Origin: Acanthochlamys bracteata
Taxonomy: Eukaryota > Streptophyta > Magnoliopsida > Pandanales > Velloziaceae
Assembly (NCBI GenBank): GCA_019914995.1
Contig: CM034138.1
Coordinates: 496,001 to 560,000, forward strand
Length of the DNA: 64,000 nucleotides
Direction of reading: 5' to 3'
Position numbers and translations under genes: made by a program. How positions within the stretch are numbered: the stretch's first letter is position 1; each line of letters opens with the position of its first letter. Positions 1-64,000 of the stretch are shown here, piece by piece. The notes beneath the pieces are model-generated. The model had not been told where the DNA came from. It was given only the letters and a program-made list of their open reading frames with translations, and did no database searches.

Positions 1-199
1 TTGCATAAGTTCCAGAAGTCTCAGACTTCATTAACTAAGGTGCAGTAAGCTCTTGCGTGCAATCATTATACTGAAATATCCAATTTACTAAAACCAATTT
101 CTTCAGATTACGTGAATTAATAGATTTAAAATTTCGCCACAAGTTCTAACTAAGAGACCTATCAAGCAAAAAACTTTTAGAGCAATGTGATTCACTTAC

Positions 200-795
200 A
201 GGTTGAAAAGGTGAAGTTGGAGAATGAAATTCGATCCTGAATTTGGGTTCACGAGAACTCCTACCAAAAAATACACCTATTATCAAATAATTAACAAGTT
301 AGCACACAATTGCCAGCAATAGAAGTTCAGAGTAAAAAAAAATTCTATTCGTTTTGTTTAAAAACGAACCTTTAGCCTCATAACCAAACAACTCACAGAA
401 ATATTCTTCCAGATTTCAAAATCCAACTCAAATTAAACTAAGAACGAGTTATTGCACACAATATCACCAGCAATAGAAGTTCAAGAAAAAATTAGAAAAA
501 AACCTAACCTTTTAATCATATAACCAAATAACTCACAAAAACATACTTCACATATCCAGCAATGAAGGTTAACCAAAAAAAAAGATCTTTCCAAAAGGAT
601 TGATTTGATAAACCATATTACCAAATAATTCCCAAAAACAGTTTTCCAAACTTCAATTTTAACTCAGATTTTTCAAAAACATAACGGATTACCAGTACTG
701 ACGGTGAAGATCTCATCGGAGTCGGCGTTGATTAACGAGAAATAAACTATCATAACTAGAAGAACAACAACGGCTGTAGATTGCTTCACGGTCAT
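200..795 (-). CDS. OS9: OS-9-like ER lectin (ERAD), 5' end only; gene leaves the window on the left
   Basis: On the minus strand an ATG at 795 opens a signal-peptide-like N-terminus (MTVKQSTAVVVLLVMIVYF, then a likely cleavage region around INADSDE). A second exon at 200-260 reads SSREPKFRIEFHSPTSPFQP and ends at a clean GTAAGT donor. From memory, EPK(Y/F)(K/R)IEFH...SPFHP is the conserved start of the plant OS-9 homologue, which recognises trimmed N-glycans on misfolded glycoproteins and hands them to the HRD1 complex in the ER. The MRH lectin domain would lie beyond the window. The exon 1 donor is uncertain: exon 2 needs phase 2, which fits a weak GTTATG donor (exon 686-795) but not the nearer GTAATC, so a small missed exon is possible. 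It is head-to-head with the PHOX gene, about 0.5 kb apart. Confidence 0.55.
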
Positions 796-1340
796 CGCTG
801 AACTAACTGGATCTAATTCGGTGACACCAGAGTTAAACAAAACAAAAAAAAATTAGAGCTAATTCGATCAGCGTGGTGCATTGGCCGTTAAAATAATGAA
901 CTACGAACAAGAAATAGCAAATATAGTGGTCCTATATGTAAAATAGCTAATTTATTGCATGGAAACGTGGGAGTTTTGGTTGCAAGCAATGGTTACTTAT
1001 AAAAGAATGACAAATACAGTTGTCCTTATTGGTAAACATAAATGGTGAGAGGATCTAACATGCAAATAAAAGAAATAAAAACAATAACCATTCTTGGTTT
1101 TCCATTTCTCGGGAATAAACCATGGAGGAGTTCTCCGTGGACCCGCATTATTAATCAATCGAAAATTTGAAAAGAGAATTTTTGTTTGTTGTCCATTCGT
1201 TCAACGGTGAATTGAGATGGAGACATGTTGGAACGAATCAATGAATGTTTCTCCATTGATTCGTTCTTGTTTATCTGAATTCCAGTTTGTTAATTATTTA
1301 TTGTAGTTCATTCAATCTGTTAATTTATTAATTCATTGCT
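796..1340. promoter_or_regulatory. Shared intergenic region of two divergent genes
   Basis: Roughly 0.5 kb between the OS-9-like start on the minus strand and the first inferred untranslated exon of the PHOX gene on the plus strand. It is AT-rich with no open frame of note. By position it must hold both promoters. I see no distinctive element beyond AT-rich stretches. Confidence 0.4.
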
Positions 1341-1440
1341 GTAATTTGGGTTTGGAAGCTTTGGAGGAACGCAGAAGAAGCCCTAATTGTCTCTCTGATT
1401 CTTCCAGCCCATCGCCACCTTTGTTGAGAAAAATCATCGG

Positions 1441-1931
1441 GTATGTTGTCGAAACAACTTTTCTTTTTGTTTATGAACAAATGTTTCTTTTTGTTGTTGT
1501 GGAGATTCAAATTTTTTCTAATTCTGAGACTGACGAACTAGATTCTCATCAGAGTAACGATCGTTAATCAGTTTTGTGAAAGCTTGACTATTGATGAGTA
1601 ATGATGGGATTAGTACCTTTATATTCATGATATGGTTTCTTTATCAATGATTATTTGGATTTTTCCTAGCTGTTTGGGTGATTTGGAGGTTAACTTACAT
1701 TGATCTGACTAGTTTCTAGCTTTTATATCATGTCTTAATGTGATTTAGTTTATCTTGAATTGTCTCTTAAGTTTGTCCGAATTAAGGTTATATATGGCTT
1801 TTATTGGCTGAGCCGTGTAATCCATCTTGTTAAGACAAGGAAAAAACATCTCTAAGAACCTTTAGTTATATTAAATCTTCTTGAGCTGTTTCTAATGATT
1901 TTTTTCTGAAAAGCTCACATTTCTGTTACAG
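1441..1931 (+). other. Probable intron in the 5' untranslated region of the PHOX gene
   Basis: A GTATGT donor at 1441 and a pyrimidine-rich TTCTGTTACAG acceptor ending at 1931 flank AT/T-rich sequence upstream of the coding start at 2048. A leader intron of this size is common in plant housekeeping genes. Inferred from splice signals only. Confidence 0.45.
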
Positions 1932-2047
1932 GTATTGCCTTTTTCCTACTCGGTTATTATCAAGAAAAGCTAAAAGGAGAAAACTTGGGAACAGCGAATT
2001 GGAACTCTTAAGTTAAATCAAAAGTGCAATAAATTTTAATTTAAAAA

Positions 2048-5000
2048 ATGGGGAAGCCTATCGGGACGAAGAGGAAATCAGGGAAACCAAGCGATACAAG
2101 TTCCAAGAATAGCAAGTCCTCTACTGAGCATACTCCAAGAGTCTTTGATGCCGACACGCCCATCTTCATTGATATGTCCAATGAGATGAAAGAGGAAGGC
2201 AACAAGCTATTTCAGAGGAGGGACTATGAAGGTGCGCTGCTTAAGTATGAGAAAGCTGTCAAGCTACTGCCAAAGAGCCACACAGATGTTGCATACTTGC
2301 GGAGCAACATAGCCGCCTGTTACATGCAGATGAATCCAGCAGACTACAATGAAGCAATCCGTGAATGCAACAAGGCTCTTGAAGTCTCACCCAAGTATAC
2401 AAAAGCACTTCTAAAGCGGGCTAGATGTTTAGAAGCCCTAGACAAACCAGAACTAGCCTACAGAGATGTTACATGTGCTTTGAGCTTAGAGCCTAACAAC
2501 CTCACGGCATTGGAGATCTCTGACAGGCTAAAGATCACGCTTGAGGAAAATGGCATCAAACTAGATGAAGAGGGACTTCTATCTGTACCAGAGTTAGTGG
2601 TAATAAAAAAGAAGAAACTAAAAAAGAAAAAGAGCCACAAGGCTGAGGACAAAATGGTGGTTCAGGAGAAGAAGGTACAAGATGTTAAACAGGAGCCTCT
2701 AAAGGAAGAACTCCCTAAGAGTGTAAAACTAATCTTTGGTGAGGATATAAGGTGTGCTCAGTTACCAGCAAATTGTAGTATGATGGAAGTAAGGGAGACG
2801 GTCCAATGTAAATTCCCAAATCTAAAGGCCTTCCTTCTTAAGTACAAGGACAAGGAAGGTGATTTGGTGACAATTACAACAACGGAAGAGCTAAAATGGG
2901 CACAAGAATCTGCAGATCCCCAATGTTCATTTCGGCTTTTTTTAGTTGAAGTGAGTCCTGATCAGGATCCTTTATTTCGGGAGGTTAAAACTGGTGACTA
3001 TGTGAGAAATCCAAGCAACTTTTCTGACTATGGTAGTGTAATAATTAAGCATGATGAGGATAGGGGTTCATCCTGTATTTATGAATGGATTGTCCAGTTT
3101 GCGCAGCTTTTCAAGAACCATGTTGGGCTTAATTCGGATAATTATGTGGAACTTCATGAGCTTGGAACGAAACTGTACTCTGAGGCCATTGAAGAAACTG
3201 TCACAAGCGAGGAAGCCCAAAAGATTTTTGGTGTTGCTGAAGATAAATTTCAGGAGATGGCTGCACTTGCTATGTTTAACTGGGGAAACATTCACATGTC
3301 TCGTGCTCGAAAGAGACTGTCTATGCCTGAAGATGCTTCTCATGATGCAATTCTTGAGCATATTCATACAGGTTATGAGTGGGCTAGAGGAGAATATGCA
3401 AAAGCAGGAAAAAGATATAGAGAAGCTCTTGCAATTAAACCCGACTTCTATGAAGCACTTCTTGCACTAGGCCGGCAACAGTTTGAGGAAGCAAAGCTTT
3501 CTTGGTGTTTTTCTGCTGCTAAGAAGGTAGGTGTTGATAGTTTTTCTTCTGATGAAGTTTTGGAACTATTCAACAATGCTGAGGATAACATGGAGAGGGG
3601 TACTGGGATATGGGAAGAGATGGAAGCACGTCGCTTGAAAGGGCTATCTAAACCTGACAAGGAAAAGTCGCTCTTGCAGGAGATGAGATTGGAAGGGCTT
3701 TTAAAAGACCTGTCTCCTGAGGAAGCTGCAGAGCAGGCATCCAATATGAGGACTCAGGTTAATATTTTGTGGGGGACATTGCTGTATGAACGTTCTATTG
3801 TAGAATTCAAGATAGGTATCCCGTCATGGCATGAGTGTTTGATGGCAGCTGCAGATAAGTTCACAGTGGCAGGGGCTTCTGAAAGTGATATTGCTGTTAT
3901 GATCAAAAGCCATTGTGCCAATGAGACAACTGATGGAGGTAATGTTCAAAGCTCTTCGGTTAGTGGACATTCCATCTCTTAATGGAATTGTGTATTTTTG
4001 CCTTGTCAATTTTCACCTCTTTATTTTTCCTTTATTCTAGACTTTGCAGTAAGAGAACATTAATGTTAAAGTGCATAAAATGCACTGGCTTCTTTGTACG
4101 TGGTTTATGACTAACATAGAAGGACCAAGGGTTGTGCACAGGAATCTAGTTAGGCATCCATATGTAGGCCAAATGTAGTTTGCCCATGTATCTATGCCAT
4201 CCAGTGAGTCATTTATTTGGTTATAAAAGTGAACAGGGTATTCATAAAAAAATGGCATATTGAGATTATAAAGTACTTTTCATTCTGGGTTTTCTATTAG
4301 AGCTAAAAGATGTAGAGCGCTAAGATCCCTACAATTTCTTATATCCTAATAATGCAGCTTGTATACACCATCTATGGTTGCTGCGCCACAAGGTTTTGTT
4401 TGGATTTATATTATATGCTACATTCACTTCTCCTTAAATATCTGGACCACTGCTTTGAGGATATACATCGTTTGTATTATCTCCCATGCTGGTACTTATC
4501 ACTGACTAGAGGTAATAAATGGTAGAACTGGCTTAAGCCTGTGGATAATAATAACTTCATGATGTTCGTGCATCTTATGCTGCTAGATCCTTTTTTGTTG
4601 AAGTTCTTAAACTCCTTGTTTGCTCGTGTTCATAATCTATAGCATTTTTTGATAGATGTTTTTGTAGCGCGTGAACATACATTGCAGCTGAACCAAGTTT
4701 CTGTTATATATAGCTAAGGCATTTTCTAATTGAGGCCCTGCAGAAGTTTGAAATCTACTTACGGATCTTTTTCTTTGTGGATGCGAAGTAGTTAGTTTTC
4801 CACTTCAAGCTATATATTGCGTATGCTTTTATCTCGTTCCAAAATGCCAAGGCGTCACGGTATGCTTTCAAGAATTCTGACATCTTGTCTTGTTTTCTAG
4901 GTTTGTCTTTTAAAATTGATGAGATAGTTCGGGCATGGAATGAAATGTATGATGCTAAGAGATGGATACATGGTGTTCCATCTTTCCGGCTCGAACCATT

Positions 5001-5049
5001 GTTTCGGCGGAGAGTATCAAAATTGCATCAAGTGTTGGAGGAGGTCTAA
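2048..5049 (+). CDS. PHOX: PHOX-type TPR and PB1 domain co-chaperone (CLMP1/Phox family)
   Basis: Two coding exons, 2048-3938 and 4901-5049, give 679 aa. Residues about 45-165 form three N-terminal TPR repeats ([19 protein letters not shown] onward). A lysine-rich linker ([12 protein letters not shown]) follows, then a PB1/Phox-Bem1 domain at about 225-300 ([15 protein letters not shown] start), then further TPR-like helices. The family includes Arabidopsis Phox1-4 and CLMP1 and is thought to link Hsp70/Hsp90 clients, myosin and the cytoskeleton; CLMP1 acts in chloroplast distribution. Without splicing the frame runs to a stop at 3982 (644 aa). The spliced version restores the family C-terminus ([19 protein letters not shown], then a [15 protein letters not shown] end), so I prefer it. 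The junction is phase 1 (GGT, Gly). The 962-base intron and the 3' region to about 5950 hold nothing else recognisable. Confidence 0.93.
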
Positions 5050-6722
5050 GATATGAAGAAGAGCTCTTACTGGTTGATTCCCTTTATTTGGAGGAGGCTG
5101 CCTAGAAGGGTGGGCCTGTTCTTTGCCTTTTCTTTTGTTGTAAGTTCCAACACTTTCCTATGCTGCTATTTTCGGAGGCTCATCGTATTCATCCTACATA
5201 TAATCCGACTTTTTATGTCAATTGCGCATTAGATTCCAGTTCATATTGTAGCTTCTTGTGTTCTAGCTGCATTCCTGGTGTATGCCTTTTTGTTTTGCAC
5301 TTCTTGTTGAGTGCACTATACATGATTTACTCCATGCAATCTGTTACTTCACCTGGGATTTTTCTTTTCTTTTTTTTATGTCAAATTAATTTTTTTATGT
5401 CAAATTAGATGTCTTCTTAGGAAGTACTTGAAAATATGTAAGTGCCTGTGATAATTTTATTCTGCGGACATCTTTCTGTACTCTTCGTTTGCATCAGGGC
5501 TTACGTCTTGTAATGTATTCGCTGTGTATATGTATGCACATATATGTTGGCATCACAGGGTGCGTGTTTTTGACAAACTAGAAAAACTAGCCTGCCAGTG
5601 TATCGGTGTTGGTCTCTCAGGCTTGTTGCCAGTTAGTTTCGCGGCGGCATGGATGAACCATGCTTAAATGCTAATTGTTTTTGTTCATGAGAAGTTATCA
5701 GATTACTTTCAAATTATGACCAGATCATTTTGATTTCCCTGTTGCCCACATTTGCTAAGTATGCCATTTTGTTGCAGGAGAAGAAAGAAAGAGACGTATA
5801 TAGAGTTGCTTGCAGAAACCATTCTTTCAGAAATAGATACAGAGCGGCCACGGATACATTTTGATTGATTTTTCCATTACAAGAATTCATCCCTCTTACT
5901 TGTTACTTCGTATTCGATTTATTGTGTATTCTTGTGAAACATGGGGGTTCTACTGTTGCCCGGTAAATGAAAGTGATTCTTTTTGTTAAATAGCAATTCT
6001 GTTGTTTTCCTGTTTTCAGATATTGAGCGTTTTATGTTATTTTCTTTTAGTGACCTAAATGTGATATAAATAATTAATTTTACATTACAAAAGTAAACTA
6101 AATGTGATTTTTCATATAGTTTTTTAAGAAAAAGTGAATTATAAGCGTGCTTATTATTAAAATAAGCACCTCATATTTTTAATAATTTATTTAAATATAA
6201 AGAAATTATATTCGTACAAATTTTTATATATGTACTTTTTAATTTTTTAATTAATTATTGTAAATATTTTAAAATATTCTCTTAGTTGAATTAGTTCTAT
6301 TATATTATTTACTTTCAAACTTTCCTGCACCTTTTATTCGTTGCTAGTTTTGATGACATGTATAGATGTTGAAAACTCTTCAGGCTTTTGTGACCATGTG
6401 GGGTTATATACTTATATATCTGTCACGCCCATAATCTGCAAATTAACTGGAACCAAATTGCAGTTCGTAGCCATGAAAAACTGAATTCAGCAATTTGCAC
6501 CTGAATTTGTTGCTCTGGAGGCTAGACTAGAGGATCTGACTTCACGAAACAAAATTAAGGAGACTATATTTGCAAATTATCAGGCACCTGGTTATATAAA
6601 AAAGAAAGGGAACTGATTCCAAACTCTAGCGTCTATTACACTCGTCGTTAGTTGAGAAAATCTTTTTCTATTTTGATATTTTTTTTTTCGCGGCCGAGAA
6701 AATTTCTTTTATTTCGATTTTA

Positions 6723-9700
6723 ATGGCGAGTGCGGTAAGAAGAGCGACGCACGCCGGCTCCTGGTACACCGATAACGGTAGTCTTCTTCCTTCTCTCACT
6801 CTCTCTCTTTTAAAATTTTAATCTGCTTAGTTTGATCTGTTGATTTTGATCGATTGATTTTGAACAGTGGCGTCAGTTTTACACCAATTTTGGTAATTTT
6901 TGCATGTGTTGACTATACACCGAGAACGATTGACTCTTATCTCATCGGAGTAATGATCTAGTACATTTTGGTTTTGGAATTTAAATTACAAGTGTTTAAT
7001 TACTTGTTGTCACTGAATTTTTGTACTGTAATGAACTCTGTATAGTTAGATGACTCACAGCTAGGCGAGATTTTGGAAACTAGATTCACATGGATTTTTG
7101 CTGATAATTTGTGATTAAGAGTTTTGCTTTTTGATAACTTGGGCTTTTGGGATTTTTGCTGACTCACAGCTAGTCGTCAGTTGTTCAATTAATAATAGAA
7201 TTTGTTAACTATTATGGATCAGCTATATGGTGGTTTCTTTCAAGTTTCTCTTTGTGCAAATAGCTTTTCTAGTTTTTACTGAATTCTGAATCAAATAGTG
7301 CCTCCATTAACTCCGAACTTAGAGCTATGGAGAATGGAGTTGAAGGATCTGTCTGGAATTCATATACGACTCTCCTATTTTCTTCCGTCTTTGTGGATAA
7401 GAGTGCTGGTTTCTTTATTCTGCTTTGTGAACTTTCAGCCAACAAGCTAGAAGAAGAGCTTCATGGGTGGCTCCAAGCATCAGGCATTTCTAAGTCTTCT
7501 AATGTTCGCGGAGTAATTGCTCCGTAAGTTTTCTGCATGTTCTGTAAGTTGTTAGTATTACCATTGTAATAGGCCTAATATTTGGTTATTTTGACTTCAG
7601 ACACGCAGGCTACTCATATTCTGGTCGATGTGCAGCATATGCATTTGCTAACATTGATCCCTCAAACATGTGAGCTAATATTTCCTCGTCTTTGGCCAGT
7701 GTAGTGGTAGTTCTTTACTGTGTAACCCATTTTGTATATATGTCTAGTTGGTTCCACCGGAACTCAGAAATGTCTTCCATTATGCCTTTTTTCTTCTTGA
7801 AAATTGTCTGCAAGAGTTTCCTTTATGCTTCTCCTTTCCATCACAGGATGTACATTAAAGATTATGTTTATGTTACTTCATTCTTGGTAAATATATTTTA
7901 CTCAGCAGGCAATGATTCTATCCAATCTCTAAGTGGAAATACACACAATCTGCACTAATTAAAGATCTTAAATGTTATGATTATAAGTGTATTTCTCTGC
8001 AAGAATGTTCTAGCTTTTCCAAGTTTTGTACTGCAGTTTGCAGTTAACTTTTTAGTTTGTATTTTTTTGTCCAAATGGGTTTCTGTTTGGCATAGAATTT
8101 AAGGTGCAGATTGTCATCATCATGTGTCTTAAACACATGTTTTTATTTTGTCATCATCATGTCTAAACAAATGTATATTAACGGTCGTCAGAATTATGAC
8201 CATCTCCATTATCGTTTTCGTAACTGTCATGAGAAAGATGAAAAGGTGCAAACTTTTGTTTGTTTATGTATGAATCCATATAAAAAGTGCTTGCAATTGT
8301 GTATGGAAAGGTGCAGGTTCCATCAATGTCATTCTGAAGGGTGTGCAATTGACAAATGTAATCATGCATGTAGACATTTTGTAAATTTAGCCTCCCTTCC
8401 TACGCTTTGTGTTGCGGAATGCTTGCTTAGTTCCTTGCTGATAAACTTCAGCTACTAGCTCAGAAAACCCAACTTTTCTTTCTGGTTGCTTTAGCCTTTA
8501 CTTTTTCTTACTTGCGTCACTAACATACAGTTCATTTCAGTTCAAGGGTTTTTCTTCTTGGCCCTTCACATCATTATTACACTCCAACATGTGCTCTTAG
8601 CAAAGCAACAGTTTACAGCACACCAATAGGTGACTTGCCGATTGATTTGGAAGGTATGCCGGTTGCACCATATCTCATATGTAGGTGTGTCTCTTGAAAC
8701 CATTGATTAGTCATCTCTGGTTTTGATGTCAAACAATTGAGGCATTTCTTCTAGATCATGTATGGAAAATGAGCTTGCTTTGTAAGTAGCATTTTAGTAG
8801 CATTATAAGTGCTCTACTGAATTTCAATGAGATTGTGCTTCATTCCTTATATTCGATGAGAGTTGTGTCTGAGTTTTAGCTTACTGCTCTGTTTATCGAT
8901 ATATTATCTCGTCCTCTATTCAAACTTATCGTTGCAAATATGTTCATTTTAGTCAATGAGGAGCTTCGGGCTACTGGGAAATTTGAAGTTATGGATCTTC
9001 ATGTAGATGAAGCTGAACATAGCATGGAGATGCATCTGCCTTATCTTGCAAAAGTGTTTCAGGAGTAAGTTTTATTTCAGTTATGCTGTAGTATTTGTAC
9101 ATGTATAGCATCTGACTTTGTTTATCTTTCTAGTCATCCAGTCAAAGTTGTTCCCATTTTGGTTGGTGCTCTTAGCTCTGAAAGTGAAGCTGCATATGGC
9201 CAGTTGCTTGCTAAATATGTTGATGACCCTAAGAATTTCTTCTCCATCTCATCCGACTTCTGCCACTGGGGCTCAAGGTATATTCGTTTTCTGCATTTTT
9301 TATGTGTACTGCCTTCTTACTAGTGTTAATATATTCCTAGTATTTTCATTAACTGGTGACGTAGAATGCATATAACATTAGCCTCTAATATGGATCCAGC
9401 TTGCACTCGTTGGCAGGTTCAATTACCAATACTACAACAAAAAGCATGGTCCCATTTACAAGTCAATAGAGACCTTAGATCACATGGGCATGGATATCAT
9501 AGAGACAGGAGATCCAGATGCTTTCAAGAGGTATCTGAGGGAGTTTGATAATACAATCTGCGGGCGCCATCCAATCAGCGTGTTCCTTAATGTACTTACT
9601 CTTCTTCATGCATTAAGATCTTGCTTATTATCTAGTCATTCACACAGGTCTTACTTCTTAATCTCATACCTTTTCCGAACATTTAGATGCTGAAGAATTG

Positions 9701-9812
9701 TTCGACAAAGATTAAAATTGCTTTCCTGCAATATGAACAATCCAGTCAGTGCAGGACCATGCGAGACAGCAGCGTAAGCTATGCATCTGCAGCAGCTAAG
9801 GTTGACGGCTGA
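6723..9812 (+). CDS. MEMO1: MEMO1 family protein (AmmeMemoRadiSam system protein B-like)
   Basis: Eight exons give 292 aa: 6723-6777, 7439-7523, 7601-7669, 8541-8653, 8953-9064, 9134-9277, 9417-9591, 9687-9812. The frame is continuous through all junctions. The protein starts [18 protein letters not shown] and covers the whole family, including [13 protein letters not shown] (around 50), [10 protein letters not shown] (around 83), [14 protein letters not shown] (around 140), [13 protein letters not shown] (around 200), ICGRHPIS, and the C-terminal [17 protein letters not shown]1 resembles a non-haem-iron dioxygenase; in animals it mediates ErbB2-driven motility and binds copper or iron. The plant role is poorly known. 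Its position beside a PHOX gene matches my memory of the Arabidopsis order At2g25280-At2g25290. Confidence 0.95.
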
Positions 9813-10638
9813 GGCTACCGATTATACCTAATATATTTGGTTTTATCAGAAATGCGTATGATACAGCTCCGCAGCAGACTTAACAACGTAAGCTGTATCA
9901 GTTCAAATTGTAATGTACTGCTAACCTGTGCGAAGGACTAAGTGATTAACTCTTGTAATAATAACCCAATAAATATTGTAAGTTCCAGTTGCAATCAAGT
10001 TCAAAGTGACTTGTATTTGAATCACAGAAAGTTGCATTCCTTTTCTTCCATCTTGGGATGCTTCTCTTCTGCTGGTTGTAGTCATGGAAGTTCAAGACTA
10101 GTTGTTTACTTGTTATGGATATCTTTTCTATTATTCTGAGATCTGCTTTTTTTGGGGGTTGGGGGGAAGAGGGGGGTGTGGATCACGTATCTCTTTATTT
10201 GAGCTATGTATTAACTTATTGATTTAGTAGCACTTGCAGTATTATAACATGCTAAAAATTCTTCATACGAGTTCTTCTATGTCGTTTATTTCTAACTTTA
10301 AATAATATCATCAAATTAGAGCTTATTGCTTTCGTAATGAAAAAAAATAAAGTTCAAAATTTGTCAATATTATTTTAGAATTATTGATAGTCTCACACAA
10401 AAATGATATTTTTTTCTCAAATGAAAGTTTCATTTGAAATTGTAACAACTCCTAAAACCCTACTGCGTCACTACCGCCTTTCTCCTTGTCCTACGTTGTT
10501 ATTTCTCTTCCCGCCAACTCCGGCACCTACCACCGCCGTATAAACCCTTAACCTAAATCCCCAAGTCACATTCCTTCTACTTCCGAAGTTCGAATTCAAC
10601 TTCATCAATCAATCGATCTATCGATCGAAGGATTCGCA
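9813..10638. other. Spacer: MEMO1 3' region and 5' flank of the SF3B3-like copy
   Basis: The first part is probably MEMO1 3' untranslated sequence. It is followed by a G-run around 10155-10180, an AT-rich stretch, and from about 10450 a pyrimidine-rich leader-like stretch in front of the SF3B3-like ATG at 10639. I see no gene here. Confidence 0.5.
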
Positions 10639-13256
10639 ATGCATCTCTACAGCCTCACGCTTCAGGAAGCAACGGGGGTTTCATGCGCGGTGATCGGGAG
10701 CTTCACTGGCGGCAAAACACAAGAGATCGCCGTAGCTAGTGGTAAGAATCTTTCTCTTCTCCGCCCCCGGCAAGCTTCAAACCCTACTTTCTGTTGAAAT
10801 CTTGGGAGCTATCCGCTCTCTTGCTCAGGTCCGTTTCACCGGTTCTCCGAAAAATCACCTTGTCGTTGGTTCTGATTCTGGTTGTATAGTTATTCTAGAT
10901 TACAAACCCTCGAGCAAGTAGTTTTGAGAAATTTCATCAAGAAACTTTTGGGAAATCTGGGTGCCGTCGGATTGTTTCCGGACAGTTCGTCGATCCTAAG
11001 GGTCGTGCGGTGATGATTGCGGAGGCATTTGGGATTATTTATGAAATGAATTTTTATAAAATTGGATATATTTTTGTTTTTTTTAAAAAATAAGTTATAT
11101 TTTTTTATTTTAAAAAAAATAATAAAAATATATAATAAAAAATTTTAAAAATTTTATATATTTTTTTAAATTTTTAAATAAATTTTTTATATATTTATAA
11201 AATATATATTAAAAAATATAAATAAAAAAAATTAAAAAAAGCTGATAAGCAGTTTTGAAACGGAGAACCAAACAGCGTCTGCAGCTTGTGAGAAACAGAA
11301 GTTTGTTTATGTACTCAATCGAGACTCTGCAGCGCGGCTCACCATTTCTTCACCTCTTGAAGCTCACAATCCCACACGATAAATTTCTCTATATGTGGAG
11401 TTGATACTGGTTTCGACAAACCCACTGTTTGCGGCGATTGAGCTTGATTACTCTGATGGTGATCAGGATCCATCTGGTACCGCTGCAAGTGAAGCACAGA
11501 AGCATTTGACATCCTATGAACTCGATCATGGATTGAACCATGTTACTCGACGGTGGTCAGACCCTGTAGATAATGGCGCAAATTTACTTGTTACAGTTCC
11601 CGGTGGTGGAGATGGGCCTGGAGGTGTTCTTGTTTGTGCTGAGAATATTGTGATTTGGCGGAATCAGAGTCACAATGATGTCCGAGCTGTTATTCCCTGC
11701 CGTGCAGATCTTCCAGCTGAGTGTGGTTGCTGATTGCGGCCACTCATCGGCAGAAGACAGTGTTCTTTTTCCTTCTACAGACAGAATATGGTGATATATT
11801 CAAGGTTACTGTAAAGCATGATGGCGAGAGGGTCAGTGAGCTCAGGATTAAGTATTTTGATACGATACCTGTGGCTTCCGCACTCTGCGTGCTCAAGATG
11901 GGATTCCTATTTGCGGCATCTGAGTTTGGTGATCATGCACTGTACCAATTTCAAGGAATTGGAGATGATGAAGATGTGGAGTCATCGTCGGTAACTCTAA
12001 TGGAAATGGAGGAAGGTTTCCAGCCAGTGTTCTTCCAGCCACAGGCTGTTAAGAACCTTGTCAAGATTTTTCACTTGCGTCGCTCATGCCAATAATGGAT
12101 ATGCTTGTTATTAATCTCTATTGAGGAGGAGACGCCACAGATCTATGCGCTGTGTGGCCGTGGACAAAGGTCTTCCATCCGAATACTCAGACCAGGGCTG
12201 GCTGTTAGTTAGATGGCTCCACAAGGAGAACATTTCTGATGAGTTTAACGCCTATATAGTTGTATCATTTCCGGTACTCTTGTCCATCACTTGCAGTTTC
12301 GCCCCTCGGTTATGATTCTCTAATGCAGGTTCACCCCAACGGCATAAGGCATATCAGAGAGGATGGGCGTATTAAATGAGTGGAGGACTCCCGGGAAGAA
12401 GACCATTGTGAAGGTTGGGTCAAATCAACTACAGGTTGTGATTGCGCTGAGTGGTGGCGAGCTCATCTACTTTGAGGTGGATCACACCGGACAGCTTATG
12501 GAGGTTGAGAAGCATGAAATGCCAGGGGATGTAGCCTGCCTTGATATTGCCCCTGTTCAAAAGGGGCGGCAGCTTTCTAGGTTCCTTGCTGGGGGCTCAT
12601 ATGACAACACAATCAGGATCCTGTTTTTGGACCCTGATGATTGCATGCAGATACTTAGTGTCCAAAGCGTTTCTTCACCACCAGAGTCCCTGCTCTTGCT
12701 TGAGGTACAGGCTTCCAATGGAGGCGAGGATGGCGCCGACCACCCTGCTAGCGTGTAGCTTAACGCGAGCTTGCAAAATGATATGCTCTTTCGCACAGTG
12801 TGGATATGGTCAACGGCCAGAAGCTCTCAGCAATTGTTAGAGGTTGGATACATACACCAGGACCATTTTCTGTCGACTCCTCTCTAGTATGAGACGCTGG
12901 AATATGCTGCATTATTCTGCTCTGAACAGTGTCCAGAAGGTGTTGTTGCAGTTGCTAAAAATGACATGAGGATTTTCACCATTGAGCGACTGGGTGAAAC
13001 ATTCAACGAGACTACAATCCCCTCGAGATACACACCTGAGAAGTTTGTGCTTCATCCTAAGAAGAAGCTCCTCATAATTATTGAGAATGATCAGGGAGCT
13101 TTCACTGCAGAAGAGAGAGAAGCAGCTAAAAAGGAATGCTTGGAAGTTGCAGGGATAACTGAGAATGTGAATTTCCATGATAAGGAATATGGCACTCTGT
13201 TGGCAGTTGGAACTCCAAAGAATCTCAGACAATTTGTTTCTTGTAAGATCATTTAA
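10639..13256 (+). pseudogene. SF3B3: Splicing factor 3B subunit 3 (SF3b130/SAP130), degraded and 3'-truncated copy
   Basis: Translations in changing frames follow SF3B3 in order from its first residue: MHLYSLTLQEATGVSCAVIG at 10639, then [130 protein letters not shown], then FHDKEYGTLLAVGT. Lesions include a frame change near 10770, a stop at 10919, an AT-rich insertion near 11021-11282, a TGA at 11731, an extra A near 12371 (ATTAAATGAG where the family needs ATTAATGAG), a TAG at 12756, and several lost blocks, one just before VNFHDKEYG. The copy stops about two-thirds along; the last third is absent. No introns are evident, but plant SF3B3 is intron-poor, so this does not prove retroposition. 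A functional copy must lie elsewhere. Confidence 0.92.
11021..11282. mobile_element. AT-rich MITE-like insertion inside the SF3B3 pseudogene
   Basis: About 260 bases of very AT-rich sequence interrupt the SF3B3 homology exactly between VMIA and [12 protein letters not shown]. The left end reads GGCATTTGGGA and the right end CCAAACAGCGTC, an imperfect inverted repeat. The interior closely resembles the element at 60684-60949, including the shared right part CTGATAA(G/C)CAG. Because the interrupted coding sequence is known, the insertion boundaries are good to a few bases. Confidence 0.75.
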
Positions 13257-14005
13257 GCATATGGAGCACTATGCCAATTTACTTAGGCATGTTTAGTTGT
13301 GCGTTCCAAAAAAAGACTTACTAATTTTTCAATTTTATAATTTTCAATAAATTTTCTTTAATATTTTATAAAATTTATTTAAAATTTTATAAAATATAAA
13401 AAAAATTATATAATAAAATTTGAGGTAAAAAAAGTACAACTTATTTTTAAAATAGAACAATTTTACCGTAAGAAGTTGCGCTATGCCGACTCTCCACGTT
13501 CAACTGACATCTTGGCAGAGGACCAGAGATTATGTGTAGGTTATTAATGTAAAAAGCAACTTCTATAAGTGTATTAAGAACTGGAGTTAGATATACACAT
13601 CGTACATAAGTGTTTAGTCTTAATTTGCATCTAAATTGTGCTTCAATTGTAATTTCTCTCTCTAATTTTAACTGCAGATCAGATTTTTTTGGAAGATTAG
13701 TCTTCAGTCACAGTTTTATCAGTTGGTGGAATGGCTCTGTCACTCCTGCCAAGTTTGTATCACGTTACAGATGGTAAAAGGATGTTTTCACTCTACGAAA
13801 TCATACGGAAATCATAACTACTGTGCTGTAGAGACTCAATTGTGATCTGGAATCCTTTTGAAGCAGTTAGATACAAAGAGAATTAACCAACTGCTTGTTC
13901 CCTGCTTGCTACTGTAAAATATATTGCCAAAACTGTTAACTATGAACATAACATGGCTGCGGCAACAGATATTCCATATAATTACAACAAATAAACAAAT
14001 AATAA
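13257..14005. other. Spacer between convergent SF3B3 pseudogene and PAT24 3' end
   Basis: Contains a MITE-like AT-rich block (13286-13487). The rest probably includes the 3' untranslated region of the minus-strand S-acyltransferase, whose stop is at 14006. No coding potential recognised. Confidence 0.4.
13286..13487. mobile_element. MITE-like AT-rich element
   Basis: Begins GGCATGTTTAG and ends in CGCTATGCC, so the ends share only an inverted GGCAT. The interior has the same TTTTATAAAATTTATTTAAAA-type composition as the better-defined elements in the window. Boundaries are approximate. Confidence 0.35.
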
Positions 14006-17000
14006 TCAAAACAAAGGGTCATAATGAACGTGGATTATGCGGACATTGTTCCTTTCAAGGCCTAAACCCAAGCCAACAGGAGGAACATCTTTGCTTCTCT
14101 CATGGTTATCGTTGGACGCAGAAGAATGGGAATGACCGTGCTGTCTGGAGCTCTTTGACTCCACATCAATGCGGACATGACTGTGGTCATTCCCACTAGC
14201 AAAGTGAGAATGGCGTCCCTCCCCATTGCAAAGGTTACTGTTCCTCATCATCTCAATCATCTCTGTTTCCTCAGCCAGTGATGTCCTTTCTGAGCAATCC
14301 ACATCCTCATTGTAGCCTTTGATTAAGAAATCTGCGCAATTCTTACATACACCATGGTCATATGGATTTCTAAATAGGCCACCTGGTCCTCTGAGGTACT
14401 TGTATCGCATGGAATTTGCCATTTCATTTGTTGTTATATTGCGGGAAATCTGCAAAAGACAAATGAAAACTTAACAACAAAGTGCCGTCATATTATACAA
14501 GCAGACACCAATAACAAGTGCTATCATATTAAAGTCATCTGCCGTCATAGCACGTGACAAAAAGCAAATCAGGTAACCAACCTGTCAGAAAAATCTACAC
14601 ACTTCACCTCTTACCTGTGATGCTTGCACAACAGTCAGCACTGCCACTCCAAAGAAAAGCATGACGTCCATTATGACAAATGATACAACTCCTGGATTGT
14701 TTGAGATACTGTAGTTCATCCATTCACCAAAGGAACTTGCAATGCTTGTATCGGTTGCTATTCCTACTCATAAAGGAAACAGGAAAAATCACTTTCCTGT
14801 TGGGAATGACTTCAATAGACGAGGAACTTTAAAAACATCATACTCTAATAAGACATACTTGTAATAGCTACAGCACCCGTAACTATCATTGCAGAAACTT
14901 CTAGGATGAGAAACATAAAGAACTCCCACTTATTTCTCTGAAACAGTGTATGTAACTGAATCATAAGATTACCAAAGAAAACAAGGCAAGATGGTAACAT
15001 AAAAACAGAAGAATAACTCCCAGAATAAGTTTTAAGATGATTTGCTAGAACAATACCTTGCCAATGCAATTAGATACCCAAGGGCAATGATGATCAAATT
15101 GCTCCACACAACGATCACATGTTGAGCAATGCTTTGAACGGATAGGCCTCACAATCTACGCAATCATTGGCATAAATACGAATTGAGAACCCTCTCAAGG
15201 AAATTTTCTAACAAGAGAAAGCACCCTGGTATATGAACAGAAGAAACAAGAAAGTGAGAACAATGAAGAATAAGTAAACTTGTACCTTGCATGTAGCACA
15301 AAGCTGAGACCAATTTCCAGCTAGTAGAGCAGGATGATCCAGTTCCATTTTTAACAAAGGTTCCTGTTGCACAGAAAATTTAGATAAGTTTCAATCAAAA
15401 CCCAAAATACGTCTCATATTATCCAGTCTCCAAGATATCGATAAAAGCTCCCAGTCCTCACATGACATCCTAATATTTGAGATAGCATTCACTCCTGTAA
15501 TTAGCCAACATAAAAGTTTCCAAACTGCCAATGGCAATGATATTGCAGACTTAAATCAATTTTCTAAATTAGCTAAGCTAGTGCCTGGAATTGCATGGCA
15601 ATAAGCTGACATTGTACAGAAATTACGACATACTGTATCTGCTCCACATGGAAGGTATCATAACCAAGCTTCTACAAAAATTGGTTTTCTGATAAAAACT
15701 ATGATCTCGACATTGAAGCCTATACTGATAAAGAGAACAAAAATGCACTCAACATGAAGAATGGAGCCAGATACCGCAAAAGTAATGAGGTATTAAAACT
15801 TCAAGCTTAATTATTAACTTTATTTTAAGGAGTTAGCCATAGTAACATCAGATCCACATCTCATGAGGCACTATACTATCATGTGATCCCATCCAACCAG
15901 TTAAATAGAGGTAAGAGTGAAGAAAGCATCCTAAAAATAGATGTAGACATTACATATTAGTTCATGCATGATAGAATCAAGAGCTTATATAGAAGCAGGT
16001 TTTTAGATGCCATAGACAAGAACACATAAACATGATAATAGAAATATCAACAAGAAACTTACATCATCTCTAGCATTCTGTGGATCACGAATATTTCTTT
16101 TGACATAACCAGGGTCCTTCCTGTGAATATACTTAATAAAGTGAAAATATATAATATTGCATAGCAACCTTCACTAAGAGAGCAAAACAGAAGCAATAGA
16201 TGCTGTGACAAAGAGAGATAAGAAAGCACAAGAACTAAAAGACCAAAAGCAGATAAAGTAACTACATACGAAAGTTTTCTTTTCCTCCAAAAAATGACAG
16301 GTATTGGCTTAAGAGATTACTATGCAACAATTGCCAGAAAACAAGTAGGTTTCTTCATGATTAAATCCATGAAGTAGTCTACATTAACAAGACATTTTAA
16401 CTTGGCCTCCAATCTTATGAATACTTTTTGCTAGTCAATCAAGCATCAATTCCAGGTTCTTTAAGTGATCTACCAAATAAGGATAAACAATTAATCTAAG
16501 AAAGTTGCTCTCATATGCAATCTGAAAACCTTATTAACTACTTGATGGAGAACAAAGTGGAGAAGAAATGACAAATACTTGTGTAGAGCCAAAACTAGAA
16601 CTACAAGATTTGCTCAATGACTGCTTATAGTATCATCTAAAACAAACAAACAAAAAAAAGGAGGAGATGAATACCTGCTACATCTGTAAAACATAACAAG
16701 CCCAGATGTTGCAAAAACTACACCTAACCAAGCACAAAGGCCTAACCCTGCTGTTAACTTTGAGGCATAAGATCCTGGACAAAACGTGAATTCAAGATAA
16801 GAAGCAAATAACAAAAATAGTCCATATCTTTATTTACTTCAGAATGTTACAAGCCAAGATGAAACACACCTATAATAACCGACTGTATGTAAGTAATAAG
16901 TAGAAGAATGATTATGAACCAAAGAGCAGGTGCAAGCCCTAATTTTGAAAGTTTTCCAAGAGGGGTGTTTGCATCACAACGTCGTTCAAACAATCGCCTA

Positions 17001-19182
17001 GCGTTTCCCTGCAAGAACAAACAATCAAATCAATATGATGTCATCATATGCTCTGCAGCATCCTTGTTTCAGCTTCATCAACTAAAATCAGATAAGTGTA
17101 ATCTTCTAGCATGTGAATTCCAAGAATTCCTAGATACAAGGAAGCTCCACTAATTGCATTCTATATTGTATTCACTTACATAAGTGGCTAGACCTCACAT
17201 AGCCAAAGTATCAAAAGACAGAAAGGTATTTACACTAGAAGCATACATCTTAATCAGCCAAAATCTGGAAGGTCCCTATTTGACTCCTAGTACAAAACTA
17301 CTACTTCATGATACTAAGAGTACATAAAATCTTAGTTCCTATATTCGTATCTAAATTGACCAAAAGTAACAATCAAATATTTATTATTCCAAGAACAGAA
17401 TACCTACAAGAAAGAATGCAACTTGCCGATGGCTCTTATCAGAAGCAAGCTGAGCTGGAGTGAAGCCAGTATTATCTGTCACCATAAGGTCCTCCTTTTT
17501 ACCAGCTTGTACTAATACCGTGCATGCCTCCAGGTTTCCCCTAATAGCAGCCCAATGAAGAGGAGTGCAGCCTACATTAATGGCATTAATTAGTAAAGGG
17601 TCAAAACCTACTCCATAGAAAAAGGAAATGCTGAAACTAGATTCTTAATGGGACCCCAATTGAAAAACAAGGATTACTAAGTAAAACCATTACCTTCTTT
17701 ATCTTGGCGCCCCCTATACGCATCAAGAAATAATAAAATACGTATGCAATCGGTGAATCCCTTATAAGCAGCCCTGTATTTTCAAATATGAAAAGAGCAA
17801 AAAAATTGGTCAAATTATTGGCACTTCCTGCAGTGCCAAAACTGATCTATCAAACCTCAACATATGAGAATAAGAAACTATATGCAGTAGCAACTGAAGT
17901 CATAATAACCATTATGATGAACCCGAGCATGCTAAACATGAAACACACAGATGCAGAATTCGCAACTGACAATCTAATCAACTCTTACCAGATGCTGTAA
18001 ATGTAAAGAAAAGCACAAATTTCAAAAACAAAATACCGATTGCAGAATGGGGAAGAGAACACTAAGTTACCAATGCAACGGGCTTCTCCCATCATTATCA
18101 GGGACATCAGAGTCAGCATTCCATTTTGTGACAATATGGTAGAGAAAGGCGGTTTGTCCATACTGAGCAGCAACATGTGTTGTCTGCAATTATCGAAACT
18201 TGATTAATGGACATGAAACAAAGACACAGGTTGTGTTGTGCAAAAGAAGTTGCAGCATTTCAGAAGGAGTTAATGTGATAATACTAGCATTTCTAGCATT
18301 GATCAAAACATTCTCACTCTGCACTATTTCTTCTAACAGTGCCGCCCACAGACAAACTTAATAAAAGTTGTAGATATTCTAGTCCTTCTATAGGGAAGTA
18401 AAGAATTATGTGAGTGTAATAAAGATCTTAAGTCTCTATTTAATATAGTCATTCTAAGAAAGACAGGTACCTGAAATAGCATGTCACTATAGTAGAATGC
18501 TGACCTGATAACCACAGAGGTCTGCAGCATCAATACGTGCACCCTCTTTCAGCAAGAGCTCAGCAACGTGGATGTGACCGCGCACAGCACTCCAATGCAG
18601 TGCTGTTTGCCCTGTGTGATCTGCTGCATTCACATCTGCTCCACGCTGACACAAAGCAATTTCAGTAAAGCACAGATTTTGTAGTGATATTCATTAAATT
18701 TGGAGAAGAACCAACTACAATGACTTGAATGATTGAAAATTGACCCCAGTCAACACTTCAAACATCAGAAACTTTGCTCATAACAGTTATTCCATCAAAT
18801 TTTAAGCTAAGTAAACTCCCAACTTCAAAGTTAGTCTCCGAAGCATATTCTCCACGAGACAATCATCTAACTAACATGCGGAGCTCAACAGCAACAATAG
18901 CATAGACATTTGTTTCAATCAAAGCCTGCCCACCTCGATAATGAACAGCGCAGCAGCGGTGCGATTGTTGAGAGCTGCCCACTGTAACGCGTAATACCCG
19001 AGCCCATCAGGCTCTGCAACAGAACAACCTTCTTTCTCGACCAGCCGTTGAAGCTTCTCTAGATCGCCGTAAGCCGCCGCCGTATACACATCGTTCCTCA
19101 GCTCCGCTACCTCATCTCCCCTTACGCTGTTGCTTCCCACCGCCGTTGTTGACTCGTCTACAACCTCAATCTCCGACGCCAT
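14006..19182 (-). CDS. TIP1: Ankyrin-repeat DHHC protein S-acyltransferase, TIP1/PAT24 type
   Basis: Thirteen minus-strand exons give 630 aa: 19182-18934, 18645-18505, 18183-18071, 17773-17694, 17571-17408, 17008-16870, 16774-16675, 16120-16063, 15363-15286, 15155-15057, 14937-14859, 14763-14615, 14449-14006. All phases agree. Ankyrin repeats fill about residues 60-265 (for example [13 protein letters not shown]). Two transmembrane segments follow, then the zinc/catalytic cysteine-rich domain with DHHC at 395-398 (Cys398 is the acyl acceptor), then two more membrane segments and a His-rich tail ending near [13 protein letters not shown]1 palmitoylates proteins at Golgi/plasma membranes; Arabidopsis mutants have short root hairs and small cells. 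The start at 19182 ([10 protein letters not shown]) is preferred over an in-frame candidate at 19296 because it matches the TIP1 N-terminus. Confidence 0.95.
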
Positions 19183-19299
19183 TGGAAGATTTTTTTTAAC
19201 AAATTTTTTGAAAAAATTCGAACAGTTTTTACAGATATGGATTTGAATTGAATGGGCCGGAGAAGGAATGAGACCGACCGAAGCAGCACTCAACAATCG

Positions 19300-22190
19300 T
19301 GCGAGAAGGACTTGAAAACATTTCAGAGAAACCCTGGGCTTTTTTTAAATGACAAAAATATTCATATTTGTTTGGCACTGTGTACAGAAATGTAAGGGGT
19401 ATTGTGTAAAATAGAAATTGATTTCCAAAATAGTTGAGATTTTGTTTACTAATATTTATCTAACGTTTGCAAAAAGCGCAAGTAGGCAAATACAAATTTA
19501 GGAACAAATTTTCTCAGTTGACAATTAAAACGAGGAGTTTTGAAACAAGTCATCAACTCCTTGCACCTGCCATCACCACTACAAAAATTCTCAAAATATC
19601 TTTTTTTTTTAATAAATTATTTTTAAAAAAATACTCTCAAATATTTTCTAAGCGCAGTTACTAAATAAATCAATAGAAAAGAAAAATTTTTATATTACCC
19701 CAATTGTATAATCTAACTCATCTATTAAGAGTACGTATTTCATTCCGAAATAACTTTCTTTTTAAAAAAATAATAAATACTTTTTAACTTTTTATTTAAA
19801 AAACAAAATTTATTTTATTTAAAATTTTTTTTTATTAAAACAAAGTGCCCCAACCGGCAAGCATTGATCGACTGTGTAAGAGATAGGAAGCGGATTGGTG
19901 CGAGCTCTGAAGGGCGATCACTCTCACTTTTCAATCGTATTAAAACGTGTTTTAAATATATGTAACTAAATTTTGAAAATTAAATTTTATAAAAATAAAA
20001 TTTGATGAGTAGTGAAAAAATAGTAGAATTCGAAATGATATTTAAAATAAATAAATTAAATTTTGAAGTTCAATTTTGATAAAGTTAAAGTTCAGTATAA
20101 AAGTAATGTTCAGAATAACAATTGAAACGCATAAAATGATCGAATTTAAAATTTGAAAAAAAAAAAGTATAATTTGATATACTTGAAGCAAGCTTTAAAG
20201 CTCACTTTTTTTATCAGATTTTAAATTCAAATCATTTTTTATTTTCAATATACCTCGCTCTCACCGAACTCATTTCTAATCAATTTTTTACCAAACTTAG
20301 TTTCAATGAACTCAGTCTTGCAGAACTCATTTCTTACTAATTAAAAAGTGTCCTAAGAATATCACAAAGTCCACCTCATGAACTACTCCAGCCAAAGACA
20401 AACATATCCATACTTTCACACGGAATCACATAAGTATTTAACAACAGTGTATAATTCACACCACTAAAAAAAAAAAAAAAAACGTTCTGATATAACAACG
20501 TTAAATACTTGTTGTCACTATGGCCAAGTCCACACCCAAATTGAGGACATTTTGTATTTACTACATCAAATAACGTGCCCAGACAATTGGGAGGTCTATG
20601 CTTCATATTGATCTTCCATCCTAAAAGCTAAGGAAACACACTGCTTATTTGGTTTTCAATTCTATAGATACAGTAATGCATGTTAACATCTTTGGACTGC
20701 AAGGTAGTAGGTTTCATGATTCAGTAGTGGGTTCATAGTTCAAATGCACTTAACAACAACGCCTATCCGGACAAGTCCAGATATCATTGAAGTTAATTAT
20801 ATCATCGAATGCAAGCTCTCTATGTGATAGCAATTACACAAGAAGTCCTAATTTGGTTTCATAGCTATCAACTTTAAACATCTGTTCAGCAAAATTTCCA
20901 CATTTATTTTTTAAACAAAATACATAAAAGAAGGTACACAATTTGTGAGAAAGGGCACATGCAATTGCAGAATAAATATGCAGTCACTGGGATACATCAA
21001 TTTCCGTAAGTTGGTGGCAGCTTGGTTTAATCTTGTCTAAACTGAGTAACATATTCTCAATATTTCAAAGAAATGACAAAATTCTGCACTATATATTGAA
21101 TTTTTTTCGAAGCAGTAACAACCCAGTAGGACATTCAATCGCAAGTTTTTAAGTTGAAGATTTTCTACATGATGTACACTCCATTACCCAAATAGCCTAC
21201 TCCCATAGTCTTATAATCTCAAAACTATAGCTAACAAAACCACGATAACAAAATAGGACCTTTGAATAAGAATCAGGGCTATGCAATCCTCCTCCTTCGA
21301 ACCATGGTCATCCTTATGGAAATGAGAATAGCGTGGAATGCGTGAGAGAATGGGAGCAAATGACAACAATGTGGGACACTGGAAAGTGTGGGTGAATGGT
21401 TGTAACAAAGAAACGTTCACTCCCGAAAAAGTGCAAACCGTCTTTGGCAGTGAGCTCCTCAATATTTAAGATAAAGGTGTAAAACCGGCTGAGTTGAGTG
21501 GAGAAATTGTAAATAGACAAATGGAAGTGTAAACTCAGACGATACCACTATAACTGAAGTTTCAATGAAGCAGTCCAGCAAACCTACTGAGATTACACTC
21601 AAGTTCTTAACAAGCTGTTCATGAACACTATAGGTGAGATGCCTATGTTTCATTCATTAAATGCTTGAACTCCTTTTAATTTTTCAGAATTCATTGAGTG
21701 GACACGTTAAATCAACAATCTTAGTTCAGCATTATAGCATCAACTTATATTTTATCTCCAACCCTGCTACAACTTTGAGGCTAAAGACTCACTTCTCAGG
21801 TTTACTGTAAATAGACTAAAGAACACGGATACTCTACATATACGAAAATCTATATTTTCTTTTAAACTTTGATACAGTAGTTAACACAGTTATTACCAAA
21901 AAGATTTTAAAACTATGAGAAATTTTAGCTGAACAGATATCATAGCTGCAATAAAAAAAAAAGACTTAAAAGTATAGCTAACCAAATACTTTTTCTTTCA
22001 TGATGTAATTTATAAAGCATTTTATCAAAAGTAACAAAACACTACGCATTCTCCACTAAACATAATATTAATTCTCCATAAAACCTAATGAGAGATAAGC
22101 AACCCACAAGGACATCAATTCCAAGTACGACCACTACTAGCAATTATCAAAATACATAAAAATTATTACCAATCACAATGCTCTTATTGC
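19300..22190. other. Gene-free spacer, AT-rich
   Basis: About 2.9 kb between the S-acyltransferase start and the TTM3 stop. The left half is strongly AT-rich and resembles degraded MITE ends (19560-20230). There is an A18 run at 20466-20483. Open frames are short, overlapping and unlike anything I know. The last few hundred bases are probably the 3' untranslated region of the CDC26/TTM3 transcript. Confidence 0.5.
20466..20483 (+). repeat. Homopolymer run (A)18
   Basis: Eighteen consecutive A on the plus strand in the spacer. Likely length-variable. Confidence 0.9.
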
Positions 22191-22196
22191 TTAGCT

Positions 22197-22814
22197 TCAC
22201 GGCAGCAGCTTTCCCGCACGGAAAACAGCAAATTTAGACTTCTCTGAATAGGCGTACTCTACGCCGTTCTCCTTCAGGAACACCTCCATCATCGCCTTCA
22301 CCTTCTCCGGCGATGTTGTCTCGCACTCAACCTCATAACTCGTTCCGAACTCATACTGCGTCTCATCGAGCTCTAACACCACCCCATCCTTCCAATTATA
22401 AACCGCCCTAACATTCTTAAATCCTCCCAAACACACAAATTTATCACAGCCATCAAACTCCTTCCTAATTCTCTCCATAATCCTCGAGTTCAACCCAGAA
22501 AGCTTCATCGGATCAGCAACGCACTGCCTGCCAACATCAGGCTCAATCTCTTCCTCATCTTCCTCAACCCTACTGATCCCACCCTCAATCCTCGCTTTCG
22601 CTTTCAACGAAATCACACATTTGGAATCACCATCATAGAATCGAATCCGCAACACAGCAAGCTTTGCAGATAACTCACCGGAGACACCGTCAAAGAAGAA
22701 ATTCTCTTGTAGATGAGTCTTAACATGGTAAGCTGAGAGTGCTTCCGATAGCTTCTGGTGAGCACCAGAATCAGGGAGCCGGAGCTTGACTTCAACTTCG
22801 ATTGGGTTATTCAT
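22197..22814 (-). CDS. TTM3: Triphosphate tunnel metalloenzyme 3 (CYTH-domain tripolyphosphatase), second cistron
   Basis: A single uninterrupted exon encodes 205 aa, the usual plant TTM3 length. The CYTH signature ExExK is at residues 6-10 (EVEVK). Other tunnel strands follow: LRIRFYDG and CVISLKAKA in the middle, RVEEDEEEIE, then VVLELDETQYEFG, SYEVECE and KFAVFRAGKLLP at the end. Plant TTM3 hydrolyses tripolyphosphate with Mg2+. I start at 22814 because family members begin directly with the EVEVK strand. The same frame is also open upstream to an ATG at 23072, which would add an unrelated 86-residue extension. The start codon overlaps the stop of the CDC26 frame (ATGA), so translation from a shared mRNA by reinitiation or leaky scanning is likely. 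Confidence 0.92.
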   Translation of the reverse strand: MNNPIEVEVKLRLPDSGAHQKLSEALSAYHVKTHLQENFFFDGVSGELSAKLAVLRIRFYDGDSKCVISLKAKARIEGGISRVEEDEEEIEPDVGRQCVADPMKLSGLNSRIMERIRKEFDGCDKFVCLGGFKNVRAVYNWKDGVVLELDETQYEFGTSYEVECETTSPEKVKAMMEVFLKENGVEYAYSEKSKFAVFRAGKLLP

Positions 22815-23014
22815 TCGATCCCAATTCGTTGCGATTTCGATTGCTGCTGCTGTTGTTGGTGGTTTAAGAGATTGGCTAGTGAAGAAATTTGAGAAGAGGA
22901 AGAAGATTGGATTGATTGCGGCGGCGGAGAAGGTTGGCGATGGCGGGGGAGATCGAGAAGTTCGTCGCGGTCTTCGGGTTTCAGATCGATCTTGGTGGGT
23001 TTGCGGCGGAGCAT
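22811..23014 (-). CDS. CDC26: CDC26, small subunit of the anaphase-promoting complex, first cistron
   Basis: A 67-aa frame, in a different frame from TTM3, starts MLRRKPTKIDLKPEDRDEL. This is the conserved CDC26 N-terminus (human begins MLRRKPTRLELK), the segment that threads through the CDC16/APC6 TPR superhelix and stabilises it. The C-terminus ends with QRIGIE, resembling the conserved RIG motif of the family. The middle is Pro/Ser/Gln-rich with a run of six Gln. Its TGA (22813-22811) overlaps the TTM3 ATG (22814-22812). In Arabidopsis, CDC26 and TTM3 are reported to come from one bicistronic transcript, and this locus shows the same order. The ATG context is weak (T at -3), which may let ribosomes scan past to TTM3. 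Confidence 0.88.
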   Translation of the reverse strand: MLRRKPTKIDLKPEDRDELLDLPRHRQPSPPPQSIQSSSSSQISSLANLLNHQQQQQQSKSQRIGIE

Positions 23015-23072
23015 TGAGAAAAAATCGAGCGATTCTTTTTATTGGATTGGGTTGTTTTGATATTCGCCGCAT

Positions 23073-23084
23073 TCAATTTCTCAT
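23073..23084 (-). promoter_or_regulatory. Possible three-codon upstream ORF before the CDC26/TTM3 frames
   Basis: ATG AGA AAT TGA reads on the minus strand immediately ahead of an ATG at 23072 that opens the extended TTM3 frame. If the transcript starts upstream of here, this mini-frame could influence which downstream start is used. The transcription start is not visible from sequence. Confidence 0.25.
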
Positions 23085-23109
23085 GGTCTTTGAAATATAC
23101 TTGAGATTT

Positions 23110-24400
23110 TTGCTCTGATGAAAAGATAGACTGGTTTGTTCTGTTAGTGTGAATCATGGGCCTTAGTCCATATCATAATGGGCCTCCAAAAGTGAATGAA
23201 TTCAAACGCCTACCAGAAAATTAAGAAATTATCAAATTTAATATATAAACCCCCAACAAAGTCCTATGTAATAAATCAAGCTTTAAAAAATGGTTCTTCT
23301 TAATTTGCCTACTACAGCTTTAATATAACCTTGATCTTCAGTTCTTCACATATTCGACTGAGGTTATTCCATGATTAGCGCATACAGGAACTACAGATAA
23401 AAAAATACATCGTCTTTGTTTTACCTTACGTAGTATATACCACATTTCATTGATAGGAAGATGCTAACTGAATTCGGCACCTTTTAGCAGTATTTTTAAT
23501 AATTTTTTATTTTATATTTTTTAATAAATTTTTTTAATCTACAGAATTTTTTTTTAAATATAAAAATTTCAGACCTTATTATTATTTAGTTTTATTATTT
23601 TTTAATAAAAAATAGAAAATCTTTTTATTAAAAATTTATAAATTATTCTTTATTTAAAATTTTTATTTCATAGCACTCTCAAACTTTTACAGAATTTTTA
23701 AAATATTTTTAAATATTAAAAAGTTTTATGTCATTAATTATTTTATTATTTATTTTTGTTATTTTTTAATTAAAAAATATATTTATTTTATTAAAAAATT
23801 TAATTTATTTTTTTATTAAAAAATTTATTTTATAAAGACTTTCAAATATTTTAAAAAATGTCTCAGAAATTCATTGTTCAGTGTAACTTCAAAATAGAAC
23901 TCACAATTACACAAAGGGATGCATTACATCTCTTCTCAAATACAATAAAAAGAATGTACACAAAACAAAAGGGTACTCAAACAAGTACCAGTAGTATTCT
24001 AACACGAAATTCAATAATTACGATCGAGTATAGTATTAGATTGAATTGTTTTTCGAATAATCGCATTACAGAAGAAACACGTCCTCTAACGAAAAAAAAA
24101 CTACATTAGAATAACGCATGAAAAAGAACACATCCTGGATTCCTGGTTGGTAAAACAAAAATTTCTTTCTCTACATATGGACGAGTGTGTACTCTATATT
24201 GCCTACTTAACTTGTAGTTGCCTCACAGATACGCAAAAGGTGCTCCACAAAGAGAAGGGCAGGAGTTGCTGTGAAGCAATGATATCGAAGGACAAGAAAT
24301 TTCCATGCGATTAATTGAGCTTTGTATTCGAGCAACAGTACATATCCTTGAAAGTTGAATCACTACAACATCTCAGCATGCAGCTAGTTGAACGGAAACA
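23110..24400. other. Spacer with AT-rich MITE-like stretch
   Basis: Between the CDC26 start and the PHT4 stop. Positions 23480-23860 are extremely AT-rich with repeated TTTTTAATAAATTT-type words, probably one or two degraded MITEs. The remainder would hold the CDC26/TTM3 promoter and the PHT4 3' untranslated region. Confidence 0.45.
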
Positions 24401-24408
24401 TCAGAACT

Positions 24409-27400
24409 TTAGTGCTGTGAATCGCTTTCTGAAAAACTCTGAGGCTTGCTGCTGGCAAATGCTAACCATACCGCTGCACCAGTTACATAAAAGAAGATAG
24501 ATGGAACGAACAAAGATAGCTACATGCACAAAACAAATCAAAGATTAGGAATGGGGAAAAAGACGATCTCATTAGAAAATGAGGTGCAAAGAAAATTATG
24601 ACTACTGATAGCTTACACTCCATGAGTGGGTTGAATCAAGAAGATATCCTGTCAGAGCAACTCCGACAATTCCAGGTACAGCACCTACAGTGTTGGTGAT
24701 ACCCTGTAGGAAACGGTGAAACAGTCTGATGCTGTCAACCTCTAGAGGAGTTTCTTCACAATTTTTCTACAACAGCTTAACAAAACCTCGATCGTCTCAT
24801 ATTTGAGCAAGGTACTTCGGATAATTGCACATATCTTATGGACTACAAATCAAATCTACCATTATACATAACTTATGTCTAACCTTATGGACTATATTAC
24901 TTCATTGGTGCAAAATGTATAACAGTATGGTAGATGAAGCACAGTTCAGGAACTTGTTATTAGTGGTAACTTCCAAATAAGAAAGAGTTTAGGCATAACT
25001 GAGTTGTATGACATACCAGTAGTATGCTAGCATACTCAACGGAAATGTCTTGATGGGTGCAGTAGAGTCCTTGCAGGAAAAGAATATATACTTTAGAACT
25101 CGGCCTTTAGATAAACTCATGCAACAAGCAAATTACTTAGAATTAAAAAGAAAAGAAAGCACCTGACAAGGCAAAGCTTGAGAGTGCCAAGCCACCTGTA
25201 AGAATTGCTACAACTTCCCATGGTGACAGCCCTAGATCCAAAGAGCAAAGGGTCATGCAAATTGCGGGAGACAGAAAGGCAATCGTTTGGCAAATTTTTC
25301 GAACCTACAAGCCAAGGGAAATGATGCATCAGAAATGAAGACAGCCTTTTATTATCATCGTAACTTGATCTGAGAGCACACTACTTTTATCAAGTTTAAC
25401 TATGCTGGTCAATATCCATGCTCAAAAGGAATGGCATTGTCGTAGAAACAAACCCACCGTCGTAGTTTCAACTCCACTTGCAATCAAATTGTCAGCAAAA
25501 GATGCTGCAACCGAAGTAATTAGGAGTGAACCTAGTGGAGGAAGAATTGATACCTGAAACGGTTGTTATGGTGACTTTCGTAAGATCTATATTAAACTTA
25601 AAAGATAATAACAAGAGCGAAATTTAAAAAGAAAAGATTCTTCTATCACAGACTTACCCATGCTGCTTCCATCAAATTTAGGTTCAGTTCCTCACTGCAT
25701 TGAAATAATAAAATCAGCTCAATATCGTCTATAAGGGCATGTTAAAACTTGCCAACAACATTTACTAGAACCTAATGATGGTACATGACTAAATGACCTA
25801 TCAGTTTCTTCAGAGTGTTTTTACTTGATTATAATGACTAGAAACAGAAGAGAATAGACATGTATACAGAATCGCATACCTAAAGTATGTTGGTAACCAA
25901 GACAGACATGTGTAATGGCCCCAACTTCCACAGAAGTGAGCATAAATCATTGCCCATACTGCTTCACTCTTGAAGAAAGCCTTCCAGGGAACATCCTATA
26001 GCAGAAGAAGCTGTAAGAGAGTCATTTTCTTCTTCATAGCCATGGACAAATATTAGATGAAAAATCAATATAAAAAATTCAACGTTATAACAAGAGCCTA
26101 CATGTCTCTTTACTAAATTCTTAAAAGAGCAAAGTTCTTGAGGAATTTCATGGTTATCTTTTATTCCTAATCAGATAGCCTAGCTACTCAGCAGGTATAA
26201 CAAAGAAATTTATTTAATTCCAGTACTGGAACAAAGTATCTTGTGAAAACGTCAATATCCTCTCCTTCCCAATTCATCTCATTGAGCATTAGTACTCATC
26301 TTATTTCCTACCACTAGACGCTGCTATTATGGCCTAATTTCAATTTTTATCTGCTAACACAGAAAGCATACAAGCAGGCAGGCAGTACAGGCATGAATTC
26401 GCATGGCTAGACTTCAACTGGATCATCATGCATAAAATCATAGGCTCTCAAAGCAGGTTCTGGAATTTGTTTGACTTGGACTCAAGTCAAAAGTCACAGA
26501 AAAATGACTGCTGATTTTATAATTGATATTCATCTTCTAGGAATACTCAAATTACATAAAACAGATAAGCAGAGTAGCGTCCACAAGAACCATTGTACCT
26601 TGACTGAATCACCCAGTTCACTCAATGATCGATCCCTTAACTTGCTAATAGATGTAAAAGAAGAGTTGCTCAAGAAAGTTCGCTCTGGACCTGTAAAGGG
26701 CCATCAGTGATATTCAAAAGTTTCCAAAAAGAGAAATTTGGTTATTTCACCTTCACAACTGAAATAATAAGGAAAAAGAAACACATACACATCACGCAAG
26801 GACCATCTATATCAAATTCTAAAGCATTTATATACCGTTTCTCATTCCTCAGTTTGCAAATGCAAACTAGTAATATTTTAGAGGGACAAGGGCGTAGAAG
26901 TTCAGTGTAAGCTAATCAGATATTAGTGGCTGAAAATTTTCTTTCTAATTTTATTACCTAAAAACGTACTTATTTGTCAGGTTACTCTGTCTAAAATAAA
27001 TCTTGCATCTTCCCTTTTGAGCGACTCATTCAGCATATCTATAACCATCTTAGACAAACATGCTGATATGATGGTAAATAAATAAGACCAACGTAGGAGC
27101 CTAAATCTCAGAAAGCAGTATTATCTTATCTTACCGAATATATCGAGGCCCTCAATCAATGATTTCCCTTCCTTCAAGAGTTCAAATCCCAAACACCTTA
27201 TACAAACAAAAACAAGCATAAATCAAACCTTCGTTAAACATTCATTAGGCCACATATGATAATGCTGAGCATTTCCGTTAATCTTAAAATATTTTATGCA
27301 AGAAAATCAAAATCCAGAGGTACAATGTAACTTGATATTTTTCTTACATAAGCATGTGCAAAACAAGTTACACAGGCAAAGATGGTTAAATCTAAAGCTT

Positions 27401-29886
27401 TAATATCAAAACTTCACTTACCAAATGATACCAATAATACCAAATGTGTAAAAGACAGACTCCCAGCCAAAGTTTTGGATGAGGGGTGGCGCCAAGAGTA
27501 GCCTGTAGGTTTAAGCAAACAATTGTAAATGAAAATTGCAATGCTCAGTTCCTATTTCTACATTTCTCAGTAAATATATAATACATCTAAGAGTAGGTCC
27601 CATATGCTACCGAATACAAATGAAATAAAGAAGAGGCAGGCATTTTTGTATGCCTAAATGCCTATAGACATAAACGGCAACAAGTGCTAATAAACTTCAA
27701 CAGTAAATAGCTGAAAAGCACCACACAGCTATAGGAAATCATCTCAAAATTTATTTTGATCTTAGAAATAACAGAAGTAAATTAAGTAACTTCAGACAGA
27801 TTAACCATGAGCTTTCAGCAATAATATATCTAAATTTTACAGAACTAATAAGGTAGAATCTCCTGTGTCTCAATATTGGAGATTTGGGGACAAGTGTATG
27901 CCCAAAGTCAATCACAGTGCATGATAGCTAGTTCAGGGAGATATATTACTTTCATCAAGGGAAATCTATTATTTGAAGTAGCTGGACGTAGATGTAAGCA
28001 GCATACAACAGGGCTGGAGCTTATTTCAGAATGGTTAGTGCAAAAATTATTTGATGAGTTAAGTGTTACGATCCTCTAATACAAAATGCAAGAAAGCAAG
28101 CGCTGGTCGTATAAGACTATAAACCTAGAGTCACGCAAAAATAATAAATAAATAATAATAATAAATAAAACATACCCAAGGACACTTCCTATGCTCAAGC
28201 CACCAAAAACCACACCCACAGCCCTGGAGCGTTCTTGTAGAGGTACAGTTCTGCGTTCAATTTAAAGGCTAACCACATAAGTAAAGAACAATTTCCAACT
28301 TGAAAAAGTTAAAACAGATGGAATACTGTAAAGGCTGCAATGGAACCAAAGAGAAATTATGATATGATACTCATGGCAAGTATCAGTCTATATGTGCTTA
28401 AAATGTAGAGAGAACCATCATACAAAGTAAAGAAGTATTCAAACTCCTGATTAAATAGAAATGAGCAATCTCCCAGAAAAAGTTGAAGCAGAACTTAACG
28501 GACCTTGCAATCATGTCAGTGGCAGCTGATGGGGAAACCCCTTCACCTATTCCCACCTGCATCAGAAAATAGGGGGAAAAAACTCCATTACAATGGTTGG
28601 AGCTTCTTACTGCAAGTAAATGGCATCACTATATCATGAATTATATTCCATAATCTATGAAAACACTTATATGATAGACAATTAGCCCATTATATATCTC
28701 ATTTCTAAAAATTTTATGAACTAAATTGAATTTTTCCAGTAAGACTCTAAGTACATTATTTTTCATTTAATAGTTACCATATTAGATACAGTTTATGTAA
28801 GCATTGTAGTGATAAAAATTGCATTTAGTAGAATGAATAATGGCATGGTTGCTTAAATATAGTAAAGACAAAAGAAAAGCATTGCTAGTGTAAAGGTCCT
28901 AGTCGAATCATTTGCATTAAGTTACCAAAATTCTAGATAAAACTAGTCCAGGCATGAACCCAGCTGCAAATGGGACAAGCGCTGTCGCCAAAGACCAAGC
29001 CAGCACTCCAACTCCAAGGACTTTCCTACATTACAGAATCTGATAAGCAATCTAATAAGCCTGAAAAAACACACACCAGGACCATATGTCTGTCTAATAT
29101 CGCATATAAGCTGAGTTCATAATATACCAACCTCCCTCCAAAAATTTTCGCAAGCCATCCACCTGGCAATTGACTTAAAGCATATCCCCAGAAGAAAGAA
29201 GATTGAACAAGGCCAGAAGTTGATGAGCTCCAACCAAACTGATGCGACATTGGAATGATTGCCACACTCAAGTTTACCTGTACAAAATGGAAGGCATAAG
29301 CAGTAACATGGCATGACAGTTGTGTACCAACAAGGAAGCTTTTATACTAGAGTTCGAAACTCACTTTTACTTCTTTGAAAAAGGAAATCAAATTTTTAAT
29401 TGATACCAAGCACAAGTAGCGCTAAATGTAACACGAACATCAAATTGACAACAAAATTCAGCAAAGTGATGCAAATTCAGTAAGGGGAGAACAGCTGTAA
29501 CTTGCCTTATCCATGTTGCAGACGACGAAAGCGAGAGAGCTGGCACCAATAAGCTTATACCTAAGCGGCAACTGTTGTAAAGGCGGCAATGGCCACTTCC
29601 ACTCCCAAACTTCATCTCCTAATTCTTTCTCTCCTTTAATAACTCCGTTAACAACTTCTTGCTTCAAAGCCTTCCTGGATCCACTACCACCACTACCAGC
29701 TCCGTCTCCACCGGAGTAGACACGAAGACTAATCAATCGTTGAGTACGGAAAGAAATAACGCCGGTTTGACGGAGCGATACGGCGGCGGGAAAACTTCCG
29801 TTGGATGTCAATAGGTAGTAGCAGCCGTTACTATTGCTCAATGGAGAGAAGGTCAGAGCAAGATTTTTGGAAGCCATTGAAGGCAA
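24409..29886 (-). CDS. PHT4: Plastid-type PHT4 anion/phosphate transporter (major facilitator superfamily)
   Basis: Fifteen exons give 543 aa: 29886-29506, 29277-29132, 29025-28926, 28556-28504, 28250-28176, 27502-27422, 27196-27135, 26690-26599, 25995-25880, 25694-25658, 25553-25458, 25304-25163, 25069-25017, 24703-24617, 24519-24409. About 100 N-terminal residues rich in Ser/Arg look like a transit peptide. The MFS core follows: CNMDKVNLSVAIIPMSHQFG, QSSFFWGYALSQLPGGW, SRILVGIGEGVSPSA, GSWGHYTCLSWLPTYF, GLYCTHQDIS, GITNTVGAVPGIVGVALTG. The PHT4 family carries Pi and other anions across plastid or Golgi membranes. I cannot separate PHT4;3 from PHT4;5 by eye; neighbours (TIP1, PHOX, MGDG synthase) favour the PHT4;5 lineage. 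Intron 1 must be GC-AG (29505 GCAAGT). ATG at 29877 is an alternative start. Confidence 0.93.
29278..29505 (-). other. GC-AG intron (non-canonical donor) in the PHT4 gene
   Basis: Exon 1 has to end at GAT AAG and exon 2 to begin at GTA AAC TTG to give the conserved CNMDKVNLSVAI. The bases after AAG are GCAAGT, matching the known AG|GCAAGT consensus of GC donors. The acceptor is TTTTGTACAG. No GT donor in the right phase is nearby. Confidence 0.85.
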
Positions 29887-29899
29887 ACAGATGAAAATT

Positions 29900-31034
29900 T
29901 TCTATTGCTCGCCGTTTGATTTTTTACTTTTAATTTCCGATTGTTTTTCGTGTTTGTTGGTTGATTGATTTAGAATTTGTAATAGAGAGAAAGAGAGTGA
30001 ATGGATGGAGCGGAGAGAGCCAACGAGACTGAGCGCGGGCTGAGCGACGAACGAATTACCGGCCACACATGCACGGGCAAAATACAAAAACAACAGAAAG
30101 TAAGCAAACACGACTTCAAATTAGTTGCGGAAATTGTCACTTAAATGAGTTTTAGTGAAGATCGGTCCAAATAGCTTAAATTGAGTTCCGGAGAGGGCCA
30201 TAGATCTAAATTTGCTAATATATTTCAATATACGCTCTATTATGCAATTTAAATGAAGGACGCTGAGTTGCCTCGTCATCAGGACGTGACTTTAAGGCTT
30301 GTTATGGGTTGGATTGGTCAATAAAGCCCAATGGGCCTGCCGTTGTTTTAGTTATTATTTCAGAAGCCTATTATGGAGTCGTCCGTTAAGTGTCTAAAGT
30401 AAGAAGGTTTTTTTATAGAAGTTATCAAAAATTTTTGAAAACTAAAGTTATTTCTTTTATTTTTACAATAACAACAAATATATATATATATAATTATGTG
30501 ATATAATTTATCTATACTAAAATTTTATTGAGATAAAAAATAAATCTAAATGGTGAAATGAAATGGAGTGCGAAACAATTTCCATCTAAACATAAGGCGT
30601 CTCCTGCCTCTCAGGAAGAACAAATAATCAACAACTGGTTTATCATTCTTGAAGAACAGCTATAAGAAAAGATTCCCACAGGCATTCGAGCTTTGAGTAC
30701 TAGAGAAATTCAGTGACGGGTTCTAACAGAAACTCATAGAACTTTTGCAGAAAGAAATGTTTTATCATTGATGATACGGCTTTAAATAAGTGACCGCTAC
30801 ATGGAAGGTTTCTTTGTGAACTTACAAGAATCATTCGTCATTATCGCAGTAATATAAGACTGTTTCTAAGGAAATATTATGTTTTTCTCCTCCAGCAAAA
30901 CATCGAGCTCAGCTTGAAATCTTTAGATAAAAGCTGGGGTCTACATACGAAAATTTTCTATCACTCCCCCGGTAAAGGGGAAGTGATTGACATCACAGTT
31001 TTAGTTTGGTATGGTGAGGAAGTCTTCTTCGATC
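29900..31034. other. Spacer: PHT4 promoter and H+-PPase 3' region
   Basis: Contains the PHT4 5' flank and an AT-rich patch (30430-30550, with TATATATATA). The last part, up to 31034, is probably the 3' untranslated region of the H+-pyrophosphatase. No gene seen. Confidence 0.45.
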
Positions 31035-34000
31035 TTAGAAGATTTTGAACAGAATGCCACCATGCACGGCGAAGAATGGTGCAAAGACGAGTGATTCAAC
31101 AGCCATGAGCTTGATGAGAATGTTGAGTGATGGACCAGAAGTGTCTTTGAGTGGATCTCCAATGGTGTCGCCAATCACAGCAGCCTTGTGGGGATCTGAT
31201 CCCTTAGGTCCAAGAGTCCTAGCATGCTCAGATGCTCCAGCCTTTACAATATAGAAGTAGATTATATGGCAGCTTAAAAAATTCGTCTACAGAAACAAAC
31301 CCAAATTTGAAGGGAAAATACCTCAATATACTTCTTAGCATTATCCCATGCACCACCAGTGTTGGATGCAGAAATAGCAATCTGTACAAGGTACATTAAG
31401 GAAATGATGAATATAAGAGAATTAGGTGATCAACTGATGAAATATAAATGTTACCAACCTGGACACCAGAAACGAGAGAACCAGCAAGAACACCTGAAAG
31501 AGTTTCAACTCCAAACAAGGTTCCAACAATTAAAGGTGTAAGTATGACAAGAGCGCCTGGAGGAATCATCTCCTTGATAGAGGCATCAGTAGAGATCTTA
31601 ACACAGGTAGCATAATCTGGCTTTGCGGTGCCCTCCATAAGACCAGGAATGTTGTTGAACTGCCTGCGGACTTCCTCAACCATCTTCAGTGCTGCACTGC
31701 CAACACTCTTCATGGTCATAGCGGAAAACCAGTACGGAAGCATAGCTCCAACAATAAGCCCAATAAAGACTTTGGGGGTCAAAACATCAACAGTTGAGAT
31801 TGCTGCTCGGCTAACAAAGGCTCCGAAAAGTGCAAGTGACACCAAGGCAGCTGAACCAATTGCAAAACCCTGAATTTAAAGGACCAGCATGTAAGTATTT
31901 CTTCAGTTTGAGAAAATCAGAAAATAAGGTTTCACTCAAATCTACTCATAATTCAGTAGTGATAACGATTCATACTATTAGTTCTTTCAAACGCTGCTAG
32001 AAATATGGCAGGATGATTAGAATATAACATAGACGATACATGCAGATATGGTAATACCATAATGGTAACTCCTAAAAACCAGTGCTCATACCTTTCCGAT
32101 GGCTGCTGTGGTGTTTCCTGCAGCATCCAAAGCATCAGTTCTCTCACGAATCCTGTGGCTCATACCAGCCATCTCTGCAATGCCTCCAGCATTATCACTA
32201 ATGGGGCCATATGCATCAATAGCAAGTCCAGTAGCGATGGTGCTCAACATTCCAAGAGCTGCGACGGCAATTCCGTACATGGCAGCAAGGCTGAAGCTCA
32301 CAAAAATACTAACGGCAATAGCAAAGATGGGAATAATGACAGACTTATATCCCAAGGCTAGTCCAAAGATAACATTAGTGGCAGCTCCAGTTCTGCAGGA
32401 ATCAGCCACATCTTGCACAGGGCTGTATGATAGCGACGTGAGGAATATCAGAGAAAATATTTTAGGGAATGGGGAAATTATACCCAAAAGTTAACACGAA
32501 GGAGAAACAGATGAAAAATTGTTACCTGTATGCATTGCTTGTATAGTATTCAGTGACGAAGCCAATGATCAGACCTGACCACAAACCAACTGCTACACAG
32601 AAGAACAACTCCCTGGCCAAAATCAGGCACAAAAGATGATAAGATGACACAGAAAAGAAAAACAGATTTTCACGTACATGAGATGAAGTAACTATTTACT
32701 TCTTACCAGTTCTTCACCTCCTTCTGGACGCCAAAATTGAAGATTGTGAAAGATGACGGAAGGGCAACCCAGCTAACAATTGCAATTCCAATGGTCATAA
32801 GAGCAGTAGAAATGATCAGCTGCCTCTTAAGTGCAGGCTCAATATCCTTGACCTGCTTTATCTCAAAGAAGTCGGTTGCAAATAGAGTTGTAATTAAACA
32901 AACAACTATTCCCATTGAGCTAATGAGCAGGGGGTACAGCATTGCAGTCAGGTCATGGTAAATCCCAAAGGAAGAAATAGATGCAACAACAAGGGCTGCA
33001 CAAGAAGACTCTGCGTATGAGCCAAAAAGATCCGAACCCATTCCAGCAATATCACCAACATTGTCTCCAACATTGTCAGCAATCACCTACAGACATAAGA
33101 TATGTGAAAAAGTCATCTCATATGAACATAAATATTGAGACAAACTAGAAAGAGCTGAGGACGCAGAATAGAAAACTAAATTATTTTGCGATAACGTTAT
33201 CCCCCAAGCAAGATGCTTACAGCTGGGTTTCTTGGATCATCCTCGGGAATGTTTCTCTCAACTTTGCCAACAAGGTCAGCACCCACATCAGCAGCTTTTG
33301 TGTAGATTCCACCACCAACCCTCCCAAAGAGAGCCATTGATGACCCACCAAGACCATAACCAGTAATGGCCTCAAAAAGTCCTTCCCAGTCATCACCATA
33401 ATAAAGCTTGAATAAGTTGATGGCAATGTAGAGCACCAGAAGCCCATTGGCAGCAAGCAAAAAGCCCATCACAGCACCAGAACGGAAAGCAGCAATAAAA
33501 GCTTTTCCAACACCCTTTCTTGCCTCTAGTGTTGTCCTGGCATTTGCATATGTTGCAATCTTCATGCCAAGGAAGCCAGAGATCACTGAGGTGATTGCAC
33601 CAAGCAAGAAAGACACTGTGCTGAAGACAGCATTAGCAAGTGCAGGCTTGCAATATTTCTTCTTGGTGTAGGTGCAAGGCTGAGCTTTTGTGCTGAAACC
33701 TTCCACAGACCCAAGAAACAGGAAGATAAGAACAGCAAAAATAACCATGAAGATACCAACATATTTGTACTCCGTATAAAGGAAAGATGTAGCTCCTGTC
33801 ATGAATACAAAAGTTTTATCAGAAAGTGATTGTCAAGACAAAGTAAGAAACCTTTAAATGAAAATGAAGCAAAACAGCTCAGAAAAGACTGCTTTTGACC
33901 AAGGGCGTGTTTACCAACACCCCAAACTCCACTTCCCTCAAACTCAAGTTTCACATAAATACATATAAAAATTAAAATAAAATTTTTTTATCAATAAAAT

Positions 34001-35810
34001 TTTTTAAAAATTCAAATTTAACACTTACTATAAATATATAATTAATATAAAATTTTATTTTTTATTAAATATTTTTAATTTTTAATTTTATTTTTTAAAT
34101 TTATTTCCTAAAAACTCCACTTCACTCAAAACTCCACTTCCCACCCCCTTGGTAAACACGCCCCAAACATAAGAGTTAACTCATAAGGCACTTCTCCCAA
34201 ATTGCCTGATATGCTCTAAAATTCATAAAAAAAGATCCCAGCTCATTCTCTTCCTACATTTTTTGGAGCTATGAATTAAGTGGTTATCAGTAGATGCACT
34301 TTCTAAAAATATCAATCTGTTGATTCAAATTGTTTTTTGACTTCTAAATTCAGTTTTTAGCAAGAAAGAATGCATGTTGTTTATCACAAATTAAAGTGAG
34401 TCTCCAAAGTGTAGATCTAAACATCAACCAGAAAGATGAAGATATCTTCATCTAAACAAATGTTAGAATTGTCTTCAAATTCAAGAGCATTTAACCTAAG
34501 GGAATATGTTAAGACAGATTCTCAAAACTACAATAAAATAAAAAAAAAAGGTTAATGACGACAGATTCACAAAAATTATGTCAATGTTCAAGCACATGAA
34601 AACATAAATAACTCCAACAATCCTTCATATGAAGGGACCAACAACCAGAATAAAAATATTGAGCATGAATCATTGTGAAGCAACCATGTACTTATACTAG
34701 AAGATGTGCCAGATCCAGATCTAGAGAAGGTTAAATCATCATAACATCAGACACTGACTGAATGCATACAAAAAAATGTAGACAATGGAAGCAAGATGAC
34801 ACCTGGCTAGAGTTAAATGCAAGACTTATACCATTAAAATAAAGCAATCAGACTTTTCATATGTACCAGTCCAACACATGGATGTTAGAATTGTCTGTAT
34901 ACATATATTAGATCTCAACCAACTTCCAGTAAATCCAAAAACACCCACACGAACTTAAAGATTTCTGTGTATCTTTAGAGATTTCTGTTAATCTGTAAAC
35001 TATTCCCTGATTACAGAAAGGGCATTGTTTACTACTTGACACCTTTATGCAACAATTTTCAACCAAAACTTAACAAAATGCAATGGTTTTACTCAACCAC
35101 CTTGTCTTCGTGATTATACTTCAATGTTGATTTGCGCAGATATATTAGCTAACAATATAGCTAAACATGTAGTTATTTAGATGTCAAAGGTAAACATTGC
35201 CAAGAATCAGTTAGCATAAACAAAGAAACAAATATAACCATTGAAATCCTCCAATACAAAAAACCAATATCAATGGAAAAGAAAAACAGAATCCAAAGCA
35301 GAAGAGTTTGCAAAGAAATACTATAATACCACACAAAACTTCCGCCCTAAAATTGAACTAGCTTGCAATACTAAGACGCTATCCATCTGGAATATTTTAA
35401 AGTTCTAATCCTTTTAACCAGCTAGCCACTGAGATCCAAAACGCAACCCGAACCGCGGAAAACCAAACTCAGCAAATTATAAACAAAGAAACAAACACTT
35501 CTCGTTTCCAGATCTACAGCAACTTAGTAGTAAGCACTTCGAAATCTCAGACCAGACCTTCAGAGATAGCGCTCTGTATTTCAGCGCACTTAACAACAAC
35601 GTTGTGGTCATTCAACCCTTCTTCTTCTTCAATAAGGTAATCGTTGTGCCCGTTCTTCTTCCCTCCTGACTGGTTGTTGTTGTTGTTCTCTGGCGACAGC
35701 GTCACTTTCGAAACCAAAACCCATTGAAACAGAGCAAACAAGATTCCGATCACCGCTGCAACAGGTACCAGCACCTCCGTCAACACTTCCGATAGTGTAG
35801 CCGACGTCAT
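31035..35810 (-). CDS. AVP1: Pyrophosphate-energised vacuolar membrane proton pump, type I H+-PPase
   Basis: Eight exons give 767 aa: 35810-35558, 33795-33221, 33086-32707, 32612-32526, 32422-32092, 31869-31459, 31381-31322, 31241-31035. The enzyme couples PPi hydrolysis to H+ pumping into the vacuole. The PPi/Mg site is seen at residues 254-276 ([18 protein letters not shown]), followed at about 279-300 by [19 protein letters not shown], and near the C-terminus by [26 protein letters not shown] at 534-542 carries Ala rather than Lys, typical of the K+-dependent type I pumps. The N-terminal segment has an Asn-run/Lys-rich loop after the first membrane helix, as in other plant vacuolar pumps. 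Intron 1 is long (1762 bases) and carries a well-defined MITE. Confidence 0.97.
33903..34163. mobile_element. Tourist/PIF-Harbinger-like MITE in intron 1 of the H+-PPase gene
   Basis: A 261-base element with perfect 15-bp terminal inverted repeats GGGCGTGTTTACCAA (33903-33917 and, reversed, 34149-34163), flanked by a 3-bp direct repeat CAA (33900-33902 and 34164-34166). The word AACTCCACTTC recurs three times inside. The interior is AT-rich and codes for nothing. The GGGCNTGTTT-type end and 3-bp target duplication suggest a Tourist/PIF-Harbinger derivative, although the usual TAA/TTA target is not seen. Confidence 0.88.
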
Positions 35811-36406
35811 CTCCGTTAACCGCCGCCGATTATCGGAAAAATTTAACAGAGAATGAGAGAAGATTCAGGAAATGGTAAATTCCGGTCACAAAATAGATTG
35901 TAGCTGTTAGGGCTCCAGGGACTTTATAGCAGCCGCGTGAAGGATAAGAATGGCGCGTGAGGTTATCGTTTCTACTGACGTGCATTTCGTTCTAAACCGA
36001 GCTCAAGATATGTATACCCAGCACCATACTAACCAATAAAAACAAACAGAACAATTGTTAAACAACGTGTAACGTATCGAATGGATAGGTAAACTGTTTC
36101 GTGTATGAGATTAATGTACATGATTGAAATATTTGGATAGTTGTTTGAGCCGCGGGGTAAACCGTAATCGGAGAGACAGACAGCTTAAAACTACAGATAA
36201 ACGATCAGCAACACAAAATACCATACGTAGCGAATAAAATTTGGACACATCGCATATCTCTAAACGAATACAGTTGAGCAGATAACATGCCAACCTTTTA
36301 TTTGGTGTTTAGTGTTTGAATAGTGAGTAGAATATAAATTGGCCTCCGTCGTGGTGACGAGGACGGTGGGGAAAGGATAACAGTAATTATTGGTAAGAGA
36401 AAAGGG

Positions 36407-36414
36407 TATATTCG
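36407..36414. promoter_or_regulatory. Candidate P1BS (PHR1-binding) element upstream of the H+-PPase gene
   Basis: GTATATTC fits GNATATNC, the site bound by PHR1-type phosphate-starvation regulators. It lies about 0.6 kb upstream of the H+-PPase ATG. In AT-rich DNA such an 8-mer is expected by chance every few kb, so this is only suggestive. Confidence 0.25.
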
Positions 36415-38561
36415 GAAATCCGAATAGCTTGGAGTTAACGCGGCTGTTGTTTATTCCGTTACCGTCACCGTTAATGAGTTTTACCTTACCTTTGTTTTAG
36501 CCACTGTTTTAAAGTAAAAATTTTGGATAAGTATTTCTAACTGGTTAGTTAATATTTCTAAATATACAACATAGAGTTTTTTACAGTTAACCAAATTTGA
36601 TTTTATAGGAAGAATTTGGTATTGCTTACACTAAAAGTAACTTTGAATTTTTTTATTTTATATTTTTTAATATATCTTTTATAATTATTTAAAAATTATT
36701 TAAAATCTTAGAAAAAATAAAGAAATTTTACATAATTTGAGTTTTTTATTACACATTTTTATTATTATTTTAAAATAAAAATATTAAAACTTATTTTTAA
36801 AAAAGATAAATATATTTTTCATTTAAAAAATTTCTATTTTAAAAACACCTTCAAACACCTCTTAGAGTTTCCAAATATTTTATCTTTTTTTTTGGCTCAA
36901 AAAACAAATAAGCATCACGTTTATTATTAGTCATAAAAATAAGTAAGTTGATGCAATATTTTATTAAATTTTAAATTTATTAAATTCGATTTTTTTATAA
37001 AAATAAGTAATTTGATGCAAATTTTTCATCAGTAGAGCAAAGGAAAAGACAACACTGTTTAAGTAATATTATTAGTTAATGACTCAACAAAATTATGTCT
37101 TAATCATCTAATAAAATGAAAAGGTGTTTTTCATTTTTCTTTTTTTTTTAAATAATAAATTTAATACATTACAAATTACACTGATTTGGCATTTTTCAGA
37201 TTTGTTTAGAACATTCGAAATTAATATAGAATGACAATCTTCATAAAAAGTTTTAACACTTCAAATATAAAATCACTCGAATTTTTAATGTGATTTCTTG
37301 CTGCGTTGCTTTCGAAATAATATCATAACTCAAAAAAATTAGAATTCTAAACTAAGTTTATATTTTGCATCACTGGAGCTTATCTTGTTTCATTCATTAT
37401 CTGCACCCTTTGACAGTGCATTTAAAAAATATTCAACTTCAAATTTTATTTATATTCTATTAAATTTATTAAATAAAATTTATTTTTAAAATATATTAAA
37501 ATATTTTTCATATTGGAAAATTTTATTTTATTAAAAAATTTATTTTATAAGTTCTTTCAAACGTTTTTATTATCGATTTTTGGTGCATTTGGATAAGTAT
37601 TCCACAAAATAAATTTTTTATTTTTTATTTTTAATAAATTATTTATAATATTTATAGAATTATTTAAAAATTTTTAAAATATTAAAAAATTATATGATAA
37701 AATCTTATTTATTTTAAAATAAATAATAATAATTTTATTTTAAAAAAGAACTTTTATAAACACTCTCGATCGCCACTTATTCACTTTTGCAACATTTACT
37801 TTATGAACCCATAATTCTCTCGTTTGTAAAAAATTCCTTTTTTTATTTTTCGTGATTTTTAGCATCTTTGTTGTGTGAAGTTGTTATTTCCACGTGGGAC
37901 GCCATTTTAATTGCACAAAAATAAGTTCAAAAAATAAATTCATAAAAAGTAAATTATTAAATCTAAATTTTGTATATATAAATATAAACAAGTTATTTCT
38001 AAGTTATTCAAAACTTGCATTCTAGCTAAAATAAATTATTATTTTCAAAATAAAGTCAATATTGTCTACGATAAAGCTTAACTACTTCGCTTTTTTGCAA
38101 AAAATTAGTACAGTATGTGCTGAGGAGATATACATTGAAAAAATTAATTAAAATAAAATATCAAGGTCCGATTCATATATTATAAAGTACAATTCAATTC
38201 AAAATTTTAATTTAATAAATTATAAAACTTTATATTATATTAATTTTATTTTTATTTTTATTTTTATTTAATTTGAAACTAATTTACTCACTCTTAATTA
38301 AAGCTTCGGTAATATGAGTTGAACCTAATTTAGATACAAACTCTAACAGTCATGATAAGTGCATTTGAGACAAAATTAAAGTCCACTTCCTTCTTGATAC
38401 ATGGGTAATTAATTTGAAGACACAAAAGATAGAAACTTTTTTTTTTTGATTGATAATGTGAAGAATGGGAAGGTGCGTATGAGAGCATTAGTGTTATAGA
38501 TGTGGAAGGTCTCCCATGTGTGGTTGTCTCAAGGATTGATGTAGATATAAGAATGAATAAA

Positions 38562-38770
38562 GAGCGTTTGATATTATTTTTCAACTAACTTTCATTCTAA
38601 TTTATATTTTATATTTTAAATAAATTATATATAATATTTTATAAAATTTATTTAAAAATTACAAAATATAAAAACTATATATCTTAATATTTTATTTTTT
38701 AAATAAAAAAATTATTTTTTAAAATAGTTTTTATTTAAAAAAATTATTTTACAAGCATTCCAAAACGTCC
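38562..38770. mobile_element. MITE-like AT-rich element
   Basis: Left end GAGCGTTTGATAT and right end ATTCCAAAACGTCC (reversed GGACGTTTTGGAAT) form an imperfect inverted repeat around an AT-rich core. Boundaries are approximate. Confidence 0.45.
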
Positions 38771-39035
38771 ATGAAATCCTTGTTTAACCAATGCTCAACA
38801 AGAAAATAAAGAAAAAAAAATTGGGAAAAAAAAGAATTTGTTCATTGGCTGAAGAGTAGTAGATGAGACTGAAACATTCCAAAGTTGGTGGAATTTTGTA
38901 GAAAAGAATCCAAAGGCGATTAATTCTTCATTTCTTATATATCCCTATTAGTTTTTTATTTCACATTGATCTCTAGTAACTTACGTGTAATATACTACTT
39001 TTCCAGGTATTTTTTTTCTCAGAATTTATTAAAAT

Positions 39036-39247
39036 GCCGTTTGGCTAAACTATCTCATATTTTTCAATAACTTTTTATAATATTTTATAATTTTTTAAAA
39101 TTTAATTAAATATGATACATTTATATATATATATATATATAATTTTTATATAAAAAATCAAGCTTATTCTTAAAAAAAATTTATAAAATATTATTTTATT
39201 TAAAAAAATTATTTTATAAGTATTTATAAATATTTTTTAAACGATTT
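39036..39247. mobile_element. MITE-like AT-rich element
   Basis: Left end GCCGTTTGGC and right end TTTAAACGATTT, with an interior of TTTTATAATATTTTATAA-type sequence like the other elements and a TA microsatellite inside. Boundaries are approximate. Confidence 0.4.
39122..39140. repeat. TA dinucleotide microsatellite
   Basis: About nine and a half TA units in an uninterrupted run, inside a MITE-like block. Confidence 0.85.
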
Positions 39248-42200
39248 TTGCTAGTCAGTCTATTGAGGTTAAATGTTTTATATAATTTTAAATTTTTTCG
39301 TGTTAGATTCTTTATTATTGAGAAAGCTATTTAATAAAAAGTATTGTGCGTGAGGATAATTTATTTATAAATTCGAACTAATTTAGACTCTAAATTAAAA
39401 AATTGATCCTAATCTATCAACTATAAATATTATAGGTACATGAAAGGGTTACTCTCCAATAAAAAGGATACCCCTTCACTGTCATCCTTACCATCCCTTC
39501 ATTATCATCACAACACAAACCAAAAAAGGAAAAAAAAGAAGAAGACGACAAAAGCATCTACCTCAAAAAGTTTCACCAAGAATTAATTCTGCATAATATG
39601 AATGAAGAATAAAGCTACGCACCGCTTTTTTTACTTCCCTTTCAATTCACGTTTCCATGCATCAATCTGCGTTGTATAATTCCAATCTGCAGCAGCAACA
39701 ACAGTGTTTTGCGAGTAAAAAACGAAATTGTATAATGCAAAGAGACCAAAAAAATATGTGGAATGTTTAAGAATATTTTTAAAATAAAATACTTTTTTAA
39801 TAAAAAATATTTTTATTTTTTAAAAAAATTATAAAAATATATAATTAAAAATTAAAAAATTATTTTTATGATAAGTAATGTCAAACGTATTTGAATTTTT
39901 TTTGAGTGTAGGTAAAGTTGGTATTTGGTACCAGTCCCACATGTACATGAATGGTTCATAATAATTAATCGGTACCCCATTACAATACAAGCATTCGTAA
40001 TGTTTGGCAAAACTTTTCATGCTCTCCCTAGCTTTTGGAAACGGTGACCCGAAACTAGCACGCCAAACGATGCCCTATACAGATGAGCATGTTATTCTAT
40101 TTTTTTTTAATTTATAAAATATAAATAAATTATACGTTATAAAATTTATACATTTATAAATTTATTATGTTTACATACATACTTAAATTTACTTTTAAAA
40201 AATAAAAAATAATTATTTTTGTTTTTCAGAAAAAAAATTTCTTTAAACATTTGTCTATAGACTACAAACGAGAAATTGAAATTTGAACTGCTGTTGTCGA
40301 GAAATGCCAACCACAGAGTTGAAAACAATCTTAAACAACGAAACTTGCATGTTATGCACAAGATCCTTTTTTTGTTAAGAGATTTTGGTAAGAGAAACCA
40401 ATTCAATGTCAAACTTTTGATTTGGTCCGATATTCAGATTTACAGGTATAGGCACTCAGGAACATTTCTCTTAGAGTATGTTTGAATACATAATTAAAAA
40501 ATAAAATTTAAAAAATAAAAAATAGATAAAAAAGAATAACTATTTAATTAATAATATTTAAATATATAGTAAAGATAATAAATTAATTATATTTAAATAA
40601 ATAGATATGGAATAAATAACAAAAGTAAATTTTTATAAAAATATCTATTTATTTATATTAATTTAACTTTTATTAATATAATTGTAAACTAATTTAATTA
40701 ATATAATTTAAATTAATTTTATTATATAACTGTTAAATTAATTTTTTATTAACGTCTTATATAATTTCACAAAATTAAATAAAATTTTTAATTAAAAATT
40801 TTAGTCATATATTTTTATTATTTTCTCTATCAACTAAAATCAATTAAAATTAAATAAATATAAAAATTATAAATTATTATAATAAAAATTAATAAATAAA
40901 ATATCTAACTAAAATAAATATTAAATAAATAAAAATAAAAATATCTAACAAATTTTGCTTTTATTTTTGTCACCATCAATTCACCGCAATATCACCATCA
41001 CCACCTCTTTCCTTCTTTTAATGAAATAAAAACAAACATCAATCAAGGTGGAGAAATAATTCACCATCACTATCATTCACCACCAAAATTTATAATCCAA
41101 ACAATATCGTAGGTATTCTTTCTTTTAAATATACAATCCATGCCTAAAAAATATATCTTCCCAACCCTACCATATAATAAAAAATAGAAGCGCAACAAAA
41201 AAAAATACACGTACGATCACGAATAAATAGATATTTAGAAGTATTTTTCAATTTAATTTATTTCAACATAGTTTAACAAAATCTTTTATAATATTTTATA
41301 ATTTTTTTAAAAATAAAATATAAAGAAACTTATTATTATTTATTTTATTATCTATTAAGGTAAAAATAGTCTTATTTTCTGAAATTTTTTTAAATATTTT
41401 TAGTTTCAAAAAATTTTAATTTCATAAACACTCCCAAACCTAAATATAATTAATTTAATTTTTATTTGAAACTAAAGTTGGCAATCTTTTTTTGGAATGC
41501 ATAACACCTACATTGTCTACACGCAATATTACCAACCGTATGCGATAGGGGCGATAACATCGTTTGGTTTATGGAGAATTCCTTATCCATTTCAGAAAGA
41601 TTAGAACCATCCAAACTAGTCTCCCATCTTTCGAGGAACATACCAAAACCAATAATTTATTCGTCTTTTCATATACAAGACATACAGGCTCTGATCATCA
41701 ATTCAAAGCAGTTTTTTCCTACCAGTGGTTGCATTTCAATACACTCTACAAATCAATCATGTACTAAGGAATACGACGTCTACAAAGATCCAAAACTTCG
41801 GCTATTTTTCGTTTTTCTTCTAGGACAGATACATCATGCTAATGGCTAGCGTAAGAATATCATCAATCTGTTGGCCTTCCAAGGCATAACCAAGGACCAT
41901 CCGGATCTTACCTTCATAGTAGTAGTATTACAGGGATTGCTTCCATACGTTGTTACGAGTGCCTTGGATCCATTCCACATAATTAAAAGAAGCTCACCAA
42001 AAATCAAAGACTCCAACCTAGTTTCAGAGCTAGATGGCCTACACAGCAATTAGGAACTATGTCCAAGTTCCTCGACATCAGTTCACAAAATTTGACCAAA
42101 GATCTACTATATTTTTGTCATGTAAAATAGCATACCAAAAAACATATATACAAAAACACTGTGGTTACAGCGATTTAACGCTTGGCTGGTTCATCACCAG

Positions 42201-42337
42201 CCAATGGAGTATGTAAGGTGTGGACCCTGTGAAAAAGACAAGTACAAACATCAAACCTGACACCATTTCAAAAGTTTAAGCAGTCAATTGTCTTGGCGCC
42301 CGCAAAACTTGAAAGTGCCTGTATCTGTGCCTTCTCC

Positions 42338-45300
42338 TCAAGCCACAGAGCAAACCTTCTCTGTTGATAATTAATAACCAAATAGCAAGTATTATTAGTC
42401 TTTGTAAAAGTCTGGTAAAATAGCATACTTAAGAGCTATAGTTTACCATTTCGAAAGCTGCTGCAACAAAGTCGATCATCGTCTACATAAGTCGCTTCGA
42501 GACCGATTAACCAAGAACCCACTGATATATCATCGTGTGCATAAGTCTTTAAAGATGCACTGCATTTTGAGGTAAGTATATAAGCAACTGATACATTTTA
42601 AAGGCCAAGTAAGAAGATCCTGAAACAGTCTCCCAAATGCAGTTGTTCATGTAGCCACACATTTAGAGATTTTAAGAGGTAAAATCCTAAAGCCTGCTTC
42701 TACCTGTTTATATTGATGTAGTGAGCCAAGCTTTTTGAGAGGATAACTAGAGAGCCAGAAGCATGGCGAAAGTACCTGAAAGATCAAATAGATGGATTCG
42801 AGTAAGTTGCTATATCTGAATAGACAATCAAGAGTAACTTACGATCTCTTTCGCACTTCCTTTCTATAAATTTCTTTGTTAAAGTATTTTGATTAATCTT
42901 CAACATTAAAACAAGTATGTGCACAGACTTAAAACCTTAAATGCACGGCATTGGTATTGGTGCAAGTATTATCAAATGTAAACGTAAACAAACAAGAGAA
43001 AAAAGAAATGAATTTTTGCCAGAGGTCAAAGGCACAAACATTTATATGGGAAGGTAACTTTTGTTAAAAGATGATACTCACGTCTTCCCATCACCGAATT
43101 TCCACCAATCAGGTTCATACCACTGTTTTCCACTGAAAAGAAAAGATACGAAATATCAAGTTTCAAATTCAGTACTTGTTGAATACATTGACCTCAGCTA
43201 ACAAACATCATAAATAAGTTCCTTCCTCTATCAACGAAAAATGAATAAAGTGTCAGAGCTATAGTGAATGCCCAAAACAATCAAGAAAGAGTTCTAAATA
43301 TTACCAGGAAATGTCATATAAACTTAATGGAGTACTTTGCTTTTCCCACTATGTATCCCACTAAGCATCCCACCAGTTGATCTATGACCTGCTCTTGAAT
43401 GAACTATGATCTGCCTATATTGAACTATGATCTGCTTTGTTGATCCAAGTGGACATCGGGTGGGATACATAGTATTACTCTAAACTCAACAATCAATATA
43501 ATATTTAGCAAAAAACAAGTGGTAATGGAAACCATTGAAACTTACTGCTCACTGATGACAGCACCAGATTTCATGCAACCCAAATAAGCCCCTTGCCGCT
43601 CACGATGACTTTCCAAAATCTCTATCAACCCGTCTGAGATGCAAAATGCATTTCTATATCAATCTTAACAAGCGCATGTGCGATTACTTGAGTTCTATAT
43701 CAACCCATATTCATCAATTGGTTGATTTTTAAGGACAAGCTCATCAACAACCAAGATAGAGAAGTAACAGAACAACAAACATCCCTGACAAGATTTTGGG
43801 CTAAGAGAAGTTGCCAAAAAGATATGCCTGTATACAAAGACAGCAAGCAAATTGAAAGAATCTTACTAAGGTCAAGATTGATGCCGTCATCAACTTTGAC
43901 ATAGAAGTCTGCATCCCATGTGTCGACTGCTGCACTGAAAAAGTATTTTGCTTTATTAGACAACTCCTCTGCAGCTTCCTCATGGCTCTCCTGCAAAACA
44001 AGTGAACATGAAGCAGTTAACAAGGACAATTAAGTAGTACACTTTTGATCAGGTTATAATAAGAAAATAATGTTATTAGTCAGAGCAGCAATGTCGCACA
44101 CAAGTTGTGCACCTAGTAGAAGTACATCTATGAGATTCTCTGAGATGCAATACCATGATTAACAACAGAAGCTGCTTCTACATACATGAACTAGAACTTT
44201 ATTATAACAAGATACAAGAACTCTATTATTGTTAAGTGAGGAGAAGGAAAGACACAGACATTACAATTTTAGAAGCAAAGTTATTATGAGTCAAGAAAAT
44301 ACAAAAGGAACAAGTGTTGCTGTATAATCTAAAATAACCTAAACGAAGCATTCAGCAAAAATAATACATATTGCAGAAAGCAGTATATCTGTGTTCACAT
44401 ATGACAAAGTCCAATACTTGACTTCAGCAAAGCAAATGAGGAAATTGTATGACTAACAACATATTGCAAGGTGACCAAAGTATGAGATATGAGACAAGCA
44501 TTAAGGAGTTTATAGAACTCACAAGAATCAAAAAATCCTTGGTTTGCTTGTTTTCTTCATCAATATTTCGATCCAAACTGTCACCATGATTAGGACTGCC
44601 AATTCATGCAAAACAATATTTTCATTTATATGGTTAAGAAGAGATGGCAAATATTGATAGCCTTTGTGAGAGAGTCTAGGGGAAAACCTTGACCAATAAC
44701 AAACCGAATCACTACGCCCCTTTCCTGGAGTTTCTTCATAGCATCTCCTGTCATAAAAATGTGGAAAAATCAACGCGAAGAACATAATGCTATGAACTTC
44801 TTCACATTTCAAATGCTTGATTCTAAGGCCTAACTGGTTAACCTCTTGGAAACCAGGAGCCTCGGAATATGTTCCTTTTCAGCCTACTTCCAAATCCAGT
44901 ATAAACTCCAATAACTGCGAGGTACTTTCTGTCATAGGAGGAACTGTTCTGCCTCATGAATCCCAAGCTCTTCGCCAACGTCAACTCCATTTCAGCTTCC
45001 ACGATCCTTTGCCCGATTTCCCTATTTACAAGAAATCAAATTGTGCTTTGCAAAATTTACAACGAAAATCACAACTGCATTACACTTACTTGCATCCAAG
45101 ATTCCTGAGCTTGTCTTCAATGGTAAGCACTCTTGGTGACTAGAAACAGCAGTGACCAGAATTAGCATTGCAAGAAGAAGTATATAGCTACACATAGAGG
45201 CTGAAAAGAGGCATTGTTCGTTAGTTACATTGTGAGAGTTTTGGTGTAGAAGCGTAGAAAGAAGCATCCTATTCCCAGCATCTTGCCACAGTCTAAGAAA

Positions 45301-45891
45301 ACAAAGTAAAGGAATTACAACTAATCAAATAAGTAGCCTTTTCCGATAGACACTACTTCAGGACATAAACAACCAACAGTGATTGGCCAACCAAAGAACA
45401 CATTTCAATTCTACTTCGAATTCTTCGCTTGGCACTCATTTTCCAGATAAAATTCAAAATCTATATCTAACTTTTGAGTCTCCTTCGAGCTGAACACAAC
45501 CTTTCACGGCATCCTACAACTAGAATTCCATTCTAAGAAAACAGTAATCATAGTTCGTACCCTGGGCTTTCCTCCAACCATAGTTACAAATTCTACAACT
45601 TCTAGCAATTCTTAACAAGTAATTCAACAAGCAAATTCGTTGCAGGAAAAAAGACAAATCCAAAGTTCACAGCGAAAGTTTAATCATCATCGGCAGCGAA
45701 TATAACTAGATCTAAACCACACCAAAGCAAAAGAAGATAAATAACCTTCCGGCAACATAGAGCCAAGCGAGAGAAGAGAGAAACGCCATGATAAGTGAAG
45801 CCTTGCTCGACTGTGAAGAAGAAGTAGAAGATGCAGAAGATCTCCACCTTCGATCATGCTTCCCAACCACCGGCGACCGGCCGATCTCCAT
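42338..45891 (-). CDS. HPGT: Hydroxyproline O-galactosyltransferase, HPGT type (GT31); frame broken by one base
   Basis: Twelve exons: 45891-45746, 45292-45229, 45139-45090, 45021-44843, 44747-44688, 44595-44523, 43990-43867, 43633-43546, 43132-43082, 42775-42704, 42559-42447, 42360-42338. The protein is a Golgi type II membrane enzyme that puts the first galactose on hydroxyproline of arabinogalactan proteins. The membrane anchor is around residues 36-52 ([16 protein letters not shown]). GT31 features follow: [29 protein letters not shown] (metal-binding DD), [40 protein letters not shown] and the C-terminal EKVCSVA. The joined exons total 1043 bases, one short of a full frame: exon 5 ends in phase 1 but exon 6 needs phase 2. 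An alternative donor GTTTGT (exon 5 ending at 44705) restores the frame with a six-residue loss (341 aa). Otherwise it is a one-base deletion or a sequence error. Confidence 0.88.
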
Positions 45892-45929
45892 CTCCGCCAG
45901 TGATCCTGATCCGTTCGATCGAATCAATC

Positions 45930-47304
45930 AATGAACTCTCGCAGCGAAGACGAAAATAAAGTTACAGTGAAGACTCAAATCGAGTTTGTCGAGCTTGATT
46001 TTGAAACTTGAAAGCCAAACAACATCGTCAATTTTAAATTGCAGGGCTAATATTGCAAATGCAAATGTCATCAATAGGGGCTAAAAGTTGAAGTTACACA
46101 ATTTTCAATGGGCCGTGGTTGAAATATAGGCCCAATAATCTAACTCGGCGTTTCTTGTCGCCACGAAACTTAATTAAAAGTTGCGCAAGTTTATTTCTAA
46201 TAATCTTTACTAATATTCTCCAATTACATTGTGTCTCAAATCTGAGTGTGCGTTTAGTAGTGCATATCAAAAAGCAATTTTTTAATTTTTTTTTATTTTA
46301 TGTTTTTTTATACATATTTTATAAATATTTAAAAAATTTATTTAAAAATTTAAATAACGTAAAAAAATTTTACGTAATGAAATTTTTTTATTGTATATAT
46401 TTTTATATTTTTATTTTTTTAGAAGTAAAAACAATAGAATTTTTTTTCTAAAAAAATAAAAATATTTTCTATTTTAAAAAAAATTAATTTATAAGTAATT
46501 CTAAACGCACCCTGAAATAAATCTGGAGATTCTCAACATCCTACTCGATTTCATACTAATTTGCCCTTCCAATATCTTCCGGAAAACGTGCTTCACCTGA
46601 TTACCCTTGTTTCTACTTCACAAAAAAATAAAAAAATATGCTGTCTATAATATTCAGTATTGTTTCTATCATGATTATAGATACTATAGAGACTTAGTAT
46701 TTATTTATTAGAGTTTATTTATGTAACGAAGTAAAACTGTAGAAGCTGCCTGATGATTGAGTAAGAATGTTTTTCAAATATTTATAACTGAGTTTCGTAA
46801 AAGTAAAAAATAAAAAGTGAAATTTTTTAAAAAATAAGTTGAAAATGGAGTTCTGTTTTTATATTACGATTGATTCCTGAAGTGGATTGAAAATGAGTTA
46901 TGCAGTGAAACTTGAGTTCTATTTGTACAGAATCGAAAACTCGAATTTTTAATTTTATTTTTAATTAAAACATAAAAAATTAATAAAATTTTAATTCTAA
47001 CGAAAGAAATTAGAGTTCTACTAAATTGAAACACACCCTAATCCGACCAACCAACGTGCTCAGAAAATTTCCAAAATTTCAACTATTATATGGGCCTTGA
47101 ATAAATTAGTGGGTCCCTAAAATTATTAGCAGACTAATTTCTTAGTGGGCCGAAAAAAAGGGAAGATTCTAAAATACCTTCGTCTTGATGCTTCGCTCGC
47201 TCTCCGCGCTCGAGCATTAACAGCATTATTCCGGTATCTCCTTTTATTTTTAAATCAAAATCATTCCCAGCAGAAGAACAACTGTTGAATCTTATTCGTG
47301 AAAT
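45930..47304. other. Divergent promoter region of HPGT and MGDG synthase
   Basis: About 1.4 kb between two start codons pointing away from each other. It includes one clear MITE (46248-46510). I looked for the phosphate-starvation site GNATATNC in about 0.8 kb upstream of the MGDG synthase ATG and found none. Confidence 0.5.
46248..46510. mobile_element. MITE with GTGCGTTTAG terminal inverted repeats
   Basis: A 263-base AT-rich element beginning GTGCGTTTAG and ending CTAAACGCAC, a perfect 10-bp inverted repeat. The interior is made of TTTAAAAATTT and TTTTTATATTTT words like the other elements. No clear target duplication. Confidence 0.75.
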
Positions 47305-50092
47305 ATGGCAGTTGTTTCGATTAGAGAGAAGGTATTGGAAAGTGTTAGAGCGTATAGATACGGTGGAGGAGTTGGGAGAAGGTGTTTGGTTTACGGTGGA
47401 GAAGAAGAAGAAACAGGGTTGGCACAGGTAGGGTGGTGGTGGGGTGGGAAAAATTGTAGCAATGGAGAAGTTGAGATGGCACAGGTTAGTGCTGGTGAGA
47501 AGACGAAGAATGTTTTGATTTTGATGAGTGATACTGGTGGCGGGCACCGTGCTTCTGCTGAAGCTATTAGAGATGCTTTCAAGATTGAGTATGGCGATGA
47601 GTATAGAGTGGGTTCTCCCTCCTTGATTTGTTGTTTGAGATTCTGGTTCTTGTTTCATTTGCTTGAACAATCTGAAAATTGTTGCATTTTATCTCCTGTT
47701 GTTATTGTTGTTTTCAAGGGTTCGTTTTAATTTTTAAGAAAACAAATTGTTGCTGATATATATTTTTTTTCATTTTCTTCTTGGATTAGTTCCACCAACA
47801 AATTTCCAAACTTTTATGTTGTATTTTCATTTTTTTTCTGAAAATTAGTTGCTTCTAAGTAATGTCTTGAAAAAATCTGTTTTTTTTGGTCTGAATTATA
47901 TATACAAAAACATACTAAGCCAGTTGGCTACATGAATCCGTCTTCTCCATTCCGTTCGATTATAAACCAGATCTAGCTAAATCCTTAGCCACCACCCTAG
48001 GCCAAGTTATTTTTGGTCTACATCTTTTTCTTGTCTGAAGTATGTATAGATAATAAAAATTTGTGCTTATTTCAAGTTGATTGATGCAGGTTTTTGTTAA
48101 AGATCTTTGCAAGGAGCACACTGGTTGGCCAATAAACAGCATGGAAAGGTCATACAAGTTCATGTTGAGACATGTTCAACTCTGGAAGCTGGCCTTCCAT
48201 AGCACATCTCCTAGATGGGTCCATTCTGCTTATCTCGCCGCAATTGCAGCCTTCTATGCCAAGTAGGGCTCTCACTGATCTATTAACCACTTAAGCTGAT
48301 TTTCCCACAATTTATCTTTCAATTGTTAATGAATAATGAGAATCATCATGGTTTAGAAGATATTTGGCAGACATTATTACAGTTACTTGAATTTTGAAAT
48401 TATTCAACTGTAGCTTCTGTTAATTCACCAGTTCCCGAACGTATACACATTGCATTCATCTTAGGAGCTCCTTTGGTTGCATCCCAATCTACAATAGCGC
48501 TGCCATGAGACACAAGAGATTTGGTCTAACATAACAGACTCTTCCATTCGATGCCCTTTGATGATTTTGCATCTTATTTGAGTTACAGTTTAGAAAAGTA
48601 TAGGTGCTGGAGTTGATATTTAAATCTGTTGAAATGACTTAAAGTGAAGGGGACTATCATAAACCTGACATCTGCATTTTGTTGCTACAGGCAGGTGGAG
48701 GAAGGCCTAAACAAATACAAGCCGGACATAATTATTAGCGTTCACCCCCTCATGCAGCACATTCCTCTTTCAGTTCTCAAGTGGCAGGGCCTTCAGAAGA
48801 AAGTCTTGTTTGTTACTGTGATCACTGATCTCAATACTTGCCACAGGACATGGTATTGTTAACAGCAGCATCGTATTGAATTATGTTGTTGTCCAATTCA
48901 GCTCATAACTTATTTGGTGAGTAAGAAAAAGCATATTTAATGAAATGGCTATGATGTTGCAGGTTTCATCCAAGAGTGACCAGATGTTACTGCCCTTCGA
49001 GGGAGGTGGCAAAGAGAGCTTTGGTTGATGGTCTATTGCCTTCACAAATTCGCGTGTTTGGTTTGCCTATTCGGCCGTCTTTTTGCAATGCAGTTCCAAA
49101 TAAGGTGTTCTTCTCTCCTACAACCCATAATATAGCAAGTCGTTTCTTGCGGTATTTCACAATTAAATGGTCTTTGATTATACGAACAGGATATCCTCAG
49201 AAAAGAGCTTGCAATGGACCCTAATCTGCCTGCAGTCCTAGTAATGGGTGGTGGTGAAGGAACTGGTCCTGTTAAGAAAACTGCACGAGCCCTAGGTGAA
49301 ACACTCTATGATGAACAAAATTGCAGACCAATAGGGCAAATTGTTGTTATATGTGGCCGCAACCAAGCTATGAAGTTTGTGCTAGAGTCAGTTGAATGGA
49401 AAGTTCCTGTGAAAGTATGCACTGGTCTAATATCATGAAACATTGAAGGCCTTTGTTACATTTCTTTTTAATCTACAAGTGTAAGGAAACTGAAACTTGT
49501 TTTTCAAAATTATCAGATAAGAGGATTTGAGATGCAGATGGAGAAGTGGATGGGGGCCTGTGACTGTATCATCACAAAGGTAAACAACCTGTTGGTATAG
49601 CACTGTCGATACCAGCCCTTTCAAATTCCATTCATCTTATGGCATGCTTCTTCGATTTACAGGCTGGACCTGGCACAATTTCTGAGGCTCTGATAAGAGG
49701 TCTTCCAATCATTCTAAATGATTTCCTACCCGGTCAGGTTAGTGTATATGAAAACATGTGAGTGCTTCTTTAGTTTATAGACTACTAAGTTTACTTTAGT
49801 ATAATTAGGACTTCAAATTTTTTGTTGCTTGATACTCCAGGAAGTTGGGAATGTTCCTTATGTTGTAGACAATGGAGCAGGAGTGTTCTCCGACAGTCCA
49901 AAAGACTCCGCATACATCGTAGCATGGTGGTTCAGTAGTGAGAAGGCCGAGCTTGGGAAGTACTCTAGGAACGCACTTAAGCTAGCACAGCCAAATGCAG
50001 TTTTCAACATTGTTCATGACATCCATGAGCTAGCACGACAGCAGGGTCAGGTCACTCGATTCTCCTTCTCACTCGATTCATCGTTCTCCTGA
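47305..50092 (+). CDS. MGD: Monogalactosyldiacylglycerol synthase, type B (MGD2/MGD3-like)
   Basis: Eight exons give 464 aa: 47305-47607, 48090-48262, 48691-48852, 48963-49104, 49190-49414, 49517-49579, 49663-49737, 49841-50092. All junctions keep frame. The enzyme transfers galactose from UDP-Gal to diacylglycerol (GT28). The N-terminal acceptor-side motif [13 protein letters not shown] lies around residue 75, [11 protein letters not shown] in the middle, and [13 protein letters not shown] plus [13 protein letters not shown] (from residue 357) form the UDP-Gal site. The short N-terminus before the catalytic domain (about 65 residues, no long transit peptide) and segments such as [19 protein letters not shown] fit type B enzymes. 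Those sit at the outer plastid envelope and, in Arabidopsis, are induced by phosphate starvation to replace phospholipids. A plastid type A enzyme would be about 530 aa. Confidence 0.95.
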
Positions 50093-50604
50093 CCACTACA
50101 GTTTCATAACCGCAAACAGAATCCACCAGCGGCAGTAGCTATGGTTATAAATTCCTAGATGTACAGATTAGTATTAACATTTTTTGGCCCAGAAGGTCAG
50201 ACGCTCCTTACCAACAAGGAATGATGAATCGAGCTCTCTATAGAGGATGTCTATATCATTATTGCTAATGGAAGTTGTCGTTCATAGGAAATATAGTTCT
50301 TGGTGTATTTCATGTGTCTGTATAATGTCTTGATATCATTATAGCTAATTTGCGATTGTCAAAAATTGTCTCATTCTACTATTTTTCATTGTAAACAATT
50401 TATGATTTTGGTGAACTATTTTCTTTGATGGTGATGATACATTTGGGAACTTCACTATCTACAGATGTTATTGAACAACAAAAAACAATGTATCATTATT
50501 TTTCTTCTTCTTTCAAGTAATGTGGTCAAGAATCACAATCAGGCTTCAGATGAAACCTTCAAAGAGATGACTATCAAAATAACAGCAGGTTTTGAAAGGA
50601 AACC

Positions 50605-50625
50605 AAAAAAAAAAAAAAAAAAAAA
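50605..50625 (+). repeat. Homopolymer run (A)21
   Basis: Twenty-one consecutive A in the spacer between convergent MGDG synthase and EMC7 genes (50093-50973). That spacer otherwise looks like the two 3' untranslated regions and holds no other gene I can see. Confidence 0.85.
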
Positions 50626-50973
50626 CCAAATTCTCGTCATACAAAATTGTGAATATAAACGCTTTTAATAAGTACAGACAAATATGAAGCTTCATACAAT
50701 GTTTTGCAGCAAACATGACTGCGTGTCTGATTAAGTCACATAGAAATATAAACAGTGAACAAGTTACAAGCAGTTCAATACAGCAGTAGTTGAAGTTAAA
50801 ATGTTGAGAGGAAATGGAGTTTGAACCACTGTGGAGCACACTGTCGAGCTTTTTGCTTAAACCTCGACGAACTTGCTTTTGTTATGATATAATTTAATCC
50901 TTCATCCAGAAGGAGAAGAAAGAAATCACAGTCAGCTGTCTTCAAACTTGTTCCTGTTGTCTCTTCTACTAAA

Positions 50974-53075
50974 TTAATCGGCCCTTGCTGCTGCTTGAGA
51001 TAATAAACCAGAGAGAGAAGGAATGCCTTGGTTCCGCATTTCTTCCCGGGCCAGTCTCATATCCTCCGAATCTGGTGTATCACGACAAGTTTAGAAATCA
51101 ATGATACAAGTTGCAAATCCCATACTTAAAGGGTAATTTTGTTATACTATCAAATCTGAATCTGAACTATAAGGAAATTAGTTACTCTATATTGAACTAG
51201 CATCAGAATTCAAGAAATACATTTAAGTTCAACTAAGTACAGTGCTCTGTCAATGATTAGCAAGCGCAACTTCCTGCAAATATCTCAGCAGCTGTTAAAT
51301 AGCTGAAGGACTAAGAATCGGACAATTTACCTACATTAACTGAAACTTGTAACCTTATAATATTCGGAACCTATAATGCCAATACCAGCTTCCCCTTTAC
51401 TAAAAGGAGGGATCACTAACTACCCAAAAACATGACTCTTGTTCGATTTACCTCTCAGCCTAATAAAATGTTCATCTTCTGTTGTTTTCAAAAGGGTCTA
51501 TAACAAAAATGAGCAATTAAAGTTTACCCATATTCTCCATCAACTTGGGCATAAGGAACACCACAATCAGCATGAATCCAACCATTAAACCCATGGGACT
51601 TTTCAGAAGAGACAATATGGAGAAGGGCTCCCTTTTCTGGAAAAAAAGAGCAGGGTGTCAAATACTGAACACAGTAATGCATTATATTTAGAGATCCAGG
51701 GTGTTCAAATGATACATTCTTCTCACCTCATAATATTCTTCTTCTCTAAGAGGTTCTAGCACTAGTTCCTGTAGAAGTCTCCTGTTCTCTGTCAGTGCTG
51801 CCTGGACTTTACCCGGGCTTCTAGCACTGATATCAACTCGAACCTGACAATGAAAAAACTGAAAGTCACATCACAGCTCTAAAAAAGTTCAAATGGTCAG
51901 AATGAAACGGAAATGAAGTATACCGGTGAGAAGAAATGACCAATTGCAGCAACTTCAATTAAATGTGTTCCAGCAGGAACATTACGGCTGAAAGTTGCAG
52001 GTCAAGAAACAGCAAATGCAAGAACATATAAACACCTTCATTACAAGTCCAAAAGCCATGAATTAAAACTTTATGAAAATATGCACTTATTACTTAAAAA
52101 AAATCCTGATGCCGCATATAAACTCTTATGCTAGTTCAGAGGGCCCTAGGACAAAAAAATGAACATAATGGAACATATGCTGCAGTTGCCACTTTTCAAA
52201 CAATTAAAACAAAAAATGAACAGGATACAATGAAAAATAGCCATCTGCCCGAACAAAAGTGACCCTCTTGCCACCATTAAGTATGACTTTTGTATTTGAG
52301 AGCTTTGCAGGCAGAGCAATTCCTTTAATGCCAAGGTCTGTCAGACATGATTCAAGAAAAAGGTCAATTTTAAATAAGATTCAACTGCATAGCATTAACA
52401 AACAGCAGTTTGTTTGCTCAGATTAGAAAAAGAAACTGCTACTACAAATTCCATGAACTAGATGATAAAAAAACATTGTGTTTGAGATTGTTTACAGAAC
52501 AAAATTCTCATGAGTATATCAATTGCTATCGACTCATCTTGAGTACATTGCAAAACTATGAAAGTGGGGACATATATCAGGATCCGCTATTGGAATTAAT
52601 AAAGCATGCTCTCCAGAATTTTTAATCCTAAAGCTTCTGACGATGATAAATAATTCTTGAAAATTTCCAGAAGCTAAAAAAACATAATTCAATCACTATT
52701 CTAGATGATTCGCTAAAATTTTCAGTTTAATTCCCAATTTCCCATCACAATTCAAGCAAGTCAAACAATCACATCTTTTCTTGATAACGGCTCTTCAATT
52801 TTTTGTACAAAGATTGAACCTTTATCTTATTTATACAAGCCTTAACTAACCAACTTCCATATTTCAATCAAAACACTGCAAGATCTCATAATCCAGAACA
52901 ACAATAAACAGTTCATAATTGGCAAATAAGGGAAAACCAAGGAAAGATTCTTACTGTCGACCTTGACGCGGCCGGTAATCGTGTAACCCTCGCCGGCCGC
53001 CGAGGCGGCGGTGGGGCTGCCAGCCACAGCGGCGCACGTTAGAATCACGAACAAGAAAGACACTATAGACGCCAT
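50974..53075 (-). CDS. EMC7: ER membrane protein complex subunit 7
   Basis: Six exons give 205 aa: 53075-52955, 52337-52229, 51987-51924, 51843-51727, 51636-51528, 51071-50974. A signal peptide is visible at residues 1-20 (SIVSFLFVILTCAAVAG). A lumenal beta-sandwich domain follows (GYTITGRVKV, KVILNGGKRVTFVRADGYF, VPAGTHLIEVAAIG, VRVDISARSPGKVQAAL). Next come ELVLEPLREEEYYE and one membrane helix around residues 145-165 (SPMGLMVGFMLIVVFLMPK), then a short cytosolic tail (REEMRNQGIPSLSG). EMC inserts tail-anchored and multi-pass proteins into the ER membrane; EMC7 is a lumenal-facing accessory subunit. HPGT and EMC7 genes are direct neighbours in Arabidopsis as I recall; here an MGDG synthase gene sits between them. 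Confidence 0.94.
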
Positions 53076-53079
53076 TGTT

Positions 53080-54481
53080 GGCTTCAAAGTCCGACTGCTA
53101 CCAGTTGATGGAGTTCGATTATAAAAAAGCCCGAAAGCATTGAAGCACGTGTCATACACGTGAGCTAATCAACTTGGGCTTATTTCAAGTTTTCAACTTT
53201 CAAGCGGTTGGTTTTTTATTTGGGCCCTAATCACAACTTAAGCTGATAACTGATACGAATAAGAATAAGTGTGTGTTTATTTTAAAATAGACTTATTTTT
53301 TCTAAAATGAATTTAAAGAATTAGATTTAAATTTTAAAATATTTAATAAAAATCAATTTATATATTAATAATAAATTAAAAAATTTATTTAAAAGTTTTT
53401 ATTTATTTTATATTAAAAATGAATTTTAAAAATATAAAATTTGAGTAATAAATAAATACGCCGTAACCATTATGATCATATAAGGTGAAAGTTTTACGTT
53501 TCCTTCCATCACGCAGTATTGCAAAGCTTCGTATCAGCAACTATGTTTTTGGTGAAGTTAGTTTATGAAAGTTTTCGTATCCTAAGATTTTCTACGTAGT
53601 ATTTTTATGAAATTGTTAGAATTTATATTGGTTAATGGTGATTTTACGTTAAATAAATACTGAAAGTTTTGTTCTTAACTGAGTTAAATTACTTTCCATT
53701 TAACTTCAGTAAAAATCGACAACCCAACTTCGCTTGCTTCCGTTGTACTAAGCTGCAAAAACCTTGCGGAGAATATCCCATTACAAAAATGACAAAATTA
53801 TCCATAATAGAAAACCACATTTGCTTCCCTAGTTCATAATATCTTTCCGTTATAACGTAAACATTATAAGGGTTTACATGTAAACTGCGTGCAGTCTTAC
53901 CATGAATTTGGCGTTGTGGGCCCCCTTCCAGCAATCGGGAATCATTTCATTCACTTATTTTGTTGTTATTATCTCTTCGTTCGTTGGATCACAGCCTATG
54001 TTCCGCTGCTGATCTCTGGTAAGATTTCGTCCCGTGTTCTAATATCTTTTTTTTTTTTTTTTTCTTTTTTTTGTGCTTTGGTTACTGAGTACTTGAGTTG
54101 ATGCAGATTTTTCATTTTCATTTTTCATTACTACAGTACAATGAGAAAGGAGAGATGTTTAAATGATTCGTGTTGATTGCCACAGAGAGAGAGAGAGAAT
54201 CTGATCAGTAGTTGATTTTTTGCTTTAATTTTTTGCTTAATTCGTTGTTATTTGTATACAAATTGGAGGAATGAGAAGTTAGAAACTAATTTTGGAATAC
54301 TGATTTTTTGGATATTTTTCACTTCTATTGATCCCTGTTGGTTTTGTTGTCCTACCAATTCTGTTGCTCGTTATTTGGATTTAGATTTCCTCTCTTTTTG
54401 AGGATCCTAAGCTAATATGAATTAATGGATAAAATGATTCAGGGATAAAAAAGTTGACTTGTTTGGCGATAGTCAAGGCTG
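53080..54481. other. Divergent promoter region of EMC7 and purple acid phosphatase, with probable leader intron
   Basis: The stretch 53265-53465 is AT-rich and MITE-like. A T17 run lies at 54047-54063. A GTAAGA donor at 54019 and an AG acceptor near 54472 suggest an intron in the phosphatase leader, removing most of the sequence just before the ATG at 54482. This is based on splice signals only. Confidence 0.35.
53771..53778. promoter_or_regulatory. Candidate P1BS (PHR1-binding) element upstream of the acid phosphatase
   Basis: GAATATCC fits GNATATNC. It lies about 0.7 kb upstream of the phosphatase ATG, probably just ahead of the transcribed leader, and at a similar distance from the EMC7 start on the other side. 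A chance match is quite possible. Confidence 0.28.
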
Positions 54482-57400
54482 ATGTTTCGGTTTCTTTTAT
54501 TGTCTCTACTACTTCTGTGCTCCGTCAATGGAATAGTTTGTGGCCTGACAAGCAGTTTTATCCGTTCCGAGTGGCCGTCTGATGACATCCCTTTGGACAA
54601 CGAAGCTTTCGCAATTCCAAAGGGCTACAATGCCCCCGAACAGGTAATTTAGATAATCTCTACACATTGAGAAGATGATGTAGTGCTCATGTATGGTTAT
54701 CCAATGCTCATCGGTTGGTCACCATCTCTTCTTCGTTTCTGCTAGTCTCAAATCCAATAATAGTAAATTTGATATCACAAAAATCCTTGAAAGTTTTATT
54801 TGCAACTACAGTATCTACAGACAGCATGTAGGTTTGTAACTTTTCTAGCTTCCTGCATATCATGTCTAATTCTGCATTCTTTCTCTTCTTGAAACTTCGC
54901 TTAAGATAATAAACGTCTGAAATAGTCATAACTTTGAAGCATGCCTTCTAACGGTTAGATGGATGTAGGTTCATATTACTCAAGGTGACTATGATGGAAA
55001 AGCTGTGATTGTCTCATGGGTGACACCATCAGATTCCGGGAGCACAGCAGTTTCGTTTGGCATGTCCAAAGACTATGATTGCCATGCTAAAGCTGAAACT
55101 ACTAATTACACTTTCCACGAATATAACTCTGGATACATCCATCACTGTCTTCTTGATGGACTTCAGGTTTGTCTGTCAAAGCAAAACTATGCATGACAGT
55201 TTTGCTGGATAATCATTGGTCCTTATTGGTTTTTGATTTTCTTCGTCGTATGATGGCCTGTTTTGAACTGAATTGTGTTGGATATCTTGCTTTTAATATG
55301 TCGGCATGTCGATGAAGTTGCCTTATGTCCACTTTCCACATGCATGCCCAACTTTGAATTCAAAGTGGCCAATTCTGTGAGTTATATTAGTTACTATCAC
55401 TTAATCCATTATGGCTAACAATATTAGTTACTTAGATTGATATATAAGCAGCTGTAGACGTTTCCAATTATTGTTTCTTCTTGAACGCCCCTATTTTGTA
55501 TCTTATCAACTCAATTTGCAACTTGGGGATTTTGTTGTACACAATTATATATAATCATCAATGTGTATCTGTTCACACTTTCATACATTCACTGTTCTCT
55601 AAACCATATTTTCTTGATTCCTGTTCTGTGCACATGTATTAAGGACCTAATTTATCTGCCACTTTACCATTTATACTGGAACTGTAACTGGTGGATAAAA
55701 TAGTTTTTCCCCGGAAACTTGATCATGCATGATTACATGAGATATGACCGCCTTTCCCTGTATTTTATAGAAATTACAATTTTGAATTTTGAGCTAGCAG
55801 CATTTTGACAGTTAAGTTGTTAACTACATTAACTTTTATAGCATGATACAAAGTACTACTACAAGATAGCAAGTGGAGATTCAGTTCGAGAGTTTTGGTT
55901 TAAGACACCTCCAAAGATCAATCCAGATACTCCCTACACTTTCGGTATTATAGGTTAATTCCTAACCTTTTCTTTTTAACTTACAAATAAAATTAAAGAT
56001 TCTTACTGATCAAAGAGGTTTGCTTGTTGGCTAATGTTCTTAATACTCCTGTAGCTTCAATTACTGTAATGATAGAGCATGCTTCATATGATTCAGTAGA
56101 ATGCTGCACAGCCAACATTGATCATACACTTCTAAATCGGTAGCAATTGCAGAAAAAGATGGTACTTATGGCACACAGTCACGCTGCTTAGAAAACTATA
56201 AGGACCCATTCATCAGAAAGAGATGTTTGCACTCAAAACTCTCATGTTTATGAAAAATGAGACTGATATTTCAAAGTTGGTTATGTTCTGATCAAATATT
56301 CCAGACCTTCTTAATGGAAGGTCAAAACCTAGGACTCCAAATAGTGGCCAACCAAAGATTGCAGGTCCTTCAAATTCAAGTAATACAATGAGTTCTATCT
56401 TATTAATTGACGGTGGTGGAATTTCACTTAATAAAGAAATGTAATTGCATTGTCATTGTATTATATGCTCCATCATAATTTGCATATCCCTTTATTAAAA
56501 ATCTGACTTCCTACTGCCTGGTTTACAACTAGGTGATCTGGGTCAAACGTATAATTCACTCTCCACTCTGGAGCATTACATGCAAACTGGAGGACAAACT
56601 GTGTTGTATCTGGGAGATCTTTCTTATGCTGATAGATATCAGCATAATGATGGCATTAGGTGGGATTCTTGGGCTCGTCTCGTTGAGCGAAGTACTGCAT
56701 ATCAACCATGGATATGGACAGCAGGAAATCATGAAATCGAATATAGACCCGATCTGGTAAATCTTCTCTTCCCCCGGTATGCTCTGTGACAGACATACTT
56801 AGCAAGTGAATTTAAATGGTTGCACTTCCTACTTGCTATATACACTGTGTGCGTGATGCTTGAACTCTATGATAATTTATAATCTCCTAGGTCAAGGAGG
56901 TTGACATTCTCGTTCCTAATTTGCATACAAAATCCAGTTTCTCATACCTCTGTATTTTTGCTTCAGGGAGAAGTTCTTCCTTTCAAACCCTACTTACATA
57001 GGTATAAAACCCCCTATCTGGCCTCTAAAAGTAGTTCTCCCATGTGGTATGCTGTAAGGCGTGCATCTGCCCACATAATTGTGCTGTCAAGCTATTCTCC
57101 TTTCGGTAAGATCTAGTATCTATTTGTACAACTAAAACCTTGTTTTCCTGTTGCAAGATTTTGAAATATGTTGTCTCAACAAAGTGATCTCGCATGCGGT
57201 GTTTAATTGCCAGTAGATTAATTATGTCACATGTATTGGACAAATTTTTCATGACTCCATAAAGTGGAATAAATACGTTAATGGTTGCATAACTTGCTAG
57301 TCATATTTACTGACCCCATAAGTCTATATTACAGTTAAGTACACTCCACAGTGGCGGTGGCTGCAAGGTGAACTGAAGTGCGTAGACAGAGAAAAGACTC

Positions 57401-59107
57401 CCTGGCTTATTGTCCTTATGCATGCCCCACTATACAACAGCAATGAAGCTCACTATATGGAAGGGGAGAGTATGCGTGCTGCTTTTGAGAAGTGGCTTGT
57501 GCATTATAAAGTCGACATTGTTTTCGCAGGCCATGTGCATGCCTATGAAAGATCAGTATTCTCCTTCACCATTCTTTTTGGCGTTGGACTGAGCATTTTA
57601 ATTTTTTCCCCCAATGATTTGGTTCCGATACAGCCAACTTGAACATTAACTAAGAACATGATTCTCAACTAATTATGGTTTCTTCAGTTGGTATGGCTGT
57701 CTCTACATATGTTGTTAATTTCCTAGTTGGAAGTACTTGCATCTTTCATTAAACATGTAATCAGAAGAAATTTGAAGCAGGTCCTTTAAAGGCACGCCTT
57801 ATATCTCAAGGAGTTACGAATCTGAGATAATGTTAGTCTAGATAGAATCCTGTAATGAGCCGACACTGATTAGAGCTACCGCATTATCTTATATGGAAAT
57901 CCATGAAGTTGACATTAGATGAAGTTTTTTGATATGGGCAAGTTTCTGTTTAAGACCTTACCTAATCATTCATGTAGTATCTGTTGTGCATTTCAACAAT
58001 ATAAGCAGAACTATCTTCCGATTTTTGAAATTGAAGAAGAGACGCTTTCTAGGTTGGAGTTGGAAAGAAGTCCTTCTTTAATAGCTACCTATCTTTTAGC
58101 AGTAAAGGGCAAGAGTACAATATTTGTCCATAATGTTGAAGACTATATTATTGGTTAGATACTTGCAAGACCAACATTTGCTTGTTGCAACAATTTCATA
58201 AACCAAAATAACATCTTCTAATTTGCAGTACCGGATCTCCAATATAAATTACAATATAACATCTGGCAATCGTTATCCTGTACCTGACAAATCAGCTCCT
58301 GTCTACATCACTGTTGGTGATGGAGGAAATCAGGAGGGCCTTGCTGGAAGGTAATTGAAGCTCACACCATTACAATATTTCAACTTCTTTTTGCACAAAA
58401 TTGTACAGCATTTGTTAACATTGTTTGATAATATCAAATTTTCTAGGTTTATGGATCCCCAACCAGACTATTCAGCATTTAGGGAGGCAAGTTATGGTCA
58501 CGCTATATTGGAATTGAAGAACAGAACTCATGCTTTATACCGTTGGATCAGGAATGATGATGGAAAGAAGGTTGACATGGATCACATTGTCTTTCAAAAT
58601 CAATATTGGTGAGTGTGTCATGTCCAACAGCCTGATGTCAGTCTTTGACAAGCAAGTGACATTAATCAAGCCTCACCTGTTTACATGTTATCAGACTGTT
58701 TGCATCATATCTTACTTTCCTCAGTAATCTGGATTTTGACCAATATCATTCGCTGTGCTGTATGGTTTTAATCTGGATATCTGACCATTACTATGCGTGC
58801 TTAATCTGGATATAATTCTCTCTTCAGTTAATCATCTGTTTGTCCTAATCAGTTCCTCCATAAATACTGCTTTTATGTAGTCCAGAGACGTACAATTCTT
58901 GTCCATGTTGATGTGAATTTTCTATTTGCGCAGTAGTGGAAGCAATTTGATTTTAACATTCTTTTCTATTCCAAATTAACAAAAATGAGAAGGTCCTGAC
59001 ACTTGTAAGCTAACAAATGTTTCAGGGCCAGCAACAGGAGACGACGGAGGCTAAAGAAATCTCATCAATTAAAAGATTTAGATACATTGCATCATACTGA
59101 GAAGTAA
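54482..59107 (+). CDS. PAP26: Purple acid phosphatase, PAP26-like
   Basis: Nine exons give 473 aa: 54482-54643, 54969-55166, 55842-55953, 56533-56756, 56967-57105, 57335-57555, 58229-58350, 58447-58608, 59026-59107. A signal peptide is present (residues 1-21, [17 protein letters not shown]). After [17 protein letters not shown] comes a fibronectin-like N-domain, then the binuclear metallophosphatase domain. All seven metal ligands are present: Asp159 (GDLGQT), Asp186 and Tyr189 (GDLSYADRY), Asn223 (GNHE), His308 (VLMHAP), His345 and His347 (GHVHAYERS). Length and sequence are closest to PAP26, the main vacuolar and secreted acid phosphatase that recycles Pi in starved or senescing Arabidopsis. 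PAP10/PAP12 are close relatives, so the exact orthologue needs a tree. The C-terminal Arg-rich stretch (SNRRRRRL) matches the basic tail of the group. Confidence 0.95.
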
Positions 59108-60683
59108 CAGAAGGTGCTTTCCATAGCTTCAGACAGTAGAAGGTATTATGGTCTTTATTTCATAAAAATTGTTTTAATTCCTGAAAATGGATGGCAAGCA
59201 CTCCAAATTACAAGAGATAGTTGCAGCTTTCAGGTGTCTGATGCTTACAGTAAATAACTTCTGTACTGATATCAAGTGGCATTATCAGTTAAGTTGGACG
59301 ACCAACTTACTAATGTTATTCCAGTCAACAATGAGTGCAGGAATATGCGGTGATCTGCACTTTTTGGGCTTCTCAAACTCTTCTTCCAGGGTGACAATGT
59401 TTCCTGCAACGGTTGAACAATCAAGGATAGGAATTTGGTATGAGGATTTCCATGCTCGGCTTGTCGGATGCTTGGCAAAACAGAAGTACAAAGCGAAGGA
59501 GATATTGTTCCTATTAAATGTTAGGATTGCATAGCTGGGCAGTGAAAGAACAATTTGAGTCACTAAAGGCAGGTGTTACTAGTCTTACGTTATAGTTTAA
59601 TATCATTCTTAGATGGCGATGCAAGTTACCTGGAGTGACACAGTTGCCCACCGTAAAAATAATATTTGTGGGGAATCTCTTCTCATTGTGTTCTATGGAA
59701 AACCATAATCTCATGAAGTTTTATTGTACATACCCTGTTTGATTTTATTTTATTTGTGTAGGTCCTAAACGGTATGTTTAGATTTATAGTTAAAAAATAT
59801 AAGAGAATGAATAGAAAAAATAATAAAAGTATGGATAAAAAATAATAGTTATGTAATTTTATGATATTTGGATATATAAGTAAGAGTAGTAAATTGACAA
59901 TGTTTGAATAGATGAGTAAATTAATGAGTAATGTAAATAAATATTTTATAAAAACCTCAAATTTTTTTTTATTTATAATAACTTTACTTTTAAATTCATT
60001 AATAAAATTAAAATTAAATTAGTTTTTAAACATAAAAATATTTAATTGTATAGTTTTATTCAATTAAAATTAAATAAATATAAAAATATAATTATTATAA
60101 TAAAAAATAGCACATATTAATTTTTAAATTAAATTAAATATTAAATTAAAGTAGAAATTTAAAAAATATAATTGAAATATAAATATTATATTTGACTATA
60201 TAATATTAAATTAAAATAAATTTAAATAATTAAAAATAATTAAAAAAGAAACAAAATAGAAAAGAAAATTATTTTTTTTTATAAATATATGTACCCACCA
60301 AATTGATGGGTACATATATAACTATGATATATAGGGAGAGATGAAAACTTATTTTTCATCTCTTTCATTAATAAAATGAAATCAAACATGACAGAGATAG
60401 AAAAATAGGTCACCTTTCCCCTCTTCATCTTTAACTATCATTAAAATAATGCCTAAGAAAATTCCCTATTGTATTTCAGAACAGCTTTAGAGCATATAAT
60501 ATTCTGGTCTTGTGTTTTTAAACTCTTTTTTGTTTTTTAACCAAAAATTTTCTATCAGATTACTTCTAAATTTACTTCTAAAAAATTAAACACAAAATAT
60601 CATTTTCAAAGTTATTTTTAAATATAATAAAATATAAATTTTAATTCATTTTTTAGGAACTCACTTCGCTGCAACTATACGGA

Positions 60684-60949
60684 GGCGTTTGGGAATGCTT
60701 ATGAAATAAAACTTTTCTAAAATAAAAGATATTTTTTTTTTTTTAAAAACGAACTCTATTTTTTTAAATTAAAAAAAAATAATAAAAATATATAATAAAA
60801 AAATCTCACTCCGTAAAATTTTTTTTCACTTTTTAAATTTTTAAATAAATTTTTTATATATTTTAAAAATATATATTAAAAAATATAAAATAAAAAAAAG
60901 TTGAAAAAAACTGATAACCAGCTTTTCAAACGCACAAACAAATAGCGCC
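60684..60949. mobile_element. AT-rich MITE-like element, same family as the SF3B3 insertion
   Basis: The left end GGCGTTTGGGAATGCTTATG and right end CAAACGCAC...ATAGCGCC are imperfectly inverted. The interior follows the element at 11021-11282 nearly word for word: a run of AATAATAAAAATATATAATA, then TAAATTTTTAAATAAATTTT, then ATATATATTAAAAAATATAA, then CTGATAACCAG. Confidence 0.75.
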
Positions 60950-61121
60950 ACAAGCTTTACATCAAAATTTAAAGTGACCAAGAAGTCTTGCTTTTGCCTC
61001 AGTCACTTAAAGAAAGATGTTTCAATAGAACAACAATTGCTGTAACTATTAGAAAACATAGTATCATTCTGTAGAATAACTCTCATTAATAAAACCACCA
61101 TAAACCTTAGAGAAACTACTG

Positions 61122-61317
61122 GGCTGTTTAGATCAATTTTTCTAATTCACGCTTCTAAAAAATTTTCTATAATTTTTTATAAAATTTATTAAAAATTTAA
61201 AAAATATAAAAAAAACTTACTAATAAAATTTTATTATTATTATTTAAATTAATATAATAAAAAAAATCTATCGAAATAAAATAAAAATATTTTTTAAAAG
61301 CATTCCCAAATGCTGCC
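61122..61317. mobile_element. MITE-like AT-rich element
   Basis: Left end GGCTGTTTAGATC and right end GCATTCCCAAATGCTGCC (reversed GGCAGCATTTGGGAATGC) around an AT-rich core. The right end shares TTTGGGAATGC with the left end of the 60684 element. Confidence 0.5.
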
Positions 61318-61687
61318 TAGAATTATTTCACCAACTTCCCGCTACTAACGTGTATAAAACACACTTTTATACAGGTTGAAAATTTGTAAAAACTCAAAGT
61401 GAAAACGACTCCTGCACCACTCTACATAAGTACACAGACAGGCAGTATTAGAAGATCTGAGACAACTTTCTCTTTTTATCACATCACTTTATTACAAAAT
61501 GACCTACCTGAACAGAGCAACCGTCTCTCATCTTCGATATCGAATCCATAACCTGTATGTATCACTAGCTCTGCAACATCCAACTTCCACATGTATGGTG
61601 AGAAAGTGGACAGCATCATGCAAGCACTTGGACATTATAGAACTGGTGTAAACTTCTCCATGACGTCATCTCGATATAGATGTCTTC

Positions 61688-64000
61688 TCATGATTCCCTG
61701 TAGATTGGTTGTGGCGTCCACTTAAGATGCAAGTTTAGGTGGCCAGACTTAGCCCCCTCTAACGGGAAGCTGTCCTTTACTTCACCTTCCATTATGACCC
61801 TTGTTAAAGTGAAAATAACCCTTCCAATGTAGTCCTGCGTACAATAGCAAAGCATCAGAAGCAGGAATAGCTGATAAAATTCAGATAAACGCCAAGGAAC
61901 AAAACTATGAGCTGCTAAGGCATACATTTGTCAAAAAAAGGAGATTGCTTAAATCATGATATGTATTTAAGTTGGATAGGCTGTCGTGCTGTTGTTAATT
62001 TTAATGCATAATAGTATTTCTATACTAAAAAATTAAAAACAGCAGATTGGTAGCATTCCTTGGCAGTGTTTAGATTTCTGGTTGCCAGAACCCTGAGTTA
62101 ATTGGAACCTACAAGCACTCTTGATTTTCTTTCAAGATGGAACATGAAAAGGGTTACTATATAACTTTCCTATGAGTAAAATACTCCAACGAAATGCAAG
62201 GCATCCCACCTTGCCAAACGTATCGTGATCCCAAACTTCCAAAATTAGCATGTCATGCAGCCCATCTTCCACCACAAAGTCAAAAGTCTGATTCCAGGTA
62301 GGATTGAGGTTATCATTTACTACCTGCAACAGTTCATGCGAACCAAATGTTAAATCCAGAAATGCAGCTGGCAACACCTTCTTTGTAAGAAAATTACCCT
62401 TGTTTTGTTCCTTGATTCTGTCTTCTTCATAGTGAGGACAACATAAGGATCCGCTTTTCCCATCACGTCCATGGCAGGTAAGTCTTCTGCTGAAATAACT
62501 GTCACAGATAGGACTCCTCTCACAATGACATCCTTTTTCCTATGAGTCAATGACTTCTCTAACTCAGTAGCCTCAGTTCCATTTGCACTTTTCAGAGCCT
62601 TCTCTAGTGAAGTCAGAGTAAGTTTCTGGCTGGCAAAAGGATTTCCATTTTCCATACCAAAAGGGCAGTACAGAAGCTCCAAATGCACCTGGTGCAGTCA
62701 CAAGAAAAAAGAGAGAATATACTATCATAATAGAGGAATTCAAAAGGAGATGCAAAAACCATCACTGCCTTTTAAGTTTAAGCAATAATTATTCGTATTA
62801 CTACAGTTATCAAGTATAATAATTGGTGATGAACATAAGTCGCTAACTGGACCAATCCGACAAACAAATTGACTTTCTAAGTCGGTGTTGTTCATGTTTG
62901 CACTAGACTGAATTATGTAATAGGTTGCGAGTCTCATGCTGTTAAAAATCATAAAAAGAACTAAGTACAACTAATGAGAGAGGGATTAAAGCGAGAATTG
63001 AAAGTTCTCACCAGAACATTATGTGAAAGATAAAACTTGAGCATATAAGCAAACTTCAGCAGTCAGCAGATTAGCTTTTCTGTTATTCATAGTCTATATG
63101 GAAATTCACTAGTATATATGAGAATAATACAATTTAACTGCTTTGCCATAGATATGTGTACATCTGCACAGTCATTTTAACTACAAATTTAGCAACAACT
63201 ATGCAACAACAGAGATACTCATGCTTACCTGACCCCTATCCTTCCTATCCCTTTGCACTTCCAAATCTTTGACAAGCTTCAACCACACATCCTTGACTTT
63301 TCCAGGCTGAAGATCTTGTAGTTTCACTTGGGCACAGCCAATCAACTCAGAATCTTGAATTCCTTCATCATCATAAATCCTTACGAACAAACTCTGGGTG
63401 GAAGCATCTTCAACAACAAATTCGAAGTGTTCATTCCAAATCGGGTTTAAGTCATTGTTCTGAAAAAGAAAGTTATTTTAAATGTAAGGCCAAAGCCGGT
63501 TACAATTTAGGAAGAAAAGAAAGAAAAATATGATCAACGTGCAATGGCAGGTAAACTTACAATTGTTTTGCTTTTCTTCATTCTGTCACGCAGGGGGCGT
63601 ACATACAGTATTGCAAACGGATCGGATTTACCTATGAGGTCTTTGTTTGTCAAATCTTTTGCTTGGACAAGTTTTACCTCTAGAATTCCACAAGGTTTCA
63701 ACTCGAGGTCACTGGGAAAATTACTTGATTTAATAACATAAACAACAAATAGACTATACATGTACGTAATGGTAACAAAAGATTTACCTATAATCACCAG
63801 GTAAAATAGGAATAACTTTCCGTACAGGCCATGTTATGGAATCCTCAACAGCATCACGAATAGTTTCCTGTTAAATATATATCAAGGTAATTAATTACCA
63901 TGAAGAGAAACCAAAATTGAAGAGTAAAAGCTTAAAAGCCATGATGAAACTACAAACCTCTATAGCATCAGAAATTTTAGGAAGTGAAGATATTTCACCA
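61688..64000 (-). CDS. SYT5: Synaptotagmin-5-like (NTMC2T2) C2-domain tethering protein, 3' half; continues beyond the right edge
   Basis: Seven exons lie in the window on the minus strand: 64000-63958 (incomplete), 63867-63788, 63711-63561, 63459-63229, 62688-62398, 62323-62210, 61834-61688. The first exons read ISDAIE and ETIRDAVEDSITWPVRKVIP, the end of the SMP lipid-transfer domain. A first C2 domain follows (LEVKLVQAKDLTNKDLIGKS, NDLNPIWNEHFEFVVED), then a linker (LELLYCPFG) and a second C2 domain (GVLSVTVISAEDLPAMDVMG, ADPYVV, NLNPTWNQTFDFVVED, EVWDHDTFGKDYIGR), ending WTPQPIYRES. Acidic Ca2+-binding loop residues are visible in both C2 domains. The family tethers ER to plasma membrane or Golgi; Arabidopsis SYT5 acts at ER-plasma membrane contact sites. 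The N-terminal membrane anchor is outside the window. Confidence 0.94.

Follow-up and report, generated by a model that had tools for sequence, protein, structure and literature searches.

An intact CDC26-TTM3 gene pair with overlapping stop and start codons in Acanthochlamys bracteata, and a decayed duplicate

Layout of the locus and identity of the two proteins

The window analysed here – 64,000 nucleotides of Acanthochlamys bracteata contig CM034138.1, positions 496,001 to 560,000 – contains on its minus strand a short open reading frame that runs directly into a longer one. The features referred to below are as follows, with positions numbered from the first letter of the window.

22811..23014 (-): CDC26 frame (ORF 1), 67 aa, MLRRKPTK...QRIGIE, stop TGA; putative APC/C subunit
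22197..22814 (-): TTM3 frame (ORF 2), 205 aa, without internal stop; predicted CYTH tripolyphosphatase
22811..22814 (-): ATGA, the TTM3 start overlapping the CDC26 stop
22815..23011 (-): CDC26 coding stretch without an ATG in any frame
22815..23072 (-): possible extension of TTM3 at its N-terminus by 86 aa, in frame and overlapping CDC26; an open frame, probably not used
23073..23084 (-): possible upstream frame of 3 codons (MRN stop), should the mRNA begin at a sufficient distance upstream
23157..23184 (-): pair of GGCCCA boxes (Element II / site II) spaced by 22 bp and located 170 and 148 nt before the CDC26 ATG

An earlier note on this DNA had described a 67-residue minus-strand frame whose stop overlaps, as ATGA, the start of an intact 205-residue CYTH frame, with weak bases at position -3 of both ATGs. 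This description holds throughout: the short frame is correct to the base (23014-22811), the long frame is uninterrupted from 22814 to 22197, and the ATGA lies at 22814-22811, where the ATG (22814-22812) and the TGA (22813-22811) have two bases in common and the reading frames overlap by 4 nt. Neither start codon has a purine at -3: the CDC26 context is TTCTCAATGCT (T at -3, C at +4) and the TTM3 context GATCGAATGAA (C at -3, A at +4). Since both frames are uninterrupted, TTM3 needs no intron. CDC26 immediately precedes TTM3, in the same orientation, both here and in a decayed second copy described below.

The 205-residue protein is, by its sequence, a TTM3/CYTH protein for which tripolyphosphatase activity is predicted. 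First, it matches the Pfam CYTH domain over residues 5–195 (E=1.1e-22; 81.2 bits against a cut-off of 23.2). Second, it matches four distinct PDB sequences (best E=2.6e-78), named TTM3, TTM3-like, CYTH-like phosphatase and adenylate cyclase. Third, 109 of 198 aligned residues are identical to PDB 3v85, which we take to be Arabidopsis TTM3, and all 10 of the 10 functional positions compared (E2, E4, K6, R52, R54, K76, E90, E169, E171 and K200) are conserved; we count K6 and K200 among them on the assumption that they are further AtTTM3 functional positions. The available part of PMC4641920 names E2, E4, R52, R54, K76, E90, E169 and E171 as metal- or substrate-binding residues of AtTTM3, in a numbering that agrees with that of 3v85. 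Sequence alone leaves the activity unfixed, since the best PDB match (6yp4) is a chain named adenylate cyclase. Elsewhere in the window, coding stretches at 31396-33832 on the minus strand resemble an H+-translocating inorganic pyrophosphatase (Pfam match over 33200-33832 only); their presence at a distance of about 8 kb or more from TTM3 is probably a coincidence.

The 67-residue frame scores just below the cut-off for Pfam PF10471 (23.4 bits against 24.5; E=1.1e-4). It aligns from residue 1 with the CDC26 chains of PDB 4ui9 and 3hym (best E=0.095 and 0.17), presumably the human APC/C subunit, and the first seven residues, MLRRKPT, are the same, in agreement with the earlier reading of this motif as the CDC26 N-terminus; beyond it the sequences are diverged (E=0.095 at best). 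The score by itself leaves the identity open, and it is because of the N-terminus and the position before TTM3 that we call this frame CDC26, a putative APC6-binding subunit of the APC/C. A PF10471 profile search of the assembly gave no match anywhere, and was uninformative because its 14 controls were equally unmatched. With both proteins identified, a chance overlap of two frames is rejected.

A decayed duplicate of the pair

Searches of the 195.5-Mb assembly (557 contigs) place CDC26 matches at E<=0.001 in two places, the window locus and C14:7144645-7144845, the latter with one internal stop. The TTM3 protein likewise matches the window locus and a site directly after the C14 copy of CDC26, there split into two pieces, the first of which contains five stops. 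The CYTH model finds the window locus and, on C4, one additional short stretch, and has no match at the decayed C14 copy, though the window TTM3 protein matched there. The decayed pair occupies C14:7144649-7145431 (4150-4932 of L006, a 9-kb stretch of C14), with 77% DNA identity to the window pair (638/827 alignment columns). Both of its frames are broken – there is no alignable CDC26 start, and there are single-base deletions, stops and frameshifts – and the adjacency of CDC26 and TTM3 and the TTM3 ATG are still visible. A pseudogene at the window locus is rejected, as both frames are open there and it is the C14 copy that has decayed; the window pair is the only intact CDC26-TTM3 copy found in the assembly.

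Comparison of L006 with the window gives 14 matching pieces, of which 13 are collinear (window 16647-29786), consistent with a whole-genome or segmental duplication. The remaining piece (33898-34124) is out of order and overlaps a dispersed repeat. The collinearity identifies the C14 pair as a collinear duplicate of the window pair, and the idea of a retrocopy is rejected for the same reason. The repeat itself, presumably MITE-like judging by its size, is present at L006:3802-4022, just upstream of the decayed copy, and at window 33898-34124, where it was seen in the L006/window comparison only. All 40 of the candidate places that were scored (40 of 1793, the query's own place included) match it, and one of its copies stops some 25 bp short of the GGCCCA pair that belongs to the decayed gene copy.

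The differences between TTM3 and its decayed counterpart fall mostly at third codon positions (31/192 first, 17/189 second and 57/190 third; p=2.5e-7 for second versus third), and TTM3 was therefore selected as a protein for at least part of the divergence. The decayed copy shows that the pair was duplicated and that its two frames were lost together in one copy, so that one intact pair remains. This joint loss supports CDC26 and TTM3 as a single unit only weakly, because independent losses would share a copy half of the time.

Upstream sequences and translation of the second frame

The decayed copy has a similar upstream pair of GGCCCA boxes, 23 bp apart. Global alignment left the boxes of the two copies unpaired and their order and spacing were compared directly, from which we infer that the pairs are homologous. 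GGCCCA is Element II of PCNA-2, tied to cell-cycle and meristematic expression, and its positions peak broadly around -73 relative to the transcription start, as given in the accessible part of PMC1832190. This peak would put the transcription start, very roughly, at 23090-23110, near the ATGs at 23084 and 23072.

The explanation that we consider probable is that this is a plant CDC26-TTM3 bicistronic gene, in which one mRNA is translated in both frames and TTM3 is reached by leaky scanning; its inferred parts are the single transcript, the use of both frames by ribosomes and the predominance of leaky scanning. A promoter upstream of CDC26 would give one mRNA, on which scanning ribosomes would initiate part of the time at the weak CDC26 ATG, yielding the APC/C subunit. 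Those passing it would scan roughly 200 nt free of ATGs and then initiate at the TTM3 ATG. The earlier note had left the choice between reinitiation and leaky scanning undecided; because no ATG lies within CDC26 beyond its own start, and that start is in a weak context, leaky scanning is a somewhat better fit to the sequence and reinitiation becomes the main rival. Experiments in green algae, according to the part of PMC11291117 available to us, point the same way: mutation of ORF 1 start contexts indicated leaky scanning, ORF 2 output drops as the ORF 1 context is strengthened, the bicistrons have weak ORF 1 contexts and a depletion of ATGs before ORF 2, and both reinitiation and an IRES are argued against.

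How unusual the ATG-free stretch is depends on the comparison. None of 1354 control stretches of 198 nt is free of ATGs, although these overlap, so that independent ones are far fewer; they come from ten of 19 window frames (TTM3 and nine more) chosen by eye as likely coding, and in a Pfam check on five of the nine, four matched and 14009-14470 did not. When CDC26 is resampled synonymously with its amino acids fixed (20000 trials for each null model), no extra ATG arises in 9% of trials with TTM3 codon usage, in 28% with the usage of TTM3 plus seven window frames, and in 50% when codons are permuted within the gene. The absence of ATGs thus appears to follow largely from the protein sequence itself, and this counts against the leaky-scanning explanation. 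There are two further points against it. First, the TTM3 ATG context is weak, and leaky scanning would favor a stronger one. Second, a transcript start upstream of 23084 would put two more ATGs before CDC26.

The main rival, which we regard as unlikely, retains the single bicistronic mRNA and has TTM3 translated mainly by termination and reinitiation at the ATGA overlap. The shared bases of the stop and start would leave no gap to cross, and the weak TTM3 context would matter less if termination delivers the ribosome there. However, ORF 1 has 67 codons and reinitiation declines with the length of an upstream frame, and the algal mutants behaved in the opposite manner to that predicted by reinitiation (both points from the available part of PMC11291117). 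Nor is there strong RNA structure over 22700-23100 (401 nt; z=-1.09, with 15 of 100 shuffles folding as well), and an IRES-like structure is set aside on the same measurement.

Less probable still is separate expression, with TTM3 made also or mainly from its own shorter transcript starting inside CDC26. Against it, both copies have a GGCCCA pair on the upstream side of CDC26, and a single bicistronic transcript is what papers that cite the Arabidopsis study describe in the portions available.

The last alternative stems from a point absent from the earlier note, that the TTM3 frame is open upstream as far as the ATG at 23072, giving a 291-residue frame that passes through all of CDC26. TTM3 could in principle also be translated from this ATG, the first 86 residues – rich in arginine, serine and proline – overlapping CDC26 in another frame. 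If so, the CDC26 stretch would be doubly coding, the 86-residue leader might act as a targeting sequence of the long TTM3, and one message would yield CDC26, the usual TTM3 and a retargeted TTM3. An open frame here is uncommon by chance: over CDC26 it is open in 3.6% of 20000 within-gene synonymous permutations, in 0.01% with window codon usage and in 0/20000 with TTM3 usage, and the equivalent frame is open in 14 of the 1354 overlapping 67-codon control stretches. The substitution phases point the other way. Differences between CDC26 and the decayed copy number 10/60 at first, 2/58 at second and 9/60 at third positions, counted over 22815-22995 only, as the decayed copy cannot be aligned over the initial codons. 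Second positions are thus the least different (2/58 versus 19/120 for the rest; p=0.023), and this opposes a coding extension, in which they would be the third positions and the most divergent ones expected. The test has weaknesses, as the numbers are small, a share of the differences arose after decay, and the near equality of first and third positions (10 and 9 of 60) is atypical of a constrained protein. In addition, the ATG at 23072 carries a T at -3, and its position may coincide with the 5′ end of the mRNA or fall outside it. We consider a coding N-terminal extension very improbable.

Comparison with known CDC26-TTM3 loci

This locus is confirmed as an ordinary member of a known and conserved class. 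CDC26 of Arabidopsis, rice and poplar was found in EST databases in 2010 (PMC3095333), and in 2012 HG30, At2g11890, was described as a putative dicistronic transcript with cdc26 as its upstream frame (PMC3426882). The 2019 Arabidopsis CDC26/TTM3 work of Lorenzo-Orts and colleagues is reported or cited in PMC7943633, PMC6973038, PMC9768141 and PMC11062462, and regulation by NMD and polysome recruitment has been reported for the Arabidopsis pair. A bicistronic transcript of the pair is named in barley (PMC12033307), and conservation of the locus across plants and green algae is stated in PMC11291117 and PMC11892635. All of these sources are taken from the parts available to us. They bear out the claim that the Arabidopsis pair is reported on a bicistronic mRNA, and leave no room for the novelty that the earlier note implied for the overlapping cistrons. 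Within the same limits, no statement on the stop/start overlap of plant CDC26-TTM3 was found in the literature searched, to which the primary 2019 paper did not belong; the accessible parts of PMC7500414, PMC9539442 and PMC9558237 cite that paper without mention of the overlap, and a search of PMC7106846 likewise gave nothing.

What is new here is a collinear duplicate of the pair in which both frames are broken, with one intact copy left; this decayed duplicate and the open upstream frame are the only additions to the known picture.

As in Arabidopsis thaliana (At2g11890, CPuORF HG30), where CDC26 is the short first frame and TTM3 the second on one transcript, this genome keeps both frames in the same order, as had been proposed. 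The length of ORF 1 is similar (65 aa reported for Arabidopsis in the available text, 67 aa in the window), and no difference of kind was found in a comparison that covered features other than the stop/start spacing. The green algal CDC26/TTM3 and other bicistrons (Chlamydomonas, Auxenochlorella) have, in the part of the literature available, the same gene order, a weak ORF 1 context and few ATGs before ORF 2; their ORF 2 contexts tend to be stronger than those of ORF 1, whereas in the window locus both are weak. The window supplies a further plant example of a deeply conserved departure from the rule of one mRNA, one protein.
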